Below, piece by piece: positions 1 through 64,000 of a DNA stretch of 64,000 nt. The notes beneath the pieces were generated by a model. That model ran no database searches. It saw only the letters and a program-made list of their open reading frames with translations, and was not told where the DNA came from. A program made the translations under genes and the position numbers. Origin of the DNA: Thermotoga sp. Mc24 (GTDB taxonomy: Bacteria; Thermotogota; Thermotogae; Thermotogales; Thermotogaceae); contig NZ_JSFH01000012.1 in the NCBI RefSeq assembly GCF_000784835.1, forward strand, positions 186,001-250,000, read 5' to 3'. Position 1 is the first letter of the stretch. The number at the start of each line of letters is the position of its first letter.

Positions 1-108
1 AGGAAAGAAGCCGCAAGGTGGTACGAACTCCTCCTGAGAAAGTACGACAGCAAATCCCTTTACGCGAAGGTGGGGAGAGAAAGATGGCTGGAATTAAGAA
101 GATCCTAA
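1..108 (+). CDS. C-terminal end of an upstream gene (TPR-like)
   Basis: Frame 1 is open from the window edge to a TAA at 106-108 and gives 35 residues ending in WLELRRS. The pattern of aromatic, leucine and arginine residues (RWYELLLRKY) resembles the end of a tetratricopeptide-type helical repeat, but the fragment is too short for a family call. The next gene starts at 84, inside it, so the two probably share a transcript. Confidence 0.6.
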   Translation, partial: RKEAARWYELLLRKYDSKSLYAKVGRERWLELRRS

Positions 109-1748
109 TGTTTTCTCTGATGCTGGTATTTCTTGCAGCCTGCGTTTCTCCTGAACTGAAGGAAAAATTGGACAATTTAGAAAACCAGATAAAACAGCTG
201 AACGCTCAGATAGACTCCATTGAAAAGAAGATGCTGGACTTGGAAAATAAGGTGAAGGCACAGGAAAGTTCTCAGGAAGAACTGGAAGCGCTGAAAAGAG
301 ATGTGACATATCTCAAAGAGGATCTATCTTCCCTGCAAGAAGAGTTTTCCAGCAAAATAAGCGATCTCGAGAACAATTACTACTCCATCTCCATGAAACT
401 TCCCGCTGTGGAAAAAGCCGTTTCCATCTTCTCCGAGATAGAAAACATAAAATCGAAGATCTCAGAATTAGAAAGAAAAGTGAGTATTGTTTCACTCGGA
501 AGTTCTCCGGAAGTCTCAGAAGATCTGAAACACATCCTTCTTGATCTCGAAGAAAGGGTTTCCAATTTGGAAAAGAACGTTTCGGTGGTGGATCGAATAG
601 AAGAGAGGCTGGAAAGTACTGAGAAACTTCTCTCCAAAGTGGCCTTGCGCGTTCTTTCACAGGGCGAAACGGAAGCGAAAGTGGTGAACGTTTCAAACGA
701 TGAGCTGGAAAGTAGAATTTCTGATATCGAGAAAAAGCTCTCCTATCTCGAAACAAATCAGAAAAATCTGGAACAGATCGTTCAAAACCTGAAAGAGCAG
801 CAACCTTTCGGTTATGCAAACATAGATGTTGAAAGTTACTCACAGCAGCTGAAAAAGTACCTCGACGAATTCAGAAGACTCGTGAGGAGCTATGAAGTCG
901 CGAGGATCCTTGGAATCGAGGAAGGATACGTGTTTGTAAGAGTGGAGCGGGGTGACACCCTCGCAAAGATCAGCGAGGCTTTCAACCTGGGTCCCGAAGG
1001 TGTGGAAAGAATCATGAAACTGAACGGTATAGACGATCCGAGGAAACTCGTAGCGGGGAGAATCATAAAGGTTCCCGTTACGAATCTTTCGACGAGTTTT
1101 CCCGTTGGAGAAAAGCCCGATCCAAAGGTGATCGTCTCCGGCTTTGGCCTGAAAACCGACGGAACTTTCTCCACGGGAGTTGAGGTGGAAAGCGATGGGC
1201 AGAAGGTAAAAGCCGCACTTCCAGGGCGAGTGAAGAGTGTGAGCAGTCAAACCGTCGTCATATATCATGGAAACGATGTAGAAACGGTGTACAGGAATCT
1301 CGTCGTAGTTTCGGTGAACACCGGTGATTGGGTGAAAGCGGGCGACACCATAGGATACGGTGGAAAGAACGTTGTCTTCGAACTGTATGTGGAAGGAGAA
1401 CCTAAGGACCCCATGCTCCTTTTCTTTTCCAATATGGGAGAGTTCGAAATCAGTTTCTACACGGAGTGGGAAGATGGAAAATTACCGGAACACCCCGCCT
1501 TCAGACTCACAAAATCCGGCAAAATTCCTGAAGATTGGAAAACAGCGGCCGCGGATACCACCATCTTTCCCCTTGGTTCCGTTCTCTACATACCCGAACT
1601 CAGAGACACGCCCAGTGGTGGGGTTTTCGTTGTGGAAGACATCGGCGGGGTGATCAAAGGAAGAAAGATCGATATATACCTGGACAGCATAAGAGAGGCG
1701 CTCCAAAACAGAAAGATCGTATCCAGAGTCTTCGTGTGGAGGGATTGA
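84..1748 (+). CDS. Cell-wall lipoprotein: coiled coil, LysM, degenerate M23, 3D domain
   Basis: A 554-residue envelope protein. ATG 84 follows GGGGAGAG and opens a lipoprotein signal peptide with lipobox LAAC; an in-frame GTG at 18 would ruin the signal. Residues about 25-260 are heptad-rich coiled coil. About 285-333 is a LysM peptidoglycan-binding domain. About 345-445 has the beta-strand pattern of M23/LytM peptidases but lacks the zinc histidines (V where the HFEL-type His belongs), so that part is probably inactive. The last ~100 residues match the 3D domain of MltA-type lytic transglycosylases, with the three aspartates kept at D491, D519 and D530. Inference: an outer-envelope protein that binds glycan and may cleave it. 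It overlaps the gene upstream and abuts the Rrf2 gene. Confidence 0.8.
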   Translation: MAGIKKILMFSLMLVFLAACVSPELKEKLDNLENQIKQLNAQIDSIEKKMLDLENKVKAQESSQEELEALKRDVTYLKEDLSSLQEEFSSKISDLENNYYSISMKLPAVEKAVSIFSEIENIKSKISELERKVSIVSLGSSPEVSEDLKHILLDLEERVSNLEKNVSVVDRIEERLESTEKLLSKVALRVLSQGETEAKVVNVSNDELESRISDIEKKLSYLETNQKNLEQIVQNLKEQQPFGYANIDVESYSQQLKKYLDEFRRLVRSYEVARILGIEEGYVFVRVERGDTLAKISEAFNLGPEGVERIMKLNGIDDPRKLVAGRIIKVPVTNLSTSFPVGEKPDPKVIVSGFGLKTDGTFSTGVEVESDGQKVKAALPGRVKSVSSQTVVIYHGNDVETVYRNLVVVSVNTGDWVKAGDTIGYGGKNVVFELYVEGEPKDPMLLFFSNMGEFEISFYTEWEDGKLPEHPAFRLTKSGKIPEDWKTAAADTTIFPLGSVLYIPELRDTPSGGVFVVEDIGGVIKGRKIDIYLDSIREALQNRKIVSRVFVWRD

Positions 1749-1749
1749 A

Positions 1750-2163
1750 ATGTTCACGATGCGAAGTGAGTACGCGCTCAGGCTCATGATCGTGATGGCA
1801 AAGGAGTACGGACACTACCTTTCGATGACAGAAATACTGGAGAAAGCGAAACAATCAGTCCCGAGAGAATTCGCAGAAAAGATCTTGTACACGCTGAAAA
1901 AAGCTGGACTGGTGAAGACAAGAAGAGGAAAGAGTGGTGGATACATGTTGGCACGTCCGCCAAAAGAAATAAGGGTTTCCGAGGTTGTTTTTCTTCTGGA
2001 TAGAAAATCGAAGGTCTTCTTCGACATGCCCGGCTGTCCGGACGAGCTGGATTGCGTTATCAGGTCCCTTTGGAAAAGAGTAGAAAACGAGATAGAGAAG
2101 ATTCTCAACGGTGTAACTCTCGAAGATTTGATAAAGGAACAGGAGGAGAAAATGAAACAATGA
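1750..2163 (+). CDS. Rrf2-family transcriptional regulator
   Basis: A 137-residue winged-helix regulator. The opening RSEYALRLMIVMAKE, the wing RGKSGGYMLARPP and the helix after it are typical of Rrf2/IscR/NsrR proteins. Two cysteines (CPDELDC) sit in the loop where IscR and NsrR carry three cluster ligands, so Fe-S or redox sensing is possible but a three-Cys site is not complete. ATG 1750 lies 7 bases after GGAGG; an in-frame ATG at 1759 would be too far. The start is one base after the lipoprotein stop, which implies cotranscription. The target is unknown. Confidence 0.85.
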   Translation: MFTMRSEYALRLMIVMAKEYGHYLSMTEILEKAKQSVPREFAEKILYTLKKAGLVKTRRGKSGGYMLARPPKEIRVSEVVFLLDRKSKVFFDMPGCPDELDCVIRSLWKRVENEIEKILNGVTLEDLIKEQEEKMKQ

Positions 2164-2182
2164 AGCCCGCTTCTGGCGGGCT
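2164..2182. terminator. Bidirectional terminator between convergent operons
   Basis: A 7-bp perfect stem AGCCCGC (2164-2170) / GCGGGCT (2176-2182) with a 5-base loop follows the Rrf2 stop. T-rich sequence follows on the plus strand, and the minus-strand gene ends inside the hairpin, so it can serve both operons. Confidence 0.75.
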
Positions 2183-2376
2183 CATTTTACTTTCAGACTG
2201 AGTTTTTCTTCAAAAAAGACCTTCTTTCCATCCACCTCGAACTCTTTTATCCCCGTTCTCTGACTGTACTCCCTCAAAACTTCCTCGATCTCTTTCTTCT
2301 CTGCCCTGAGTTCTTTCATGAGATCTTTGATCTCCACATACCTTCTCACCAACTGCTCAATGGTTGGGTTCTCCAT
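2182..2376 (-). CDS. Small charged helical protein
   Basis: A 64-residue protein of unknown function. It is mostly one long charged helix rich in E, K and R (MKELRAEKKEIEEVLREYSQ) followed by a short hydrophilic strand region, a pattern seen in small coiled-coil proteins. A strong ribosome site GAGGAGGTG lies just upstream in the 3' end of sfsA, and the gap to sfsA is 3 bases, so it is the last gene of this operon. The good ribosome site and coupling argue that it is real; I do not recognise the family. Confidence 0.65.
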   Translation of the reverse strand: MENPTIEQLVRRYVEIKDLMKELRAEKKEIEEVLREYSQRTGIKEFEVDGKKVFFEEKLSLKVK

Positions 2377-2379
2377 GCG

Positions 2380-3048
2380 CTACACCTCCTCACAGATCGA
2401 CAGCTTCTCTGTTGAATATAGATACTCTCCATCGTATTTTACCCTGAACACGCCGATCTCAACACCACTGTTCAAAGCGTGCCAGAAAATCTCTGAAAAA
2501 GCCGGATCAACGTTTCTGTTCGGAAGAAAACAGTTGCTCTCGAGAAAAACCAGAATCAACAGAAGAGCCTTGAAACCACTTTCCACAGACTTGATCAACT
2601 CCCCGATGTGTCTTCTTCCACGGCCTGTGGGTGCGTCTGGAAACATCGCGACGCCATCTTCTTCGTACGTGCATCCTTTCACTTCCACAAAGATCTTTTC
2701 GTCGATAAGGAAATCGAACCTGCTGTTTCCAAAGCGTTTCTCATTTTCTATCATGGAACCAGTGAACAGTTCTTCCAGAATTTTCCTGGCCACGATACTG
2801 TGGTAGCCTGAATGGACGAAGACGAATTCCCCTCTGTGTTCAACTGCCAGAAGGTCCCAGTTGGTCTTTCTCCGACCGGATTCTGCACGCTTCAGGAGAA
2901 CTCTTTTTCCTTTTTCAAGAAGTGGGAGGCGCCCTGTGTTGTGGATGTGTATCGGAGTCTCTTTCTCTTCGACAAGAGCAACCCCTGTGAACTTACTCTT
3001 TCTTTCCAGAAAGATCCCTTCCGCATCAAATGGAAGTTTCAGTCTCAT
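2380..3048 (-). CDS. sfsA: SfsA-family protein
   Basis: A 222-residue member of the SfsA (sugar fermentation stimulation) family, full length. The central block is diagnostic: NSRFDFLID, FVEVKGCTYE, then FPDAPTGRGRRHIGEL. The family has a nucleic-acid-binding N-terminal OB-like half and a nuclease-like C-terminal fold; the D, E and K residues in RFDFL and FVEVKG match that nuclease motif. The real role is unsettled. The start ATG overlaps the stop of the flavin reductase-like gene in an ATGA, so translation is probably coupled. Confidence 0.9.
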   Translation of the reverse strand: MRLKLPFDAEGIFLERKSKFTGVALVEEKETPIHIHNTGRLPLLEKGKRVLLKRAESGRRKTNWDLLAVEHRGEFVFVHSGYHSIVARKILEELFTGSMIENEKRFGNSRFDFLIDEKIFVEVKGCTYEEDGVAMFPDAPTGRGRRHIGELIKSVESGFKALLLILVFLESNCFLPNRNVDPAFSEIFWHALNSGVEIGVFRVKYDGEYLYSTEKLSICEEV

Positions 3049-3524
3049 CTTTGAAGTACCTTTTCGATCCTTCCAAAAAACAAGGTGTGAAATCCATGGT
3101 CCTTGTAGAACTTATCGATGATTTCCACGGGAAGAATGAAAGGTTCCACGTTGTTTGCGAAGGTCACAGAACATTCGATCAACGTGTGGGCCTCTTTAAT
3201 GGGAGCGGTGAATCCCTCTACCTCGTCTAAGTGGAGAAGTCCTTTCTTGAACTTGTCTTCTTGGTATCCACTCACCCGTCCAAAGTAATTCAGCGCCTCT
3301 CTGTATTCTTCGCTTAGAAAATTCAGGGTGAATCTTCTGCTCTCTTTGACAAGGCGCCAGGTGAATCTCTGAGGTCTGATAACCGTCACGAAATAATCCT
3401 CTGCCCACATCACACCGAAAAAGCCCCATCCGATGGTCATGCCGTTAACTCTGTTTCCCGCCTTGCTCGCCAGTATTACTCTTCCTTCTCTTAGATCTTT
3501 CAGCAATTCTTCGTACACGTTCAT
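3045..3524 (-). CDS. Flavin reductase-like FMN-binding protein
   Basis: A 159-residue protein of the flavin reductase/FMN-binding split-barrel family. Supporting features are NGMTIGWGFFGVMWAEDYF, the stretch VIRPQRFTWRLVKESRRF where the family places the flavin phosphate contact, and FTLNFLSEEYREALNYFGRVSG. Such proteins reduce free flavins with NAD(P)H or use FMN as cofactor; the substrate is unknown. ATG 3524 follows AAAGGGGGA. The first 80 bases also code for the end of the MFS protein in another frame, which is unusually long for this compact genome. Confidence 0.8.
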   Translation of the reverse strand: MNVYEELLKDLREGRVILASKAGNRVNGMTIGWGFFGVMWAEDYFVTVIRPQRFTWRLVKESRRFTLNFLSEEYREALNYFGRVSGYQEDKFKKGLLHLDEVEGFTAPIKEAHTLIECSVTFANNVEPFILPVEIIDKFYKDHGFHTLFFGRIEKVLQR

Positions 3525-4824
3525 TCCCCCTTTTCAAAAGAAGATACACATCGAGCATTCTGTCTACGGGGCGTCTCAGAGTGACGGAAAGAGTACTCAA
3601 CACAAAGACCCTGAATGGGATGTATTGTTTCACCTTGACTTTTCTCAACAAGAACACTGAGGAGAATCTGAAGATTCCTGCCATCAAAAAGAGTAACTGA
3701 AGGCCGAAGATTTCGAAACCGTTGAGATTTACGTAAATACCAGAGAGAAATTTCGCCGTGATTCCTCCTGCGAATGAGCCTATAAGACTTCCAGCGCTGG
3801 CAAAAGACGCGTTCAGACCGAAGAAAATGGGATCGGACTCGAAAGCAACCTCCATAGGAAGGATGGCGAGTGACAGGTTTATGGCAGACCACGCAATGGA
3901 AGAAAGTAAAGCGTCCGCTATCATGAGAGTTCTGTAAGTAGTGGTGTTCATGAAGAACCACATACCGGAGACGAAAGAAGCAAGGATGATACCGAACTCG
4001 GCTATCGTTTTGTGCCCGGCCTTGTCAGATATCTTTCCCAGAATCCTGTAAACCAGCATCGCCACAAAGTTATTAACAATCATCATGTAAGCGATATACG
4101 TGTAATTTACCCCCAGGTTCTTCAAAAGATGGTAGTGATAGAAGGCAGAAGAGAACGTGACCGCCATGTTCCAGTAAAAAGTGAAGAAGACAAACTTCAT
4201 AAAGTTTTCGTCCTTGAACACCACTTTGAGAGGTATTCCCGTACCTGTTTCCTTAACTGGAACGTCCGGTATTTTGTTCATGGCGAAGATAGAAAGAACG
4301 GTTCCCGCTGTGGATATGAGAAGCACAAGAACGAATCCCGAAGAAAAATGATCGACTATAGAAGAATAGAGGTATATTATGAGGGCGTTCCCTATGGAGA
4401 GAAACATGTTTCTGTTTCCAAACACCCTTCCTCTTTCCTCTGGAGGAACAAGATCTCTCATCCAGGAGTTCCATGTACTGCTGGAAAGAGCCGCGAAGAC
4501 CTGAGAGATCATAAGCGCAACGATGAAAATCAACGGTTCTGCTTTTCCAAGCAGTAGGAAAACGACAAGAGAAGCGAAACTGAATCTACTGAAAGCGTTG
4601 AACACGTTGACCAGAAAACGCCTCTTCTTGTATTTCTGAACAAAGAAGGAGGCAAACAACTGAAAAAACTGCATCATGGGAGGAATTGCGGCAGCGACAC
4701 TCAGGAGAAACTCGTCCAGGTTGAAAAGCATCGCAAGACCTGTGAACACAGGTCCCTGTACTAAAAGCGCGTAGAACAGTGAAAAGACACCCTCGAGCGT
4801 GAGAAAGAGATAGGCCTTTTTCAT
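3445..4824 (-). CDS. MFS transporter
   Basis: A 459-residue major facilitator protein with about 12 membrane spans and an arginine/lysine-rich tail. The MFS loop appears as EERGRVFGNRNMF after the fourth helix and again as LGKISDKAGHK. The start is taken at ATG 4824 (MKKAYLFLTLEG), whose ATG overlaps the TGA of the gene upstream; the frame stays open for 22 more codons but those are not membrane-like. The substrate is unknown. The C-terminal 27 residues overlap the start of the flavin reductase-like gene, so they could be a read-on extension. Confidence 0.85.
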   Translation of the reverse strand: MKKAYLFLTLEGVFSLFYALLVQGPVFTGLAMLFNLDEFLLSVAAAIPPMMQFFQLFASFFVQKYKKRRFLVNVFNAFSRFSFASLVVFLLLGKAEPLIFIVALMISQVFAALSSSTWNSWMRDLVPPEERGRVFGNRNMFLSIGNALIIYLYSSIVDHFSSGFVLVLLISTAGTVLSIFAMNKIPDVPVKETGTGIPLKVVFKDENFMKFVFFTFYWNMAVTFSSAFYHYHLLKNLGVNYTYIAYMMIVNNFVAMLVYRILGKISDKAGHKTIAEFGIILASFVSGMWFFMNTTTYRTLMIADALLSSIAWSAINLSLAILPMEVAFESDPIFFGLNASFASAGSLIGSFAGGITAKFLSGIYVNLNGFEIFGLQLLFLMAGIFRFSSVFLLRKVKVKQYIPFRVFVLSTLSVTLRRPVDRMLDVYLLLKRGNERVRRIAERSKRRKSNTGEQGGKQS

Positions 4825-5393
4825 GGATTGGGTCTCCAGAAGAAACGTCCCGTCCTTTTCTTGTACACAATCTTTGCCATCGTGTAGCATCCAAGAAGAT
4901 CGAATACGAGATCCAGCATGGTGTCGTCCAGCCCTTTTTGTGTGTTATAGCCGGGCAGTATTTCGTCCGTTATGAATTCGGCTATTTCCCACAGAACTCC
5001 GGAAAAGACCCCGAGCAGGAATGCCATCAAAACGGCACCCGGAACCTCGTCCCAGAATCTCGATTTTTTCGTCAGAATCTGGTAGAAAAAGTACGTTATG
5101 ACGAAAGATCCGTAGAAGTGAAGTATTTTGTCCCAGAAGAAAATTCTCTCGTAGAAGTTCAAAAACTGTCCCATCACAGAGTGGAAAAATATCGATGAAG
5201 AGAGCATCAACTTCGTTTTTTCAGGTATCTCCTGATGGATTATTTTCTCATAGATGTACGGTGAAAAACCACCGAGCCAGAATATGAAATATCCTATCGT
5301 TTCAACGATTCTGGTTCGAATAATGGAAAAAACAACTGGAATTCCCAGAAGGGTCACTAAAACTCTGTTAAATTTTTCTTCTCGCTTCTTCAC
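4821..5393 (-). CDS. DUF2238/YjdF-like membrane protein
   Basis: A 190-residue protein with about six membrane spans. WDKILHFYGSF and, later, LWEIAEFITDE followed by GLDDTMLDLVFDLLG are the conserved acidic motifs of the DUF2238/YjdF family, whose function is unknown. First gene of the 5393-2182 operon. The start is unsure: the only standard in-frame start is GTG 5393, about 22 bases after a very good GGAGGTGA (about 5425-5418), far more than usual; an in-frame ATA lies at normal spacing. Confidence 0.75.
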   Translation of the reverse strand: MKKREEKFNRVLVTLLGIPVVFSIIRTRIVETIGYFIFWLGGFSPYIYEKIIHQEIPEKTKLMLSSSIFFHSVMGQFLNFYERIFFWDKILHFYGSFVITYFFYQILTKKSRFWDEVPGAVLMAFLLGVFSGVLWEIAEFITDEILPGYNTQKGLDDTMLDLVFDLLGCYTMAKIVYKKRTGRFFWRPNP

Positions 5394-5429
5394 CGGTACT
5401 TCGTTTATTTTCTCATCACCTCCATGTGC

Positions 5430-5436
5430 TATTATA
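5430..5436. promoter_or_regulatory. Overlapping divergent -10 elements
   Basis: TATTAT (5430-5435) on the plus strand is preceded by TG one base away, an extended -10 for the DedA-like gene. On the minus strand the same bases read TATAAT (5436-5431) for the membrane-protein/MFS operon. No clear -35 is seen on either side. Overlap would make the two promoters exclude each other. Read from sequence only. Confidence 0.45.
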
Positions 5437-5449
5437 TTTCACTGGAGGG

Positions 5450-5998
5450 ATGAAAAGATTGAAATATCTGTTACTCTTCTTCGCAACGTTTCTTTTCGAC
5501 AACTCGGGCACTCCCGTTCCTATTCTAACAGCAACAGCGCTGATTTCCATCGGGAAACTGAAGGTTTTTTCATCTTTCCTTGCGATCTATCTGGGGCTTT
5601 TGAGCTGGGATACTCTGACGTTTTTTGCTGGAAAAAAGCTCAAATCGGTGTCTTTCAATCTCAGGTGGAAATTCGTACGAAAGGTTCTCATAGAGTTCTT
5701 AAACATCTACATTTCTTCAGAAAAAATACTGCTGCCGCTTTGCAAATTCGTTCCCTGGGTGGGCAAGTTCACCCCGTTTCTGGCAGGCTACACGGGAAGA
5801 AACCTCCAAGCACTCCTCATCGTATGGCTTGGAGGCTTGCTCTACGAGAGTACTTTCTTTTTCTCCAGCCTGATAGCTGGAAGAGTTTTCCTGAAATTTT
5901 CAAAAATTCTGGGAATCGTTCTTTTTGCAGTTGTAATACTTGTTTATCTTCTCTGGAAGAGAAGAATTTCGAAAGACATTGTGAGGCATCGGGAATAG
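5450..5998 (+). CDS. DedA-like (SNARE-associated/VTT) membrane protein
   Basis: About 182 residues with four to five hydrophobic segments. FVPWVGKFTPFLAGYTG matches the conserved re-entrant motif of DedA/VTT proteins (F-x-R/K-x-x-P...P..AG), and the first helix with DNSGTPVP fits the family's first re-entrant loop. DedA proteins act in the inner membrane, some as undecaprenyl-phosphate or phospholipid flippases. ATG 5450 lies only one base after GGAGG (5444-5448); the in-frame TTG 5459 has better spacing and may be the real start. The gene ends one base before the stop of the convergent fusion gene, with no terminator between. Confidence 0.75.
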   Translation: MKRLKYLLLFFATFLFDNSGTPVPILTATALISIGKLKVFSSFLAIYLGLLSWDTLTFFAGKKLKSVSFNLRWKFVRKVLIEFLNIYISSEKILLPLCKFVPWVGKFTPFLAGYTGRNLQALLIVWLGGLLYESTFFFSSLIAGRVFLKFSKILGIVLFAVVILVYLLWKRRISKDIVRHRE

Positions 5999-5999
5999 A

Positions 6000-7913
6000 T
6001 CATCTAATGTTCAACCTTTCTTCTGCCGCTTTGAGAATCGCCTCCAGCATCTCTGCGTAAGACATCCCCGCGATCTTTGCCATTTTCGCAAGATGTCCAT
6101 CCCAGCACCATCCAGGATTCGGATTCACTTCAAGAAGTTTCGGATTACCATCGGCATCGAGTCTCCAGTCGAATCTGCAGTAATCTCTACACTCGAGTCT
6201 TTCAAAGAGTTTCAAACAACAATCGATGATGAACTTCTCCGTTTCTTCAGGGAGATCCGCAAGGATGGACTTTATGTTCCAGTACGGGGAATCCGGCAGC
6301 CACTTCGCTTCGTACCCGCATATCCTCGGAAGCTCTGGAGGGAGTGCGGAGTAGTCTTCCTCTATTATCGGCAGCACTATGTAAGAATCCGGTGGATTTC
6401 CTATTATACCCACACTCAGATCCTTTCCCGTCAGGAATTCTTCGACCAACACAGGCTTGTCGTAACCGAACTTATCCCTTATCTCTGAGACGGCATTTAT
6501 GAGTTCTTCCGGTGTGTACACAACACTTCTCTGCGTTATTCCAAAACTGGAATCTCCAAAGTTGGGTTTCACGATGGCAGGGAAAGAAAACGGTAGTTCG
6601 AAAGTGGTGTCTTCTGGCTTGATAAAAACAGCCCTCGGGACAGGAATCCCCATCTCCCTTGCAATTCCTCTGATGAGAGACTTATCGTAACAGAGGACAA
6701 GCGTCTGGGGGCCAGAACCAGTGTAGGGGATTCCCAGCATCTCCAGAAGCGCCGGAACGTGGGCTTCTTTCCTGGGATCGTTGTTGAAACCTTCGTCGCA
6801 CAGGTTGAAGACATAATCTATTTTCCCTTTCAGCTTCATCAGATCGGTGATTAACGTGTCGTGATTATCGAGATAGGAAAAGTTGTACCCTTTCAAACTT
6901 CTGAGAGCCGCTTTCATCTGATCGATGGTGTAAAAATCATCTTCATCGAAAATCGACTTCGGTTTCAGGGGATCGGGTTTTCTGGGATCTCCCAGAACGA
7001 CCACCACGTTCTTCGTAACCTTCTCGGTTTTCTTTTTGACAGGTGTCCATTCTTTTTTCGCAACGGCCGTTACTAAGATCCTTCTTTCCATCATTCCAAG
7101 ATCCTGATTTCTCTGCGATGCGGGGGAGAGCTCACCATGGAATTTCACATCGCTGAATCCCGCCGCTTTCAGAAGATGTTCCAGTTCTTCATGCGTGTAA
7201 AGACGCTCCGCGTAGAACTGATCTGCTATAACTCCTTTTTCAGCGTTGACAATCACCTCACGTGAAATGAGTCTTTTCCCATCGACTGAAAGAGATCGTT
7301 CTCTACAAACGAAATGTTTCTTATCTATCCATTCCCAGGATCTTGGCTGGAAGTTGTTTTTCAAATACTCTCCATTCGCCACATCGATGAGAACTCTTCC
7401 CCAAGGCTTCAAAACTCTGAAAACCTCTTTGAGAACTTTTAAATCCTCCTCCACAGCTTCAAAATAACCGAAACTGTTACCGAGGATCAACACCACATCG
7501 AACGTGTCAGTAGAGTACGGTAGTTTTCTTGCATCTCCTTCCCTGAACCTGACGTTCAATCCCTCTTTCTTTGCCTGATTTTTCGCTCTTTGAATCAGAT
7601 AGTGAGAACGATCGAGTCCCTCGACGTTTCGGAAGCCGCGTCGTGCCAGTTCGAGGGAATGCCTGCCGTGGCCACAACACAGATCGAGGATACGATCATC
7701 CCGGGAGAGATTCAACACACGTGAGAACAGGTCTACTTCTTCTCTGGTGATGTTTATATCGTCCACCACATCCGCATCTGTTTTCAGATAGAGCGAATTG
7801 AAGATACGACTCCACCAGTCGGGTTCCACATGTTCTTCCAGATCCGCAACAGGACCAAGAAATCTTCTGTACTTCTTCTGAATGTTCCTCTTAGGAGATC
7901 CGTTGTTCTTCAT
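6000..7913 (-). CDS. Methyltransferase / ATP-grasp (D-Ala-D-Ala ligase-like) fusion
   Basis: A 637-residue two-domain protein. Residues 1-285 are a class I SAM methyltransferase: motif I ILDLCCGHGRH at 75-85, FDVVLILGNSFGYF, then a VLIDVANGEY strand. Residues about 305-637 are an ATP-grasp domain of D-alanine-D-alanine ligase type: IPYTGSGPQTL, DKSLIRGIAREMGIPVP, the lysine strand FPAIVKPNFGDSSFGI, VEEF, and the metal site FDWRL...LLEVNPNPGW. No frameshift was seen at the junction. Inference: it may ligate and methylate an amino acid, peptide or wall precursor; the substrate is unknown. It stands alone, with a ~130-base AT-rich gap upstream. RBS GGGGGA precedes ATG 7913. Confidence 0.85.
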   Translation of the reverse strand: MKNNGSPKRNIQKKYRRFLGPVADLEEHVEPDWWSRIFNSLYLKTDADVVDDINITREEVDLFSRVLNLSRDDRILDLCCGHGRHSLELARRGFRNVEGLDRSHYLIQRAKNQAKKEGLNVRFREGDARKLPYSTDTFDVVLILGNSFGYFEAVEEDLKVLKEVFRVLKPWGRVLIDVANGEYLKNNFQPRSWEWIDKKHFVCRERSLSVDGKRLISREVIVNAEKGVIADQFYAERLYTHEELEHLLKAAGFSDVKFHGELSPASQRNQDLGMMERRILVTAVAKKEWTPVKKKTEKVTKNVVVVLGDPRKPDPLKPKSIFDEDDFYTIDQMKAALRSLKGYNFSYLDNHDTLITDLMKLKGKIDYVFNLCDEGFNNDPRKEAHVPALLEMLGIPYTGSGPQTLVLCYDKSLIRGIAREMGIPVPRAVFIKPEDTTFELPFSFPAIVKPNFGDSSFGITQRSVVYTPEELINAVSEIRDKFGYDKPVLVEEFLTGKDLSVGIIGNPPDSYIVLPIIEEDYSALPPELPRICGYEAKWLPDSPYWNIKSILADLPEETEKFIIDCCLKLFERLECRDYCRFDWRLDADGNPKLLEVNPNPGWCWDGHLAKMAKIAGMSYAEMLEAILKAAEERLNIR

Positions 7914-8043
7914 CTTTTAAATTCCCCCCTGGGTAATTTGTGATTTTCTGAAAGTATTTATTACTCTGATTATCATTACATCTCAATCGACTGTCCAGAT
8001 AATTTATTATTAAGCAATGATTAAATAAGTATTAAGTTACGAA

Positions 8044-9099
8044 TCACAGCCACTTCTTTTTCCTGAAGTAGATCACCATGATGACAGCGATCACACCCAT
8101 GACAACGAGAATCACGGGATAGCTCCATCTCCATTTGAGTTCCGGCATGTATTCGAAGTTCATTCCGTAGATACCCGCTATGAAGGTGAGAGGCATGAAG
8201 ATCGTCGCTATGATGGTGAGCACCTTCATCACTTCGTTTGTTTTGTTACTTACACTCGAAAGATACACATCAAGAAGACCGCTCACGATGTCTCTGAAGG
8301 TTTCTACGGTGTCTGCAATCTGGATAGTGTGATCGTATACATCTCTGAAATATGGGACCGTTTCTTTTTCTATAAGAGGAGGAACATCTCTGTAAAGAGA
8401 ACTCAACACTTCTCTCAACGGCCAGATCGTCTTTCTAAGTTCAACCAGATTTCTCTTGAGTTGATGTATCCTCTGAACTGTCTCTTTTTCAGGTCTTTCG
8501 AGCACTTCTTCCTCCAGTATATCAATCTCATCGTCGATCTTCTCCAGCAGGACAAAATAGTCATCCACCAGTGCATCTATCAGTGAGTAGAGGAGATAAT
8601 CCGCTCCCTTCTTTCTTATGATTCCCCTGTTGTATCTGATTCTTTCCCGTACAGGATCGAACACGTCCCCTCTCTTTTCCTGAAACATGAGAACGCAGTT
8701 TTTTGTGAGTATCAAACTGACCTGCTCCGATTCCAGTTCATGAAGATTTTCATCATAGGTGAACATCTTCAGAACGATGAACACGTAGTTCTCAAAAAAC
8801 TCCACTTTCGGTCTCTGATGCACATTGAGGATGTCTTCGAGCACGAGAGGGTGAATACCAAAGAACTCACCTACCCTTTGAACCACATCCGTCCTGTGTA
8901 TGCCTGTTATGTTTATCCAGGTAGGTGTTGAAGAATCTCTAAAGGAAAGGACGGATTCAACATCTGTGGTTTTGAACTCGCGAAATTCCTCTACGGAGTA
9001 ATTCATCACTTCGATCTCAAAATCTTCCCTGTACTTCCCTGTGTAAACGAGCGTTCCTGGAGGGAGACCTTTCTTAGCAGACAGCCTCTTTTCCTCCAC
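8044..9099 (-). CDS. corA: CorA magnesium/cobalt transporter
   Basis: A 351-residue inner-membrane ion channel, the length of the T. maritima CorA of known structure. It has the large cytoplasmic N-terminal domain, the long stalk helix and two C-terminal membrane helices joined by YGMNFEYMPEL; the GMN selectivity motif is at 312-314, and the C-terminus is the basic KKKWL. The family forms pentamers that take up Mg2+ (also Co2+ or Ni2+) and are gated by cytoplasmic Mg2+. The start is GTG 9099, behind GGGAGGGA. It is separated from the gene upstream by a terminator. Confidence 0.97.
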   Translation of the reverse strand: MEEKRLSAKKGLPPGTLVYTGKYREDFEIEVMNYSVEEFREFKTTDVESVLSFRDSSTPTWINITGIHRTDVVQRVGEFFGIHPLVLEDILNVHQRPKVEFFENYVFIVLKMFTYDENLHELESEQVSLILTKNCVLMFQEKRGDVFDPVRERIRYNRGIIRKKGADYLLYSLIDALVDDYFVLLEKIDDEIDILEEEVLERPEKETVQRIHQLKRNLVELRKTIWPLREVLSSLYRDVPPLIEKETVPYFRDVYDHTIQIADTVETFRDIVSGLLDVYLSSVSNKTNEVMKVLTIIATIFMPLTFIAGIYGMNFEYMPELKWRWSYPVILVVMGVIAVIMVIYFRKKKWL

Positions 9100-9140
9100 T
9101 GCGATCCCTCCCGATCTTTTTGATCCTATTTTAAAACAAA

Positions 9141-9162
9141 AGGCGCACCCAAAGGTGCGCCT
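9141..9162 (-). terminator. Terminator of the ferritin-like gene
   Basis: A perfect 9-bp stem GGCGCACC-type (9141-9149 / 9154-9162, loop CAAA), followed on the minus strand by TTTTGTTTT. It lies 19 bases past the stop of the ferritin-like gene and before corA, so it separates their transcripts. Confidence 0.85.
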
Positions 9163-9180
9163 GCCTGAATTGTTGAATCT

Positions 9181-9729
9181 TCACTTGAGGAATTTCGAAA
9201 CGAACGGCGAAGTTTCACCACGTCTCATGAAATGGCCAGATGGCCCCTCTCCGAGGAACTCGGAGAACCAGGATTCGTGTTCGATCTCTTCGTTCAAAAT
9301 TGCAAGAGACAGTTCGTAGGTCCTGTGATCTTTACCCGCGGTCATGTTGCATATCTCGGTGTACCCTTTCACCGCGCATCTTTCAGCGGCAACGAGCACC
9401 CTCAGAATCTCCTGAACAGTTGGTTTGTCCGGAAGTCTTGCTGGTGGACATGCAGAGAGATCGTGGAACTCCTTCATACAATCTGGAAGTTTCCCACCGA
9501 GCTCGTAGATTCTGGGAACAAGCGCTTCGAAGTGATTTCTGTCTTCGATTCTTGCAACTTCCGCAATCTCTTTGATGGTTTCTCCCTCAAGTCCTATGAG
9601 GTTCGCTCTCAAGATGGTGTAGTAGTAATAAGTTGTGAGTTCGGCCGCCGCATTCTTGATCAGAAGCTCCAGCAACTTATCGACATCAACCCCTGCTTTT
9701 TCCACCATTTCCCTCGCCACTCTCGCCAT
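9181..9729 (-). CDS. Ferritin-like di-iron protein (possibly DPSL type)
   Basis: A 182-residue four-helix-bundle protein. Carboxylate and His ligands appear in order: ELTTYYYY on the first helix, EDRNH (ExxxH) on the second, AAERCAVKGY on the third and EEIEHESWF (ExxHE) on the fourth, the ferritin/Dps/rubrerythrin pattern. Four cysteines (DCMKEF, SACPP, ERCAV, EICNM) stand near the third helix; Dps-like (DPSL) proteins carry a cysteine pair near their iron site, so that class is likely. Expected role: peroxide or iron detoxification in the cytoplasm of an anaerobe. RBS GGAGGTG precedes ATG 9729. It is bounded downstream by its own terminator. Confidence 0.75.
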   Translation of the reverse strand: MARVAREMVEKAGVDVDKLLELLIKNAAAELTTYYYYTILRANLIGLEGETIKEIAEVARIEDRNHFEALVPRIYELGGKLPDCMKEFHDLSACPPARLPDKPTVQEILRVLVAAERCAVKGYTEICNMTAGKDHRTYELSLAILNEEIEHESWFSEFLGEGPSGHFMRRGETSPFVSKFLK

Positions 9730-9806
9730 AGTAACACCTCCTGCTCACTCTCTCGACTCAGTACGCGTTCTTTTCGTGTTTGTAACAAATCGTAGTTGTT
9801 CTATTT

Positions 9807-10559
9807 TTACTTCGAAGTTTCATTCATTGTATCACATCCAACAGATAATTCAACCTGTTTTTTTCTCATCAGATAGATCGCCACATCCGTGTTCTTTCTG
9901 ATTGCTTCTTTTATCGCTTCTATGTTCTTCTCCGACTTCACAAGGGTTTTCCACGAGTAAACGTGCCAAAGTTCGTGAAAATCGGAGTTCGCCACGTATC
10001 GATACTTTTTCACACCAACAGAGTTGAACAGGTCATCACGATTCGCGACTTCCCACGCGTCGAACATGTCCTTGAAACGCTCCATGTTCGCCCAGAGATA
10101 CCAAGAAAGGTGTTCTTCATCCTGCTTTTTTCTATCCGGATGCGCGGCTATAACAAGAGCGTTTTGCTCCTTCAACTTCTCCACAATTTCTTCTACAGGC
10201 AGTGAAGGATCTACGTACTCCTTCACATCCACGGCGACTATGTGGTACAGATCCGTGTTGTTCGTGATTTCGACACCCGGTATGAGGATCATTCCATATT
10301 CTTCCCAGGCCCTTTTCTGTTCTCTCCAGAGAAGTTTCAAATAATCCTGAAACTCATCTTCTGTGATCGCTCCGAGTGGTTCACCGCTCCTCTTTCTTTG
10401 CTCGAGGGTTCTTCGGTCGACTATATGATCTGTTATGGCAACCACGTCCACTCCATGTTTTCCAAACAGATCCACCACTTCTCCCAGAGGAAGATGCCCG
10501 TCACTCATGTTCGTGTGTACATGGAAATCACAAAGAAGCCATTCCGTATCGGTTCTCAT
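9807..10559 (-). CDS. PHP-domain phosphoesterase
   Basis: A 250-residue stand-alone PHP (polymerase and histidinol phosphatase) domain. The metal ligands are present in order: DFHVHTNMSD, AITDH, PGVEITN, AAHPD and NSDFH. The family hydrolyses phosphate esters with a trinuclear metal centre; the substrate here is unknown. RBS AAGGAGGTGA precedes ATG 10559. It is transcribed away from carAB across a 210-base AT-rich region. Confidence 0.88.
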   Translation of the reverse strand: MRTDTEWLLCDFHVHTNMSDGHLPLGEVVDLFGKHGVDVVAITDHIVDRRTLEQRKRSGEPLGAITEDEFQDYLKLLWREQKRAWEEYGMILIPGVEITNNTDLYHIVAVDVKEYVDPSLPVEEIVEKLKEQNALVIAAHPDRKKQDEEHLSWYLWANMERFKDMFDAWEVANRDDLFNSVGVKKYRYVANSDFHELWHVYSWKTLVKSEKNIEAIKEAIRKNTDVAIYLMRKKQVELSVGCDTMNETSK

Positions 10560-10672
10560 TGATCGTCACCTCCTTGTTCAGTTTAGAAAATGATGTTTAA
10601 GCTACTGTTCAGTAATTTCTAGAACTTCGCATTTATTGCATGAAAATTCTCAAATTTCAAATGTTTATTCCA

Positions 10673-10701
10673 AATTAAAGTCCTGTGACTTTCCTTTAAT
10701 T
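10673..10701. repeat. Inverted repeat between PHP gene and carA
   Basis: AATTAAAG at 10673-10680 and its exact complement CTTTAATT at 10694-10701 are 13 bases apart, roughly 40 bases upstream of the carA -10. It could be an operator or only AT-rich chance; there is no T-tract, so it is not a terminator. Confidence 0.3.
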
Positions 10702-10738
10702 CAAAGTAAAGAAAAAGATGGGAGGTCCTTTCAGCGGG

Positions 10739-10744
10739 TATAAT
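10739..10744 (+). promoter_or_regulatory. carAB -10 element
   Basis: A perfect TATAAT 27 bases before the carA start, followed by AAGGGAAGGAGGTG at the ribosome site. No good -35 is visible 16-18 bases upstream, so it may need an activator. Confidence 0.6.
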
Positions 10745-10770
10745 CTCTGAGAAAGGGAAGGAGGTGCAGC

Positions 10771-11949
10771 ATGTCCAAGAAGGCACTTCTCGCTTTAGAA
10801 GATGGTTCGTTTTTTTTTGGACAGAGTCTTGGTGCAGAGGGTGAAACTTTTGGTGAGCTGGTCTTCAACACGGGAATGACAGGCTATCAGGAAGTCCTCA
10901 CCGATCCCTCCTACACCGGTCAGATCGTCGTCATGACCTACCCGGAAATAGGAATCTACGGAGTGAACGACGAAGACGTAGAATCAGATGGAATAAAAGT
11001 TGCCGGTTTTGTTGTCTACAGAAGCGTGGATACCCCTTCCAATTGGAGAGCCACTATGTCTTTCCCCGATTACCTGAAAAAGTACAACATCGTGGCCATA
11101 GAAGGAGTGGACACCAGAGCACTCACCAGGAAAATTCGAGTGAAAGGTGCTATGAAAGGTGCCATATCGACCGTTGATCTCGATCCGGATTCCCTTGTAA
11201 AACGGGTGAAAGAAAGCCCCAGTATCGTTGGAAGGGATTTAGCCGGTCTTGTTTCACCGAAGGAAGTTATCGTAGAAAACCCGGAAGGAGATTTCTCAGT
11301 GGTGGTACTCGATTCCGGTGTCAAATGGGGTATTCTCAGAGACCTGAAGAGAGTGGGAGCAAAAGTGATGAGAGTTCCTTACAGTGTTGATATAGACGAC
11401 ATCAAAAAGTTGAATCCCGACGGTGTTCTGATCTCGAACGGTCCCGGTGATCCCGCCGCCCTTTTGAAAACCGTCAGATTGATCAAAGACCTTCTGAAAG
11501 AAGAAATTCCACTCGCGGGGATCTGCCTTGGGCATCAGCTCCTTGGCCTCGCTGTTGGCGGAAGGACTTACAAGATGAAATTCGGTCACAGAGGCATCAA
11601 CCATCCCGTTAAAGATCTGAGAACCGGTCGTGTTCTGATCACAACGCACAACCACGGCTTCGCTGTGGATCCAAAGAGTTTCGGCCTTCCAGAACTGGGA
11701 AGCGAAGATCAGGACGCGAACGTTCTCACGAAAAATCTTCAGAAGATATCTGTCCTCGAAGGAATCAGTCCTCAGGGAATAAAAGTCGAGATCACCCACA
11801 TCTCCCTGAACGACGGAACGATGGAAGGAATGAGGCTGGTTGATTATCCAGCCTTTTCTGTTCAATATCACCCCGAAGCCTCTCCCGGACCTCACGATGC
11901 CAAGTACTTTTTCGAAGAATTCAAACGCCTCATAAAGGAGGTAAGGTAA
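10771..11949 (+). CDS. carA: Carbamoyl-phosphate synthase small subunit
   Basis: A 392-residue glutaminase subunit that frees ammonia from glutamine for carbamoyl phosphate (arginine and pyrimidine pathways). The N-terminal CPSase small-chain domain is followed by a class I amidotransferase domain with C252 in [11 protein letters not shown] and H367/E369 in [10 protein letters not shown]. Full length for the family. RBS GGAGGTG precedes ATG 10771. The TAA stop shares its last base with the carB start (TAATG), which couples translation of the two subunits. Confidence 0.97.
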
Positions 11950-14900
11950 TGCCGAAGAGAGAAGACATAAAGAGGATCCTCGTTATAGGATCCGGTCCGA
12001 TCACAATCGGTCAGGCTGCGGAGTTCGACTATTCAGGCACTCAGGCTCTGAAGGCTCTCAAAAGCGCCGGCTACGAGGTGATCATAGTTAACTCCAACTC
12101 CGCAACCATAATGACAGATCCGGAGTTTTCCGATGCCGTTTACATAGAACCTCTAACGGTGGAGTTCCTCGAAAAGATCATTGAAAAAGAAAGACCGGAT
12201 GCCCTGCTCCCCACCCTCGGAGGACAGACCGCCCTGAATCTCGCTGTGGAACTTGCCGAAAGGGGAATCCTCGATAAATACGGTGTTCAGTTGATCGGTG
12301 CAAAGCTCGACTCGATAAAGAAGGCCGAGGATAGAGAACTCTTCAAGGAGACCATGGAAAAGGCAGGCCTTGAGGTTTTGAGAAGCAGGCTCGTGAACAA
12401 TCTCGCCGATGCACTGGAAACGGCAAGAGAATTCGGCTACCCCGTCATAATAAGGCCGAGTTTCACCCTGGGTGGAACGGGTGGTGGAATCGCGTTCAAC
12501 GAAGAAGAACTGAGAGACATCGTAACAAAGGGTCTCATCGAAAGCCCGGTCCACACGGTCCTCATAGAGGAGTCAGTCCTCGGCTGGAAGGAGTACGAAC
12601 TCGAGGTGGTAAGGGATGGAGCAGGAAACTTCATCGTGGTGTGTTCCATAGAGAATCTCGATCCCATGGGAATACACACCGGAGATTCCATAACGGTGGC
12701 ACCCGCACAAACACTCACGGACGTTGAGTACCAGAGAATGAGGGATGCGGCTTACAAAGTGATCGATGCGATCGGTATAGAGACGGGTGGATCGAACATT
12801 CAGTTCGCCGTGGATCCAGAGACCGGTAGGATGGTCGTCATAGAGATGAATCCAAGGGTCTCCAGGTCGTCCGCACTGGCATCTAAGGCGACGGGCTATC
12901 CCATCGCGAAGGTCGCAGCTCTCCTTGCTGTTGGTTTCACTCTTGATGAGATACCGAACTACATCACCGGCAAAACGATGGCCGCCTTCGAACCTTCAAT
13001 AGACTACGTCGTGGTGAAGATACCGAGATTCCAGCTCGAAAAGTTCCCCGGGGCCGACCCAAGACTGAACACCCAGATGAAGTCCGTAGGAGAAGTGATG
13101 GCGATAGGTAGGACCTTCAAAGAAGCCCTGGGAAAGGCCCTCAGATCCCTCGAACTCGATGCCGCTCCCAAACTGGATCTTGAACACATAAGGGAATATC
13201 TTGCAAATCCAACGCCGGAAAGGATCTCCTACGTCTTCGCCGCGTTCAGAAACGGAATGGATGTAGAAGAGGTGCACGAACTCACTAAGATCGACAGATG
13301 GTTCCTCAGAGAAATGAAAGCGTGTATAGAACTCGAGGAGGAGCTGAAATCGAAAAAATTCGACGTGGAGATCTTGAAGAAAGCAAAACAGTGGGGATAC
13401 TCAGACAGGGAAATTGCAGAGATATGGGGTGTTTCAGAAAAAGAAATCAGAAAGATGAGAGAAAACAACCGGATCTTTCCCGTCTACAAGATGGTGGACA
13501 CCTGCGCTGCTGAGTTCGAAGCACAGACTCCGTATTACTACTCCACCTACAACGGCGTTGAGAACGAAGCGATACCTTCAGACAGAGAGAAGATCATGAT
13601 TCTGGGATCCGGTCCCAACAGGATAGGTCAGGGAATAGAATTCGACTACACGAACGTCCACGGGGTGTGGGCCTTCCAGGAAGAAGGATACGAAACCATA
13701 ATGGTCAACTCCAACCCCGAAACCGTTTCGACTGACTACGACACTTCAGACAGGCTCTACTTCGAACCGCTCACCGTTGAAGATGTTCTGGAGATCGTGA
13801 GGAACGAAAAACCGAAAGGAGTGGTGGTGGCGTTCGGCGGTCAGACACCACTGAAGATAGCGAGACACCTCGTAGAAGAGAAGGTGAACATCATAGGAAC
13901 GAGCTTCGAATCGATCGAGATCGCCGAAGACAGAGAAAAATTCGCTAAGCTTTTGAAACAAATCGGGTTGAAGTGCCCTCCATTTGGAACGGCATCGTCC
14001 GTGGAAGAAGCGTTGAGGGTAGCGGAAAGCCTTGGATACCCCGTTCTTGTGAGGCCGAGCTACGTGCTCGGAGGAAGGGCCATGGCCATTGTGGACACTC
14101 CTCAGGAACTCGAAATGTACGTCAAGGAAGCGGCCGTTGTCTCACCGGGATACCCCGTTCTGATAGACAAATTCCTCGAAGACGCGATAGAACTCGACGT
14201 GGATGTCGTGTCGGATGGAAAATACGTGTGGATAGCAGGATTGATGGAGCAGATAGAAGAAGCCGGAATCCATTCGGGAGATTCCGCGTGTGTTCTGCCC
14301 CCGGTGAGTCTTTCTGAGAAACTCGTGGAAGAGATAGAAAAGACCGTCTACAAGCTGGTAAAAGCGCTGAAGGTTGTGGGAGTTGCCAACATACAGCTTG
14401 CGGTGAAAGACGATGAGATCTATATCATAGAGGCGAATCCCAGGGCATCGAGAACGGTTCCCTTCGTGAGCAAAGCGATCGGTATTCCCGTGGCAAGAAT
14501 CGCCGCCAAAATCATGGTGGGAAGAAATCTGCCAGAGCTCCTCTCAGAGTACTTCCCCTATCCCACAAGACCAGGGATAAAAGTCGATAAACTGGGAGAG
14601 AGCGAGATCCTCCCGACTCCCTGGCCGAAGATGTTCTCCGTGAAAGAGGTGGTGATACCGTTCCACAAATTCCCGGGAACGGACGTGCTTCTCGGACCGG
14701 AGATGCGTTCCACAGGAGAAGTCATGGGAATCGGTGAAGATTTCGCAGAGGCATTCGCGAAGGCTCAGATAGCCGCCGGGAACCCTCTGCCACCAACGGG
14801 AGCCATCCTCGCAACCGTCGCGGACAAAGACAAGAGGGAAGCCGTTCCTCTCTTGGCTCACCTCGCGGATATGGGCTTTGAGATATACGCAACCAGAGGA

Positions 14901-15248
14901 ACGGCAAAGGCTCTGCAGTCACACGGTGTGGAAGTGAAGGTTGTTCCAAAGGTGGGAGAAGGAAGACCGGACGTGATAGATCTTCTGGAGCAGGGAAAGA
15001 TCTCCCTCGTCGTGATCACCCAATCCAGTGATGAGCCTGCGCTTGTCGCCGTCTCTCACGGAAAAGAACCTTTCAAAGTTGAGGGAAGAAGAACGGTGGG
15101 ATACATGATAAGAACCACGGCGTTGAAGAGGAAAATCCCATATCTGACCACAATCGAGTCACTCAGAGCGGCGGTGGCAGCGATCAGAAAGATGAGGAAA
15201 GACTCCATCGTGAAGGTAAGAAGACTCACGGATACATGGAAAATGTGA
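11949..15248 (+). CDS. carB: Carbamoyl-phosphate synthase large subunit
   Basis: A 1099-residue synthetase subunit that makes carbamoyl phosphate from bicarbonate, ammonia and two ATP. The two homologous halves are intact: [17 protein letters not shown] and [16 protein letters not shown] open each half, with ATP-grasp cores near 128-334 and 670-870. The end of the protein is the MGS-like allosteric domain, where effectors such as ornithine or UMP act in other species. Length is typical. No PyrR-type attenuator was seen before carA, and the operon ends at the hairpin right after the stop. Confidence 0.97.
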
Positions 15249-15269
15249 AGGGCCCTGAAGGGCCCTTCA
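15246..15269. terminator. Bidirectional terminator between carB and leuB
   Basis: A perfect 10-bp stem TGAAGGGCCC / GGGCCCTTCA with loop TGAA. It includes the carB stop codon, and the leuB stop lies in its other arm, so both convergent operons appear to end here. The T-run after it is weak. Confidence 0.75.
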
Positions 15270-16331
15270 CCATATTTCTTCGAGTTTTTTACATACGAGG
15301 TCTCCCATCTGAGAGGTCGAAACTGCCTTTTCTGGATCCTCTGCGATGTCTCTGGTTCTGTATCCCTCTTCTATAACCAGCTCAACCGCCCTTTCTATCT
15401 TTCTTGCCTCTTCTACCATTCCAAAGGAGTGTTCAAGCATCATAGCGAGAGAAAGGATCTGTGCGATCGGGTTGGCGATGTTCTTTCCGGCTATGTCGGG
15501 AGCAGACCCCCCTGCTGGTTCGTAGAGGTTTTTGTCACCGAAAGATGCGGACGGCAGAAGACCAAGAGAACCAGGAAGCGCCGCGCTCTCGTCCGAGAGA
15601 ATATCTCCGAACATGTTCGTTGTGAGAATCACGTCGAACTGCGATGGTTTCAGGATGAGCTGCATGGCAGCGTTGTCCACGTACATGTGTGTCAGCTCCA
15701 CGTCGGGGTATTCTTTCGCTACTTCGTTCACGACCTTTCTCCACAGCATGGAACTGTAGAGGACGTTCGCTTTGTCGACGGAAGTGACCTTTTTTCTTCT
15801 GTTTCTTGCGATTTCGAAGGCAGTTCTCGCAATCCGTTCCACGGTCTTTCTGTCGTAGATCATGGTGTCGAATCCTTTTTCCTCATCCAATCCCCTTGGT
15901 TGACCGTAGTAAATCCCGTAGGAGAGTTCTCTGACGGTCACAAGATCGATCCCGGATCCGATCACCTTTTCTTTCAGGGGAGAGACATGAACAAGGGATC
16001 TGTAGACCTTTATCGGTCTGATGTTCGCATAGAGATTGAGCATCTTCCTCAGGGCGAGGAGACCCCCTATTTCCGGTCTCTTCTCTGGAGGAAGATCGTC
16101 CCATTTGGGTCCTCCAACACTTCCAAGAAAGATCGCGTCGGCTTCTAAACATATCTTTTTTGTCTCTTCAGGAAGAGGCTCACCGAATCTGTCTATGGCA
16201 TCTCCTCCGATGTGTCCAAAGACTTTCTCAAAGGTTTTCCCTGTTTTCTTTTCTACCACCTCGAGCACTTTCAGGGCTTCTCTTACAACCTCGGGACCTA
16301 TGCCGTCTCCAGGCAAAACCGCTATCTTCAT
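15267..16331 (-). CDS. leuB: 3-Isopropylmalate dehydrogenase
   Basis: A 354-residue beta-decarboxylating dehydrogenase, the third leucine step (3-isopropylmalate to 2-oxoisocaproate with NAD). [32 protein letters not shown], the GIYYGQPRG loop, [10 protein letters not shown] and [17 protein letters not shown] are the family landmarks; D residues in FGDILSDES bind the metal. Where citramalate is used, the same enzyme also oxidises 3-methylmalate to 2-oxobutyrate. Last gene of the nine-gene operon, 3 bases after leuD. Confidence 0.96.
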
Positions 16332-16334
16332 CCG

Positions 16335-16835
16335 TCACTCCCCCACTTCTTTGAGACAGTATTCGAGCCATCCACCCGCTTCCATGATCTTCATGAGAAA
16401 CTCGGGATAAGGTCTTATTCTGTACTCTTTGCCCTTGGTGAGATTCCTCACCACTCCGTTTTCCAGATCCACCTCTGCCATGTCGCCCTCTTCGAATTCG
16501 TCAGCTTCTTTCAGTTCGACGATGGGAAGACCGATGTTTATGGCGTTTCTGAAGAAAATCCTTGCAAAAGACTTGGCTATAACACAGGAGATTCCAGCCG
16601 CCTTTATGGCAACGGGAGCGTGTTCTCTCGAAGAACCACATCCGAAGTTCTCCCCTGCCACGATGATCGAGCCTTTTATATCGTCCCGTCTTCCAAAGCC
16701 GGGCCTTGCGTCCTCCATACAGTATTTCGCGAGTTCCTGAGGGTCCGAAGTGTTGAGGTACCTGGCCGGTATGATCTCGTCCGTGTTCACGTTGTCCCCA
16801 AAGACGAAAACCTTTCCTTTTATCTTCACCACCAT
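16335..16835 (-). CDS. leuD: 3-Isopropylmalate dehydratase small subunit
   Basis: A 166-residue swivel-domain subunit of isopropylmalate isomerase. GDNVNTDEIIPARYL and NFGCGSSREHAPVAIK, the substrate-contacting loop, are present. It is of the short archaeal/thermophile type, matching the short LeuC next to it. Several starts are possible within nine bases (GTG 16838, ATG 16835, GTG 16829); ATG is chosen here, while GTG 16829 has the best distance to GAGGTG. It works as a heterodimer with LeuC. Confidence 0.95.
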   Translation of the reverse strand: MVVKIKGKVFVFGDNVNTDEIIPARYLNTSDPQELAKYCMEDARPGFGRRDDIKGSIIVAGENFGCGSSREHAPVAIKAAGISCVIAKSFARIFFRNAINIGLPIVELKEADEFEEGDMAEVDLENGVVRNLTKGKEYRIRPYPEFLMKIMEAGGWLEYCLKEVGE

Positions 16836-16839
16836 CACC

Positions 16840-18093
16840 TCACAACTTTCTCGGATCTGCGATGTATCCCTTTATTGCGCTGGCCGCGGCAACGGCAGGA
16901 GATGCCAAGAAGACCTTGCTGTTCGGATGTCCCATCCTTCCGACGAAGTTCCTGTTCGTCGTGGATATTGCAACTTCTCCTTCCGCGAGCACTCCCATGT
17001 GTCCACCAAGACAGGGACCGCACGTGGGTGTGGAAACAGCACAGCCCGCGTCGATGAAGATATCGATGAGTCCTTCCTTTAGAGCCTGTTTGTAAACCTT
17101 CTGCGATCCCGGAATTATGATGCATCGAACGTCCGGTGATACTGTTCTTCCCCTCAGAATCTGTGCAGCGAGTCTGAGGTCTTCTATCCTTCCGTTGGTA
17201 CAGCTTCCTATCACTACCTGATCTATCTTTATCCTCTCTTTCTCCGCTTCAGAAACATCCTTCGCGTTGGATGGGAGGAATGGATAGGCAACCTGAGGTT
17301 CGAGTTTAGAAAGGTCCATCTCCACTTCTCTCACGTACTTCGCATCTTCGTCAGGGTACATCTCTTCCACTTCTATGCCTCTTTCTTTCTCGTAGGCAAT
17401 GGTGATTTCGTCTACCGGAAACAGTCCCGTCTTTCCTCCCGCCTCGATCGCCATGTTCGAAACGGTGAAACGGCCGTCCATACTGATCTCTTTCACACCG
17501 GGTCCGGAGAATTCTATCGCCTTGTAGTTGGCCCCATCTACTCCCAGTATGGAGATGAGCTTCAACACGAGGTCCTTGGCAGTCACCAGATCCCCGAACT
17601 TCCCACGAAGAGTCACCTTTATGCTCTCAGGGACACGAAACCACACCTTGCCTATGAGGTAGAAGCCCGCTATGTCGGTGGACCCCACCCCGGTCGCGAA
17701 CGCTCCAAGGGCTCCGTAGGTACAGGTGTGCGAATCTGCGCCTACCACGAGATCTCCAGATTTTACGATTCCTTCTTCTGGAAGCAGCACGTGTTCAATT
17801 CCCATCCTGCCTATTTCAAAGAACTTTTCGATCCCCTGCTCTCTTGCGAATTCTCTCATCATCTTTACCTGCATAGCAGACTTTATGTCCTTGTTGGGGG
17901 TGAAGTGATCCGGAACGAGCACCACTCTGTCCGGATACTTCACTTTCTTTCCACCGTACTCCTTGAACTTCTTTATCGCAAGCGGAGCCGTTATGTCGTT
18001 TGCAAGGGCGACGTCTGGCTCCAGAAGGAGAAATTCTCCCGGTTCCACCTTTCTTCCCGCTTTTTGGGAGAGTATCTTTTCTGCAAGTGTCAT
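16840..18093 (-). CDS. leuC: 3-Isopropylmalate dehydratase large subunit
   Basis: A 417-residue aconitase-family subunit that isomerises 2- to 3-isopropylmalate, and citramalate to 3-methylmalate. The 4Fe-4S ligands appear as GSCTNGR and CGPCLGG; VVGADSHTCTYGALGAFATGVG is the substrate region. At ~420 residues it is the short form shared with archaea rather than the ~470-residue enterobacterial form. ATG 18093 is chosen because it lies at reasonable distance from GGAGG; the GTG at 18105 overlaps the ribosome site. Confidence 0.95.
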   Translation of the reverse strand: MTLAEKILSQKAGRKVEPGEFLLLEPDVALANDITAPLAIKKFKEYGGKKVKYPDRVVLVPDHFTPNKDIKSAMQVKMMREFAREQGIEKFFEIGRMGIEHVLLPEEGIVKSGDLVVGADSHTCTYGALGAFATGVGSTDIAGFYLIGKVWFRVPESIKVTLRGKFGDLVTAKDLVLKLISILGVDGANYKAIEFSGPGVKEISMDGRFTVSNMAIEAGGKTGLFPVDEITIAYEKERGIEVEEMYPDEDAKYVREVEMDLSKLEPQVAYPFLPSNAKDVSEAEKERIKIDQVVIGSCTNGRIEDLRLAAQILRGRTVSPDVRCIIIPGSQKVYKQALKEGLIDIFIDAGCAVSTPTCGPCLGGHMGVLAEGEVAISTTNRNFVGRMGHPNSKVFLASPAVAAASAIKGYIADPRKL

Positions 18094-18094
18094 A

Positions 18095-19636
18095 TCACTC
18101 AGCACCTCCGTTTTTTCTGAGAAAACCTTTGGCGATGAGGTACTTGTTTATCGCGTTTATGTAAGCTATCGCGGAAGCCTCCACTATGTCCGTGGAGACA
18201 CCCCTTCCACTGTAGAGTTCACCGTTTATTCTCAACGTGAGTTTGACCTCTCCCTGTGCGTTCTTTCCAGTTCCAACCGCCTGAATTATGTACTCCTCGA
18301 GCTTCGGTTGAATACCGAGCGCTTTGTCTATAGCCTTGAAGATAGCATCCACTGGACCGTTTCCTGCCTCTGCTGCTTCTTTCTTTTCATCTCCAACCTG
18401 AAGCACGACCGCCGCGGTTGGAAGCAGCGTGTTTCCGGTGTGTACATGGAAGTGAACGAGCTTGTAACCGTTGATGGGCTCCCTCAAAACTTCCGAGACG
18501 ATCGAGAAAAGATCATCGTCGTAAACCTCTTTCTTTCTGTCGGCGAGTTCTGTGAACTTCTCGAACACTTTCTGGAAGGTCTCTTCGTCGAGTTTGATGC
18601 CGTAGCTCTCCAGCTTCTTTCTGAGGGCGTGCTTTCCGGAGTGTCTTCCAAGCACGAGCGTCTCGGAAGACCTGCCGATATCGGATGGTTTCATGATCTC
18701 GTAGGTCTCCCTGTGTTTCAGCACACCATCCTGGTGTATACCCGACTCGTGAAGGAACACGTTCTCTCCCACTATGGGTTTGTTTCTGGACGGGATGAGC
18801 CCCGTTATATGTGTGAGGAGCCTGGAAGCGGGGTATATGAGCTCTGTCTTTATACCCGTCTCGTAGGGAAGTTTGTCTTTCCTCACCTTGAGGATCATCA
18901 CGAACTCTTCCAGGGCACAGTTTCCTGCCCTCTCTCCGATACCGTTCAGAGTCACTTCGACCTGGGTGGCTCCGTTCTGAACGGCAGCGAGGGAGTTCGC
19001 CACAGCGAGTCCAAGATCGTTGTGACAGTGCACAGAAAGATCGACATTCTCTATACCGGGCACACCCTCTCTCAAGGTCTTTATGAGTTCTCCAAACTCA
19101 TCGGGAAGGGCGTACCCCACCGTGTCCGGAACATTGATCGTAGTAGCTCCGGCTTCGATCGCCGTCTTGTAGGCTTCTATCAAAAAGGGAACCTCCGTTC
19201 TCGAAGCGTCTTCCGCCGAGAACTCCACAAGGTCGAAGAACTGTTTTGCGTAGCCGACGTATCTTCTGATCCTCTCGAGGATTTCCTCTTTCTCCATTCT
19301 CAGTTTGTATTTTCTGTGAATCGGAGAGGTCGCTATGAAAACGTGTATCATACGTTTGTCTTTTGGTCGATCCTTGAGAGCCTCGTACACCGCGTCTATG
19401 TCCTTTTCAACACACCTTGCGAGTCCCACCACTATGGGTTTCTGAACGGCGCTCGCAACTCTTTTTACAGCTTCAAACTGCACGGGAGATGAAACGGGAA
19501 ACCCAGCCTCGATGAGATCGACACCGAGATCCTCTAACATGAGTGCCATTTCTACTTTTTCCTCAACCGACATCGAAGCCCCTGGGGATTGCTCTCCATC
19601 CCTCAACGTTGTATCGAAGATCTTAATTCTCCTCAT
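18095..19636 (-). CDS. leuA: 2-Isopropylmalate synthase
   Basis: A 513-residue synthase that joins acetyl-CoA and 2-oxoisovalerate, the first leucine step. [15 protein letters not shown] opens the TIM barrel, HCHNDLG gives the metal-binding HxH, and [17 protein letters not shown] follows. The last ~120 residues form the regulatory LeuA dimer domain ([21 protein letters not shown]), so leucine feedback is likely. The start overlaps the end of cimA by 14 bases. Distinguished from its paralogue by DGEQSPG and by the leucine-type barrel. Confidence 0.95.
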
Positions 19637-21239
19637 CGTTTCTCATCTCCTCTTCATCCCTGTGAAGCTTGTACTCTAAGGATTCGAGAAGAGCGGTCCA
19701 GGAAGCCTCTATGATGTTTGGTGAGACACCAACAGTTCCCCACCTTCTCTTTCCATCGCTGGACTCTATGAGAACCCGTGTTGTCGCTCTGGTACCCGCC
19801 TGCTCGTTCAGGATTCTCACCTTGTAGTCTGTGAGTTTCGTGTCTTTCAGAGACGGATAGAATTTTTCGAGGGCCTTTCTCACCGCTCTGTCGAGCGCTT
19901 CTACCGGTCCTTCTCCTTCTGCCGCGGTGTGTTCAAAGGGTTCGTCGTGTCCCAGTTTTTTTGCAACTTCGTCCGGGACTCTGACCTTCACGGTTGCTTC
20001 GGAGAAACTCTCCTCATCCCTGTTCTTTATGGTCATCACGGTGAAGCCGAGAAACTCAAAGTACTTCTTTCTTTTCCCAAGCATATCCCTGACAAGGAGT
20101 TCAAAAGATGCTTCCGCTCCTTCGAAATGGTATCCCTGCGCTTCCAATTCCTTGATCTTTTCGAGAATCTCCCTGACCTTGGGCGATGATTCATCTACTT
20201 CGAATCCCATTTCTCTTATCTTCTCCAGCACGTTGCTCTTACCGGAAAGCTCTGAGATGGATATGATCCTTCTGTTTCCCACAAGCTCTGGGTTGATGTG
20301 CTCGTAAGTCCTTGGATCGCGTTTTATAGCGGAAACATGAACTCCTCCCTTGTGTGCGAAGGCGTAATCACCCACGTAAGGCATGTTCTCGATGTGAGGT
20401 CTTCCGGAGAGTTCCGCCACGAGGTGTGCCACATCGAAGAGTTTCTTCAAGTTCTCTCTTGGTATAACCTCGAGCCCCATCTTGAGGACGAGATTTGGGA
20501 TCACCGAGCAAAGATTCGCGTTTCCACATCTCTCCCCAAGTCCGTTTATGGTTCCCTGAACGTGCACAGCTCCTTTTCTCACGGCCACAAGTGTGTTCGC
20601 CACCGCCACATCCGAATCGTTGTGAGCGTGTATACCGAGCGGAGCTTTCACGTGTTTTTTCACATCTTCGATGATCTCCTCGATCTCGTGGGGAAGCGTT
20701 CCCCCGTTCGTATCGGCAAGAACAAGACAATCAGCACCCGCTTCCTCTGCCACCTTCAGGGTCTTGAGGGCGTATTCTCTGTTCGCCTTGTACCCATCGA
20801 AGAAGTGTTCCGCGTCGTATATCACTTCATCGGCGAATCTTTTGAGATATGAAACTGTGTCGTATATCATCTTCAGATTCTCCTCGAGCGTTGTTCGCAG
20901 AGCTTTCTCCACGTGAAGATCCCAGCTTTTCCCAAAGATCGTGTAAACAGGTGTTTCTGCTTTTATGAGGGTCTGTATGTTCGTGTCTTCTTCTACTTTC
21001 ACGCCGGGTCTTCTTGTGGAACTGAAAGCCGCCACTTTCAGGTTTTTGAAGTTCATACCTTTTACAGCTTTAAAGAACGCTATATCTTTTGGGTTGGAGC
21101 CAGGCCAGCCCCCCTCCAGATAGTGAACACCGAGACTATCGAGGGCCTCGGCGATTCTGATCTTATCCTCGAGTGAGAAAGAAACCCCAAAAGCCTGTGC
21201 GCCGTCCCTGAGTGTTGTATCGTAGACCTTTATACTCAA
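19623..21239 (-). CDS. cimA: (R)-Citramalate synthase
   Basis: A 538-residue HMGL/LeuA-family synthase. [28 protein letters not shown] and [12 protein letters not shown] are marks of the CimA group, which condenses pyruvate with acetyl-CoA to citramalate and so starts isoleucine synthesis without threonine deaminase. The C-terminal regulatory domain is present ([17 protein letters not shown]), pointing to isoleucine feedback. Older annotation would call it a second LeuA; the [10 protein letters not shown] motif favours citramalate synthase. It sits between ilvD and leuA in one operon, and LeuBCD can serve both pathways. Confidence 0.88.
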
Positions 21240-21251
21240 AAGACCACCCCC

Positions 21252-24427
<3,176 letters not shown>

Positions 24428-24431
<4 letters not shown>

Positions 24432-26173
24432 CTTTCATCACCTCTCCTGCCCTCTTCGATGACCTTCAGAACTCTTTCCACGAAAGTTTCATCGTATGGG
24501 GCTTCAAGAAGTGGTGTCCCCACGTCTCCTCCCGGTGGCACCATCGGAAGAACGTTCTCAGCGGGATCAACGACGGCGTGGATGAGCATCGGTTCTCTGG
24601 ACATTGCGAGCTTTTCGATCGCTTCATCGACTTGATCGGGTTTCTCTATTCTCATCGCTTTTATACCAATGGCTTCCGCTATCTTCGCGAAATCCGGGTT
24701 GTCAGACAGAATAGTGGCAGAGTATCTGCAATTGAAGAAGAGTTGCTGCCACTGTCTCACCATTCCCAACGCTTTGTTGTCCATCACGATGATCTTCAGA
24801 GGGAGGTTGTATCTCTTTATCGTCATGAGCTCCTGTATGTTCATCTGGAAACCACCGTCTCCGGCGAAGACTACAACTTCTCTGTCAGGAACTCCTATTT
24901 TGGCTCCTATCCCGGCAGGAAGGGCATATCCCATCGTTCCAAGTCCTCCGGAACACAGGAAAGACCTCTGATGTTTGAATTTGTAGAACTGTGCAACCCA
25001 CATCTGGTTCTGTCCCACATCCGCAACGACCACCGTGTCATCTGGAAAGACTTCGTTCACCTTTTCCACAACGTACTGAGGTTTTATGAGCTTCCCATCC
25101 CTCTTGTAGGTGAGCGGGTGCTTTCTCTTTATCTCCTGAAGCTCTTCGACCCAGTCTGAGAAGTCCGTCTCGATTTCGTATTTCAAGAATTCCTGTAGGA
25201 CACTCTTCAGATCACCGACTATGGGCACGTCTACCCTTACGTTCTTCCCGATCTCGGCGGGATCTATGTCAACGTGGACTATCTTGGCGTTCTTTGCGAA
25301 TGTCCTGGGATTTCCGAGGATCCTGTCGCTGAATCTCACACCGAGGGCGATGACAAGATCCGCGTTGGCCACAGCGTAGTTTCCATAGTAAGTACCGTGC
25401 ATTCCTATTCCGTCATAGTAAAGTCTCTCATCGGAAGGGTTAACCCCACGTCCCATGAGGGTACTGACAGCGGGAACCCTGAATTTGTCGATGAACTGGT
25501 TTACGAGATCCATTGCACCGGAAAGATTCGCTCCACCACCTACAATGACAACAGGGCGTTTCGACTCTTTCAAGAGTTCAACCGCTTTCTTTATCTGTTT
25601 GGGATGACCTTTCACCGTGGGTTTGTACCCCAATATTTCTACCGTATCGGGATAATTGAATTCTCCTTCGGCCGTTTGTATATCTTTTGGAAAATCCAGG
25701 ACAACGGGTCCTGGTCTCCCCGTTGTGGCAACGTAGAACATTTCTTTTATCGCGTAAGGAAGTTCTTCTATACTTGTGACGAGATGGTTGTGCTTGGTAA
25801 TGGGCATGGTGATTCCTGTGACATCCACTTCCTGGAAGGCATCGGTTCCTATTAAAGAAGTTGGAACCTGACCGGTGATCACTACGATCGGAATCGAATC
25901 CATGTAGGCTGTGGCTATGCCCGTGACCGTGTTCGTGGCACCCGGTCCGGAAGTGACGATGACCACTCCGGGTTTTCCCGTGACCCTCGCGTAACCATCT
26001 GCCGCGTGTGTGGCTCCCTGCTCGTGTCTGAAGAGATAGAATTTTATCTTATCTTCGTAATTGCAGAGTTCGTCGTATACGTTGATGATTGCACCACCAG
26101 GGATACCGAAAATCGTATCTACTCCTTCCCTCAGAAGGGCTTCAAATAACATCTTTGAACCTTTCATCTTCAC
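24428..26173 (-). CDS. ilvB: Acetolactate synthase large subunit
   Basis: A 581-residue thiamine-diphosphate enzyme that makes acetolactate from two pyruvates (valine, leucine) or acetohydroxybutyrate (isoleucine). GIPGGAIINVYDEL and the catalytic RHEQGATHAADGYARVTG give the PYR domain with its glutamate; GDGGFQMNIQELMTI up to VMDNKALG is the ThDP-metal motif. GTG 26173 lies 8 bases after AGGAG and is preferred; GTG 26182 and ATG 26167 also lie in frame. First gene of the operon. Confidence 0.95.
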
Positions 26174-26201
26174 GTGAACCACTCCTCTCGGAGGTTGAAT
26201 G

Positions 26202-26207
26202 ATTATA
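26202..26207 (-). promoter_or_regulatory. -10 element of the ilv-leu operon
   Basis: On the minus strand a perfect TATAAT ends ~29 bases before the ilvB GTG. There is no convincing -35 at 16-18 bases; TTGATT lies 21 bases upstream. The leader would be about 20 bases, too short for a leader-peptide attenuator or a T-box. Confidence 0.5.
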
Positions 26208-26401
26208 CCAGATCTGGAATAATAAATAAATCAAGAGGGGTTTTTAGGAATGGTATATCACTCGCTTTAAAATGTCAAGTTGTTGAATCGAATTTTTTGT
26301 TAGAAGTAGCATTTTTATCATGAAAATGTAAAATTTAGGATAAGATGCGAACATATCGATCCTTTAAAATGTTCACAAACTCTTCCCAGGGAGTGAGAAA
26401 A

Positions 26402-28564
26402 GTGCGGGTAGGAATCGCGGGGCTTGGAACTGTGGGCGGCAGTATATATCGCATACTGAAAGAAAGAGGAAATGAAATAGAAAAAAGAGTCGGTGAAAAG
26501 TTCATCATTTCAAAGGTGATAAATCGCTCTCCTAAAAAATACGAACTACTCGGTGTGTCGAAAGAGGAGATAGCTTTCGATTTCGATGATCTCATCTTGA
26601 ACAGCGACGTGGTTGTGGAAGCAATAGGTGGGACAGACGTGGCGGTCGATCTCGTGCGACGTGCTTTGGAGCTGGGGAGAATCGTGGTAACCCCAAACAA
26701 GAATCTCATCTCCGAGTACGGCAATGAATTCTTAGAGTACATAAAGAAACGAAAGCTTTTCTTCGAGGCATCTGTGGGTGGGGGTATTCCCATAATATCT
26801 CTCCTTCAGGATTATCTGATCTTTCAGAAAGTCACAAGGATACGTGGAATAATGAACGGAACAACGAATTACATCCTCACGGAGATGAGCAAGGGAAGAT
26901 CTTTCGAAGAAGTTTTGAAAGAGGCTCAGGATCTTGGCTACGCTGAGGCTGACCCTACAAACGACATCGAAGGTTACGACGTGGCGTACAAGGTTTCCGT
27001 TCTGGCCGGTGTGGTAACGGGAAGGTTCCCGGGCATAGACAGCGTGCAGTTTGAAGGCATAACCAGAATAGATCCGGAGTATCTCAAGGAGATCGTTCGC
27101 TCTGGAAGAAAGCTGAAGCTGATCGGAGAACTCGACTTTGCGACAAACAGATACGAGGTGCGTTTGAGAGAAGTAACACCGGAGGATCCGTTCTTCAACG
27201 TGGACGGTGTGGACAACGCGATAGAAGTTTCAACCGATCTCGCTGGAGATTTCCTTTTGAAGGGAAGGGGAGCGGGTGGATATCCCACCGCCAGCGCCGT
27301 GATAGCGGATCTCTTCAGAGTGGCGAAGTACAAAGTTCTCGGTGGTGCCGAGAAGTTCTCAGTTGTGGTGATGAAGTTCGGTGGAGCCGCCATCTCCGAT
27401 GTGGAAAAACTCGAGAAGGTGGCCGAGAAGATCATAAAGAGGAAGAAGAGCGGTGTGAAACCCGTTGTCGTACTTTCCGCTATGGGAGACACCACAGATC
27501 ACCTGATAGAACTCGCAAAGACAATCGACGAAAACCCTGATCCGAGAGAACTCGACCTCCTTCTTTCGACAGGAGAGATACAGAGCGTGGCTCTCATGAG
27601 TATCGCACTCAGAAAGAGAGGTTACAAATCGATTTCCTTCACTGGAAATCAACTGAGGATCATAACCGACAAACGTTACGGATCGGCAAGGATCATCGAT
27701 ATCAACACGGATATCATTTCGAGGTATTTGAAACAAGATTTCATACCTGTCGTCGCCGGGTTTCAGGGTATAACCGAGACGGGGGACATCACCACCCTCG
27801 GGAGGGGTGGATCGGATCTCACAGCGATCGCTCTCGCTTACTCACTGGGAGCGGATCTGTGTGAACTCTACAAAGACGTGGACGGGGTGTACACGGCGGA
27901 TCCCAGGATCGTAAAGAACGCGCGGGTGATAAAAGAGCTCTCCTGGGAAGAGATGATCGAGCTTTCAAGACACGGTGCCCAGGTGCTGCAGGCAAGAGCG
28001 GCAGAATTCGCGAGAAAGTACGGTGTCAAGGTTCTCATAAAGAACGCACACAAGGAGACTCGTGGAACTCTCATATGGGAGGGGACAAAAGTGGAGAATC
28101 CAATCGTCAGGGCGGTTACCTTTGAAGATGGTATGGCGAAAGTCGTTTTGAAGGACGTGCCAGATAAACCAGGTGTTGCAGCACGGATTATGAGAACTCT
28201 CTCACAGATGGGAGTGAACATCGACATGATCATACAGGGAATGAAAAATGGAGAGTACAACACTGTAGCATTCATCGTTCCAGAATCCCAGCTTGGAAAA
28301 CTCGACATCGACCTTTTGAAAACAAGAAGCGACGCAAAAGAAATCATCATTGAAAAAGGACTCGCAAAGGTCTCCATCGTAGGGGTGAACCTCACCTCAA
28401 CACCTGAAATCTCCGCCACTCTCTTTGAAACACTGGCGAACGAGGGGATCAACATCGATATGATCAGTGCATCGAACAGCAGGATCTCTGTGATCATAGA
28501 CGGGAAATACGTGGAGGATGCCGTGAAGGCGATCCACAGCAGATTCGAACTGGACAGGGAGTGA
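26402..28564 (+). CDS. Homoserine dehydrogenase-aspartokinase fusion (HSD first)
   Basis: A 720-residue bifunctional enzyme for the first and third steps from aspartate to homoserine. Residues 1-~315 are homoserine dehydrogenase: Rossmann [30 protein letters not shown] and [11 protein letters not shown] with the [17 protein letters not shown]-type active site. The aspartokinase follows, with KFGG starting at K325, then [15 protein letters not shown], and two C-terminal ACT domains (from ~580) for feedback control. The order is opposite to enterobacterial ThrA/MetL; a T. maritima enzyme of this inverted kind has been described. GTG 26402 is chosen, 8 bases after GGGAG; the ATG at 26345 would add 19 non-family residues. 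Confidence 0.92.
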
Positions 28565-29610
28565 TGAAATTGGGAATACTCGAAAAGTACAGAGAATTTC
28601 TTCCCGTAACAGACAAAACCCCCATGCTCTCTTTGAATGAAGGGAACACTCCTCTCATACCCCTCGTGAACATGAGTAGGGAACTCGGAATAAACATCTA
28701 CGTAAAATACGAAGGGGCCAATCCGACGGGGTCCTTCAAAGACAGAGGAATGGTCGTTGCCGTCGCAAAAGCACTGGAAGAAGGCTCGAAAGCCATCATG
28801 TGCGCTTCGACGGGAAACACCTCCGCGTCCGCTGCCGCGTACGCAGCAAGGGCGGGAATAAAGGCGATCGTTCTGATACCGGAAGGGAAGATCGCGCTCG
28901 GAAAATTGGCTCAGGCGATGATATACGGCGCTGTGGTGCTTCAGGTGAGAGGAAATTTCGACAAGTGTCTGGAATTGGTCAAGGAAATCACATCTAAATA
29001 TCCCATCACACTCGTGAACAGCATCAATCCCTACAGACTCGAAGGGCAGAAAACGGCCGCTTTTGAGATAGTCGACGAGCTCGGCGATGCACCGGATTAC
29101 CATTTCATACCCGTGGGAAACGCGGGCAACATCTCCGCTTACTGGATGGGGTACAAAGAGTACTACCAGCATGGGTTCTCTACCAAACTGCCGAAGATGA
29201 TGGGATTCCAGGCGGAAGGAGCTGCCCCCATAGTTCGCGGCCATCCCATAGAAAACCCGGAGACGATCGCCACTGCCATAAGGATTGGTAACCCCGCAAA
29301 CTGGGAAAAAGCGGTGCGGGCACGCGACGAATCTGGCGGAGACATCGACATGGTGAGCGACGAAGAAATACTACGTGCCCAAAGGCTCTTAGCCCAGAAA
29401 GAGGGAATCTTCTGCGAACCCGCGTCCGCTGCTTCAATAGCGGGTCTTTTGAAGAAGCACAAGCAGGGAATCTTCAAAGGTGGAGAAACCGTCGTGTGTA
29501 CCCTCACCGGGAACGGTTTGAAGGATCCAAACATCGTCATCTCACAGCTTGAGCCCCCAAGGACCATAGAAGGAAGAGTAGAAGAGATTCTGGAGGTACT
29601 CGACATATGA
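28564..29610 (+). CDS. thrC: Threonine synthase
   Basis: A 348-residue PLP enzyme converting O-phosphohomoserine to threonine. [25 protein letters not shown] (PLP lysine in SFKD), [19 protein letters not shown] and [10 protein letters not shown] are typical. It is of the short, ~350-residue class without the extra N-terminal domain of the E. coli form. The ATG overlaps the stop of the upstream fusion gene by one base; a GTG directly before it is also possible. Confidence 0.95.
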
Positions 29611-30452
29611 AGATCCTGGTGCCGGCCACAACAACCAATCTCGGAGCGGGATTCGATGTCTTTGGACTCGCGCTGGATCTTTTCAACGAGGTAGAGTTTT
29701 CCTTCGATACGAAAGAGACAACCATAGAAAGTGTTGGAAAATACGCACCGGATTTGAAAGATCATAATCTGTTTTTCAAAGTCTTCGAGTTCTTCGAAAG
29801 AAGAACCGGGTACAGGGTACCACCTGTCTGGATCAAGCAGACGTGCAACATTCCTGTGTCGAGTGGCCTTGGATCGAGCGCAGCCGTGATCGTTGCGGCA
29901 CTCCACATTGCGAACGAAGGAACAGGTAGGAACCTTTCACGGGAAGATCTCATGAAACTCGCTGCGGAGCTGGAAGGCCATCCCGACAACGTTGTTCCCG
30001 CCTTCACAGGAGGTCTCGTTGTTTGTTATCAAAACGGAAGTCACTTTGATTTTGAAAAGTTCGAAATCGACCTTTCTCTCACCTTTCTCGTTCCGAACTT
30101 TTCAATGTGCACGAATGAAATGAGAAAGATCCTTCCGGAGAAGGTTCCTTTTGAAGACGCTGTTTTCAACATAAAGAATTCGTGCCAGTTCCTTGCAAAG
30201 ATCGCAGCCGGAAAGATCACAGAGGCCCTGAAATACGTAGGAGATCGTCTTCACCAGAACTACAGAATAAACGGCAACAGGAAGATGAAAGAGTTTGTGG
30301 AAGCCATTTTGTCAAAAAATCCCGAATACTGGTTTGTGAGTGGATCCGGTCCTTCTGTTTGTTCCAGCATAAACAACTTCGACGGAATTCCTTATCTCAA
30401 AGACGTTCTGAAGCTGAGAGTGAACAACAGGGGGATGATAATCTCAGAATAG
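29607..30452 (+). CDS. thrB: Homoserine kinase
   Basis: A 281-residue GHMP kinase that phosphorylates homoserine, the step before Thr[21 protein letters not shown] opens the domain, [17 protein letters not shown] is the ATP-binding motif, and VSGSGPSVC is the C-terminal motif 3. Length and order are typical. The ATG overlaps the thrC stop in ATGA, so the whole threonine branch is coupled in one transcript. Confidence 0.95.
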
Positions 30453-30463
30453 GGGGTGTATCG

Positions 30464-31198
30464 ATGGAGGCAGTGATTGTAAAGGATCTGAAAAGAAGCA
30501 TTGGAAAGAAAGAGATCCTGAAAGGAATTTCTTTTGAGATCCAAGAAGGAGAGATCTTTGGTCTCATAGGACCAAACGGTGCGGGGAAGACCACCACACT
30601 CAGGATCATCTCAACGCTGATCAAACCTTCTTCCGGAACTGTCACCGTATTCGGAAAGAACGTTGTCGAAGAGCCACACGAAGTGAGGAAGTTGATCAGC
30701 TACCTTCCCGAAGAAGCGGGTGCCTACAGGAACATGAGGGGAATCGAGTATCTGAGATTCGTTGCGGGTTTTTACGCTTCCAGTTCAAGTGAGATGGAAG
30801 AGATGATCGAACGGGCAATGGAGATCGCCGATCTCGGTGAAAAGATAAAAGAAAGAATCTCAACCTACAGCAAAGGTATGGTGAGAAAACTCCTCATAGC
30901 GAGGTCTTTGATGGTGAATCCTCGTCTCGCCATCCTCGACGAACCCACCTCCGGTCTCGATGTCCTCAACGCAAGAGCGGTGAGAAAGATATTGAAACGG
31001 GCATCTCAGGAAGGTCTCACCATACTGCTCTCCTCTCACAACATGCTCGAAGTAGAGCTCCTCTGTGATCGAATAGCGCTGATCCACAACGGAATGATCG
31101 TGGAAACGGGAACCGCCGAAGAACTCAAAGAAAAGTACAGAGCACAGAACATCGAAGAGGTCTTCGAGGAGGTGGTGAAATGTTCGGAAGACTTCTGA
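30464..31198 (+). CDS. ABC exporter ATP-binding protein
   Basis: A 244-residue ABC-2-type ATPase. Walker A GPNGAGKTTTL, signature YSKGMVRKLLIARSL (S-K-G variant), Walker B LAILDEPTSGLDV and the switch histidine in LLSSHNMLEVE are complete. ATG 30464 follows AGGGGG; the frame is open further upstream but only as an overlap with thrB. It is 11 bases after thrB and overlaps the permease gene by 19 bases. Resembles NatA-type systems; the substrate is unknown. Cotranscription with the threonine genes could mean amino-acid export, but this is only inference. Confidence 0.9.
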   Translation: MEAVIVKDLKRSIGKKEILKGISFEIQEGEIFGLIGPNGAGKTTTLRIISTLIKPSSGTVTVFGKNVVEEPHEVRKLISYLPEEAGAYRNMRGIEYLRFVAGFYASSSSEMEEMIERAMEIADLGEKIKERISTYSKGMVRKLLIARSLMVNPRLAILDEPTSGLDVLNARAVRKILKRASQEGLTILLSSHNMLEVELLCDRIALIHNGMIVETGTAEELKEKYRAQNIEEVFEEVVKCSEDF

Positions 31199-32418
31199 AG
31201 AAAGAGATAAAAGAGCTTCTCAATCTGGGGACGATCGTCTCTGTCGTTGTGATGGCTGTTCTGTACGCTTCACTGGGTAACGTGTTCAAAAGCGCCGTAG
31301 AGAAATCCACTGCTGGTCAAAAGGTGGCGATTGTGAGGGAAGATACGGGAACGATCGCCAAACTCGCAGAGAAAACACTCAGTGATGTGGTAAACGTCGT
31401 GTACGCAGGAAGCGATCTGAAAGAAGCGGAAGAAACCGTGAAAAAGGAGAAGGCTTCTGCGATCATTGTGATACCCGAAGATTTTTCTCAAAGTCTGGAA
31501 TCGGGTGAAAAAGCACGGTTGGAAATTGTGTGGTACCTAAGAGGAACCGGCCTGTCAGAAGCGGTCTCCACAGGTATGATCTCATCTCTGATCGAATCCC
31601 TCAAAGTGCAACTCGCTTCATTTGTACTGAATGATCCGAAAAAAGCCCAGCTTCTGTTCAATCCATTCGAAGTCGTTCAACATACCTATTTGAAGGGCAA
31701 ACTCTTTGAAAATCACTCACCAAAAGAGATAATGAACGTCTTCTACTCTCAAAACATAACGATTCCCATTCTGATCATGATGCTGATTGTCATGTCAGGA
31801 TCTTCCCTCATCACCTCACTCGCACTTGAGAAGGAGAACAAAACTCTCGAGACACTCCTCACGATGCCTGTGAAAAGGGAACACATCGCACTCGCAAAGA
31901 TCGTGGGAAGTGCGATCGGTGGTTTGATCTTTGCGGGAATATACATGGCAGGCTTCTACAGCTACCTGAATTCTCTAACGCAGGATGTTCAGGGAATGGG
32001 ATTGAACTTTAAAACCGTAGATTTTCTACTGATGGGATTGAGTCTCTTTCTTTCCATCTTGGCTGGCCTTTCTCTCTGTATGCTACTCGGTATGATGGCA
32101 AAAAACGAGAGCAGCGCTCAGCTTCTCACGTTTCCCATTTCGATACTCGCACTGGTTCCGATGATAGCGAACATGATCATGGATTTTTCGAACCTTCCAG
32201 GAATTCTCAAGGTAATTGTTTTCCTGATTCCTTTCTCTCATCCCATAATGTCTCCGAAGCTGACTTTTTATGGGGAATATGGTCTCATTCTCTCGGGAAT
32301 TCTGTACCTTCTCATCTTTTCCGTCGTCACCACGATCTTTGTATTCAGAATTTTCAACTCAGATTACATCGTTCTTGGATGGCAGGGGGAGAAAAGTTTG
32401 AAGTTTTTCTCACGTTGA
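31180..32418 (+). CDS. ABC-2 type permease (NatB-like)
   Basis: A 412-residue membrane partner of the ATPase. One N-terminal helix (LGTIVSVVVMAVLYASLG), then an external domain of ~170 residues, then about six more helices beginning at ITIPILIMMLIVMSGSSLI; the ALEKENKTLETLLTMPVKR loop is the conserved coupling segment of ABC-2 permeases. RBS GGAGGTGGTG. Its end overlaps the convergent malic enzyme gene by 9 bases, and no separate terminator is seen. Confidence 0.87.
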   Translation: MFGRLLKKEIKELLNLGTIVSVVVMAVLYASLGNVFKSAVEKSTAGQKVAIVREDTGTIAKLAEKTLSDVVNVVYAGSDLKEAEETVKKEKASAIIVIPEDFSQSLESGEKARLEIVWYLRGTGLSEAVSTGMISSLIESLKVQLASFVLNDPKKAQLLFNPFEVVQHTYLKGKLFENHSPKEIMNVFYSQNITIPILIMMLIVMSGSSLITSLALEKENKTLETLLTMPVKREHIALAKIVGSAIGGLIFAGIYMAGFYSYLNSLTQDVQGMGLNFKTVDFLLMGLSLFLSILAGLSLCMLLGMMAKNESSAQLLTFPISILALVPMIANMIMDFSNLPGILKVIVFLIPFSHPIMSPKLTFYGEYGLILSGILYLLIFSVVTTIFVFRIFNSDYIVLGWQGEKSLKFFSR

Positions 32419-33540
32419 ATCTCTGACAGCGGTATAAACGTTCAGATGAACCTTCATATCGAAGGCTTCTGGAACGATGCGTTCTGGTTCTGGTTTGCAT
32501 GAACGAGCGATGGCTTCCACGGCGGAGAGAAGCATATTCTTTGTGATCTTAGATCTTTTCTCCACAGCTCCTTTCATAATACCGGGAAAAGCGAGGAGGT
32601 TGTTCACCTGGTTTGGATGATCTGACCTTCCCGTCGCCACGATGAAGGCACCCGCTTCCCTCGCGAGTTTTGGATCTATCTCAGGTACTGGATTTGCGAG
32701 GGCGAATATCACAGGTTTTCTGTTCATTTTCTCTATCCACGCTGGTTTCAGAATGTTTCCCCTCGAAACACCTATGAAGAAATCAGCGCCTTCTAGGGCT
32801 GTTTCAAGATCACCTGACAATCCTTCTGAATTGGTGATGCGTGCGATTTCGAGGTGATACTCGTTCAAACAGGTCTCTGGGTTTCTTTCGTTGAGGATGC
32901 CGTTTTTATCGACAGGTACAACGTTTTTCACACCAAGATCGAGCAAAAACTTCACGATGTTGTAGCCGGCGGCTCCTATACCGTTCACAACCACCTTTAC
33001 TTCTTCGATCTTCTTCCCCGTGAGTTTCAACGCGTTGAGAAAAGCTGCAGAAACCACCACTGCAGTTCCCTGCTGGTCATCGTGGAAGACGGGTATGTTC
33101 ATCTCTTCCGAAAGACGCTGAAGGATTCTGAAACACTTCGGCGCTCCTATGTCTTCAAGATTTATTCCACCAAAGCTCGGCTCAAGACTCCTAACGATAG
33201 AGATTATTTTTTCCTCGTCAGATTCGGAAAGACAGATGGGAAAGGCGTCGAGATCGGCGAAGGCTTTGAAAAGAAAGGCTTTTCCTTCCATCACTGGAAG
33301 GGCACCGTAAGGTCCAATATCACCGAGTCCCAGAACGGCGCTTCCATCCGAAACAACGGCAACCATGTTCCATCTCGAGGTGTAAATGTAGGTCTTTTCT
33401 GGGTTCTCAGCGCAGATTTTGGCAACGTCCGCGACACCGGGTGTGTAGAGCAGAGATAGCATCTCCCTGTCAACCTTTTCGACAGGAAGGATAGTTCTTA
33501 TCTTTCCCTTCAGAAATCTGTGTATCTCGAGCGCATCCAT
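32410..33540 (-). CDS. Malic enzyme (NAD(P)-dependent)
   Basis: A 376-residue short-form malic enzyme: malate to pyruvate and CO2. SLLYTPGVADVAKICAENP, the catalytic VVSDGSAVLGLGDIG, FHDDQQGTAVVVSAAFLNAL and NGIGAAGYNIVKFLLDLG (nucleotide-binding) are all clear, with FALANPVPEIDP near the end. ATG 33540 has good spacing to GGGAG; a GTG at 33549 overlaps the fumarase stop. It follows the two fumarase genes, so fumarate can be taken to pyruvate. Confidence 0.94.
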   Translation of the reverse strand: MDALEIHRFLKGKIRTILPVEKVDREMLSLLYTPGVADVAKICAENPEKTYIYTSRWNMVAVVSDGSAVLGLGDIGPYGALPVMEGKAFLFKAFADLDAFPICLSESDEEKIISIVRSLEPSFGGINLEDIGAPKCFRILQRLSEEMNIPVFHDDQQGTAVVVSAAFLNALKLTGKKIEEVKVVVNGIGAAGYNIVKFLLDLGVKNVVPVDKNGILNERNPETCLNEYHLEIARITNSEGLSGDLETALEGADFFIGVSRGNILKPAWIEKMNRKPVIFALANPVPEIDPKLAREAGAFIVATGRSDHPNQVNNLLAFPGIMKGAVEKRSKITKNMLLSAVEAIARSCKPEPERIVPEAFDMKVHLNVYTAVRDST

Positions 33541-33545
33541 ATCTC

Positions 33546-34040
33546 TCACTCCCTGAAAATCGTGTTCCCGCTGCTGTCGATCGCCACAATAAGGGGAAAG
33601 TCCTCCACTTCTATTTCATAGACCGCTTCGGGCCCGAGGTCTTCAAAGGCCAAAACTCTCGACTTTTTCACCCTCTTCGAGAGGGCAGCGGCTGTGCCGC
33701 TTGGTGTAACAAAATAAACCCTCTTCCATTTTCTGCAGGCCTCTATCGCCTTTTTTGAACGCTTTCCCTTCCCTATCGTTGCGGTGACCCCAAGATCGAA
33801 GAGCATCTCCAGGTAATCATCCATTCGAGCACTCGTGGTGGGTCCTATGGCACCCACAGGCTTTCCGGATGGTGTTTTGGCAGGGCCCGCGTAAAAGACA
33901 ATTTGCCCCCTGAGATCCACCGGTGGTTCTTCTCCTCTATCGACGATCTCTTTCAAACGTCTTTGAGCTTGATCTCTCATCACGATGAGCTTACCGGAGT
34001 AACGAATTTCCTGACCGGCTTTCAGATCTTCAATTCTCAA
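33546..34040 (-). CDS. Fumarase class I, beta (C-terminal) subunit
   Basis: A 164-residue subunit corresponding to the C-terminal domain of class I Fe-S hydro-lyases. VFYAGPAKTPSGKPVGAIGPTTSARMD is the diagnostic region, GKGKRSKKAIEACR follows. With the alpha subunit it forms an oxygen-sensitive fumarase (or L(+)-tartrate dehydratase-like enzyme, which has the same make-up). It overlaps the alpha gene by 11 bases. Confidence 0.92.
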   Translation of the reverse strand: MRIEDLKAGQEIRYSGKLIVMRDQAQRRLKEIVDRGEEPPVDLRGQIVFYAGPAKTPSGKPVGAIGPTTSARMDDYLEMLFDLGVTATIGKGKRSKKAIEACRKWKRVYFVTPSGTAAALSKRVKKSRVLAFEDLGPEAVYEIEVEDFPLIVAIDSSGNTIFRE

Positions 34041-34848
34041 AAGTCACTTTCCCCCTTCTGCAGAGGTAACAATCCACCGAAACGGCAACCGGCAGGGTGG
34101 CGATGTGGGTCGGAAAATGTTCTATGTGAACGGAGTAAACGGTGATACCCTTTCCGAGACCTTGAAAGCCTATTACGAGAAAGTTGAGTTCCTCTTCGAG
34201 TTCCTTCTCGAGTTCTGCGTATTTTGGATCTTTGTTCCTCTCCTCGAAGCTCTTCGTAAGCGCTAACTTCGAAAGGAGAAGAGCCTTATCGGCTGTTCCT
34301 CCGATCCCGATACCCACGTGGAGCGGTGGGCAGGCCTTTGCTCCGTGTGCTTTGATGTGCTCGATAACGAATTCTTTGACTTTCTCCACATCTGAGGTGG
34401 GAGTCATCATACGAAGAACCGTGAGATTTTCACTGCCTCCACCTTTCACCAGAAATCTGATCTCAAGGGATTTTCCCTTCACCTGGAAGATGTGGACGAT
34501 TGCGGGAGTGTTCGTTCCAGTGTTGATTCTTTCAAAGAGTGGATCGGTGACGATCGAATAACGAAAAGGATACTCGCTGTACACCTCTCCAACGGCCCTG
34601 TTCAGGGTTTCCTCAATAGGTTCTTCCAGTTTCACCTCGTGACCCATGAAAACGAAGAATTCCACTATTCCTGTGTCCTGACAGAGTGGAAGTTTTTCCT
34701 CTTTGGAAACGCGGCAGTTTTCCTTTATTATATCTGAAAAGGGACCTTCGTACCGCTCGATGATTTCTTCTACTTCTGGATTGATCTTTATGTTGGCTTC
34801 GATGATGGCTCTCTTGATCTTTTCGGAAATAACGTGTTTGTTTATCAA
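34030..34848 (-). CDS. Fumarase class I, alpha (N-terminal) subunit
   Basis: A 272-residue 4Fe-4S subunit that interconverts fumarate and malate. The cluster cysteines are visible in PLCQDTGIVEF, KACPPLHVGIGIGG and DCYLCRRGKV. KGGGSENLTVLRMM is the family's substrate region. The start is TTG 34848 behind GAGGTGAAG. Tartrate dehydratase alpha is the alternative, but malic enzyme next door favours fumarase. Confidence 0.92.
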   Translation of the reverse strand: MINKHVISEKIKRAIIEANIKINPEVEEIIERYEGPFSDIIKENCRVSKEEKLPLCQDTGIVEFFVFMGHEVKLEEPIEETLNRAVGEVYSEYPFRYSIVTDPLFERINTGTNTPAIVHIFQVKGKSLEIRFLVKGGGSENLTVLRMMTPTSDVEKVKEFVIEHIKAHGAKACPPLHVGIGIGGTADKALLLSKLALTKSFEERNKDPKYAELEKELEEELNFLVIGFQGLGKGITVYSVHIEHFPTHIATLPVAVSVDCYLCRRGKVTFEN

Positions 34849-34868
34849 AGCTCTTCACCTCAAGAGAG

Positions 34869-34874
34869 ATTATA
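34869..34874 (-). promoter_or_regulatory. -10 of the fumarase/malic enzyme operon
   Basis: On the minus strand TATAAT ends 20 bases before the TTG start of the fumarase alpha gene, within the 45-base gap to the divergent trpB2. Its -35 would fall in the trpB2 start region and is not recognisable. Confidence 0.45.
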
Positions 34875-34893
34875 TCACTGAAGGAGGGGGAAT

Positions 34894-36162
34894 ATGAGAA
34901 TTGTTGTGAATTTGAAACCTGAGGAAATCCCAAAGCACTGGTACAACGTACTCGCAGATCTTCCGTTCAAACTCGATCCGCCGCTGGACCCCGAAACGAA
35001 ACAACCCATTTCACCCGAGAAGCTCTCTGTTATCTTCCCCATGAGTTTGATCGAACAGGAGGTCTCAGAAGAGCGTTTCATCGAAATACCCGAGCCCGTT
35101 CTGAAAGAATACGCCGTTTACAGACCCACTCCCCTCATCAGAGCCACTTTCTTAGAAGAGTACCTCCAGACTCCGGCGAGGATCTACTACAAGTACGAAG
35201 GAGTGAGCCCCACTGGAAGCCACAAGCCGAACACAGCCATCGCCCAGGCCTACTACAACAAGATAGAAGGGGTCAAAAGGCTCGTCACAGAAACGGGGGC
35301 GGGACAATGGGGTAGCGCTCTCTCATATGCCGGCGCCAAGTTCGGATTGGAAGTAAAAGTGTTCATGGTGAAGATCAGCTACCAGCAAAAACCGATGAGA
35401 AAATACATGATGAACCTCTTCGGAGGAAAGGTAACTCCAAGCCCCAGTGAAGAAACGAACTTCGGAAAGAAGATCCTGAGTGAAGATCCAGACAATCCAG
35501 GTAGTCTTGGCATCGCCATCAGTGAGGCACTGGAAGTGGCCGTGTCTGATCCGAACACGAAGTACTCCCTCGGAAGCGTATTGAATCATGTTCTGCTCCA
35601 CCAGACGGTTATAGGCCTCGAGATCAAGAAACAGCTCGAACTCATAGGTGAAAAACCAGACATCTTACTGGGATGTCACGGAGGAGGCTCGAATTTTGGA
35701 GGAACGATACTTCCCTTCGTTCCAGACAAACTTTCCGGAAGGGATATCAGGTTCGTCGCCTGCGAGCCTGCCGCGTGTCCATCCCTGACGAAAGGGAATT
35801 ACGATTACGATTTCGGAGACACCGCGGGACTCACACCTCTGCTGAAAATGTACACCCTTGGAAAGGACTTCATTCCTCCGAAGATACACGCGGGAGGTCT
35901 CAGATACCACGGCTCCGCTCCGATAATCGCAAGACTTGTGAAAGAAGGGCTCGTGGAGGCACAGGCTTTCGATCAGGACGAAACGTTCGAGGCAGCGAAG
36001 ACATTCGCAAAGCTTGAAGGGATAATTCCCGCTCCGGAATCCGCCCATGCCATTGCAGGAGCTATAAGAGAAGCAAAGAAAGCGAAAGAAGAAGGAAAAG
36101 AACGTGTGATAGTATTCACTCTGAGCGGCCACGGTCTGCTCGATCTCACAGCGTACGTGTGA
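34894..36162 (+). CDS. Tryptophan synthase beta-like protein (TrpB2)
   Basis: A 422-residue PLP enzyme of the TrpB2 group. [38 protein letters not shown] (PLP lysine in SHKPN), [16 protein letters not shown] and [11 protein letters not shown] are present. TrpB2 has an N-terminal extension and lacks good TrpA contacts; it condenses indole and serine and may salvage indole or dehydrate serine. No trpA or other trp gene is nearby. RBS GGAGGGGG. Divergent from fumarase. Confidence 0.92.
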
Positions 36163-36175
36163 GGAGGTAAAACAC

Positions 36176-37030
36176 GTGAAGAAGAAACTGCTGTTCTCCA
36201 TATGGTTGAACGCCATCATAACGCTCTCTGAAGTGGCCGGCGGCTTGATATCTGGGAGTCTCGCCCTTCTGGGCGACTCCCTTCATAACTTTTCCGATAC
36301 CATGAGTCTTATTGGAAGTTTCATCGCGATGAAGATCAGCGAGAAACCGAAAAACAAAAAGTACACCTTCGGTTACAGAAGAAGCGAAATCATTGTGGCT
36401 TTCTTGAACTCCGTATCCATCTTCGTTGTTTCAACACTCGTTGTCATCGAAGCGGTGAAAAGATTGGGGAACCCCGCCACCGTTCACACGTCGGTGCTTC
36501 TCCTCGTCTCCTCGATAGGTCTCGCTGCCAACTTCTTTTCCGTCATCCTTCTTCACACCCACAGCAAAGAAAGTATGAACGTTCGATCCGCGTACCTGCA
36601 CCTCATAGCGGACACCCTGTCCTCGATCCTTGTGGTTCTTGGGGCTGTTTTCATGAGGGTCTGGAAAATATACTGGCTCGACCCTGTTCTCGCCTTCGTT
36701 ATAGCCTTATACATGTTCAAAGAGGCTTATGAAATAGTGAAAGAGTCCTTTGAGATCCTCATGGAAGCTTCACCGAACCTGGACTTTGAGAAAATAAAGG
36801 AGGAAATTGAAAAAATAGAAGGTGTGAGGAACGCCCACCATTTTCACGCCTGGAGAGTGGGAGAGAAAGAAATCCACTTCGAGTGTCACGTTGAAGTGGA
36901 CAACATGGAACTGAAAGACGCCCAGAAGATCATAGACGAAATAGAAAAAAGATTGAAAAAATACGGGATAACCCACACCACCGTTCAGCTCGAATGTGAA
37001 AGGTGCAGCAAAGAGATGATCTGCAGTTAG
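36176..37030 (+). CDS. Cation diffusion facilitator (Zn/Fe/Mn efflux)
   Basis: A 284-residue CDF transporter with about six helices and a C-terminal cytoplasmic domain. Metal site residues appear as ALLGDSLHNFSD in helix 2 and HLIADTLSS (HxxxD) in helix 5; HHFHAWRVGEKEIHFECHVEVD lies in the C-terminal metal-sensing domain, and a cysteine cluster (CERCSKEMIC) ends the protein. The HxxxD pair suggests zinc or similar. GTG 36176 follows GAGGAGGTAA. It ends in a TTAG shared with the convergent ATPase gene. Confidence 0.9.
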   Translation: MKKKLLFSIWLNAIITLSEVAGGLISGSLALLGDSLHNFSDTMSLIGSFIAMKISEKPKNKKYTFGYRRSEIIVAFLNSVSIFVVSTLVVIEAVKRLGNPATVHTSVLLLVSSIGLAANFFSVILLHTHSKESMNVRSAYLHLIADTLSSILVVLGAVFMRVWKIYWLDPVLAFVIALYMFKEAYEIVKESFEILMEASPNLDFEKIKEEIEKIEGVRNAHHFHAWRVGEKEIHFECHVEVDNMELKDAQKIIDEIEKRLKKYGITHTTVQLECERCSKEMICS

Positions 37031-39303
37031 AGTTTCAAAACGGGTTCTTCTTTCAAAAGCCTCCTGTCGCTGGTGAATAGTACAACCTGTCTGGTCTTGG
37101 ACACCTCTTTCAGTTCCTGCCAGAGTAGGTCTATCTTCTCATCGTCCAGATCGACAAAAGTGTTGTCCACAACAAGGGGGCTCTCAACCTCCAGAACACG
37201 ACTTATAAACCTCTTCATCTGAAAACTCAGGAGTTTCAAAGCGGAGGTGTTCAACACATCGACAACCTTTTTTTCTTCGGGAACGTTGATCGTCACCATC
37301 AGATCCGGAGAAACCTTGAAAACCTGATTTTCCTTGAAGAACCTTCTGTAAACATCCGTCAACTCTACTGCCAGATCCCTTGTGTAACCCCTCAACAGTT
37401 CCTCGTGTTCTTTTTTGATCCGATCCTTAAACTCGGGAATGTAACCAATGGCCCGCTCAAAAATCTCGAGTTCAACCTTCTTCCTGAAAAGCGCTTCCAG
37501 AACATCGAAAGGTTCTTCGAGAGGTGAAACCACGAGTTTCTCCAGTTCACTTTCTATCTGTTCCACTTCTCTTTTGAGTTCTTCTATTCTCGCGTTTGAT
37601 CTGCTCGATTCTATCTCTTCTTTTTCTTTCATGAGGTTAGCGATTTCTTTTTCCAGTGAATCTCTGGTTTTCCTCAGATTTGCACGTCTTTCCAGAAGGT
37701 CTCTCAACACCTTCAATTCATCTTCGCTGTCGACTCCTATTTCCTTCAGCGTGTTTTTCAGTACTTCTTCCTGCTCTCTGGAGTACTCCTGCAGTTCTTC
37801 CAGATTCTTTTTCTTGGCAGATAGAGAAGCCTCAACGGAGCTTTTCAAAATCAGAAGTTCTCTCATCTGTTCTTCCACGTTTTCAACCGCCTTTCGTGGT
37901 TCACTTCCGTACTTCGAAAGAAACGGTATTCTTTCGAAGACCTTCTTCACGATCTGATCCCTCAAAAATTTTTCGAGTTCTTCGATGTTATCAACACCTG
38001 CGGTTTCCTTCAGCTTGCTCACGATCTGGTTCTTTCTCTCGATCAACGACCTCTTTTGCGTCGAAAGATTCATGAGCTCACTTTCAAGTTCAAACAATTT
38101 CCTTCTCAACCTGTAATAGTTCCACATGGAAATCGCAGAGGCACCTGTTCCTGCCAGTGTCAGATAGAAGAACAGGTATCCCGACTTGAGAAAGGCAAAG
38201 ATGATGGAAACCAGTGCAAAGGTCAGGAAAACGGCAACAAAAATCCTGAAAATAGAAAGTGTTTTGTCGAAGCGCTTCATGTCGTCACCTGTATTTTCGA
38301 TCTTTGCCTGAGTTTCTTCGAGTTTTTCATCTATTTCCCTGAGAGGCTCTCTGAGATGACCTATTATCTCGTTCAGCTTTGCTTTCTGTTCGTTTTCCAC
38401 CAGTTCTATCTGTAACTTCATGTTCTCCAACTTGAGTTTCAGTTCCTCAAGACTGCTGACGGAGAAGTCTTTCATGATCGTCTTCAGTCTTTCTTCCGTA
38501 TCTTTCGATTTTTCCTCGAGTGATTCTATCTCTTTTTCCAGTTCTTTACCGCGCTCTCTCAAATAATCCAGTTTCTGGGCAATCTCGATCGCTTCACGAA
38601 CTTTTTCTTCGGAAACCGCTGTTTTCCTTTCGATCTCCTCGAGTTCTTTTTCAACACGGAGAAGCTCCGCTTTCATCTCATTGATTCTGGCTTCGATAGA
38701 AGACAATCTCTCAGATTTTTCACTCTCGAATCTATTGATCTCTTCCTCCAGAAGTCTTCTCTTCTCCTGAAGATCCCGCGAAAGCTCTTTCTTTCTCTTC
38801 AAAACCAGAAGGAGCGATCGCCTTTTTTCTTTCCAGGCCTCAACTCTCTCTTTCAGGTTTGAGATCTCAGCCTCCAGTTCTTTTGTCTTCTTCATCAAGA
38901 CAGAGAAATCCTCGTTCAATATCCTTTCAAGTTCCACTGCTTCGGGTCTGTTTCTGTAGCTTTCCATAAGGAAGGAAGCGACCTTTTTCGAACCGTTGAG
39001 GGTGTTGTCCACTCCCTCCGATATGAAAGAAGTGAAGGAAAACAGTTCGGGATCCAGTCTTCCCTGACCGAATTCCACCCTTCCCTCACTCGTCTCGAGA
39101 TATCCCCCAAACCTGTTCGAAAACCATGGCCTGTAGTTCTCAAGTTCGGGAAGCTCTCCCGTGAGGCAGTATCTTATAAAATTCGCAAGGGTGGTTTTTC
39201 CAGCTGCGTTCCCTCCGAAGATGATGTTCAACCCGCTTTTCAGGGGGAAAGAAAAATTCTCGAATTTTCCAAACCCTTCAACGTGTACACGCTCTATTTT
39301 CAT
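37027..39303 (-). CDS. YhaN-like AAA ATPase with coiled coils and two membrane helices
   Basis: A 758-residue SMC/RecN/YhaN-type ATPase. Walker A GGNAAGKTTL is near residue 31-40; coiled coils of ~150-200 residues follow on each side of a hydrophobic hairpin (about 350-395, two membrane helices); the C-terminal lobe holds LKLLSFQMKRFI in place of the usual LSxG signature, Walker B SPLVVDNTFVDLDDE and the FTSDRR switch region. Membrane helices in the middle are typical of the YhaN group. Bacillus YhaN works near a YhaO-type nuclease, but none is here. Role unknown, possibly DNA ends or envelope. The ATG overlaps the stop of the 194-residue gene. Confidence 0.82.
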   Translation of the reverse strand: MKIERVHVEGFGKFENFSFPLKSGLNIIFGGNAAGKTTLANFIRYCLTGELPELENYRPWFSNRFGGYLETSEGRVEFGQGRLDPELFSFTSFISEGVDNTLNGSKKVASFLMESYRNRPEAVELERILNEDFSVLMKKTKELEAEISNLKERVEAWKEKRRSLLLVLKRKKELSRDLQEKRRLLEEEINRFESEKSERLSSIEARINEMKAELLRVEKELEEIERKTAVSEEKVREAIEIAQKLDYLRERGKELEKEIESLEEKSKDTEERLKTIMKDFSVSSLEELKLKLENMKLQIELVENEQKAKLNEIIGHLREPLREIDEKLEETQAKIENTGDDMKRFDKTLSIFRIFVAVFLTFALVSIIFAFLKSGYLFFYLTLAGTGASAISMWNYYRLRRKLFELESELMNLSTQKRSLIERKNQIVSKLKETAGVDNIEELEKFLRDQIVKKVFERIPFLSKYGSEPRKAVENVEEQMRELLILKSSVEASLSAKKKNLEELQEYSREQEEVLKNTLKEIGVDSEDELKVLRDLLERRANLRKTRDSLEKEIANLMKEKEEIESSRSNARIEELKREVEQIESELEKLVVSPLEEPFDVLEALFRKKVELEIFERAIGYIPEFKDRIKKEHEELLRGYTRDLAVELTDVYRRFFKENQVFKVSPDLMVTINVPEEKKVVDVLNTSALKLLSFQMKRFISRVLEVESPLVVDNTFVDLDDEKIDLLWQELKEVSKTRQVVLFTSDRRLLKEEPVLKL

Positions 39304-39884
39304 GTTTCATCCCCCGTTTCGATTTCTTCCAGCAGCAATGCATCAAGCTTTGGCCGGTTTTTCTTTTTCAAGATTTTACCAGTGAACTTTACGCTTCTTC
39401 TGTTCTTTATTCTCTCAACTTCCCTATCCCAGAAGATCCCTTTCAAAAGGGTAAAAGACTCCTCGGGAACTTCCATCAATTCGTCGAAAACGCTTATTTC
39501 TTCGAGCTTCACTTTGAAACCCGAAAGATCTATTCTTTCGAATTTTTCACCATCGTACACGAGGCATTCACATTTTTCAGAGAGGGGAGAAGACGTGAAC
39601 TCAGGGTAGGAAAAATCCAGCCTTCGTTCAACAGAAACATCGAGATAATCCACGATCTCATCCAGAACAATCGAATTCTGAGGAATATAGTCCTTTATGA
39701 ATTTTTCAGCGATGATAGGATCCACCTCTTCTGAAAAGAGGTTTATAAACACAAACACTCCTTCAAATGTCCTCAAGACGTGGTTCAAAAGTTCAAGTTT
39801 TGCGCTGTCCAGTTCTTTCCGAAAAAACAACCAGCCCCCCGGGTAGTCGAAAAACCTCAAATCTTTGATCAAAATGTACTTCAT
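39300..39884 (-). CDS. Unknown protein coupled to the YhaN-like ATPase
   Basis: A 194-residue soluble protein that I do not recognise. It has no signal peptide or membrane span, an early YPGGWLFFRKELD segment, an acidic middle and a basic region VKFTGKILKKKNRPK near the end. It is the first gene of a two-gene operon; its stop overlaps the ATPase start in ATGA. Strong RBS AAGGAGGGGTGA. The place suggests a partner or regulator of the ATPase; this is inference. Confidence 0.7.
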   Translation of the reverse strand: MKYILIKDLRFFDYPGGWLFFRKELDSAKLELLNHVLRTFEGVFVFINLFSEEVDPIIAEKFIKDYIPQNSIVLDEIVDYLDVSVERRLDFSYPEFTSSPLSEKCECLVYDGEKFERIDLSGFKVKLEEISVFDELMEVPEESFTLLKGIFWDREVERIKNRRSVKFTGKILKKKNRPKLDALLLEEIETGDET

Positions 39885-39918
39885 TTCACCCCTCCTTTTT
39901 CAAGGGTTTTTCAAGAAA

Positions 39919-39947
39919 ATTTAAGGCGTTCTTTTTGATCGTTTCAA
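39919..39947 (-). promoter_or_regulatory. Promoter of the YhaN-like operon
   Basis: On the minus strand TTGAAA (39947-39942), a 17-base spacer, then TTAAAT (39924-39919), a good sigma-70 match. It lies about 35 bases before the ATG at 39884. Confidence 0.6.
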
Positions 39948-39987
39948 GAGGATGTTACGGAGATCGGTTAAATTCTAACTTGCGTGT

Positions 39988-40015
39988 CCCTCATCCCCCC
40001 GATCCCCCCTGACCC
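39988..40015 (-). other. G-quadruplex motif
   Basis: The minus strand carries four G-tracts of 3, 6, 6 and 3 bases with loops TCA, ATC and ATGA (C-tracts 39988-39990, 39995-40000, 40004-40009, 40013-40015 on plus). It lies between the terminator-like hairpin at 40040 and the promoter at 39947, in non-coding DNA. Confidence 0.6.
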
Positions 40016-40039
40016 GATGAAGACAAGACACAAAGTATG

Positions 40040-40059
40040 GGAGGGACGAAAGTCCCTCC
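40040..40059 (-). terminator. Hairpin after the sigma-factor operon
   Basis: Perfect 8-bp stem GGAGGGAC / GTCCCTCC with a tetraloop, just past the stop of the 205-residue gene at 40068. An outer CACAA/TTGTG pairing may lengthen it. The T-rich tail on the minus strand is broken; the plus-strand tail is richer in T, but no plus-strand gene precedes it. Confidence 0.6.
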
Positions 40060-40067
40060 TTGTGTTT

Positions 40068-40685
40068 TTATTTAGGTATGTAAAGCTTCAAATCACGCTC
40101 GATGTTGTCTATTCTGGTTTGCTGCACCTGAACGATCTTCGTGGGATGGTAGGTTGTACCAACCCCGAAAACGAGCAGGAACACCCTGTTTGGAATCCCC
40201 ACTATTAAGGTGGCGTCTCGCGGTATTACAATATCGTATTCTGTGGAGATCTTCGGTTTTTTGTAGTAGAAGAACCTGTAAGGTGAAAGACCTGGCTTCA
40301 CATCCCTTGAAAAGAGTACTTCATTTCCGTCCTTGACGGTGATCCACACGGGATCGTTCCCTATGACGAAGATCCTCATGTATCCAGTCGTGGTATCGTC
40401 TTCGATCTCAGAAAATATCCTTTCAAAATCCACGCTGGCTTTTTCAAAGTATTCGTACGCAGTTATATAGCGACTGATAATGGAATTGGGTTTCAGAAGT
40501 TCCTCTACCACCTTCAGTCGTTCCTCGTAACTCTTCAGTGTAGATTGAAACTGTTTTTCCACTTCGTCCATCCTGGCTTCAAGCTTCTTCAAAAAATAGA
40601 AATTGAAAACAGACAGCACGAAGAAGAGTAAAATAGCGATGACTATCAAAGAAGCGAAAAACGTTACGAGACTGTCTTTTTTCAT
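40068..40685 (-). CDS. Membrane-anchored coiled-coil protein, unknown
   Basis: A 205-residue protein: one N-terminal membrane helix (about 7-32), a coiled coil to about 65, then a beta-rich domain of ~110 residues (YMRIFVIGNDPVWITVKDG onward). The topology suggests the C-terminal part is outside the cytoplasm. No family recognised. It is the last gene after the sigma factor, 6 bases downstream, so the two are likely cotranscribed; an anti-sigma-like role is conceivable from the place only, as no anti-sigma motif is seen. Confidence 0.7.
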   Translation of the reverse strand: MKKDSLVTFFASLIVIAILLFFVLSVFNFYFLKKLEARMDEVEKQFQSTLKSYEERLKVVEELLKPNSIISRYITAYEYFEKASVDFERIFSEIEDDTTTGYMRIFVIGNDPVWITVKDGNEVLFSRDVKPGLSPYRFFYYKKPKISTEYDIVIPRDATLIVGIPNRVFLLVFGVGTTYHPTKIVQVQQTRIDNIERDLKLYIPK

Positions 40686-40691
40686 CTTCGA

Positions 40692-41273
40692 TCACCCTAA
40701 TCCAGAAATCATTCTCTTCACCTTCTGAACCGTGTTGTCAACTTTCTTTGTGTTCACACCGAGCTCTTTCGCTATCTCGCTGTATGAGCATCCATCAAGC
40801 CATCTGAGAAAGATCTCTTTTTCTTTTTCATTCAATAGTTCAAGGACTGTTTCTAAAATTATGCCAGAAAATGCGCTTCTGGCAACATCGGTCTCGCTAT
40901 CGGGCACTTCAAAAGGTGCGTCATCTTCCTCTTTTTCCATACCATCCACGTTCACAGCGTCTGAGAGCATCCTGTTCTTCTTTCTGTTCAGATAAGTGAG
41001 AAAGGACTTTATCTCGGAGTCAACACTCCTCCATGCAAAAGACGTGAAAGAGCTTTTGGTTTTATCGTAATAGAAAATCGCCTTTATCAATCCCACAAGG
41101 CCGTTTTGAACTATATCTTCGTGTTCGGCCCAGCTCGCAAAATACTGGGAAGCGATCTTAACAACCATAGGGTAATACTTCTCAACAATGAGGTCGATGG
41201 CTTCTTTGAATCCTGCCTGCGCGTACTCAACGAGTTCTTCAACTCTCTTACTTCTCAGTCTGTATTTCAGCAT
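40692..41273 (-). CDS. RNA polymerase sigma-70 family factor (SigH-like)
   Basis: A 193-residue alternative sigma factor. Region 2 is clear (EDIVQNGLVGLIKAIFYYD, then TSFAWRSVDSEIKSFL, the -10 recognition helix area), and region 4 ends with an HTH (SYSEIAKELGVNTKKVDNTVQ). Regions 1 and most of 3 are missing, as in the SigH/ECF size class; the region 2 sequence is nearer to SigH than to ECF. The start ATG is one base after the stop of the permease gene, so it is transcribed with the peptide transporter. Confidence 0.88.
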   Translation of the reverse strand: MLKYRLRSKRVEELVEYAQAGFKEAIDLIVEKYYPMVVKIASQYFASWAEHEDIVQNGLVGLIKAIFYYDKTKSSFTSFAWRSVDSEIKSFLTYLNRKKNRMLSDAVNVDGMEKEEDDAPFEVPDSETDVARSAFSGIILETVLELLNEKEKEIFLRWLDGCSYSEIAKELGVNTKKVDNTVQKVKRMISGLG

Positions 41274-41274
41274 T

Positions 41275-42825
41275 CTATCCGAGAGACCTCGGATCCAGAG
41301 CGTCTCTCAACGCGTCACCAACGAAGTTGAAAGAAAGCACGGTGATGAAGATGAAGATACCGGGTATGAGAAGCCAGGGGTACTTCGTCATGTAGGTGAC
41401 GTTCTGAGCCTGTGCGAGCATGAGCCCCCAGCTGGCACTCGGTTCCCTGATACCGAGTCCAAGAAAACTCAAGCTCGCTTCACCGAGAATGTAACCGGGT
41501 ATTGCAAGGGTCGCGGCAACGATGAGGTAGCTTGCCGTGTTGGGCAGAACGTGCCTGAAGAGAATTCTCGTGTCAGGAAAACCAAGTGCTCTCGCCGCTT
41601 CCACGAATTCACGCTGTTTTATTGAAAGAACCATTCCCCTTATAACCCTGGCTCTTCCTGCCCAGCCGATGAAAGAGAGGATGAACACAAGAAGCACATA
41701 CACCTGTGTGGATGGGATATCGAGTGGTAGAAGAGATCTTAAAAGGATGAGCAGGTAGAAACCCGGCAGCGACATGATGATCTCGGAGAACCTCATCATG
41801 AATTCGTCCACGATGCCTCCATAGTAGCCGGAAATACCACCGAAGACGAGCGAAAGGGCGAACGTGATGAACATTCCGATGAAACCTATGGAAAGCGAGA
41901 TCCTGGAAGCGAACACTATTCTGCTCCACACATCCCTTCCATACTGGTCAGCTCCCATGATGTAGAGTCTCACGTACTCGTTGTTATCGTAGTTGTCCAC
42001 CCCAAAGAGATGATAGTGGAACGGAAAGATCCAGAAGAGGTACCCTATACGGTTCTTCGCATCTCCACCCCAGGATTTGACAAACCACTTCACCGGATAA
42101 GTTTTGTAGTCGTAGTCGATCACCTTTCCTGTGATCATCTCAATGTCTTCGCCTTTTTTCACGAGGATCATGTTGAGCTTCTCTTTTATGACGACCTTTT
42201 CGATCTCATCGGGGGAATTCAGGCCAAGTCTGAAACCGTATTTCCCAAAGTACGTGTCTTTCGCGGCTTCGGAAGAGGTTTCTATATCTGCCTCTCCTTT
42301 CGTTAGAACCTTTTCGTCGTATCCGAACAGAAGGTAATCAACCACTTTCGTTGTTGAACCGGCGTATTTCATGGTGCCGTCCTTTGGAACGATGTAATAC
42401 TCTTCGTCCAGCATGAAAGAGAATCCCGTTACACCGTCTTTTCCGATTTCGTACTCAACCTGTGTTCCGAAGACATCGAGAACGAGCCTTTTCGGGAAGA
42501 GCATTTCGTAGAATTTTCTCTCGAAAGTTGCTTTGTCCACGTAGCTTATCGTGGGAAGCACGTAGGCACCCACTCGTTCTCCCTTGTACTCCCTGTGTAT
42601 CTTCGTGGGAGGAGCGAAGGAATGCTTGAGAGACTGTTCGTAGGGATGGTGCGGGGAGAGAAAATCCGCGAACAACGCCATGAGATAGAGGACGATCAGA
42701 ACGTACAGCCCGAACATTCCGAGTTTGTTTCTTTTGAAGGCTCTCCAGACGAGTTCCCTCCTGGAAAGGACCCTTTCCTTAAACTCTATTTCCCCGTTCT
42801 CTATCATCGTCTTTTCCTCAGCCAT
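41275..42825 (-). CDS. Oligopeptide ABC permease, OppC type with large insertion
   Basis: A 516-residue inner-membrane subunit, about 200 longer than usual OppC proteins. After the first helix (GMFGLYVLIVLYLMALFADF) comes an insertion of ~200 residues, probably outside the membrane, with a mixed alpha/beta look, before the normal permease core (GADQYGRDVWSRIVFASRISL). The EAA loop VEAARALGFPDTRILFRHVLPN is intact, and the family end DALRDALDPR is present. ATG 42825 follows GGGAGGAAT; 25 more upstream codons are open but read over the OppB gene. Works with the OppB-type gene upstream. Confidence 0.9.
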   Translation of the reverse strand: MAEEKTMIENGEIEFKERVLSRRELVWRAFKRNKLGMFGLYVLIVLYLMALFADFLSPHHPYEQSLKHSFAPPTKIHREYKGERVGAYVLPTISYVDKATFERKFYEMLFPKRLVLDVFGTQVEYEIGKDGVTGFSFMLDEEYYIVPKDGTMKYAGSTTKVVDYLLFGYDEKVLTKGEADIETSSEAAKDTYFGKYGFRLGLNSPDEIEKVVIKEKLNMILVKKGEDIEMITGKVIDYDYKTYPVKWFVKSWGGDAKNRIGYLFWIFPFHYHLFGVDNYDNNEYVRLYIMGADQYGRDVWSRIVFASRISLSIGFIGMFITFALSLVFGGISGYYGGIVDEFMMRFSEIIMSLPGFYLLILLRSLLPLDIPSTQVYVLLVFILSFIGWAGRARVIRGMVLSIKQREFVEAARALGFPDTRILFRHVLPNTASYLIVAATLAIPGYILGEASLSFLGLGIREPSASWGLMLAQAQNVTYMTKYPWLLIPGIFIFITVLSFNFVGDALRDALDPRSLG

Positions 42826-42838
42826 TGCGATTCCTCCC

Positions 42839-43804
42839 TCACTCGAATCTGACCCTTGGGTCCACAGCGGCGAGAAGCACATCCGCCACAAGGTTACCAA
42901 TCACGAGCATTATCGCACTGATCACGGCGGACGCCATAACGATGTAAATGTCCTGCTGAAGGAGTGCCTGGTAAATGAGCCTTCCCATGCCGGGCCAGGC
43001 AAAGATGTTCTCTATGATGACCGCTCCTCCGAGAACGTTGGAAATACTGAACCCAAGGAAAGTGATCATGGGGTTGATAGCGTTCCTCAGGGCGTGCTTG
43101 TATATCACCACACGTTCTGGCATTCCTTTCGCACGGGCAAATTCCACGTAGTCCTCGTTCAGCACGTCGAGAAGACTACCTCTCATGTATCTCATGAGGG
43201 AAGCAAAACCACCGAAACCAAGAGCGATGGTTGGAAGAACAAGATGAGATGCGATATCCTTGAACTTCTCCCAGGTTGTCATCTGGTTGTGATTCACCGA
43301 GACCATACCGGCGATTGGAAACCAGCCGGTCTTCGCAGCCATGTAAAGGAGCAGAATGGCCAGGAAAAACCCTGGAAGGGCAATTCCACTGAAAGCGACA
43401 ACTGTGAGAATCTTATCCCAGATGCTGTACTTCTTCAGAGCCGAGAAAACACCGACGATTATTCCAAGCAACCACTCGAACGCAAGGGAAGAAACGGAGA
43501 GTATCACCGTAGCGAAGACCCTCTCCCAGATGAGTGTGGAAACGGGCCTTCTGTAGTAGAACGAGTAACCAAAATCTCCTTTCAAAACGTTTTTCAGCCA
43601 GATGCCGTACTGAACGATCCAAGGCTTGTCTAGGCCAAGCTCCTTTTCCATCTTCTCAAGGAACTGCTGAGAAACGGAAGGATCAAGACGGTACATGTCC
43701 AGGAAGTCTCCTGGAGCCGCCTCCATGATGATGAAAACTATGAAAGAGATGATTATGAGCTCGGGAATCATGATAATCAATCTACGTGCGATGTACTTGA
43801 GCAA
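42839..43804 (-). CDS. Oligopeptide ABC permease, OppB type
   Basis: A 321-residue permease with the family's first helix (ARRLIIMIPELIIISFIVF), the PGDFLDMYR segment, and the EAA-like loop YVEFARAKGMPERVVIYKHALRNAINP. The C-terminus VLLAAVDPRVRF is standard. TTG 43804 follows GAGGTGAT. It forms the channel with the OppC-type subunit. Confidence 0.92.
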   Translation of the reverse strand: MLKYIARRLIIMIPELIIISFIVFIIMEAAPGDFLDMYRLDPSVSQQFLEKMEKELGLDKPWIVQYGIWLKNVLKGDFGYSFYYRRPVSTLIWERVFATVILSVSSLAFEWLLGIIVGVFSALKKYSIWDKILTVVAFSGIALPGFFLAILLLYMAAKTGWFPIAGMVSVNHNQMTTWEKFKDIASHLVLPTIALGFGGFASLMRYMRGSLLDVLNEDYVEFARAKGMPERVVIYKHALRNAINPMITFLGFSISNVLGGAVIIENIFAWPGMGRLIYQALLQQDIYIVMASAVISAIMLVIGNLVADVLLAAVDPRVRFE

Positions 43805-43835
43805 GCAAGATCACCTCTTTGAACAGAATTTTAAG

Positions 43836-43856
43836 GGGAGGGGAAGATCCCCTCCC
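43836..43856 (-). terminator. Hairpin between binding protein and permease genes
   Basis: A perfect 9-bp GC-rich stem GGGAGGGGA / TCCCCTCCC with a 3-base loop, seven bases past the binding-protein stop. The T-tract after it on the minus strand is weak (TTAAAATT). It would let part of the transcripts stop and protect the binding-protein mRNA, giving more of it than of the permeases. Confidence 0.55.
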
Positions 43857-43862
43857 GATGGA

Positions 43863-45602
43863 TCATTGCTCTTTCCAGACACAATCCTGGTTCCAGCCCC
43901 ACACACCACCGAAAGCAGTGGGTTCCACGTTGTGGAGTTTGTTGCTATAGGCGTAGAGATAGAGCTGCTGGGTGGTGTAGATGAGCGGTATGTGTTCGGA
44001 CACGAGCCTCTGGAATTCTCTGAACATATCGACAACTTTCTGCTGGTCGAGTATCTTCACGTTCTCCTCGAAGATTCTGTCGATCTCTTTTTCCCAATCT
44101 GGCAGGTAGTAATCGTTGGGATCAACGAAGTCTTTAACTTCCGGATGATAGTTCCAGAAGTGGAGGGATCCTTTGATTCTCCAAACGTTAGCTCCGCCCT
44201 GAGGTTCATCGGATCCGGTGAGTCCTATAATGATAGATTCCCAGTCACCGTTCACAACGAGCTTCTGAACGAGTGTGTTGAAATCGATGGGAGCGAAGGT
44301 GACATCCATTCCGAGTTTTTTGAGCGCTTCCGTTATGATGTTACCCATTCCTTCACGGATCTGGTTTCCAGCGTTGGTCATGATGATGAACTTCACCGGA
44401 TTTCCTTCACTGTCGAGGAGCTGGCCGTTTTTATCCCATTTGAAACCACCGAGCTTGAGCATCGTTCTGGCAAGATCGAGGTTGTACGGATACTTTCTGA
44501 GAACGGATTCGTCGTAATAAACGGTCGCAGCCTGACTGATAGGACCCCACTGTTCAACCGCGAGGCCGTTGTAGAGTGTGTCGATCATCGACTGCTTGTC
44601 GATGGCATACGCCACTGCCCTTCTGAAGAAATCGTTCCTGAACCACTTTCTCTTCACAGGATCGGGAGCGTTCCAGTTGAAACTGATGAAAGTGGTTCCA
44701 AAGTTCGGACCTCCGATACCCACAATCCAGCCCTTTTCTCTTGCCATGGCCTTGAGTTCCGCGTACTCTGTTCCGCGAGGTCCGTACACATCAACTTCTC
44801 CGTTTTCAAACGCAAGCCTCTGCGCATCCAGTGTTGGGATGATCTTGAAGATGATGCCGTCGAGATAAGGAAGCTGTTTTCCTTCCTTGTCGTACTTCCA
44901 GTAGTAAGGGTTCTTCACGAATCTCACGTACTGATCGGGCACGTACTCAACGGGAATGAACGGACCAAGACCCACGATTTCTCCCTTGTTGATGGCATCA
45001 ACCGTCCAGAATTCCTTGAATTTTCCTTCCTTCACGTACGGTTCCGCGAGGTGTTTGGGGAAGATAGGAATGCCTCCGATGTACCTTACCGCAAGCCTGT
45101 ACGCTTCTTTGAGAGTGGTTTTCACCGTGTAATCGTCGATCTTTTCGGCCACCGGCCAGTTGTCTGCAAAGAGGTCCTGCATATCGTTCGGTATGTCAGG
45201 GTTGAAATAGATATCGTTGATCGTGAAGACCACATCGTCCGCTGTGAACGGTGTTCCGTCACTCCATTTGACACCCTTCCTCAGGTGCCAGACTATCTCC
45301 ATGCTTCCGTCCTCGTTTTGCTTGAGTTCCCAACTTTCCGCAAGAGCGGGATGGATCCTTGCGTAATTGTCAAGCTCGATCATGGAAGCCATAAACCTCG
45401 CTATAACGTCTGTGGAACTCGTCTCCTGTGCTACAACATCGTTACACGTTCTGGGACCGGAAAGCGTCGGTACTACGAGCACTCCCCCGTACTGTCCTGT
45501 GAATTCTGCTCCGATATACGTTTCGAACTGAGCGAACGGTGAAAGTTCTGCGAAAAGTGCAACGGCTGCAATCATAAGGAAAATACCAAGAAACCTACGC
45601 AT
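43863..45602 (-). CDS. Peptide/sugar ABC substrate-binding protein (SBP family 5)
   Basis: A 579-residue exported binding protein. Signal peptide 1-~18 (MRRFLGIFLMIAAVALFAEL, no lipobox cysteine). LAESWELKQNEDGSMEIVWH and LRKGVKWSDGTPFTADDVVF are the signature of the OppA/DppA family 5. In Thermotoga several such proteins bind oligosaccharides rather than peptides, so the ligand is open. RBS GGAGGTG 8 bases before ATG. It lies between the ATPase and permease genes of the same operon. Confidence 0.92.
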   Translation of the reverse strand: MRRFLGIFLMIAAVALFAELSPFAQFETYIGAEFTGQYGGVLVVPTLSGPRTCNDVVAQETSSTDVIARFMASMIELDNYARIHPALAESWELKQNEDGSMEIVWHLRKGVKWSDGTPFTADDVVFTINDIYFNPDIPNDMQDLFADNWPVAEKIDDYTVKTTLKEAYRLAVRYIGGIPIFPKHLAEPYVKEGKFKEFWTVDAINKGEIVGLGPFIPVEYVPDQYVRFVKNPYYWKYDKEGKQLPYLDGIIFKIIPTLDAQRLAFENGEVDVYGPRGTEYAELKAMAREKGWIVGIGGPNFGTTFISFNWNAPDPVKRKWFRNDFFRRAVAYAIDKQSMIDTLYNGLAVEQWGPISQAATVYYDESVLRKYPYNLDLARTMLKLGGFKWDKNGQLLDSEGNPVKFIIMTNAGNQIREGMGNIITEALKKLGMDVTFAPIDFNTLVQKLVVNGDWESIIIGLTGSDEPQGGANVWRIKGSLHFWNYHPEVKDFVDPNDYYLPDWEKEIDRIFEENVKILDQQKVVDMFREFQRLVSEHIPLIYTTQQLYLYAYSNKLHNVEPTAFGGVWGWNQDCVWKEQ

Positions 45603-45617
45603 AACATCACACCTCCT

Positions 45618-46787
45618 CTATGACGAATGTAAATGACACGCCACCCAGTGACCTGGGGAAATTTCCTTCATCGCCGGATACTCTTTCTCACACACGGGCA
45701 TCTTGTAAGGACACCTCGGATGGAAGAAACAACCAGCCGGTCTGTTGATGGGGCTTGGAACCCCGCCCCTGAGGATGATGCGTTTTCTCGTGCGCTCAAC
45801 TTTCGGATCTGGAACGGGAACGGCAGAGAGTAACGCCTGAGTGTATGGATGAAAGGGATTATCGAATATCTCGTCGGTGTTCCCCATTTCCACGATCCTG
45901 CCAAGGTACATGATACCGACTTCGTGGCTTATGAATCTCACAAGTCCAAGGTCGTGCGAGATGAAGAGATACGTGAAACCCTTTTCTTCCTGAAGCTTGA
46001 GAAACAGGTTTATAACCTGTGCCTGAACGGAAACGTCCAGCGAGGCTGTGGGTTCATCGAGTATCACTATCTCAGGATTTATGGAGATCGCCCTCGCGAT
46101 AGCGATCCTCTGTCTCTGACCTCCACTGAATTGATGTGGATATCTTTCGAGGTGATATTCCTTGAGCCCCACGCTTTTGAGAAGATCTTTCACTATATCT
46201 ACAGCTTCTTCTCGTGTTTTCGCCAGTCCGTGGAACAGAATAGGCTCAGTCAGAATGTCGCCAACTGTCATTCTCGGATTCAAGGAACTCATGGGATCCT
46301 GAAAGACAATCTGTATCTTCCTTCTGAATCTCATCCTCTTTTCACCGATGTCATCGAGCAGAATCTGATAAAATTTCTCTTCGCTTTCTTTCGCTTCTTT
46401 AAAGAAGATTTCCGCGTACTTCTTATCCACATCCTCAAGCACATCCACAATCTGATCTGGTGATAATTTTTCCCCAATTTCGCGGAATATATCCACGTAG
46501 GTTGTCTTCAGATATTTCTCCGCGTCTTTTCTCTTCATGAAGTAGTACGTGGTGTCGTCACCGTCGATCACAACACGGCCCGCGGTGGGATTCGTGAGAC
46601 GCAGTATCGTCTTTGCGGTAGTTGTCTTCCCACATCCCGACTCGCCAACGAGGGCGAACGTTTTTCCCTTTTCCACAGAAAAAGAGATATCATCAACCGC
46701 TTTCACATAACCAACGATCTTTTTCATAAGGAATCCTTTTCTGATCGGGAAATACTTTCTCAAACTCAGCACTTCGATACTCTTCAT
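45618..46787 (-). CDS. Oligopeptide ABC ATPase, OppF type with insertion
   Basis: A 389-residue ATPase. Walker A ALVGESGCGKTTTAK, Q-loop IVFQDPMSSLNPR, signature QFSGGQRQRIAIARA, Walker B EIVILDEPTASLD and the C-terminal oligopeptide cap (PSPINRPAGCFFHPRCPYK) with its cysteines are intact. Between the Walker A strand and the Q-loop there are ~70 extra residues (about DTTYYFMKRKDAEK to DDIGEKRMRF), mostly helical. ATG 46787 (MKSIEVL) follows GGGGAG. No OppD-type partner gene is nearby, so it may be a homodimer or pair with a distant ATPase. Confidence 0.9.
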   Translation of the reverse strand: MKSIEVLSLRKYFPIRKGFLMKKIVGYVKAVDDISFSVEKGKTFALVGESGCGKTTTAKTILRLTNPTAGRVVIDGDDTTYYFMKRKDAEKYLKTTYVDIFREIGEKLSPDQIVDVLEDVDKKYAEIFFKEAKESEEKFYQILLDDIGEKRMRFRRKIQIVFQDPMSSLNPRMTVGDILTEPILFHGLAKTREEAVDIVKDLLKSVGLKEYHLERYPHQFSGGQRQRIAIARAISINPEIVILDEPTASLDVSVQAQVINLFLKLQEEKGFTYLFISHDLGLVRFISHEVGIMYLGRIVEMGNTDEIFDNPFHPYTQALLSAVPVPDPKVERTRKRIILRGGVPSPINRPAGCFFHPRCPYKMPVCEKEYPAMKEISPGHWVACHLHSS

Positions 46788-46803
46788 CCTGAACAGCTCC
46801 CCT

Positions 46804-47016
46804 TCATACGATGAGTGTGTATCCCAAACTGTCCACAATGGTTTTTATTTGTTCTTTGGAGATTATTTGATCATCGTAATCCACACCAACAACCTTAGCC
46901 GTTATCTCATAATCCACATCGAAAACGCCCTCGAGCTTCCCAATGACTTTTATCACTTTCCTGTAATCTTCCTCCGTTTTTGCACCCTTGAGCATAAAAT
47001 AGTTCAATCTTCTCAA
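46804..47016 (-). CDS. Small HMA-like protein without CxxC
   Basis: A 70-residue protein with the beta-alpha-beta-beta-alpha-beta layout of heavy-metal-associated domains ([27 protein letters not shown]..., [13 protein letters not shown] at the end), but with no cysteines at all, so it cannot bind copper in the usual way. The start is TTG 47016, overlapping the fmt stop (TTGA) and 8 bases after GGAGG. It precedes the ABC ATPase gene by ~17 bases. Function unknown. Confidence 0.7.
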
Positions 47017-47954
47017 CTCTCATACCTCCTTTCGAATCGCATGCCTTCGATTATCGATCTTCCATTTTTTGCTTCCCAGAAGGTCATCTTCTTCTTTCCG
47101 GGGAATTGAATGTATCTTACTTTCACTTTTCCGTTGCCGGTACCTATCCATGCACCTTCCTTATCAATATAGTTTATCAAACCTGGTTCATCTCCCGAAC
47201 TATCTATCGCTGTTACTCCAAACAATTTCACTTCATCGTTCCCTAAGAAAGCTCTGGCACCGGGTCTGGAATCGTAAGCCCTGATTTTGTTCTTCACCGA
47301 TTCAGCGTCCTTTGAGAAATCCACAATCAGGTCCTCTTTTTTTATCATTGGAGCATAGGTTGCCAGGGAATGATCCTGATCTTTCAGTTCTATGTCCCCC
47401 GCCTTCAGTTTTTCCAGGAACTCGATCAACATCTCTTTCGAAAGTTCTATCAAACGTTTTTCTACCTGATCGAAAGTTTCGAATGGATTCACAAAAATTT
47501 CCCTCTGGAGTGCAATAGGACCAGCGTCGAGCTCTTTCACCATCTTGTATATGGTGACACCTGTTCTTTCTTCGCCGTTCTCAAGCACTCTCTGTATAGG
47601 AGAAGCACCCCTGTATTTTGGAAGAAGAGAGGGATGAATGTTGTAACAACCAAGTTCTGGAAGAGAAAGTATCTTCTCACCCAAAATCCTTCCGTAGGAT
47701 GCGACTATTATAACATCTGGCCTCACAGACCGGAGAAATTCTAAAGCTTCTTTCTTGTTTATCGATTCGGGTTGAATGAAAGGAACTCCGTGTCTTTCAG
47801 CCACTGCCTTCACCGGAGTTGGTGCGACTTTCCTTCCCCGCCCCCTTGGTTTGTCCGGTTGGGTGACTACACCCACCACGTTGAACCTGTTTTTGATCAA
47901 ATGTTCCAGTATTTCCGCTGCGAACTCCGGTGTTCCCACAAAGACAATTCTCAA
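47013..47954 (-). CDS. fmt: Methionyl-tRNA formyltransferase
   Basis: A 313-residue enzyme that formylates initiator Met-tRNA with 10-formyl-THF. [13 protein letters not shown] opens the Rossmann half; [17 protein letters not shown] carries the catalytic Asn-His region, and the C-terminal beta-barrel binds tRNA. Standard length. The start is TTG, overlapping the hflX stop as TTGA. Confidence 0.95.
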
Positions 47955-49213
47955 ATTGCCACCTTCCTTTTTAGAATCTCAAGAGTTTCCCGATCAGCCT
48001 TCAACGTGATCAGAGCGTGCCCTTCCCCGTAGTTTTCGTTCAGTATTACCAGTCGATCTTTCAAAGCGTAGATCTGTCCTATCTTTTCCAAGGGAACTTT
48101 CAAAGTTTCCTGAATATCCTTTTGCCCCATGATTTCTTCCAGTTTGTTCAGAAGCTGATCCAGTCCTAGCCTTTTTTCCGATGAGATGAACAAGGCCTCC
48201 GGATACTTCCACTTCAGCGTTTCTATCCTCTCTTTGGGGCAAACATCGATCTTGTTGAAAACCAGCATCCTCGGAATCTTATCGGCACCGATTTCCTCCA
48301 GAACTTTCTCAGAAGCTTTCATTTTTTCTTCAAGATACGGATCAAAAGCGTCAACAAGATGTATAAGCACATCCGAATACTTTATCTCTTCAAGCGTCGC
48401 TTTAAACGCACTCACAATGGTGTGAGGTAGCTTTCTGATGAATCCGACTGTGTCACTCACAAGAATGACTCTTCCGCTCTTTAACTTCAACCGTCTCGTG
48501 ACAGGCTCGAGAGTGGCAAAGAGTTTGTCAGCGACGTACACATCACTGTAGGTTAAAGCCCTGAGGAGAGTGGATTTCCCGGCGTTTGTGTATCCAACTA
48601 TAGAAACATGTGGGATCTTCTTTTCCAGCCTTTGTTTTCTCTGAGTGTTCCTTTCTTGCTCTATTTCTTTCAGTCTTTTTCGGAGCTGTGCGATGCGGTT
48701 TTTTATGTGCCTTCTCAAAACCTCTAGCAAGGGTTCACCTGGCCCTCTGGTGCCAATACCTCCACCGAGTCTAGAAAGTTCCTCGCCCTTTCCAACGAGC
48801 CTTGGAAGCTCGTAAAGCAAACTCGCCATCTCCACCTGGAGCTTTCCTTCTTCGCTCGTTGCATGACGGGCAAAGATTTCAAGGATCACCTGCGTCCTAT
48901 CAAGAACATCTACGTTCAGCTCTTCTTGCATGTTTTTGTACTGCACCGGCGTGATTTCATCGTCAACGACCACGAGATCCGCTTCACAGAATTCTATTAT
49001 TTCCCTGAGCTTCTGCAATTTCCCCCTCCCAAGGTAGGTGGCTGGATCCGGCTTTGTTCTCTTTTGCCAGAACCATTCAACGACTCCAACACCAAGGGTT
49101 TTACACAAACCCTTCATTTCTTCAAGAGACTCTTTTATTTTCTCCTCATCTTTACCAGCAGCAACGACCACCGCTTTTTTCCCTTCAAGATCCCTCGTTC
49201 TCAGAGATCTCAT
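47951..49213 (-). CDS. hflX: HflX GTPase
   Basis: A 420-residue ribosome-associated GTPase that splits stalled 70S ribosomes in relatives. The N-terminal glycine-rich domain includes [15 protein letters not shown], then a coiled helix pair; G1 [12 protein letters not shown]2 region, G3 DTVGFI and G4 NKID are present. Its ATG lies 29 bases inside the end of hfq, a longer overlap than the others here but still coupled. Confidence 0.94.
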
Positions 49214-49457
49214 CCTCCCGCTCTGTTTCCTGTTTCTTTGGCATCAGCATCACATAAGAGGAAGGAATAATCGTGCTGATCGCGTGTTTGTAAATGAGAC
49301 TTTGCTGGTTTCCGCTCTCCAGCAGGACCGTATAGCTGTCGAAAGATCTGATGAATCCCTTTGTCTGAAAACCGTTCACTAGATACACCTTTACTTCGAT
49401 TCTGTTAACCCTGAGATGGTTCAGAAACCTGTCCTGAAGGTTGAACTTTTCCGCCAA
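49185..49457 (-). CDS. hfq: RNA chaperone Hfq
   Basis: A 90-residue Sm-like hexameric protein that pairs small RNAs with mRNAs. Sm1 is VNGFQTKGFIRSFDSYTVLLE, Sm2 is LIYKHAISTIIPS, with the YKH signature intact. The opening EKFNLQDRFLNHLR is the usual N-terminus. The C-terminal tail is acidic and short, unlike the long E. coli tail. It follows miaA by 35 bases, a widely kept gene order (miaA-hfq-hflX). Confidence 0.96.
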   Translation of the reverse strand: MAEKFNLQDRFLNHLRVNRIEVKVYLVNGFQTKGFIRSFDSYTVLLESGNQQSLIYKHAISTIIPSSYVMLMPKKQETEREDEISENEGS

Positions 49458-49491
49458 GGCAAACTCCCCCCTCGATGTGATTCAAAATAGA

Positions 49492-49497
49492 ATTATA
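49492..49497 (-). promoter_or_regulatory. Possible internal promoter for hfq
   Basis: Minus-strand TATAAT at the very end of miaA, ~35 bases before the hfq start. There is no clear -35 at the right distance (TTGAAA is only 9 bases upstream). Confidence 0.3.
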
Positions 49498-50410
49498 CTG
49501 AAAAATTTTCAACTATCAGCTTCTTGAGTTCCTCCTTTACTTTTCTTTCACTTTCGAACGTTAAATTGTACCACACGGCTTCCTTGTACCTTTTGAACCA
49601 TATGATCTGTCTTCTGGCAAAGTGTCTGGTGTTTCGTTTTATGAGATGAATCATCCTGTCAAAATCGTACTTTCCTTCCAGATAGTCGATGACTTCTCTG
49701 TATCCTATCGTCTTCATCGAGTTGAGATCTTTAGAATATCCCATCTCCAAGAGTTTTTTCACTTCGTCCACGAGTCCTATCTCTATCATCTTATCAACTC
49801 TTTTGTTTATTCTCTCGTAAAGTTCGTGCCTTTCCCGGGTCAGAACGATTATGAAAAACCTGTCGTCACCCTTTGCTTCTTTTTGAAGCTCCGAGATCCT
49901 TCTTCCCGTTTTCATGTAAACTTCAAGGGCTCTGATCGTTCTCTTGAGATCGTTTGGATGAATGCGTGTTGCCGCTTCAGGGTCGAATTCTTCGAGCATT
50001 TTTCTCAAAATCCCGGGTTCTCTTTTCTCTAATTCTCTGAGCTCCTTTCTTATGTTCTCGTCGGCGGGCACTCCTTCGAATATACCCCGAACCAGAGCGT
50101 CCGTGTACAGTCCCGTTCCTCCAACGTAAACAGGGATCTTCCCGCGTTTGAGGACATCTTCCACTACTTTCAGAGAATCCTTCCTGTACATGAAGGCGTT
50201 GTAATACTCATCAGGATCGATGATATCTATCATGTGATGAGGAACCCTCTTTCTCTGCTCCGGTGTTGGCTTGGCTGTTCCTATGTCCATGTGGCGATAG
50301 ATCTGCCTCGAGTCCATCGATACGATCTCTGCACCTATTTCTTCACACACTTCAATCATGACATCTGTCTTCCCGACAGCAGTGGGTCCACCGACTATGG
50401 CTATCTTCAT
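49493..50410 (-). CDS. miaA: tRNA dimethylallyltransferase
   Basis: A 305-residue enzyme that prenylates A37 of tRNAs reading UNN codons. GGPTAVGKTDVMIEV is the P-loop; SMDSRQIYRHMDIGTAKPT, PHHMIDIIDPDEYYNAFMY and YVGGTGLYTDALVRG are family landmarks, and WFKRYKEAVWYNL lies near the end. ATG 50410 overlaps the stop of the methyltransferase gene as ATGA. Confidence 0.96.
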   Translation of the reverse strand: MKIAIVGGPTAVGKTDVMIEVCEEIGAEIVSMDSRQIYRHMDIGTAKPTPEQRKRVPHHMIDIIDPDEYYNAFMYRKDSLKVVEDVLKRGKIPVYVGGTGLYTDALVRGIFEGVPADENIRKELRELEKREPGILRKMLEEFDPEAATRIHPNDLKRTIRALEVYMKTGRRISELQKEAKGDDRFFIIVLTRERHELYERINKRVDKMIEIGLVDEVKKLLEMGYSKDLNSMKTIGYREVIDYLEGKYDFDRMIHLIKRNTRHFARRQIIWFKRYKEAVWYNLTFESERKVKEELKKLIVENFSV

Positions 50411-51171
50411 CGCTTGTATATCACCCCGTACAGAACACCACTCTTTCTGGAACCTTTCAGTTCGTCAACCTTGATTTTCTTGAAGAGAGAATCCTTCACA
50501 TGGCTTTTTAAAATAACCTTCTTCTTCGCGATTCTCAGCATTTCCTCAATGTCTTCTTCGCTCACCGTGCCGTACACGGCAAAGGGCCTTAGAGGATTCA
50601 TGGCAGAAGACTCGTACACAGGATTCTCAAACATGGGATCGCAGTAAACCACGTCGAACGAATTATCGGGCTGACTTCTGATGTATTCCTTGAAATTCGC
50701 GTAATGAATTTCTATTCTTTTTAAAGCGTCTTTCAACCACTGAATGTCAGTCTCAAAATTTTCCATTCCGTATTTCACGACGGTGTATATGTGAATGGAT
50801 CCTTCAAGGCCGATTACCTTACCTTCAGGAAGAAAAGCGGCCACGAGGATAGCCTCACTTCCAAGACCAAAGGTTGTATCCAGCACGACTTCGTTCCCTT
50901 CCGGTTGAAGGGACTCTATCAGGTAGTCTTTCTGACCGCTTCTTATGTTCCTCATCCGTAGGATAGCTGAAGAAGGATGAAAAAAGAACTCCCCTCCGGG
51001 CCATTTTATTGAGATTCTGTTCTTCTCCACCACGTAGTAGAAGTCCACGTTGAACTCTTTCAATCTCCTTCTTGAAACGTAGATGGTGTCAAGTTTTTCA
51101 GCGAGTTCTTTCGCCTTCACCACCTGCTTTCTGTCCGGTTTGTGTGAGGTTGTGACCACGAAGTTTTTCAT
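50407..51171 (-). CDS. SAM methyltransferase (RsmJ/DUF548-like)
   Basis: A 254-residue methyltransferase. VVLDTTFGLGSEAIL is a variant motif I, VIGLEGSIHIYTVV motif II, and VVYCDPMFENPVYESSAMNPLRPF matches the DPMF motif of the RsmJ (16S rRNA m2G1516) family; the YLIESLQ and IHYANFKEYI segments fit too. It lies in a miaA cluster, where relatives often occur in Gram-positives. The exact substrate is uncertain. ATG 51171 follows GAGGTGAT and lies 74 bases inside the gene upstream. Confidence 0.8.
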   Translation of the reverse strand: MKNFVVTTSHKPDRKQVVKAKELAEKLDTIYVSRRRLKEFNVDFYYVVEKNRISIKWPGGEFFFHPSSAILRMRNIRSGQKDYLIESLQPEGNEVVLDTTFGLGSEAILVAAFLPEGKVIGLEGSIHIYTVVKYGMENFETDIQWLKDALKRIEIHYANFKEYIRSQPDNSFDVVYCDPMFENPVYESSAMNPLRPFAVYGTVSEEDIEEMLRIAKKKVILKSHVKDSLFKKIKVDELKGSRKSGVLYGVIYKR

Positions 51172-51403
51172 TCTCTATCACCTCTAAAAGCTTCTGGTTC
51201 AGCACTTTTTGTTCCTCAATATTCGTCTTCAATTCCTGGTATTTCGACATCAACTGATTGTGCTTCTCCAGTGCCACCTGATAGTTGTGATAGCTCACGA
51301 GAAAAACAAAGATCATGAGGAAGAGAAAAGTCAAGAGTCCCAGATTCACTTTGAAATGTTTCCGCCTTCTTGGCCTCAGTTTAGAACGTGATCTCATATT
51401 CAT
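51098..51403 (-). CDS. DivIC/FtsL-like single-helix protein
   Basis: A 101-residue protein with a very basic N-terminus (MRSRSKLRPRRRKHFK), one membrane helix (about 20-42, LGLLTFLFLMIFVFLVSY) and a coiled coil of ~45 residues, the build of FtsB/DivIC/FtsL septum proteins. Sequence identity is too low to say which. ATG 51403 or 51397 both suit the double ribosome site GGAGGGGAGGG. It overlaps the lipoprotein gene by 17-23 bases and the methyltransferase gene by 74 bases. Confidence 0.65.
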   Translation of the reverse strand: MNMRSRSKLRPRRRKHFKVNLGLLTFLFLMIFVFLVSYHNYQVALEKHNQLMSKYQELKTNIEEQKVLNQKLLEVIENEKLRGHNLTQTGQKAGGEGERTR

Positions 51404-52022
51404 CCCTCCCCTCCTGTATGGTGAGGGATGTTGGTTCATCATCAAAAAACACATACACAACGTAGCTTTCATCAGTCTCTGGCAGATATAACAGAAATCC
51501 TTCATTATAAACGGGAACTTTCATTTCGTATCCCCCGAAACTCAGTTTCACCACATTTCCCTCGTTGGTGAGTTCACCGTACACCTTCACAGGGTCTTCC
51601 ACTGCAAAAATTTTCTCGTTTTCAAGGTCGAAGAGCAGGTACGCGTTGCTCCTCAACACCGTGTCGGTGCTGAACTCTCCTGCGGAGTGGTAAAGCACCA
51701 CTGGCGCTGTTTTAAAAGCTGTTTTAAAAGACACTTCTTCTTGTTGTTCATCGAACACGATTGTAGCCACTGTGGTGAGCTCAAAATCTGACAGATCAAA
51801 CGGTATATCCACCGTGGTCAGAAGCACTCCTTCATTGGCCAATACATCCTTAAGCGTGTACTCTTTTCCGTTCACCGATAAATAACTGCTTTCCAGATCC
51901 ACAGTAACGCTTCCGTCTGTTCCTACGTTGAACAAATAGACGTACAAATCCGCCTTTTCGGGGCTCATCAGGGTACAGCCAACGGCGAACAGCAGGAGAA
52001 AAGCAGCGAAAAGAACCCTCAC
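51381..52022 (-). CDS. Putative lipoprotein, unknown
   Basis: A 213-residue secreted protein. GTG 52022 gives MRVLFAAFLLLFAVGC, a signal peptide with a lipobox ending at cysteine; GTG 52031 is also in frame but overlaps the GAGGTG site. The mature part is beta-rich with repeated short strands (VTVDLESSYLSVNGKEYTLK), like a periplasmic immunoglobulin-like domain. No family recognised. It follows hslU by a few bases. Confidence 0.7.
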   Translation of the reverse strand: MRVLFAAFLLLFAVGCTLMSPEKADLYVYLFNVGTDGSVTVDLESSYLSVNGKEYTLKDVLANEGVLLTTVDIPFDLSDFELTTVATIVFDEQQEEVSFKTAFKTAPVVLYHSAGEFSTDTVLRSNAYLLFDLENEKIFAVEDPVKVYGELTNEGNVVKLSFGGYEMKVPVYNEGFLLYLPETDESYVVYVFFDDEPTSLTIQEGRDEYEITF

Positions 52023-52032
52023 AGGAAACACC

Positions 52033-53424
52033 TCACAGTATGTACGCGCTCAGATCCTCGTCCTGAACGATCCTTTCGAGTCTTCTTCTCACGTATTCGG
52101 CATCCACAACGACCCTCTTTTCCGGAATATCCGGTGCTTCGAAAGAGATCTCCTCGAGGACCTTTTCAGCAACCGTGTAGAGCCTTCTGGCTCCGATGTT
52201 TTCGAGTCTTTGATTCAACTGATATGCTATTCGAGCCATTTCTCTGATTCCATCCTCGGTGAAGACGAGTTCCACGCCTTCCGTTGAAAGGAGTGCTTGG
52301 TACTGTTTTATGATGGCGTTCTCTGGTTCCTTCAGTATCCTCACGAAATCCTCTTCGGAGAGGGGTGACAGTTCCACACGTATCGGGAAACGTCCCTGAA
52401 GTTCCGGGATGAGATCTGATGGTCGTGAAACATGGAATGCTCCGGCCGCTATGAAGAGAATGTAATCCGTTCTTACCGGTCCGTACTTGGTCATGATCGT
52501 GGTGCCTTCAACGATGGGAAGAAGGTCCCTCTGAACACCCTGTCTGGACACATCTGGTCCCACAGCACTTTCTTTTCCAGCGATCTTGTCTATTTCATCT
52601 ATGAAGATGATTCCCCTGTTCTGAGCTCTGTCAAGTGCTTCCTGCACCACCTTGTCCATGTCTATGAGTTTTTCCGCTTCTAAAGGCAGCAGGACCTTCC
52701 TCGCTTCAGAGACCTTCATCTTTCTCTTTTTCTTCTGCTTTGGAAGCATTCCACTGAACATATTAGTGATCTCTATCCCGAGGTCTTCCATGCCCGGCCC
52801 GAAGATTCCCATGAACGGAGAGACCGTTTCTTCGAGTTCTATTTCAATCTCTTCGTTTTCCAGCTCCCCTTTTCTCAGTTTCTCCCTCATTTCTTCTCTT
52901 TTCGCTCTGAATCTTTTCCTATCTTCCGGTGTGTACTGATGTTGCTGTCCACCGGTTATGAGGTTTATGAAGGGATTCGTGACAACTGGCACGGCTTTTG
53001 ATTCGGGAACGAGAGAATCGAGAATTCGCTCTTCAACCAGTTCTTCCGCCTGTTTTTCCACTTCTTTTATCTTTTCCTGTTTCACCATGTTGACACTGAT
53101 CTCAACCAGATCTCTTATCATCGAGTCCACGTTCTTTCCCACGTATCCCACTTCCGTGAACCTTGTCGCTTCGACTTTCAAGAACGGTGATCCGGAAAGC
53201 TGAGCCAATCTCCGGGCGATCTCTGTCTTTCCTACACCCGTGGGTCCGATCATCAGGATGTTCTTGGGGAGTACTTCTTTTCTCCATTCTTCTGGAAGCT
53301 TCTGTCTTCTGATTCTGTTTCGGACCGCTATCGCCACAGCTTTCTTTGCTTCGTATTGACCGACTATGTATTTATCGAGCTCCTGAACGATTTCCTTCGG
53401 AGTCATTTCATCGAAACTCTTCAT
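52033..53424 (-). CDS. hslU: ATP-dependent protease ATPase subunit HslU
   Basis: A 463-residue AAA+ unfoldase that feeds HslV. Walker [16 protein letters not shown], Walker [13 protein letters not shown], the I-domain at about 110-230, [14 protein letters not shown] (pore loop) and the sensor [11 protein letters not shown] are present. The last residues EDLSAYIL are the tail that docks into HslV. Standard length. It follows hslV by 11 bases. Confidence 0.97.
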
Positions 53425-53435
53425 AAAAACACCCC

Positions 53436-53966
53436 CTAAACTTCTTCGATCACTATGTTCTGGTTCGTGTAGATGCAGATCTCACCGGCTATCATCATTG
53501 CTTTCTCCACGATTTCCCGCGCGGAGAGATCGGTGTTTCTGAGAAGGGCCTTGGCAGCTGCGAGTGCGTAAGGTCCTCCAGAACCGATGGCGGCCGCGTC
53601 GTCGTCGGGCTGGATAACCTCACCGTTTCCCGATATGATGAAGATGTTCTCTTTATCTGCCACAAGAAGCAGGGCTTCCAATCTTCTCAGAACTCTGTCC
53701 GTTCTCCAATCCTTTGCGAGTTCAACGGCAGCCTTTGTGAGGTTACCTCCCCACTCTCTCAGTTTCGCTTCGAATCTATCGAAGAGCGTCATGGCGTCCG
53801 CCACAGATCCCGCAAAACCAGCGAGCACTTTTCCTTCCCCAAGCTTTCTAACCTTTCTCGCATTTCCCTTCAAAACGGTCGAACCGAAGGTGACCTGACC
53901 GTCTCCTCCCATCACCGTTTGACCGTTTTTTCTCACAACCAGTATCGTCGTTCCGTGAAATTTCAT
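53436..53966 (-). CDS. hslV: ATP-dependent protease peptidase subunit HslV
   Basis: A 176-residue proteasome-like peptidase. The catalytic Thr follows a 5-residue propeptide ([11 protein letters not shown]), then [30 protein letters not shown] and [15 protein letters not shown]. It forms a 12-mer with HslU on each side. RBS GGAGGTG precedes ATG 53966. First gene of a long minus-strand run. Confidence 0.97.
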
Positions 53967-54017
53967 GGTTCAACACCTCCTCAAGTTATTTTAACTCAAT
54001 TTCTCAAATAAAGGAAA

Positions 54018-54026
54018 TGGTATCAT
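54018..54026 (+). promoter_or_regulatory. Possible extended -10 for mnmA
   Basis: TGGTATCAT (TGnTATnnT) lies 21 bases before the mnmA TTG start in the 81-base divergent gap with hslV. No good -35 is seen. Confidence 0.35.
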
Positions 54027-54047
54027 CTTAAATGAGGAGGTGCGAAC

Positions 54048-55124
54048 TTGAAAGTAGGGGTAGCTCTCAGTGGAGGAGTAGACAGTGCGGTAGCTCTCTA
54101 TCTACTGCTGAAAGAAGGACACGAGGTAAAGGCCTTCCATATGAAAACGAAGGAAGATGAATTCTTCATCAGAAAAGAAATAAAGAAGAAGGTCTGCTGC
54201 AGTCCATCGGATACGGCTGACGCGATAAGAATAGCCCACTCTCTTGGAGTGAAGATAGAGATCGTCGATGTGAAAGAGATCTTCAGAGAGAAAGTCATCG
54301 AACCATTCAAGAAGGATCTTCTCAAAGGTCTCACTCCGAATCCTTGTGTACACTGCAACCGCTTCGTGAAGTTTGGGTACCTCATGGATTACGTTCTCAA
54401 CCAGGGATTCGACGCGTTCGCGAGCGGGCATTATGCGAGAATAGATTTCAGTGAAAAGTACGGGAGAAAGGTGATAAAAAAAGGTGTGGATTTGAAGAAA
54501 GATCAGTCGTATTTCCTTGCCAGGATCGAACCCTGGAGGATAGAAAAACTCATCTTTCCGAACGGAGTATACACGAAAGAAGAGATCAGAAGAATCGCAG
54601 AAGAAGCGGGAATACACGTCGCAAAGAAACAGGAAAGTCAGGACGTGTGTTTCATACCGGATGGCAGTGTCGAAAATTTTTTGAAAGACGAAGGTATAAC
54701 ACTCAAAGAGGGTGACCTCATTACACCAGAGGGAGAGACCGTTGGTCAACACTTCGGGTATCCACTCTACACAATCGGTCAGAGAAAGGGCTTCAAGATA
54801 GAAAAATTCGGGAGAAGATACTACGTGGAGGGCAAAATTCCGGAGAAGAACGTTGTTATTGTATCAGATCTGGAAGATGTTTTTTTCTCCGGTTTGATCG
54901 CAGAAGATCCTGTCTGGCATGTCGAAGTGCCGGAAGAGTTCAGATGTGTCTGCAGGGTGAGGAAAAAATCCGAAGAAGCTCCCGCGATCGTCAGGGTAAG
55001 AGATAACGAAGTGGGGGTCAGGTTCGAGAAGAAAGTCTTCGCTGTTACACCGGGTCAGATCGCCGCCTTTTACGATGGGGACACACTCCTTGGAGGAGCG
55101 ATCATAAAGGAGGGAATCCGATGA
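54048..55124 (+). CDS. mnmA: tRNA-specific 2-thiouridylase
   Basis: A 358-residue enzyme that thiolates U34 of Lys, Glu and Gln tRNAs. ALSGGVDSAVALYLL is the PP-loop. The catalytic cysteine pair is TPNPCVHCNRFVKFG and SQDVCFIPDG; the family normally reads NPDxxCN, and here the D is a second Cys, giving CVHC. FASGHYARID and IGQRKGFKIEKFGRRYYV follow. TTG 54048 follows GAGGAGGTGCG. Confidence 0.94.
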   Translation: MKVGVALSGGVDSAVALYLLLKEGHEVKAFHMKTKEDEFFIRKEIKKKVCCSPSDTADAIRIAHSLGVKIEIVDVKEIFREKVIEPFKKDLLKGLTPNPCVHCNRFVKFGYLMDYVLNQGFDAFASGHYARIDFSEKYGRKVIKKGVDLKKDQSYFLARIEPWRIEKLIFPNGVYTKEEIRRIAEEAGIHVAKKQESQDVCFIPDGSVENFLKDEGITLKEGDLITPEGETVGQHFGYPLYTIGQRKGFKIEKFGRRYYVEGKIPEKNVVIVSDLEDVFFSGLIAEDPVWHVEVPEEFRCVCRVRKKSEEAPAIVRVRDNEVGVRFEKKVFAVTPGQIAAFYDGDTLLGGAIIKEGIR

Positions 55125-56047
55125 GAAGCATCGTTCAGAACAAGGTGGAAGAGTGTCTCGAGATATTGAAGTGGGACAAAACGAAATGGATCGATTTCTG
55201 GAGAGAGCTGAGAAAAAAGTTCGGTCCGATAGTCCCAAACTACGAGAAAAAACTCGAATTGAACGATGAAAAGATCGAAAAGATCCTTCGGGAAATAGAG
55301 CGAAGAGAACTCGACAGATTCAAGTGGGATTGGCTGGACGTCTCGAGGAACAAAAAAATAGAGTGTGCAGAATCGCTCTCAGAGAGAGAAGATTTCCTCG
55401 ATTTGAAAAAAGAAGACTTCTCCGTGTTCCTCATGTCGCTTCTGGGTCTTTCAGACTGGGTTGTTGTGGATGGAGAGAAAGAGAAGATCGTGGTGATTGA
55501 CGTGTTCTCTCTCTGGAGAAAGGGATTTCTAAGAGAGCTTTCACTCGCCACGCTCCACGCGGTGATAGAGTTCAGAAAAGGAAAAAAAATCGGGAACTAC
55601 GGAGGAAAAAAAGAGTACTTTGATTCACTGCTGAAAGAGATTGAGAAAATTTTAAGAGGAAAAGAAGCTCTCGGTGATCTGTGCAAATTTTTGAGAAACC
55701 ACGTTTCGTACTACGACTGGGTGGGATTTTACTTCGTGGAAGATGGAAAGCTGAAACTCGGTCCGTTCGTGGGAGAGCCAACAGAACACGTGGAGATACC
55801 GTTCGGAGTTGGAATCTGTGGTCAGGCAGCGGAAAGAGAAGAGACCTTCGTTGTCCAGGATGTGAGCAAAGAAACGAATTACCTCTCCTGCAGTCCAAAG
55901 ACGAAAGCGGAAATTGTGGTTCCCATTTTCAAGGATGGAAAGATCATAGGAGAGCTGGACATAGATTCGTACAGTCCTTCTCCTTTTTCCGAAGAGGACA
56001 GAGACCTTCTCGAAAAGGTGTGTGAACTCGTGTCAAAGGTGGTGTGA
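55121..56047 (+). CDS. GAF protein related to fRMsr, with long N-terminal extension
   Basis: A 308-residue protein. Residues about 180-308 form a GAF domain of free-methionine-(R)-sulfoxide reductase type: WVGFYFVEDGKLKLGPFVG, IPFGVGICGQAA, VVQDVSKETNYLSCSPKTK, AEIVVPIFKDGKIIGELDID. The cysteines matching the GVCG and ACD positions are kept, the third (resolving) one is not. The first ~175 residues are charged, with tryptophans, and I do not recognise them. The ATG overlaps the mnmA stop (ATGA). Confidence 0.8.
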   Translation: MRSIVQNKVEECLEILKWDKTKWIDFWRELRKKFGPIVPNYEKKLELNDEKIEKILREIERRELDRFKWDWLDVSRNKKIECAESLSEREDFLDLKKEDFSVFLMSLLGLSDWVVVDGEKEKIVVIDVFSLWRKGFLRELSLATLHAVIEFRKGKKIGNYGGKKEYFDSLLKEIEKILRGKEALGDLCKFLRNHVSYYDWVGFYFVEDGKLKLGPFVGEPTEHVEIPFGVGICGQAAEREETFVVQDVSKETNYLSCSPKTKAEIVVPIFKDGKIIGELDIDSYSPSPFSEEDRDLLEKVCELVSKVV

Positions 56048-56065
56048 GGGAGAACCTCACACCAC
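56039..56065. terminator. Bidirectional terminator after GAF gene
   Basis: An 11-bp perfect stem GTGGTGTGAGG / CCTCACACCAC with a 5-base loop, which includes the GAF stop codon and the end of the convergent DUF6485 gene, followed by TCTTTT. Confidence 0.75.
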
Positions 56066-56251
56066 TCTTTTGAAGTGTTCGATGGATCTGTCCCAGGTTT
56101 TCTCCGCGTCGTTCGGGAAGTAGCACGCGGGAAGTTCTCCATGCTGTCTGTGGTAGTGCATGCATTCACAGCAGATGCCCTTTCTCGGACATCCAGGATA
56201 AGAACAGTTGCAGTAAGAAAGGTTCCTCTCTTTGTTCGGGCAGACCTTCAC
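56057..56251 (-). CDS. Cysteine-rich DUF6485-type protein
   Basis: A 64-residue protein with eight cysteines: [27 protein letters not shown]-type spacing, then [22 protein letters not shown]. The pattern matches the small Zn- or Fe-S-binding proteins labelled DUF6485 in anaerobes; function unknown. Its start overlaps the stop of the membrane protein gene (ATGA). Confidence 0.8.
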
Positions 56252-56862
56252 GATCTCACCTCCAGATTTCCCATGATTCGATCATCCATATCGAGAAATT
56301 CGTTTATTTCCCGAGAGAGTCTGACAACCAGATACAACCAGTATGCACCGAAAGTGAACAGAGTGAGGAGAAAAACCGATAGCACGTTCCTTTCTTTTAT
56401 GACCGGTTTGTAGTCGATGTTGAAAAGGGTTCTGTAAAGGTGGATCTTAATCTCCTGGAGTTTTCTTATAGTTTCAAACAGATAATGAAGAAAGATCACA
56501 AAAAAGATCAACTGAAACAGTGAGAAAATCCATATTCCAGCAAAGAGAAACTCGAGAAACCAGAAGGCTATAAAGGCAATGTATGGCCAGTTTGGAACAA
56601 ACGGCTTCTCGTTCAAGTTCACTGAATGTAGCTCCGCCAGTCTCAACGTTTCCAGAATGTTGATGTTCAGGAGCACACTCCACTGTCTGTAAACGATCAA
56701 AAGAGAAATCGTGGAAATCAGAGAAAGAAAAAGGGTCATAGACCCAAGGGTGTAACTGGGAGATCCTGCCAGAATCTCCCTGTAATATTCTAACAGCAGA
56801 ATCGAGCTCATCGCAGAAAAGACAACACCCATCCAGGCCAGGTTCATGTTCACCCTCTTCAA
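56248..56862 (-). CDS. Membrane protein, C-terminal part DUF4234-like
   Basis: A 204-residue protein with about five membrane helices. The end, [31 protein letters not shown], resembles the DUF4234 pattern (T.G.Y..Y......E.N). Function unknown. TTG 56862 follows GGAGGG at good distance and overlaps, as TTGA, the natural end of the broken C11 peptidase frame upstream. Confidence 0.7.
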
Positions 56863-56979
56863 TTTCTATCCCTCCAGTGTTCGATGAGATCGTCTCAGGA
56901 GCTCTCCGAGGTGAAGTCGTTTAAAGCAACGAAATCGTCCCAGTATTCCGGATTTTTCACTTTCTGAGGCAAGTAGATC
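56859..56979 (-). pseudogene. Distal remnant of a C11-type peptidase gene
   Basis: Right outside the element's right end the minus strand reads KIYLPQKVKNPEYWDDFVA, then LNDFTSESS, a TGA (56895-56897), and then [11 protein letters not shown] before TGA 56859. C11 peptidases often end with an F..t.tW..fL-like stretch, so the internal TGA is probably a changed TGG. The final TGA overlaps the next gene as TTGA, the coupling style of this genome. Family identity is inferred from the N-terminal remnant at 58329-58508. Confidence 0.55.
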
Positions 56980-57063
56980 TTGACCTCCTCCCAATCCCCT
57001 GAAGGGGATGGGACTTTTGGTGGCTCTCAGGCCACCTTCCATGGAGCCAAAGACGCTCCATGG
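56980..57063 (-). ncRNA. Candidate omega-RNA scaffold
   Basis: Three hairpins follow each other on the minus strand over the end of tnpB: CCATGGAGC/GCTCCATGG (57039-57063, in the coding region), GGTGGC/GCCACC (57019-57036, over the stop codon) and the right-end palindrome (56989-57013). TnpB guide RNAs are known to come from this place, with the guide being the DNA just past the right end; here that starts GATCTACTTG at 56979. The 5' end of the RNA is not visible. Inference from position and structure. Confidence 0.45.
56989..57013. repeat. Right-end palindrome of the tnpB element
   Basis: TCCCA-A-TCCCC / GGGGATGGGA, loop TGAA, one bulged base; stem of ten pairs. Followed on the minus strand by GGAGG and TCAA. 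Confidence 0.7.
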
Positions 57064-58235
57064 CCACAGAGGTGCGGATGGAACCTCACACCTCTGACGG
57101 GGGCCAAACCCGCTACTACCTGGCCTGTGCCAGGATACCTTTTCCAGATGTTGATTGCTCCAACTCCGTCCCTGTGATACTCAAAACCACAGGTTTTGCA
57201 GTGGTATCTTCTTCCGTTCGGCTTGTTCTTTGCACCACAGACAGGACACGTCTTGCTCGTGTTCGCTTCTGAGATGAGCTTTACTTTGATTCCGAACTGC
57301 TCTGCTTTGTACCTTATCATCTCGATGAGTTTTCTGAACTGCCACTGGTGGATCTTCTGGTTCGCATTGTCGCTATAGTCCGCTCTTTCTCTGATCCCTG
57401 TGACGTCTCCTATCACGATGGTTCCGATTTGTTTTCTGAGGCACAGTCCGATGAAACTGCTTGTGATCTTGTGCATGATGTCGTTGATCTGGTTTCTGAG
57501 CCGTCTCAGGACTCTTTTCTTTGCACGAACAAGCTTGTTGTACCTTCTTGATCCCTTCTTGCACTCTGCTATGGCAGACTGAAGGCTTGCGAGGCGTTTG
57601 TTTCGGTAGCGAAGGATGCTGCTAAGAACCCCTCCGTGGTAGCTGATGACTTCTTTTCCATCAAAGCACGTGATGGGACGGAGCACTCCAGGGTCGACTG
57701 CCATAACACCAGAATTAGCACTCTTTTCTTCAATCTCCACCTCTATCGCAAGGTGGAGATAGTATCCATCTTCAAAGACAAGTCTTGCCTGTTTGATGCG
57801 AAGGGGAGGTTTGAGAGGTGTTTGTACAACAAATGGTTCTCGTTCTTTGCCCAAAGACAGTCTCAGGGTGCCGTCTGATAGAAGTTTTACAGCGCTTTCT
57901 TTCCATATGAACGGTAGATAGCGTTTTTTCTTGTAGGGAGGTTTTGCATCTTGATTCTTTTTGGCTGCTTTGAAGTACCCTTTGAGGGCTTGAAAGTAGA
58001 GCTGAACAAATGCCTGCTTTGAGTGGACGTGGATTTTGATGTTTTCTGCCCAGCGGAGGATGTATTTGTCTGCGGTGGGCCAGGACAGCCAGAAGCCTTT
58101 CTTTCGGTGTATCTTTCGCACAAGAGACATCGTTTTGTTGTAGATTCTTGCTGCGGTGCGGTTGAGTTCTTCGCATGTTTGATTCAAATGTCCCGGTACA
58201 GCGAGTTTGTAGGTTCGTATCACACGTCTGGGCAT
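57027..58235 (-). CDS. tnpB: TnpB RNA-guided nuclease, apparently full length
   Basis: A 402-residue TnpB. The N-terminal half is the helix-turn-helix/OrfB region with the VHSKQAFVQLYFQALKGYF helix. RuvC-I is VMAVDPGV (D181). RuvC-II reads TIVIGDVTGI, with Gly 276 where most TnpB proteins have the catalytic Glu (IVxED); a Glu is found at 323 in ISEANTSKTCPVCG instead. The zinc finger has C330, C333, C346, C349, and RuvC-III is HRDGVGAINI (D356). No frameshift or stop was seen. ATG 58235 follows GGGAG. TnpB cuts DNA with an omega-RNA at a TAM, helping the element persist. Confidence 0.92.
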   Translation of the reverse strand: MPRRVIRTYKLAVPGHLNQTCEELNRTAARIYNKTMSLVRKIHRKKGFWLSWPTADKYILRWAENIKIHVHSKQAFVQLYFQALKGYFKAAKKNQDAKPPYKKKRYLPFIWKESAVKLLSDGTLRLSLGKEREPFVVQTPLKPPLRIKQARLVFEDGYYLHLAIEVEIEEKSANSGVMAVDPGVLRPITCFDGKEVISYHGGVLSSILRYRNKRLASLQSAIAECKKGSRRYNKLVRAKKRVLRRLRNQINDIMHKITSSFIGLCLRKQIGTIVIGDVTGIRERADYSDNANQKIHQWQFRKLIEMIRYKAEQFGIKVKLISEANTSKTCPVCGAKNKPNGRRYHCKTCGFEYHRDGVGAINIWKRYPGTGQVVAGLAPVRGVRFHPHLCGHGASLAPWKVA

Positions 58236-58287
58236 TTTTCCACTCCCTGTGCCAATTGTAACACAGTCGAGCTACAACAACCACTTA

Positions 58288-58309
58288 CTATCCCTCTGAA
58301 AGAGGATAG
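58288..58309. repeat. Left-end palindrome of the tnpB element
   Basis: CTATCC-C-TCT / AGAGGATAG, a 9-bp stem with one bulged base and a short loop; outer AACCAC (58279-58284) and GTGGTT (58315-58320) can also pair. It mirrors the right-end palindrome. Confidence 0.6.
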
Positions 58310-58328
58310 CTTGCGTGGTTGGGGTTCT

Positions 58329-58508
58329 GTCAACCAGAGCGAAGACATCTATCCAAGATGGATTTCCCATCATCTCCTTCAGATCCTGAGAGATGAACTG
58401 CTCCAGATCGTTGTCCCCTGCTATCCAGACGAGGAACGAAAGCGTGTGGTTGTAAACAGGAATGCACCCGAAAATCAAGAGAAAAAGACTACCTGTTAAG
58501 ATAATCAA
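58329..58508 (-). pseudogene. N-terminal remnant of a lipoprotein C11-type peptidase
   Basis: TTG 58508 opens a lipoprotein signal (LTGSLFLLIFGC), then FLVWIAGDNDLEQFISQDLK and a VFALVDR strand, the start of clostripain-type (C11) peptidases (AxDNxLE...DLxEM...VxxxxDR). The frame goes on to a stop at 58272 but the last ~18 residues come from the mobile element. The catalytic His and Cys part is missing, so no active peptidase is made. It overlaps the end of the radical SAM gene by 20 bases. Confidence 0.65.
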
Positions 58509-59400
58509 ACTTCTTGCCCTGATACGTATCTCTCCTCTCGAGTTCTTCTTCTATCATGTTGATGATTTCTATCTTGCTCTTTCCCCAGTTACCGAAGATC
58601 GTTCCCTTTCTCGGAGGATCTGCAACCAGCCTGTGAATAACCACGTTCGGAGAGAGATACTCGAGAAATGTGATCGCTCTGTCGATGTACTCCTCGAGTG
58701 AACAGATTTTTATTTCTCCCTTTTTGTACATCTCCGCGAGTTTTGTTCCTTCCACCACGTAAAGCGAGTGGAGTTTCACACCGTCCACATCGAGAGCGGA
58801 AAGGATCTTGGCCGTCTCTACCACATCCTCCATATCGTCCCAGGGCAGATTCAAAATCACATGCACCACGAGTTCGATGCCTCTCTTTTTCACTCTCACA
58901 GCGGCATCCACGAACTCCGCGAGGGTGTGGCCTCTGTTGATCTTCTTGAGTGTTCGATAGTTTGCTGTCTGAAGACCGAGCTCAACGGAAACATCGACAC
59001 GCTTTTTGAATTCTTCGAACAGATCCAAAACTCGTTCGGACACGAGATCGGGCCTCGTGGAGACAGAGAGCTGGATTATACTGTCGTCCACGAGAGCTTC
59101 CTCGTAGCGTTCTCTGAGCACCTCAACAGGAGCGTACGTGTTGCTGAACGACTGAAAATACGCGATGAATTTCTTGATCCCCCGCTTTTCGTATTTTTTC
59201 TTTATTTCCATGACCTGCTCTCTTATCGGGAGCCTCATCAGAGTGGTAAAACCGCTTCCCGTGGCATCACAGTAGATACAGCCACCCCTACTTTTCGTAC
59301 CGTCCCTGTTCGGACAGGAGAATCCCCCGTGTATCACTATTCTCTGAACCCTTTCACCGTATCTTTCCTTCAGATAATCGCTGAGCTTTCTGTATCGCAC
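58489..59400 (-). CDS. Radical SAM protein, YtqA/YhcC type
   Basis: A 303-residue radical SAM enzyme of the TIGR01212 group. The cluster cysteines are FSCPNRDGTKSRGGCIYCD (C...CxxC with the family's long first gap); AYFQSFSNTYAPVEVLRERY and VELGLQTANYRTLKKINRGH are diagnostic, followed by HVILNLPWDD and VKLHSLYVVEGTKLAEMY. Function unknown, possibly in tRNA or cofactor chemistry. ATG 59400 follows AAGGAGGATGG. First gene of the operon that once continued into the C11 peptidase. Confidence 0.9.
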   Translation of the reverse strand: MRYRKLSDYLKERYGERVQRIVIHGGFSCPNRDGTKSRGGCIYCDATGSGFTTLMRLPIREQVMEIKKKYEKRGIKKFIAYFQSFSNTYAPVEVLRERYEEALVDDSIIQLSVSTRPDLVSERVLDLFEEFKKRVDVSVELGLQTANYRTLKKINRGHTLAEFVDAAVRVKKRGIELVVHVILNLPWDDMEDVVETAKILSALDVDGVKLHSLYVVEGTKLAEMYKKGEIKICSLEEYIDRAITFLEYLSPNVVIHRLVADPPRKGTIFGNWGKSKIEIINMIEEELERRDTYQGKKFDYLNR

Positions 59401-59424
59401 GGCCCATCCTCCTTTTCCTATCTA

Positions 59425-59433
59425 TGATACAAT
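59425..59433 (+). promoter_or_regulatory. Extended -10 for proS
   Basis: TGATACAAT (TGn-TACAAT) lies 38 bases before the proS start in the 71-base divergent gap. No -35 match is clear. Confidence 0.45.
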
Positions 59434-59471
59434 AGTTTCAAAAGAACTCGAAATCGAGGAGGAGATCGGCC

Positions 59472-61205
59472 TTGCGGATGAAAGACCTCTACGCTCCTAC
59501 TCTCAAAGAAACCCCTTCCGATGTTGAGACAGTGAGCCACGAGTATCTTCTTCGAGGAGGCTTCATCAGAAAAACAGCTGCCGGTATATACACCTACCTC
59601 CCACTGGGAAGAAGAGTGCTTCTCAAAATAGAGAACATAGTTCGGGAAGAGATGAACAGGATAGGGGCACAGGAAATTCTGATGCCCATCCTTCAACCTG
59701 CGGAACTCTGGAAACAGTCAGGAAGGTGGGACGATTACGGTCCCGAAATGATGAAACTCAAAGACAGGCACGAAAGAGACTTCACACTCGGTCCCACGCA
59801 CGAGGAGATCGTCACGGACCTTGTGAAGAACGAGCTCCGTTCGTACAAACAGCTTCCTCTCACTCTGTATCAGATAGCGAACAAGTACAGAGACGAAATC
59901 AGACCCCGTTTTGGCCTTCTCAGGGCAAGAGAATTCATCATGAAGGACGCTTACAGCTTTCACGCAAGCTGGGAATCTCTGGACGAGACGTACGAAGAGT
60001 TCAAAAAAGCGTACTCCCGAATTATGGAAAGGCTCGGCGTGAGGTACATGATCATAGAGGCAGAAACGGGTGCCATCGGAGGGAACGCTTCCCACGAGTT
60101 CGTCGTTCCTGCAAAAATAGGAGAGACGAACGTACTCTTCTGTGAAAAGTGCGGCTACCAGGCAAGCGACGAAAAAGCCGAATACAAAGGTGAATATACT
60201 CAGGAACAGGAAGAAGAGAAACCCTTCAAGAAGGTTCCCACACCCGGGGTGAAGACGATCGAGGAAGTTTCAGAGTTTCTCGGTGTTCCTCCGTCGAAGA
60301 TCGTGAAGTCTCTTCTTTACAAAGGAAGAGAAGGATACGTCATGGTACTCATAAGAGGAGACCTGGAGCTCAATGAAGCGAAACTCAAAGCACATTTGAA
60401 AGATCAGTCGCTGAGAATGGCAACTCCAGAAGAAATTCTGAAGGACTTCGGTGTTCCTGTCGGATTCATTGGACCCATCGGTGTGGATGTGAAGAAAGTG
60501 GCCGATCACAGCGTCAGGGGGCTGAAAAACTTCGTCGTTGGGGGTATGGAAGAGGACACGCACTACGTAAACGCAAACCATCCCAGAGATTTCAAGGTGG
60601 ACGAGTGGTACGATCTGAGAACGATGGTGGAGGGCGATCCCTGTCCCGTCTGTGGTGAGCCTCTCAAGGCAACAAAAGGGATAGAGCTTGGTCACATATT
60701 CAAACTCGGTACAAAATACTCCGAAGCCATGAAGGCCTACTTTATGGATGAAAACGGTGAGATGAAGCCTTTCATCATGGGCTGTTATGGCTGGGGAGTT
60801 TCCAGAACGATGGCGGCTGTTGTGGAGCATTTCCACGATGAGAACGGTATGATCTGGCCCCTTTCGATCGCCCCTTACACCGTTGTGGTGGACATTCTGA
60901 ACATGAACGACGCTGAACAGAAGCAGGTGGGAGAAAAGATTTACCAGGTTCTCTCAGAAAAAGGAGAAGAGGTTGTTCTGGATGACAGAGAAGTCTCGCC
61001 TGGTTTCAAATTCAAAGACGCCGATCTCATAGGCTTTCCCATAAGAATAAACGTGGGAAGATCCCTCAAGGAAGGTGTTGTTGAACTGAAGAAACGCTAT
61101 TCGAAAGAACTCGTCAAGGTGAACATCAAAAACGGTTTCGGCACGCTTCTGGAAACACTGGAAAAGATGAAGCGGGAGTACGATCCCAAGGAGGCTGCCA
61201 GGTGA
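59472..61205 (+). CDS. proS: Prolyl-tRNA synthetase
   Basis: A 577-residue class II synthetase of bacterial type. Motif 1 region [16 protein letters not shown], motif 2 [21 protein letters not shown], motif 3 [14 protein letters not shown], and the inserted editing (YbaK-like) domain at about 225-400 with [11 protein letters not shown] and [16 protein letters not shown] 59472 lies 7 bases after GAGGAGGAG; the in-frame ATG 59478 is the alternative. The stop overlaps the comM start (GTGA). Confidence 0.96.
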
Positions 61206-62707
61206 ACTACAGCAAACTCTCCTCCGCCACGATACAGGGAATAGAAGCAATGAAAATAGATGTGGAAGTGGATTTCGACAACAGGAGCGTTTTCAACGAT
61301 ATAGACGTGGTCGGTCTCGGTGACACCGCTGTGAAAGAGAGCAGAAAAAGGGTGAAAAGTGCTATTCTGAACAGCGGATTTTCTCTTCCACACGGTAAAT
61401 ACGTGGTGAACCTCGCTCCTGGAGACGTGAGAAAAGAAGGTTCCATGCTCGACCTGCCAATCGCACTGTGCATACTCGCTTCAACAGGAATAGTTCAGGT
61501 GAGCGAAAACATCCTCGCTATAGGAGAACTCTCGCTGAATGGAGAAGTGAAGAGGGTGAACGGGGTTCTTCCCGTTCTCCTTTCTCTTTCAGAAAGGTTC
61601 AATGGTACGGTGCTCATCCCAAAAGAGAACGAAGAAGAAGCAAAGTGTGTGAAAGGGCTGGATATATATGCAGTGGAATCTCTCAGAGAATGCGTTGAGT
61701 TTTTGAGGGGAGATAGAGCGCTGAAACAGATCGAGTATTCGGGTATAGGAAACACGAACGTTGAATACGAGATTGATTTTTCCGACGTTAGAGACCACGA
61801 GATGGTGAAAAGAGCGGTGGAGATAGCCGTCGCAGGTTTTCACAACATCCTCATGATAGGAAATCCCGGTTCCGGAAAGACCATGATAGCGAAGAGAATT
61901 CCCACGATCTTTCCTCCCATGTCCGAAGAGGAAATCCTCGAGACGAGTAAGGTGTACAGCGCATCTGGTTATCCCGGGATCGTGAAACTCCGTCCCTTCA
62001 GATCTCCCCATCACACAGCGTCGACCGTCTCCATCATCGGTGGCGGCACCAACCCAAGACCCGGTGAGATTTCCCTCGCACACAACGGTGTTCTGTTCCT
62101 CGATGAACTGCCGGAATTCAAAAGAGACGTGCTGGAAGCGTTGAGACAGCCTCTCGAAGAAGGCATCGTCACGGTTGCCAGAGCGAAGTTCACCGTCACC
62201 TACCCCGCTCGCTTCATGCTGGTCGGTGCCATGAATCCCTGTCCCTGTGGAAATCTTGGAGACCCGAAACAACCCTGTGTCTGCTCTCCCAGAGACATCA
62301 TGAGGTACAGAAAGAAAATCTCAGGTCCTCTTCTGGACAGGATGGATCTGGTGATCAACGTTCCGAAGCTCTCCTTCGAGGAAATGATGAAAAAACCCGA
62401 AGGAGAGAAAAGCTCTTCAATCAGAGAGCGGGTGATTAAGGCGAGGGAGATACAGAAAAGACGTTTCAGGGATACTCATATTTCCTGCAATTCACAGATG
62501 TCTCACAGAATGCTGAGGAGGTTTGTCCAGCTGGACGAGAAGAGTGAGGACCTCCTGAAGAGATACGTGGAAAGATACGGACTGTCGGGTAGAAAGATCG
62601 ATAAAGTTCTGAAGATCTCACGAACAATAGCGGATCTGGAAGGTTCGAGCAGTGTAGAAATGAGTCACCTCGCAGAAGCGCTTCAGTACAGGTTCAGAGA
62701 GAGTTAG
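61202..62707 (+). CDS. comM: ComM/YifB-family Mg-chelatase-like ATPase
   Basis: A 501-residue AAA+ protein. The N-terminal ChlI-like domain (about 20-140, [31 protein letters not shown]) precedes Walker [18 protein letters not shown], Walker [23 protein letters not shown] with its cysteines, and the C-terminal helical lid ([20 protein letters not shown]). In other bacteria ComM is a branch-migration helicase used in transformation. GTG 61202 overlaps the proS stop. It ends in a TTAG shared with fliJ. Confidence 0.93.
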
Positions 62708-63138
62708 CTTTCCCACCAGAATTTCCTCTCCGCTATTTCATCCATGGTCTTCCTTTCTTTGAGGTTTTCCTCACGAAAGTACTCTCGCATCTTTCTTTCT
62801 TTTAATTTTTCAAGAATCTTTCTCTCCTTCATTTTTTCAAAAAGTTTACTTCTCGTTTTTTCCTGTTCCTTCATCAGTTCAGAAAGTTCACTTTGCTTTT
62901 TTTTGATCTCTTCTTCATAAAACATCATCTGCATCTCCATATTCAGGAGATCTTCCTTTCTGAGAACCTTTTTGTGAAGAAAATTACTTTCTATTCGCTT
63001 CTTTTCAGCGGAAAGTTGTTGTATAATTCTCTGGGTATTTTCCACTTTTTCATTGATTTTTGAGAGATCGTTTTTCAAAGTTTCTTCTTCCTTTCTTCGA
63101 ACATCGTATATTCTCTGAAGTCTAAATCTAAAAGGCAC
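62704..63138 (-). CDS. fliJ: FliJ-like flagellar export chaperone
   Basis: A 144-residue all-helical coiled-coil protein. FRFRLQRIYDVRRKEEETLK at the start and LEKLKERKMREYFREENLKE...DEIAER at the end match FliJ, the stalk-like escort of the flagellar type III export gate. FliJ genes vary widely, so this rests on the pattern at both ends. GTG 63138. Other flagellar genes are not in this window. Confidence 0.7.
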   Translation of the reverse strand: MPFRFRLQRIYDVRRKEEETLKNDLSKINEKVENTQRIIQQLSAEKKRIESNFLHKKVLRKEDLLNMEMQMMFYEEEIKKKQSELSELMKEQEKTRSKLFEKMKERKILEKLKERKMREYFREENLKERKTMDEIAERKFWWES

Positions 63139-63161
63139 GAATCATCACCCCAATAAGATTT

Positions 63162-63190
63162 TTGGAAAAATTTATAGTGGATGATAAAAT
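63162..63190 (+). promoter_or_regulatory. Promoter of the UDG/MntR-like operon
   Basis: TTGGAA (63162-63167), a 17-base spacer, then TAAAAT (63185-63190), with TG one base before it, in the 109-base divergent gap with fliJ. The TTG start at 63248 lies 57 bases past it. Confidence 0.6.
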
Positions 63191-63247
63191 TAAGTAAGGT
63201 TCTGATAATTTCCAGAAATATTTTACCAGAATCCGGGGGAGAAAGGC

Positions 63248-63829
63248 TTGTATACAAGGGAAGAACTCATGGAGATAGTGTCAGAGAGAGTGAAAAAGTG
63301 TACGGCTTGCCCACTTCATCTGAATAGGACAAACGTTGTCGTAGGAGAAGGAAATCTGGATACGAGGATCGTTTTTGTGGGAGAAGGACCGGGAGAGGAA
63401 GAAGACAAGACGGGAAGACCTTTCGTCGGAAGAGCGGGAATGCTTCTGACGGAGCTACTCAGAGAATCAGGTATCAGAAGAGAAGATGTTTACATATGCA
63501 ACGTTGTGAAATGCAGGCCTCCCAACAACAGAACACCCACTCCTGAAGAACAGGCGGCATGTGGACATTTTTTACTCGCTCAGATCGAAATCATCAACCC
63601 AGATGTGATAGTTGCTCTCGGAGCCACGGCATTGTCTTTCCTCATGGATGGGAAAAAGGTATCCATAACCAAAATCAGAGGAAATCCCATCGACTGGCTC
63701 GCAGGAAAAAAGGTCATTCCAACATTCCATCCGAGTTATCTTCTGAGAAATAGAAGTAATGAACTCAGAAAGATCGTTCTTGAGGATATTGAGAAAGCAA
63801 AAAGTTTCATAAAGAAGGAGGGTCGATAG
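63248..63829 (+). CDS. Uracil-DNA glycosylase, family 4
   Basis: A 193-residue 4Fe-4S glycosylase that removes uracil arising from cytosine deamination, important at high temperature. FVGEGPGEEEDKTGRPFVG holds the active-site GEGPGxxED, and HPSYLLR is the second motif. Cluster cysteines are C18, C21, C89 and C105. TTG 63248 follows GGGGGAGA. A T. maritima protein of this type is known. The next gene is one base downstream. Confidence 0.96.
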   Translation: MYTREELMEIVSERVKKCTACPLHLNRTNVVVGEGNLDTRIVFVGEGPGEEEDKTGRPFVGRAGMLLTELLRESGIRREDVYICNVVKCRPPNNRTPTPEEQAACGHFLLAQIEIINPDVIVALGATALSFLMDGKKVSITKIRGNPIDWLAGKKVIPTFHPSYLLRNRSNELRKIVLEDIEKAKSFIKKEGR

Positions 63830-63830
63830 C

Positions 63831-64000
63831 ATGCCAAGAGGAAGAAAGAAAACCCTGACACCTGCGCTCGAAGATTACCTTGCGGTGATTCAGGAGATAC
63901 TTCAGAAACAACCCGCGGCGAGGGTGAGCACCATCGCGAGAAAGATGGGTGTGAGCCTTCCAAGTGTGACAAACGCCATGAAAAGACTGGCAGAACTCGA
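63831..64000 (+). CDS. DtxR/MntR-type metal-dependent regulator (partial)
   Basis: The gene runs off the window. The first 56 residues hold an HTH: TPALEDYLAVIQEIL, then ARVSTIARKMGVSLPSVTNAMKRL, the usual opening of iron- or manganese-dependent repressors (DtxR/MntR). The metal and dimer domains are beyond the edge. RBS AAGGAGGG precedes ATG 63831. Confidence 0.8.
   Translation, partial: MPRGRKKTLTPALEDYLAVIQEILQKQPAARVSTIARKMGVSLPSVTNAMKRLAEL

What the first reader, a model, noticed from the sequence alone, without database searches (positions are those of the whole stretch)
56980..57063. Three tandem hairpins over the tnpB 3' end look like an omega-RNA
Seen: two perfect stems (9 and 6 bp) and the right-end palindrome follow one another over 75 bases of the tnpB 3' end, with 2 and 5 bases between them. 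Known: TnpB guide RNAs come from this place and take the guide from the DNA past the right end. Inference: a working guide RNA whose guide is now the broken peptidase gene (GATCTACTTG...).
Basis: partly seen in the sequence, partly recalled or inferred. Interest (0 to 1): 0.6.

Follow-up and report, generated by a model that had tools for sequence, protein, structure and literature searches.

The report
TnpB guide RNA in a Thermotoga transposon
The hairpins are the 3' half of a conserved guide RNA that lets a transposon-carried DNA-cutting enzyme recognise the spot its transposon sits in; this is a known kind of system, but relatives in nearby bacteria include tiny transposons that kept only this RNA and lost the enzyme gene, which makes the RNA's role unusually easy to test.

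Summary
The three hairpins are real, at the stated coordinates. They are the 3' half of a larger RNA scaffold, window 57138-56980 on the minus strand, with six helices and a likely pseudoknot between a loop (UUGGC) and the last five bases before the guide (GUCAA). The element ends exactly at 56980; the putative guide starts at 56979 (GATCTACTTGCC...), inside a C11 peptidase gene that also lost about 755 bp. A covariance model finds the scaffold at the 3' end of TnpB genes only 35-46% identical, in Poribacteria and cyanobacteria. The TnpB is intact and under purifying selection; it lacks the canonical RuvC-II glutamate but has the alternative one. Verdict: an IS200/IS605 TnpB guide RNA, a new member of a known kind; RNA production and cutting are not shown. 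Most interesting by-product: 232-288 bp elements in related genomes that lost tnpB but kept left end, scaffold and right end, with deletion edges within about 14 nt of the scaffold's 5' edge.

The parts
56980..57138 (-). guide-RNA scaffold (omega-RNA / reRNA), six helices, overlapping the last ~36 codons of tnpB and running to the element's right end
   Evidence: Covariation; fold z -5.6; 5' edge set by conservation and by the deletion edges of tnpB-less elements. 5' end of the real RNA not measured.
57119..57134 (-). helix A, CCTGGC/GCCAGG
   Evidence: 2 of 5 pairs with changes on both sides
57097..57113 (-). helix B, GCGGG/CCCGT; its loop TTGGC (57107-57103) can pair with the terminal GTCAA
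   Evidence: 2 of 5 pairs with changes on both sides; loop-tail pairing
57067..57096 (-). helix C, CAGAGGTG/CACCTCTG plus inner pairs
   Evidence: 3 of 11 pairs with changes on both sides
   Evidence: Perfect stem; 4 of 9 pairs with changes on both sides
   Evidence: Perfect stem; 4 of 6 pairs with changes on both sides, 99% of cells paired
56990..57012 (-). helix F, right-end palindrome (TnpA-type subterminal hairpin with one bulged T)
   Evidence: 9 of 9 pairs with changes on both sides in the wide, model-fitted alignment
56980..56984 (-). terminal GTCAA: right-end cleavage motif and proposed pseudoknot arm
   Evidence: Conserved in all full copies, flanks diverge after it; pairing with the helix-B loop
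56960..56979 (-). putative guide, GATCTACTTGCCTCAGAAAG (16-20 nt expected), lying in the remnant of a C11 peptidase gene
   Evidence: First bases past the right end; guide length by analogy with ISDra2 (PMC8612924)
57027..58235 (-). tnpB, 402 aa, RuvC with alternative catalytic Glu (D181, E323, D356)
   Evidence: NF040570 guided_TnpB E 6e-62; invariant residues; fold match to ISDra2 TnpB; pN/pS 0.235
58288..58309 (-). left-end hairpin CTATCCTCTTTCAGAGGGATAG; element starts at 58328
   Evidence: Shared with other copies; boundary
58329..58332 (-). TGAC, target / transposon-adjacent motif next to the left end
   Evidence: TGAC at 25 of 26 left-end junctions in the family (read)
58329..58508 (-). 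5' fragment of the interrupted C11 peptidase gene
   Evidence: PF03415 E 9e-6; intact 351-aa relative in L168
56859..56979 (-). 3' fragment of the peptidase gene, with an in-frame TGA (56897-56895)

Best explanation
The minus strand 57138-56980 encodes the scaffold of an IS200/IS605-type TnpB guide RNA (omega-RNA, reRNA). It overlaps the last ~36 codons of tnpB, spans the stop codon and runs to the exact right end, so the transcript's 3' tail is whatever DNA lies next to the transposon, here GATCTACTTGCC... in the broken peptidase gene. Inferred mechanism: the tnpB transcript runs past the right end; TnpB trims and binds the folded scaffold (six helices, the helix-B loop paired to the terminal GUCAA beside the guide). 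When a TnpA supplied in trans (for example by the tnpA+tnpB copy on contig C2) excises the element, the closed site reads TGAC-GATCTACTTG..., which matches the guide beside the TGAC motif. TnpB cuts it, and repair from a sister chromosome that still has the element restores it. Shown here: anatomy, boundaries, covariation, adjacent motif, intact and selected TnpB. Inferred: transcription, processing, binding, cutting.
For: Covariation in a structure-free alignment: 15 of 50 pairs changed on both sides, 68 doubly changed cells against 21 +/- 4 shuffled, 0 of 500 shuffles reach it; slid structures pair 33-50% of cells against 93.8%. RNAalifold recovers five of six helices unaided. Model hits at the tnpB 3' end in relatives of 35-46% identity, 39 of 45 pairs doubly changed. 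Exact right end with variable flanks. TGAC at 25 of 26 left junctions. TnpB domain, fold and purifying selection. tnpB-less elements keep the whole scaffold.
Against: No RNA data for this strain or, in what could be read, for T. maritima. The canonical RuvC-II Glu is absent (Gly276), and this copy has a Leu182Pro change next to catalytic Asp181. No sigma-70-type promoter match in the element. The pseudoknot pairs almost never vary in close relatives, and the shuffle test on distant ones is weak.
Confidence: 0.86

Rival explanations
1. The hairpins act only as DNA: the right-end palindrome is the TnpA recognition hairpin, and the other stems are incidental or belong to the transposition substrate.
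For: Helix F is a typical TnpA subterminal hairpin with a bulged T; the left end has a matching one.
Against: Helices A-E lie 18-150 nt from the right end and covary, with G-U states tolerated as in RNA. They are conserved in the wide family. The left end shows no such array.
Confidence: 0.05
2. The scaffold is real but this copy is dead: Leu182Pro beside Asp181, or lack of expression, has disabled it.
For: Pro182 occurs only here and in L010 among nine close copies; the site has already suffered a deletion.
Against: ORF, both ends, motif and every helix are intact. DPG is the normal motif in Fanzors, several of which are active (PMC10711439; PMC10432273). The two Pro182 copies are at different sites, and the other one carries tnpA.
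Confidence: 0.2
3. A nuclease-dead TnpB using the guide RNA to repress genes (TldR-like) instead of cutting.
For: The canonical RuvC-II Glu is missing (Gly276).
Against: A complete alternative set, Asp181, Glu323 and Asp356, is invariant in 29 relatives. Copies are mobile, sit at many sites and differ in guide, with no fixed genomic partner. One enzyme of a rearranged-RuvC-II clade is reported to cut (PMC10278001).
Confidence: 0.04

Closest known systems
ISDra2 TnpB reRNA (Deinococcus radiodurans; PMC8612924, PMC10097598)
   Same: RNA of similar size from the tnpB 3' end and right end; guide from flanking DNA; subterminal hairpin close to the guide; pseudoknot between the RNA tail and a loop near the 5' stem; motif at the left end equals the insertion target; fold of TnpB
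   Different: Motif TGAC instead of TTGAT; six covarying helices; rearranged RuvC-II Glu; no RNA or activity data here
RuvC-II-rearranged TnpBs (RII-r clades; PMC10278001) / Ealt TnpBs (PMC10711439)
   Same: Glu six residues before the zinc finger replaces the canonical RuvC-II Glu
   Different: I could not place this family in a named RII-r subclade; the window copy has DPG instead of the family's DLG/DVG
IS608 (Helicobacter pylori) ends
   Same: Small Y1 transposase, subterminal hairpins; the right-end motif TCAA as in IS608 is from memory
   Different: Target TGAC in most of this family (IS608: TTAC); TTAC in the T. neapolitana-type subgroup
PATE-like IS605 element in Halanaerobium (PMC7290912) and Fanzor ghost loci (PMC10432273), for the tnpB-less relatives
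   Same: Element ends kept, nuclease gene gone, 3' RNA-coding or adjacent region kept (the Halanaerobium element keeps 58 nt of tnpB plus 160 nt of right end)
   Different: Here the kept part matches a defined covarying scaffold, in several copies with different guides, with deletion edges at the scaffold's 5' edge

Membership tests
IS200/IS605 TnpB guide RNA (reRNA / omega-RNA) | Lies over the tnpB 3' end, same strand, and ends at the transposon right end, with flanking DNA as guide | tested here: met
   Coordinates; flanks diverge right after GTCAA in the relatives
IS200/IS605 TnpB guide RNA (reRNA / omega-RNA) | Conserved RNA structure supported by compensatory change | tested here: met
   (structure-free alignment)
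IS200/IS605 TnpB guide RNA (reRNA / omega-RNA) | Subterminal hairpin within about 10 nt of the guide (PMC10278001) | tested here: met
   Helix F ends at 56990, guide starts at 56979: 10 nt between
IS200/IS605 TnpB guide RNA (reRNA / omega-RNA) | Pseudoknot between the tail before the guide and a 5' loop (PMC10097598) | tested here: inconclusive
   All counted cells paired in 21 close sequences but almost no variation; weak support in distant relatives
IS200/IS605 TnpB guide RNA (reRNA / omega-RNA) | Linked TnpB with a complete RuvC catalytic set, canonical or rearranged | tested here: met
   Asp181, Glu323, Asp356 and the zinc-finger Cys residues invariant in 29 sequences; guided_TnpB model. 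Spatial closeness of the three residues was not measured.
IS200/IS605 TnpB guide RNA (reRNA / omega-RNA) | Target motif at the left end shared by independent insertions | tested here: met
   TGAC at 25 of 26 left junctions, one GGAC (read)
IS200/IS605 TnpB guide RNA (reRNA / omega-RNA) | RNA is made, bound by TnpB and directs cutting | not testable with these tools
   Needs RNA sequencing and biochemistry
Typical TnpB (canonical RuvC-II Glu) | Glu about 50 residues before the zinc finger | tested here: not met
   Gly276 at that position, invariant in the family
Fanzor / pro-Fanzor lineage | DPG motif plus alternative Glu (PMC10711439) | tested here: met
   DPG at 181-183 and E323-x6-CxxC; but DPG is limited to this copy and L010 among DLG/DVG relatives
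Fanzor / pro-Fanzor lineage | Association with IS607-type (serine) transposase | tested here: not met
   The partner TnpA of the C2 copy is Y1 / IS200 type, NF033573 E 1e-46
Rfam family | Match to a described RNA family | tested here: not met
   No Rfam 15 match at E up to 1

The most novel reading that the evidence does not exclude
The 232-288 bp tnpB-less relatives in other Thermotogae genomes are guide-RNA-only transposons. They keep just the two ends and the scaffold because the RNA is used in trans by a TnpB encoded elsewhere in the genome, so guide RNAs spread as stand-alone mobile cassettes that borrow one protein to move and another to be kept.
Probability: 0.5. Interest if true: 0.6.

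Novelty: new member of a known kind. Interest (0 to 1): 0.42.

Why it matters
It gives a covariation-supported guide-RNA structure, absent from Rfam, for a rearranged-RuvC TnpB family in hyperthermophiles, with motif and guide boundary fixed to the base, so a heat-stable RNA-guided nuclease can be rebuilt and tested. The tnpB-less elements are a natural experiment on whether TnpB guide RNAs work in trans and are selected for their own sake.

Tried and rejected
Rfam search: nothing. Membership in the Fanzor lineage, suggested by DPG plus the alternative Glu: rejected, because DPG is confined to two copies and the partner transposase is Y1. Terminator reading: no minus-strand terminator-like site near the hairpins. 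A second target of the guide in the genome: none beyond the element's own junction and chance-level 3-mismatch hits. Viral contigs: one distant relative only. T. maritima transcriptome paper: a search of the main text for transposase or IS605 found nothing, and its ncRNA table is not readable here. Low-scoring model hits in G000:C10 and G007 look like decayed or other elements. One motif table counted overlapping regex hits, so its tallies were not used; the TAM count was read from the junctions themselves. A reading of the deletions next to both own copies as exact TGAC-to-TGAC events did not hold up and is left as an observation.

Full report
Observation. On the minus strand the tnpB 3' end carries a perfect 9-bp stem (57063-57055 with 57047-57039), a perfect 6-bp stem (57036-57031 with 57024-57019) and the right-end palindrome (57012-56990). 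The 175-nt stretch 57138-56964 folds far better than shuffles, z = -5.6. Three further helices lie upstream: A 57134-57119, B 57113-57097 and C 57096-57067.

Boundaries. The genome has a second copy on contig C2 with tnpA (135 aa, Y1 type, E 1e-46) next to tnpB. Nineteen places in the family match the TnpB, more in the phylum. The copies examined end in GTCAA and the flanks differ from the next base on (GTCGA in one decayed copy). The left end starts at AGAA behind TGAC in 25 of 26 junctions, read; a genome of the size of T. neapolitana has a subgroup with TTAC. The window element is therefore 58328-56980 and its guide would begin GATCTACTTGCC at 56979. No other TGAC-plus-guide site exists in the genome; matches with three mismatches are at about the level of the reversed control.

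Covariation. A MAFFT alignment of 21 right-end regions, made without structure, was tested against the structure read from the window and its relatives: 93.8% of cells form standard pairs against 33-50% when partners are slid; 15 pairs carry changes on both sides; 68 doubly changed cells against 21 +/- 4 in column shuffles, none of 500 shuffles reaching it. RNAalifold finds five of the six helices by itself, all but D. Examples: helix A CCUGG/CCAGG to CUUGG/CCAAG and CGUGG/CCACG; helix E GGUGGC/GCCACC to GGCAGC/GCUGCC. A covariance model finds the scaffold at the 3' end of TnpB genes of 35-46% identity in Poribacteria and cyanobacteria. With 60 distinct sequences, 39 of 45 pairs show double changes; that alignment was fitted to the model and so leans towards it. 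Rfam 15 has no such family.

Pseudoknot. The loop of helix B reads UUGGC and can pair with the terminal GUCAA beside the guide in all 21 close sequences. Distant relatives show some matched changes (GUGGC/GUCAC), but the statistical support is weak: the number of sequences with four or more pairs is the same as in shuffles, and only the mean length is slightly higher. The ISDra2 RNA has a pseudoknot in the equivalent place (PMC10097598). I treat it as likely, not shown.

Protein. The 402-aa TnpB matches guided_TnpB and the ISDra2 TnpB fold (Z 20.1, 336 residues, large rmsd of 13.5 from domain shifts). The position of the canonical RuvC-II Glu is Gly276; Glu323, six residues before the zinc finger, is invariant in 29 relatives together with Asp181 and Asp356. 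This is a rearranged-RuvC-II arrangement, and one member of such a clade (RII-r5) is reported to cut DNA (PMC10278001). The window copy also has DPG at RuvC-I, which with the alternative Glu is the published Fanzor fingerprint (PMC10711439). It is a Leu/Pro difference in this copy and one other (L010) among DLG relatives, and the partner transposase is Y1, so I read it as convergence. Nine close copies give pN/pS 0.235 for the body of the protein. The C-terminal tail encoded by the scaffold region is predicted disordered, as expected if that DNA is constrained as RNA.

Host site. The interrupted gene is a C11 peptidase, intact (351 aa) in the genome of the size of T. maritima MSB8 (naming by size is mine). 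The two flanks in the window are not adjacent there: about 755 bp lie between them, and the 3' fragment has an in-frame stop. The guide does come from the broken peptidase gene, but from a point about 755 bp beyond the left insertion point.

tnpB-less elements. In G072 (2,165,416 bp, the size of Pseudothermotoga hypogea; identification by size is mine) four elements of 269-272 bp at different sites consist of TGAC, left end, a short leader, the complete scaffold and right end, with different flanks as guides. Two older, decayed ones (235-236 bp) lie in the same genome; others in G010 (288 bp), G006 (232 bp) and G075 (where TGAC is not seen). The tnpB homology starts 0-14 nt upstream of the scaffold's first base in each, with differing leaders. 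All 13 right ends found in G072 by the hairpin pattern carry the scaffold. This suggests that the scaffold is kept because the RNA is used in trans; common descent of some of these elements, or chance, is not excluded. Precedents: a PATE-like element in Halanaerobium (PMC7290912) and Fanzor ghost loci (PMC10432273). From memory, not checked, similar non-autonomous elements may be described for Geobacillus.

Verdict. It is a new member of a known kind. Expression and activity remain untested.

Noticed in passing
L147, L148, L149, L150, L152, L153 (G072); L155 (G010); L154 (G006); L132 (G075): Elements of 232-288 bp (L132 similar) with left end, complete or decayed guide-RNA scaffold and right end but no tnpB; deletion edges 0-14 nt upstream of the scaffold.
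   Followed up: partly
window 56979 and 58329 junctions; L002/L011 (G000:C2:65548-67272): Both own copies sit at deletions relative to sister genomes: about 755 bp of the peptidase gene here, and most of a ~300-aa radical-SAM-like gene at the C2 copy. The left ends follow TGAC; the right flanks follow TAAC and TGAT in relatives.
   Followed up: partly
L018 and L010 (G005) against L012 and L016 (G007): Right-end flanks are exchanged between two copies in two Thermotoga genomes (L018 and L012 share the left flank; L018/L016 and L010/L012 share right flanks): a rearrangement through the element that also swaps the putative guides.
   Followed up: no
window 57690-57692 (codon 182 of tnpB); L010: CCT (Pro) in two copies where all other close copies have CTT (Leu), creating the DPG + alternative-Glu 'Fanzor fingerprint' outside the Fanzor lineage: pattern searches for that fingerprint will pick up such copies.
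   Followed up: yes
G000:C4:158748-158772 (L003): The same 25-bp hairpin as this right end stands in front of an unrelated TnpB gene with a canonical RuvC-II Glu (L003 1585-2829), also in G005, G006 and G007: two element families may share end recognition.
   Followed up: no
L020 (G006) and L023 (G005): A decayed copy (last 83 codons plus scaffold) looks identical, printed flanks included, in two species whose peptidase-region DNA differs by about 20%: possible recent transfer.
   Followed up: no
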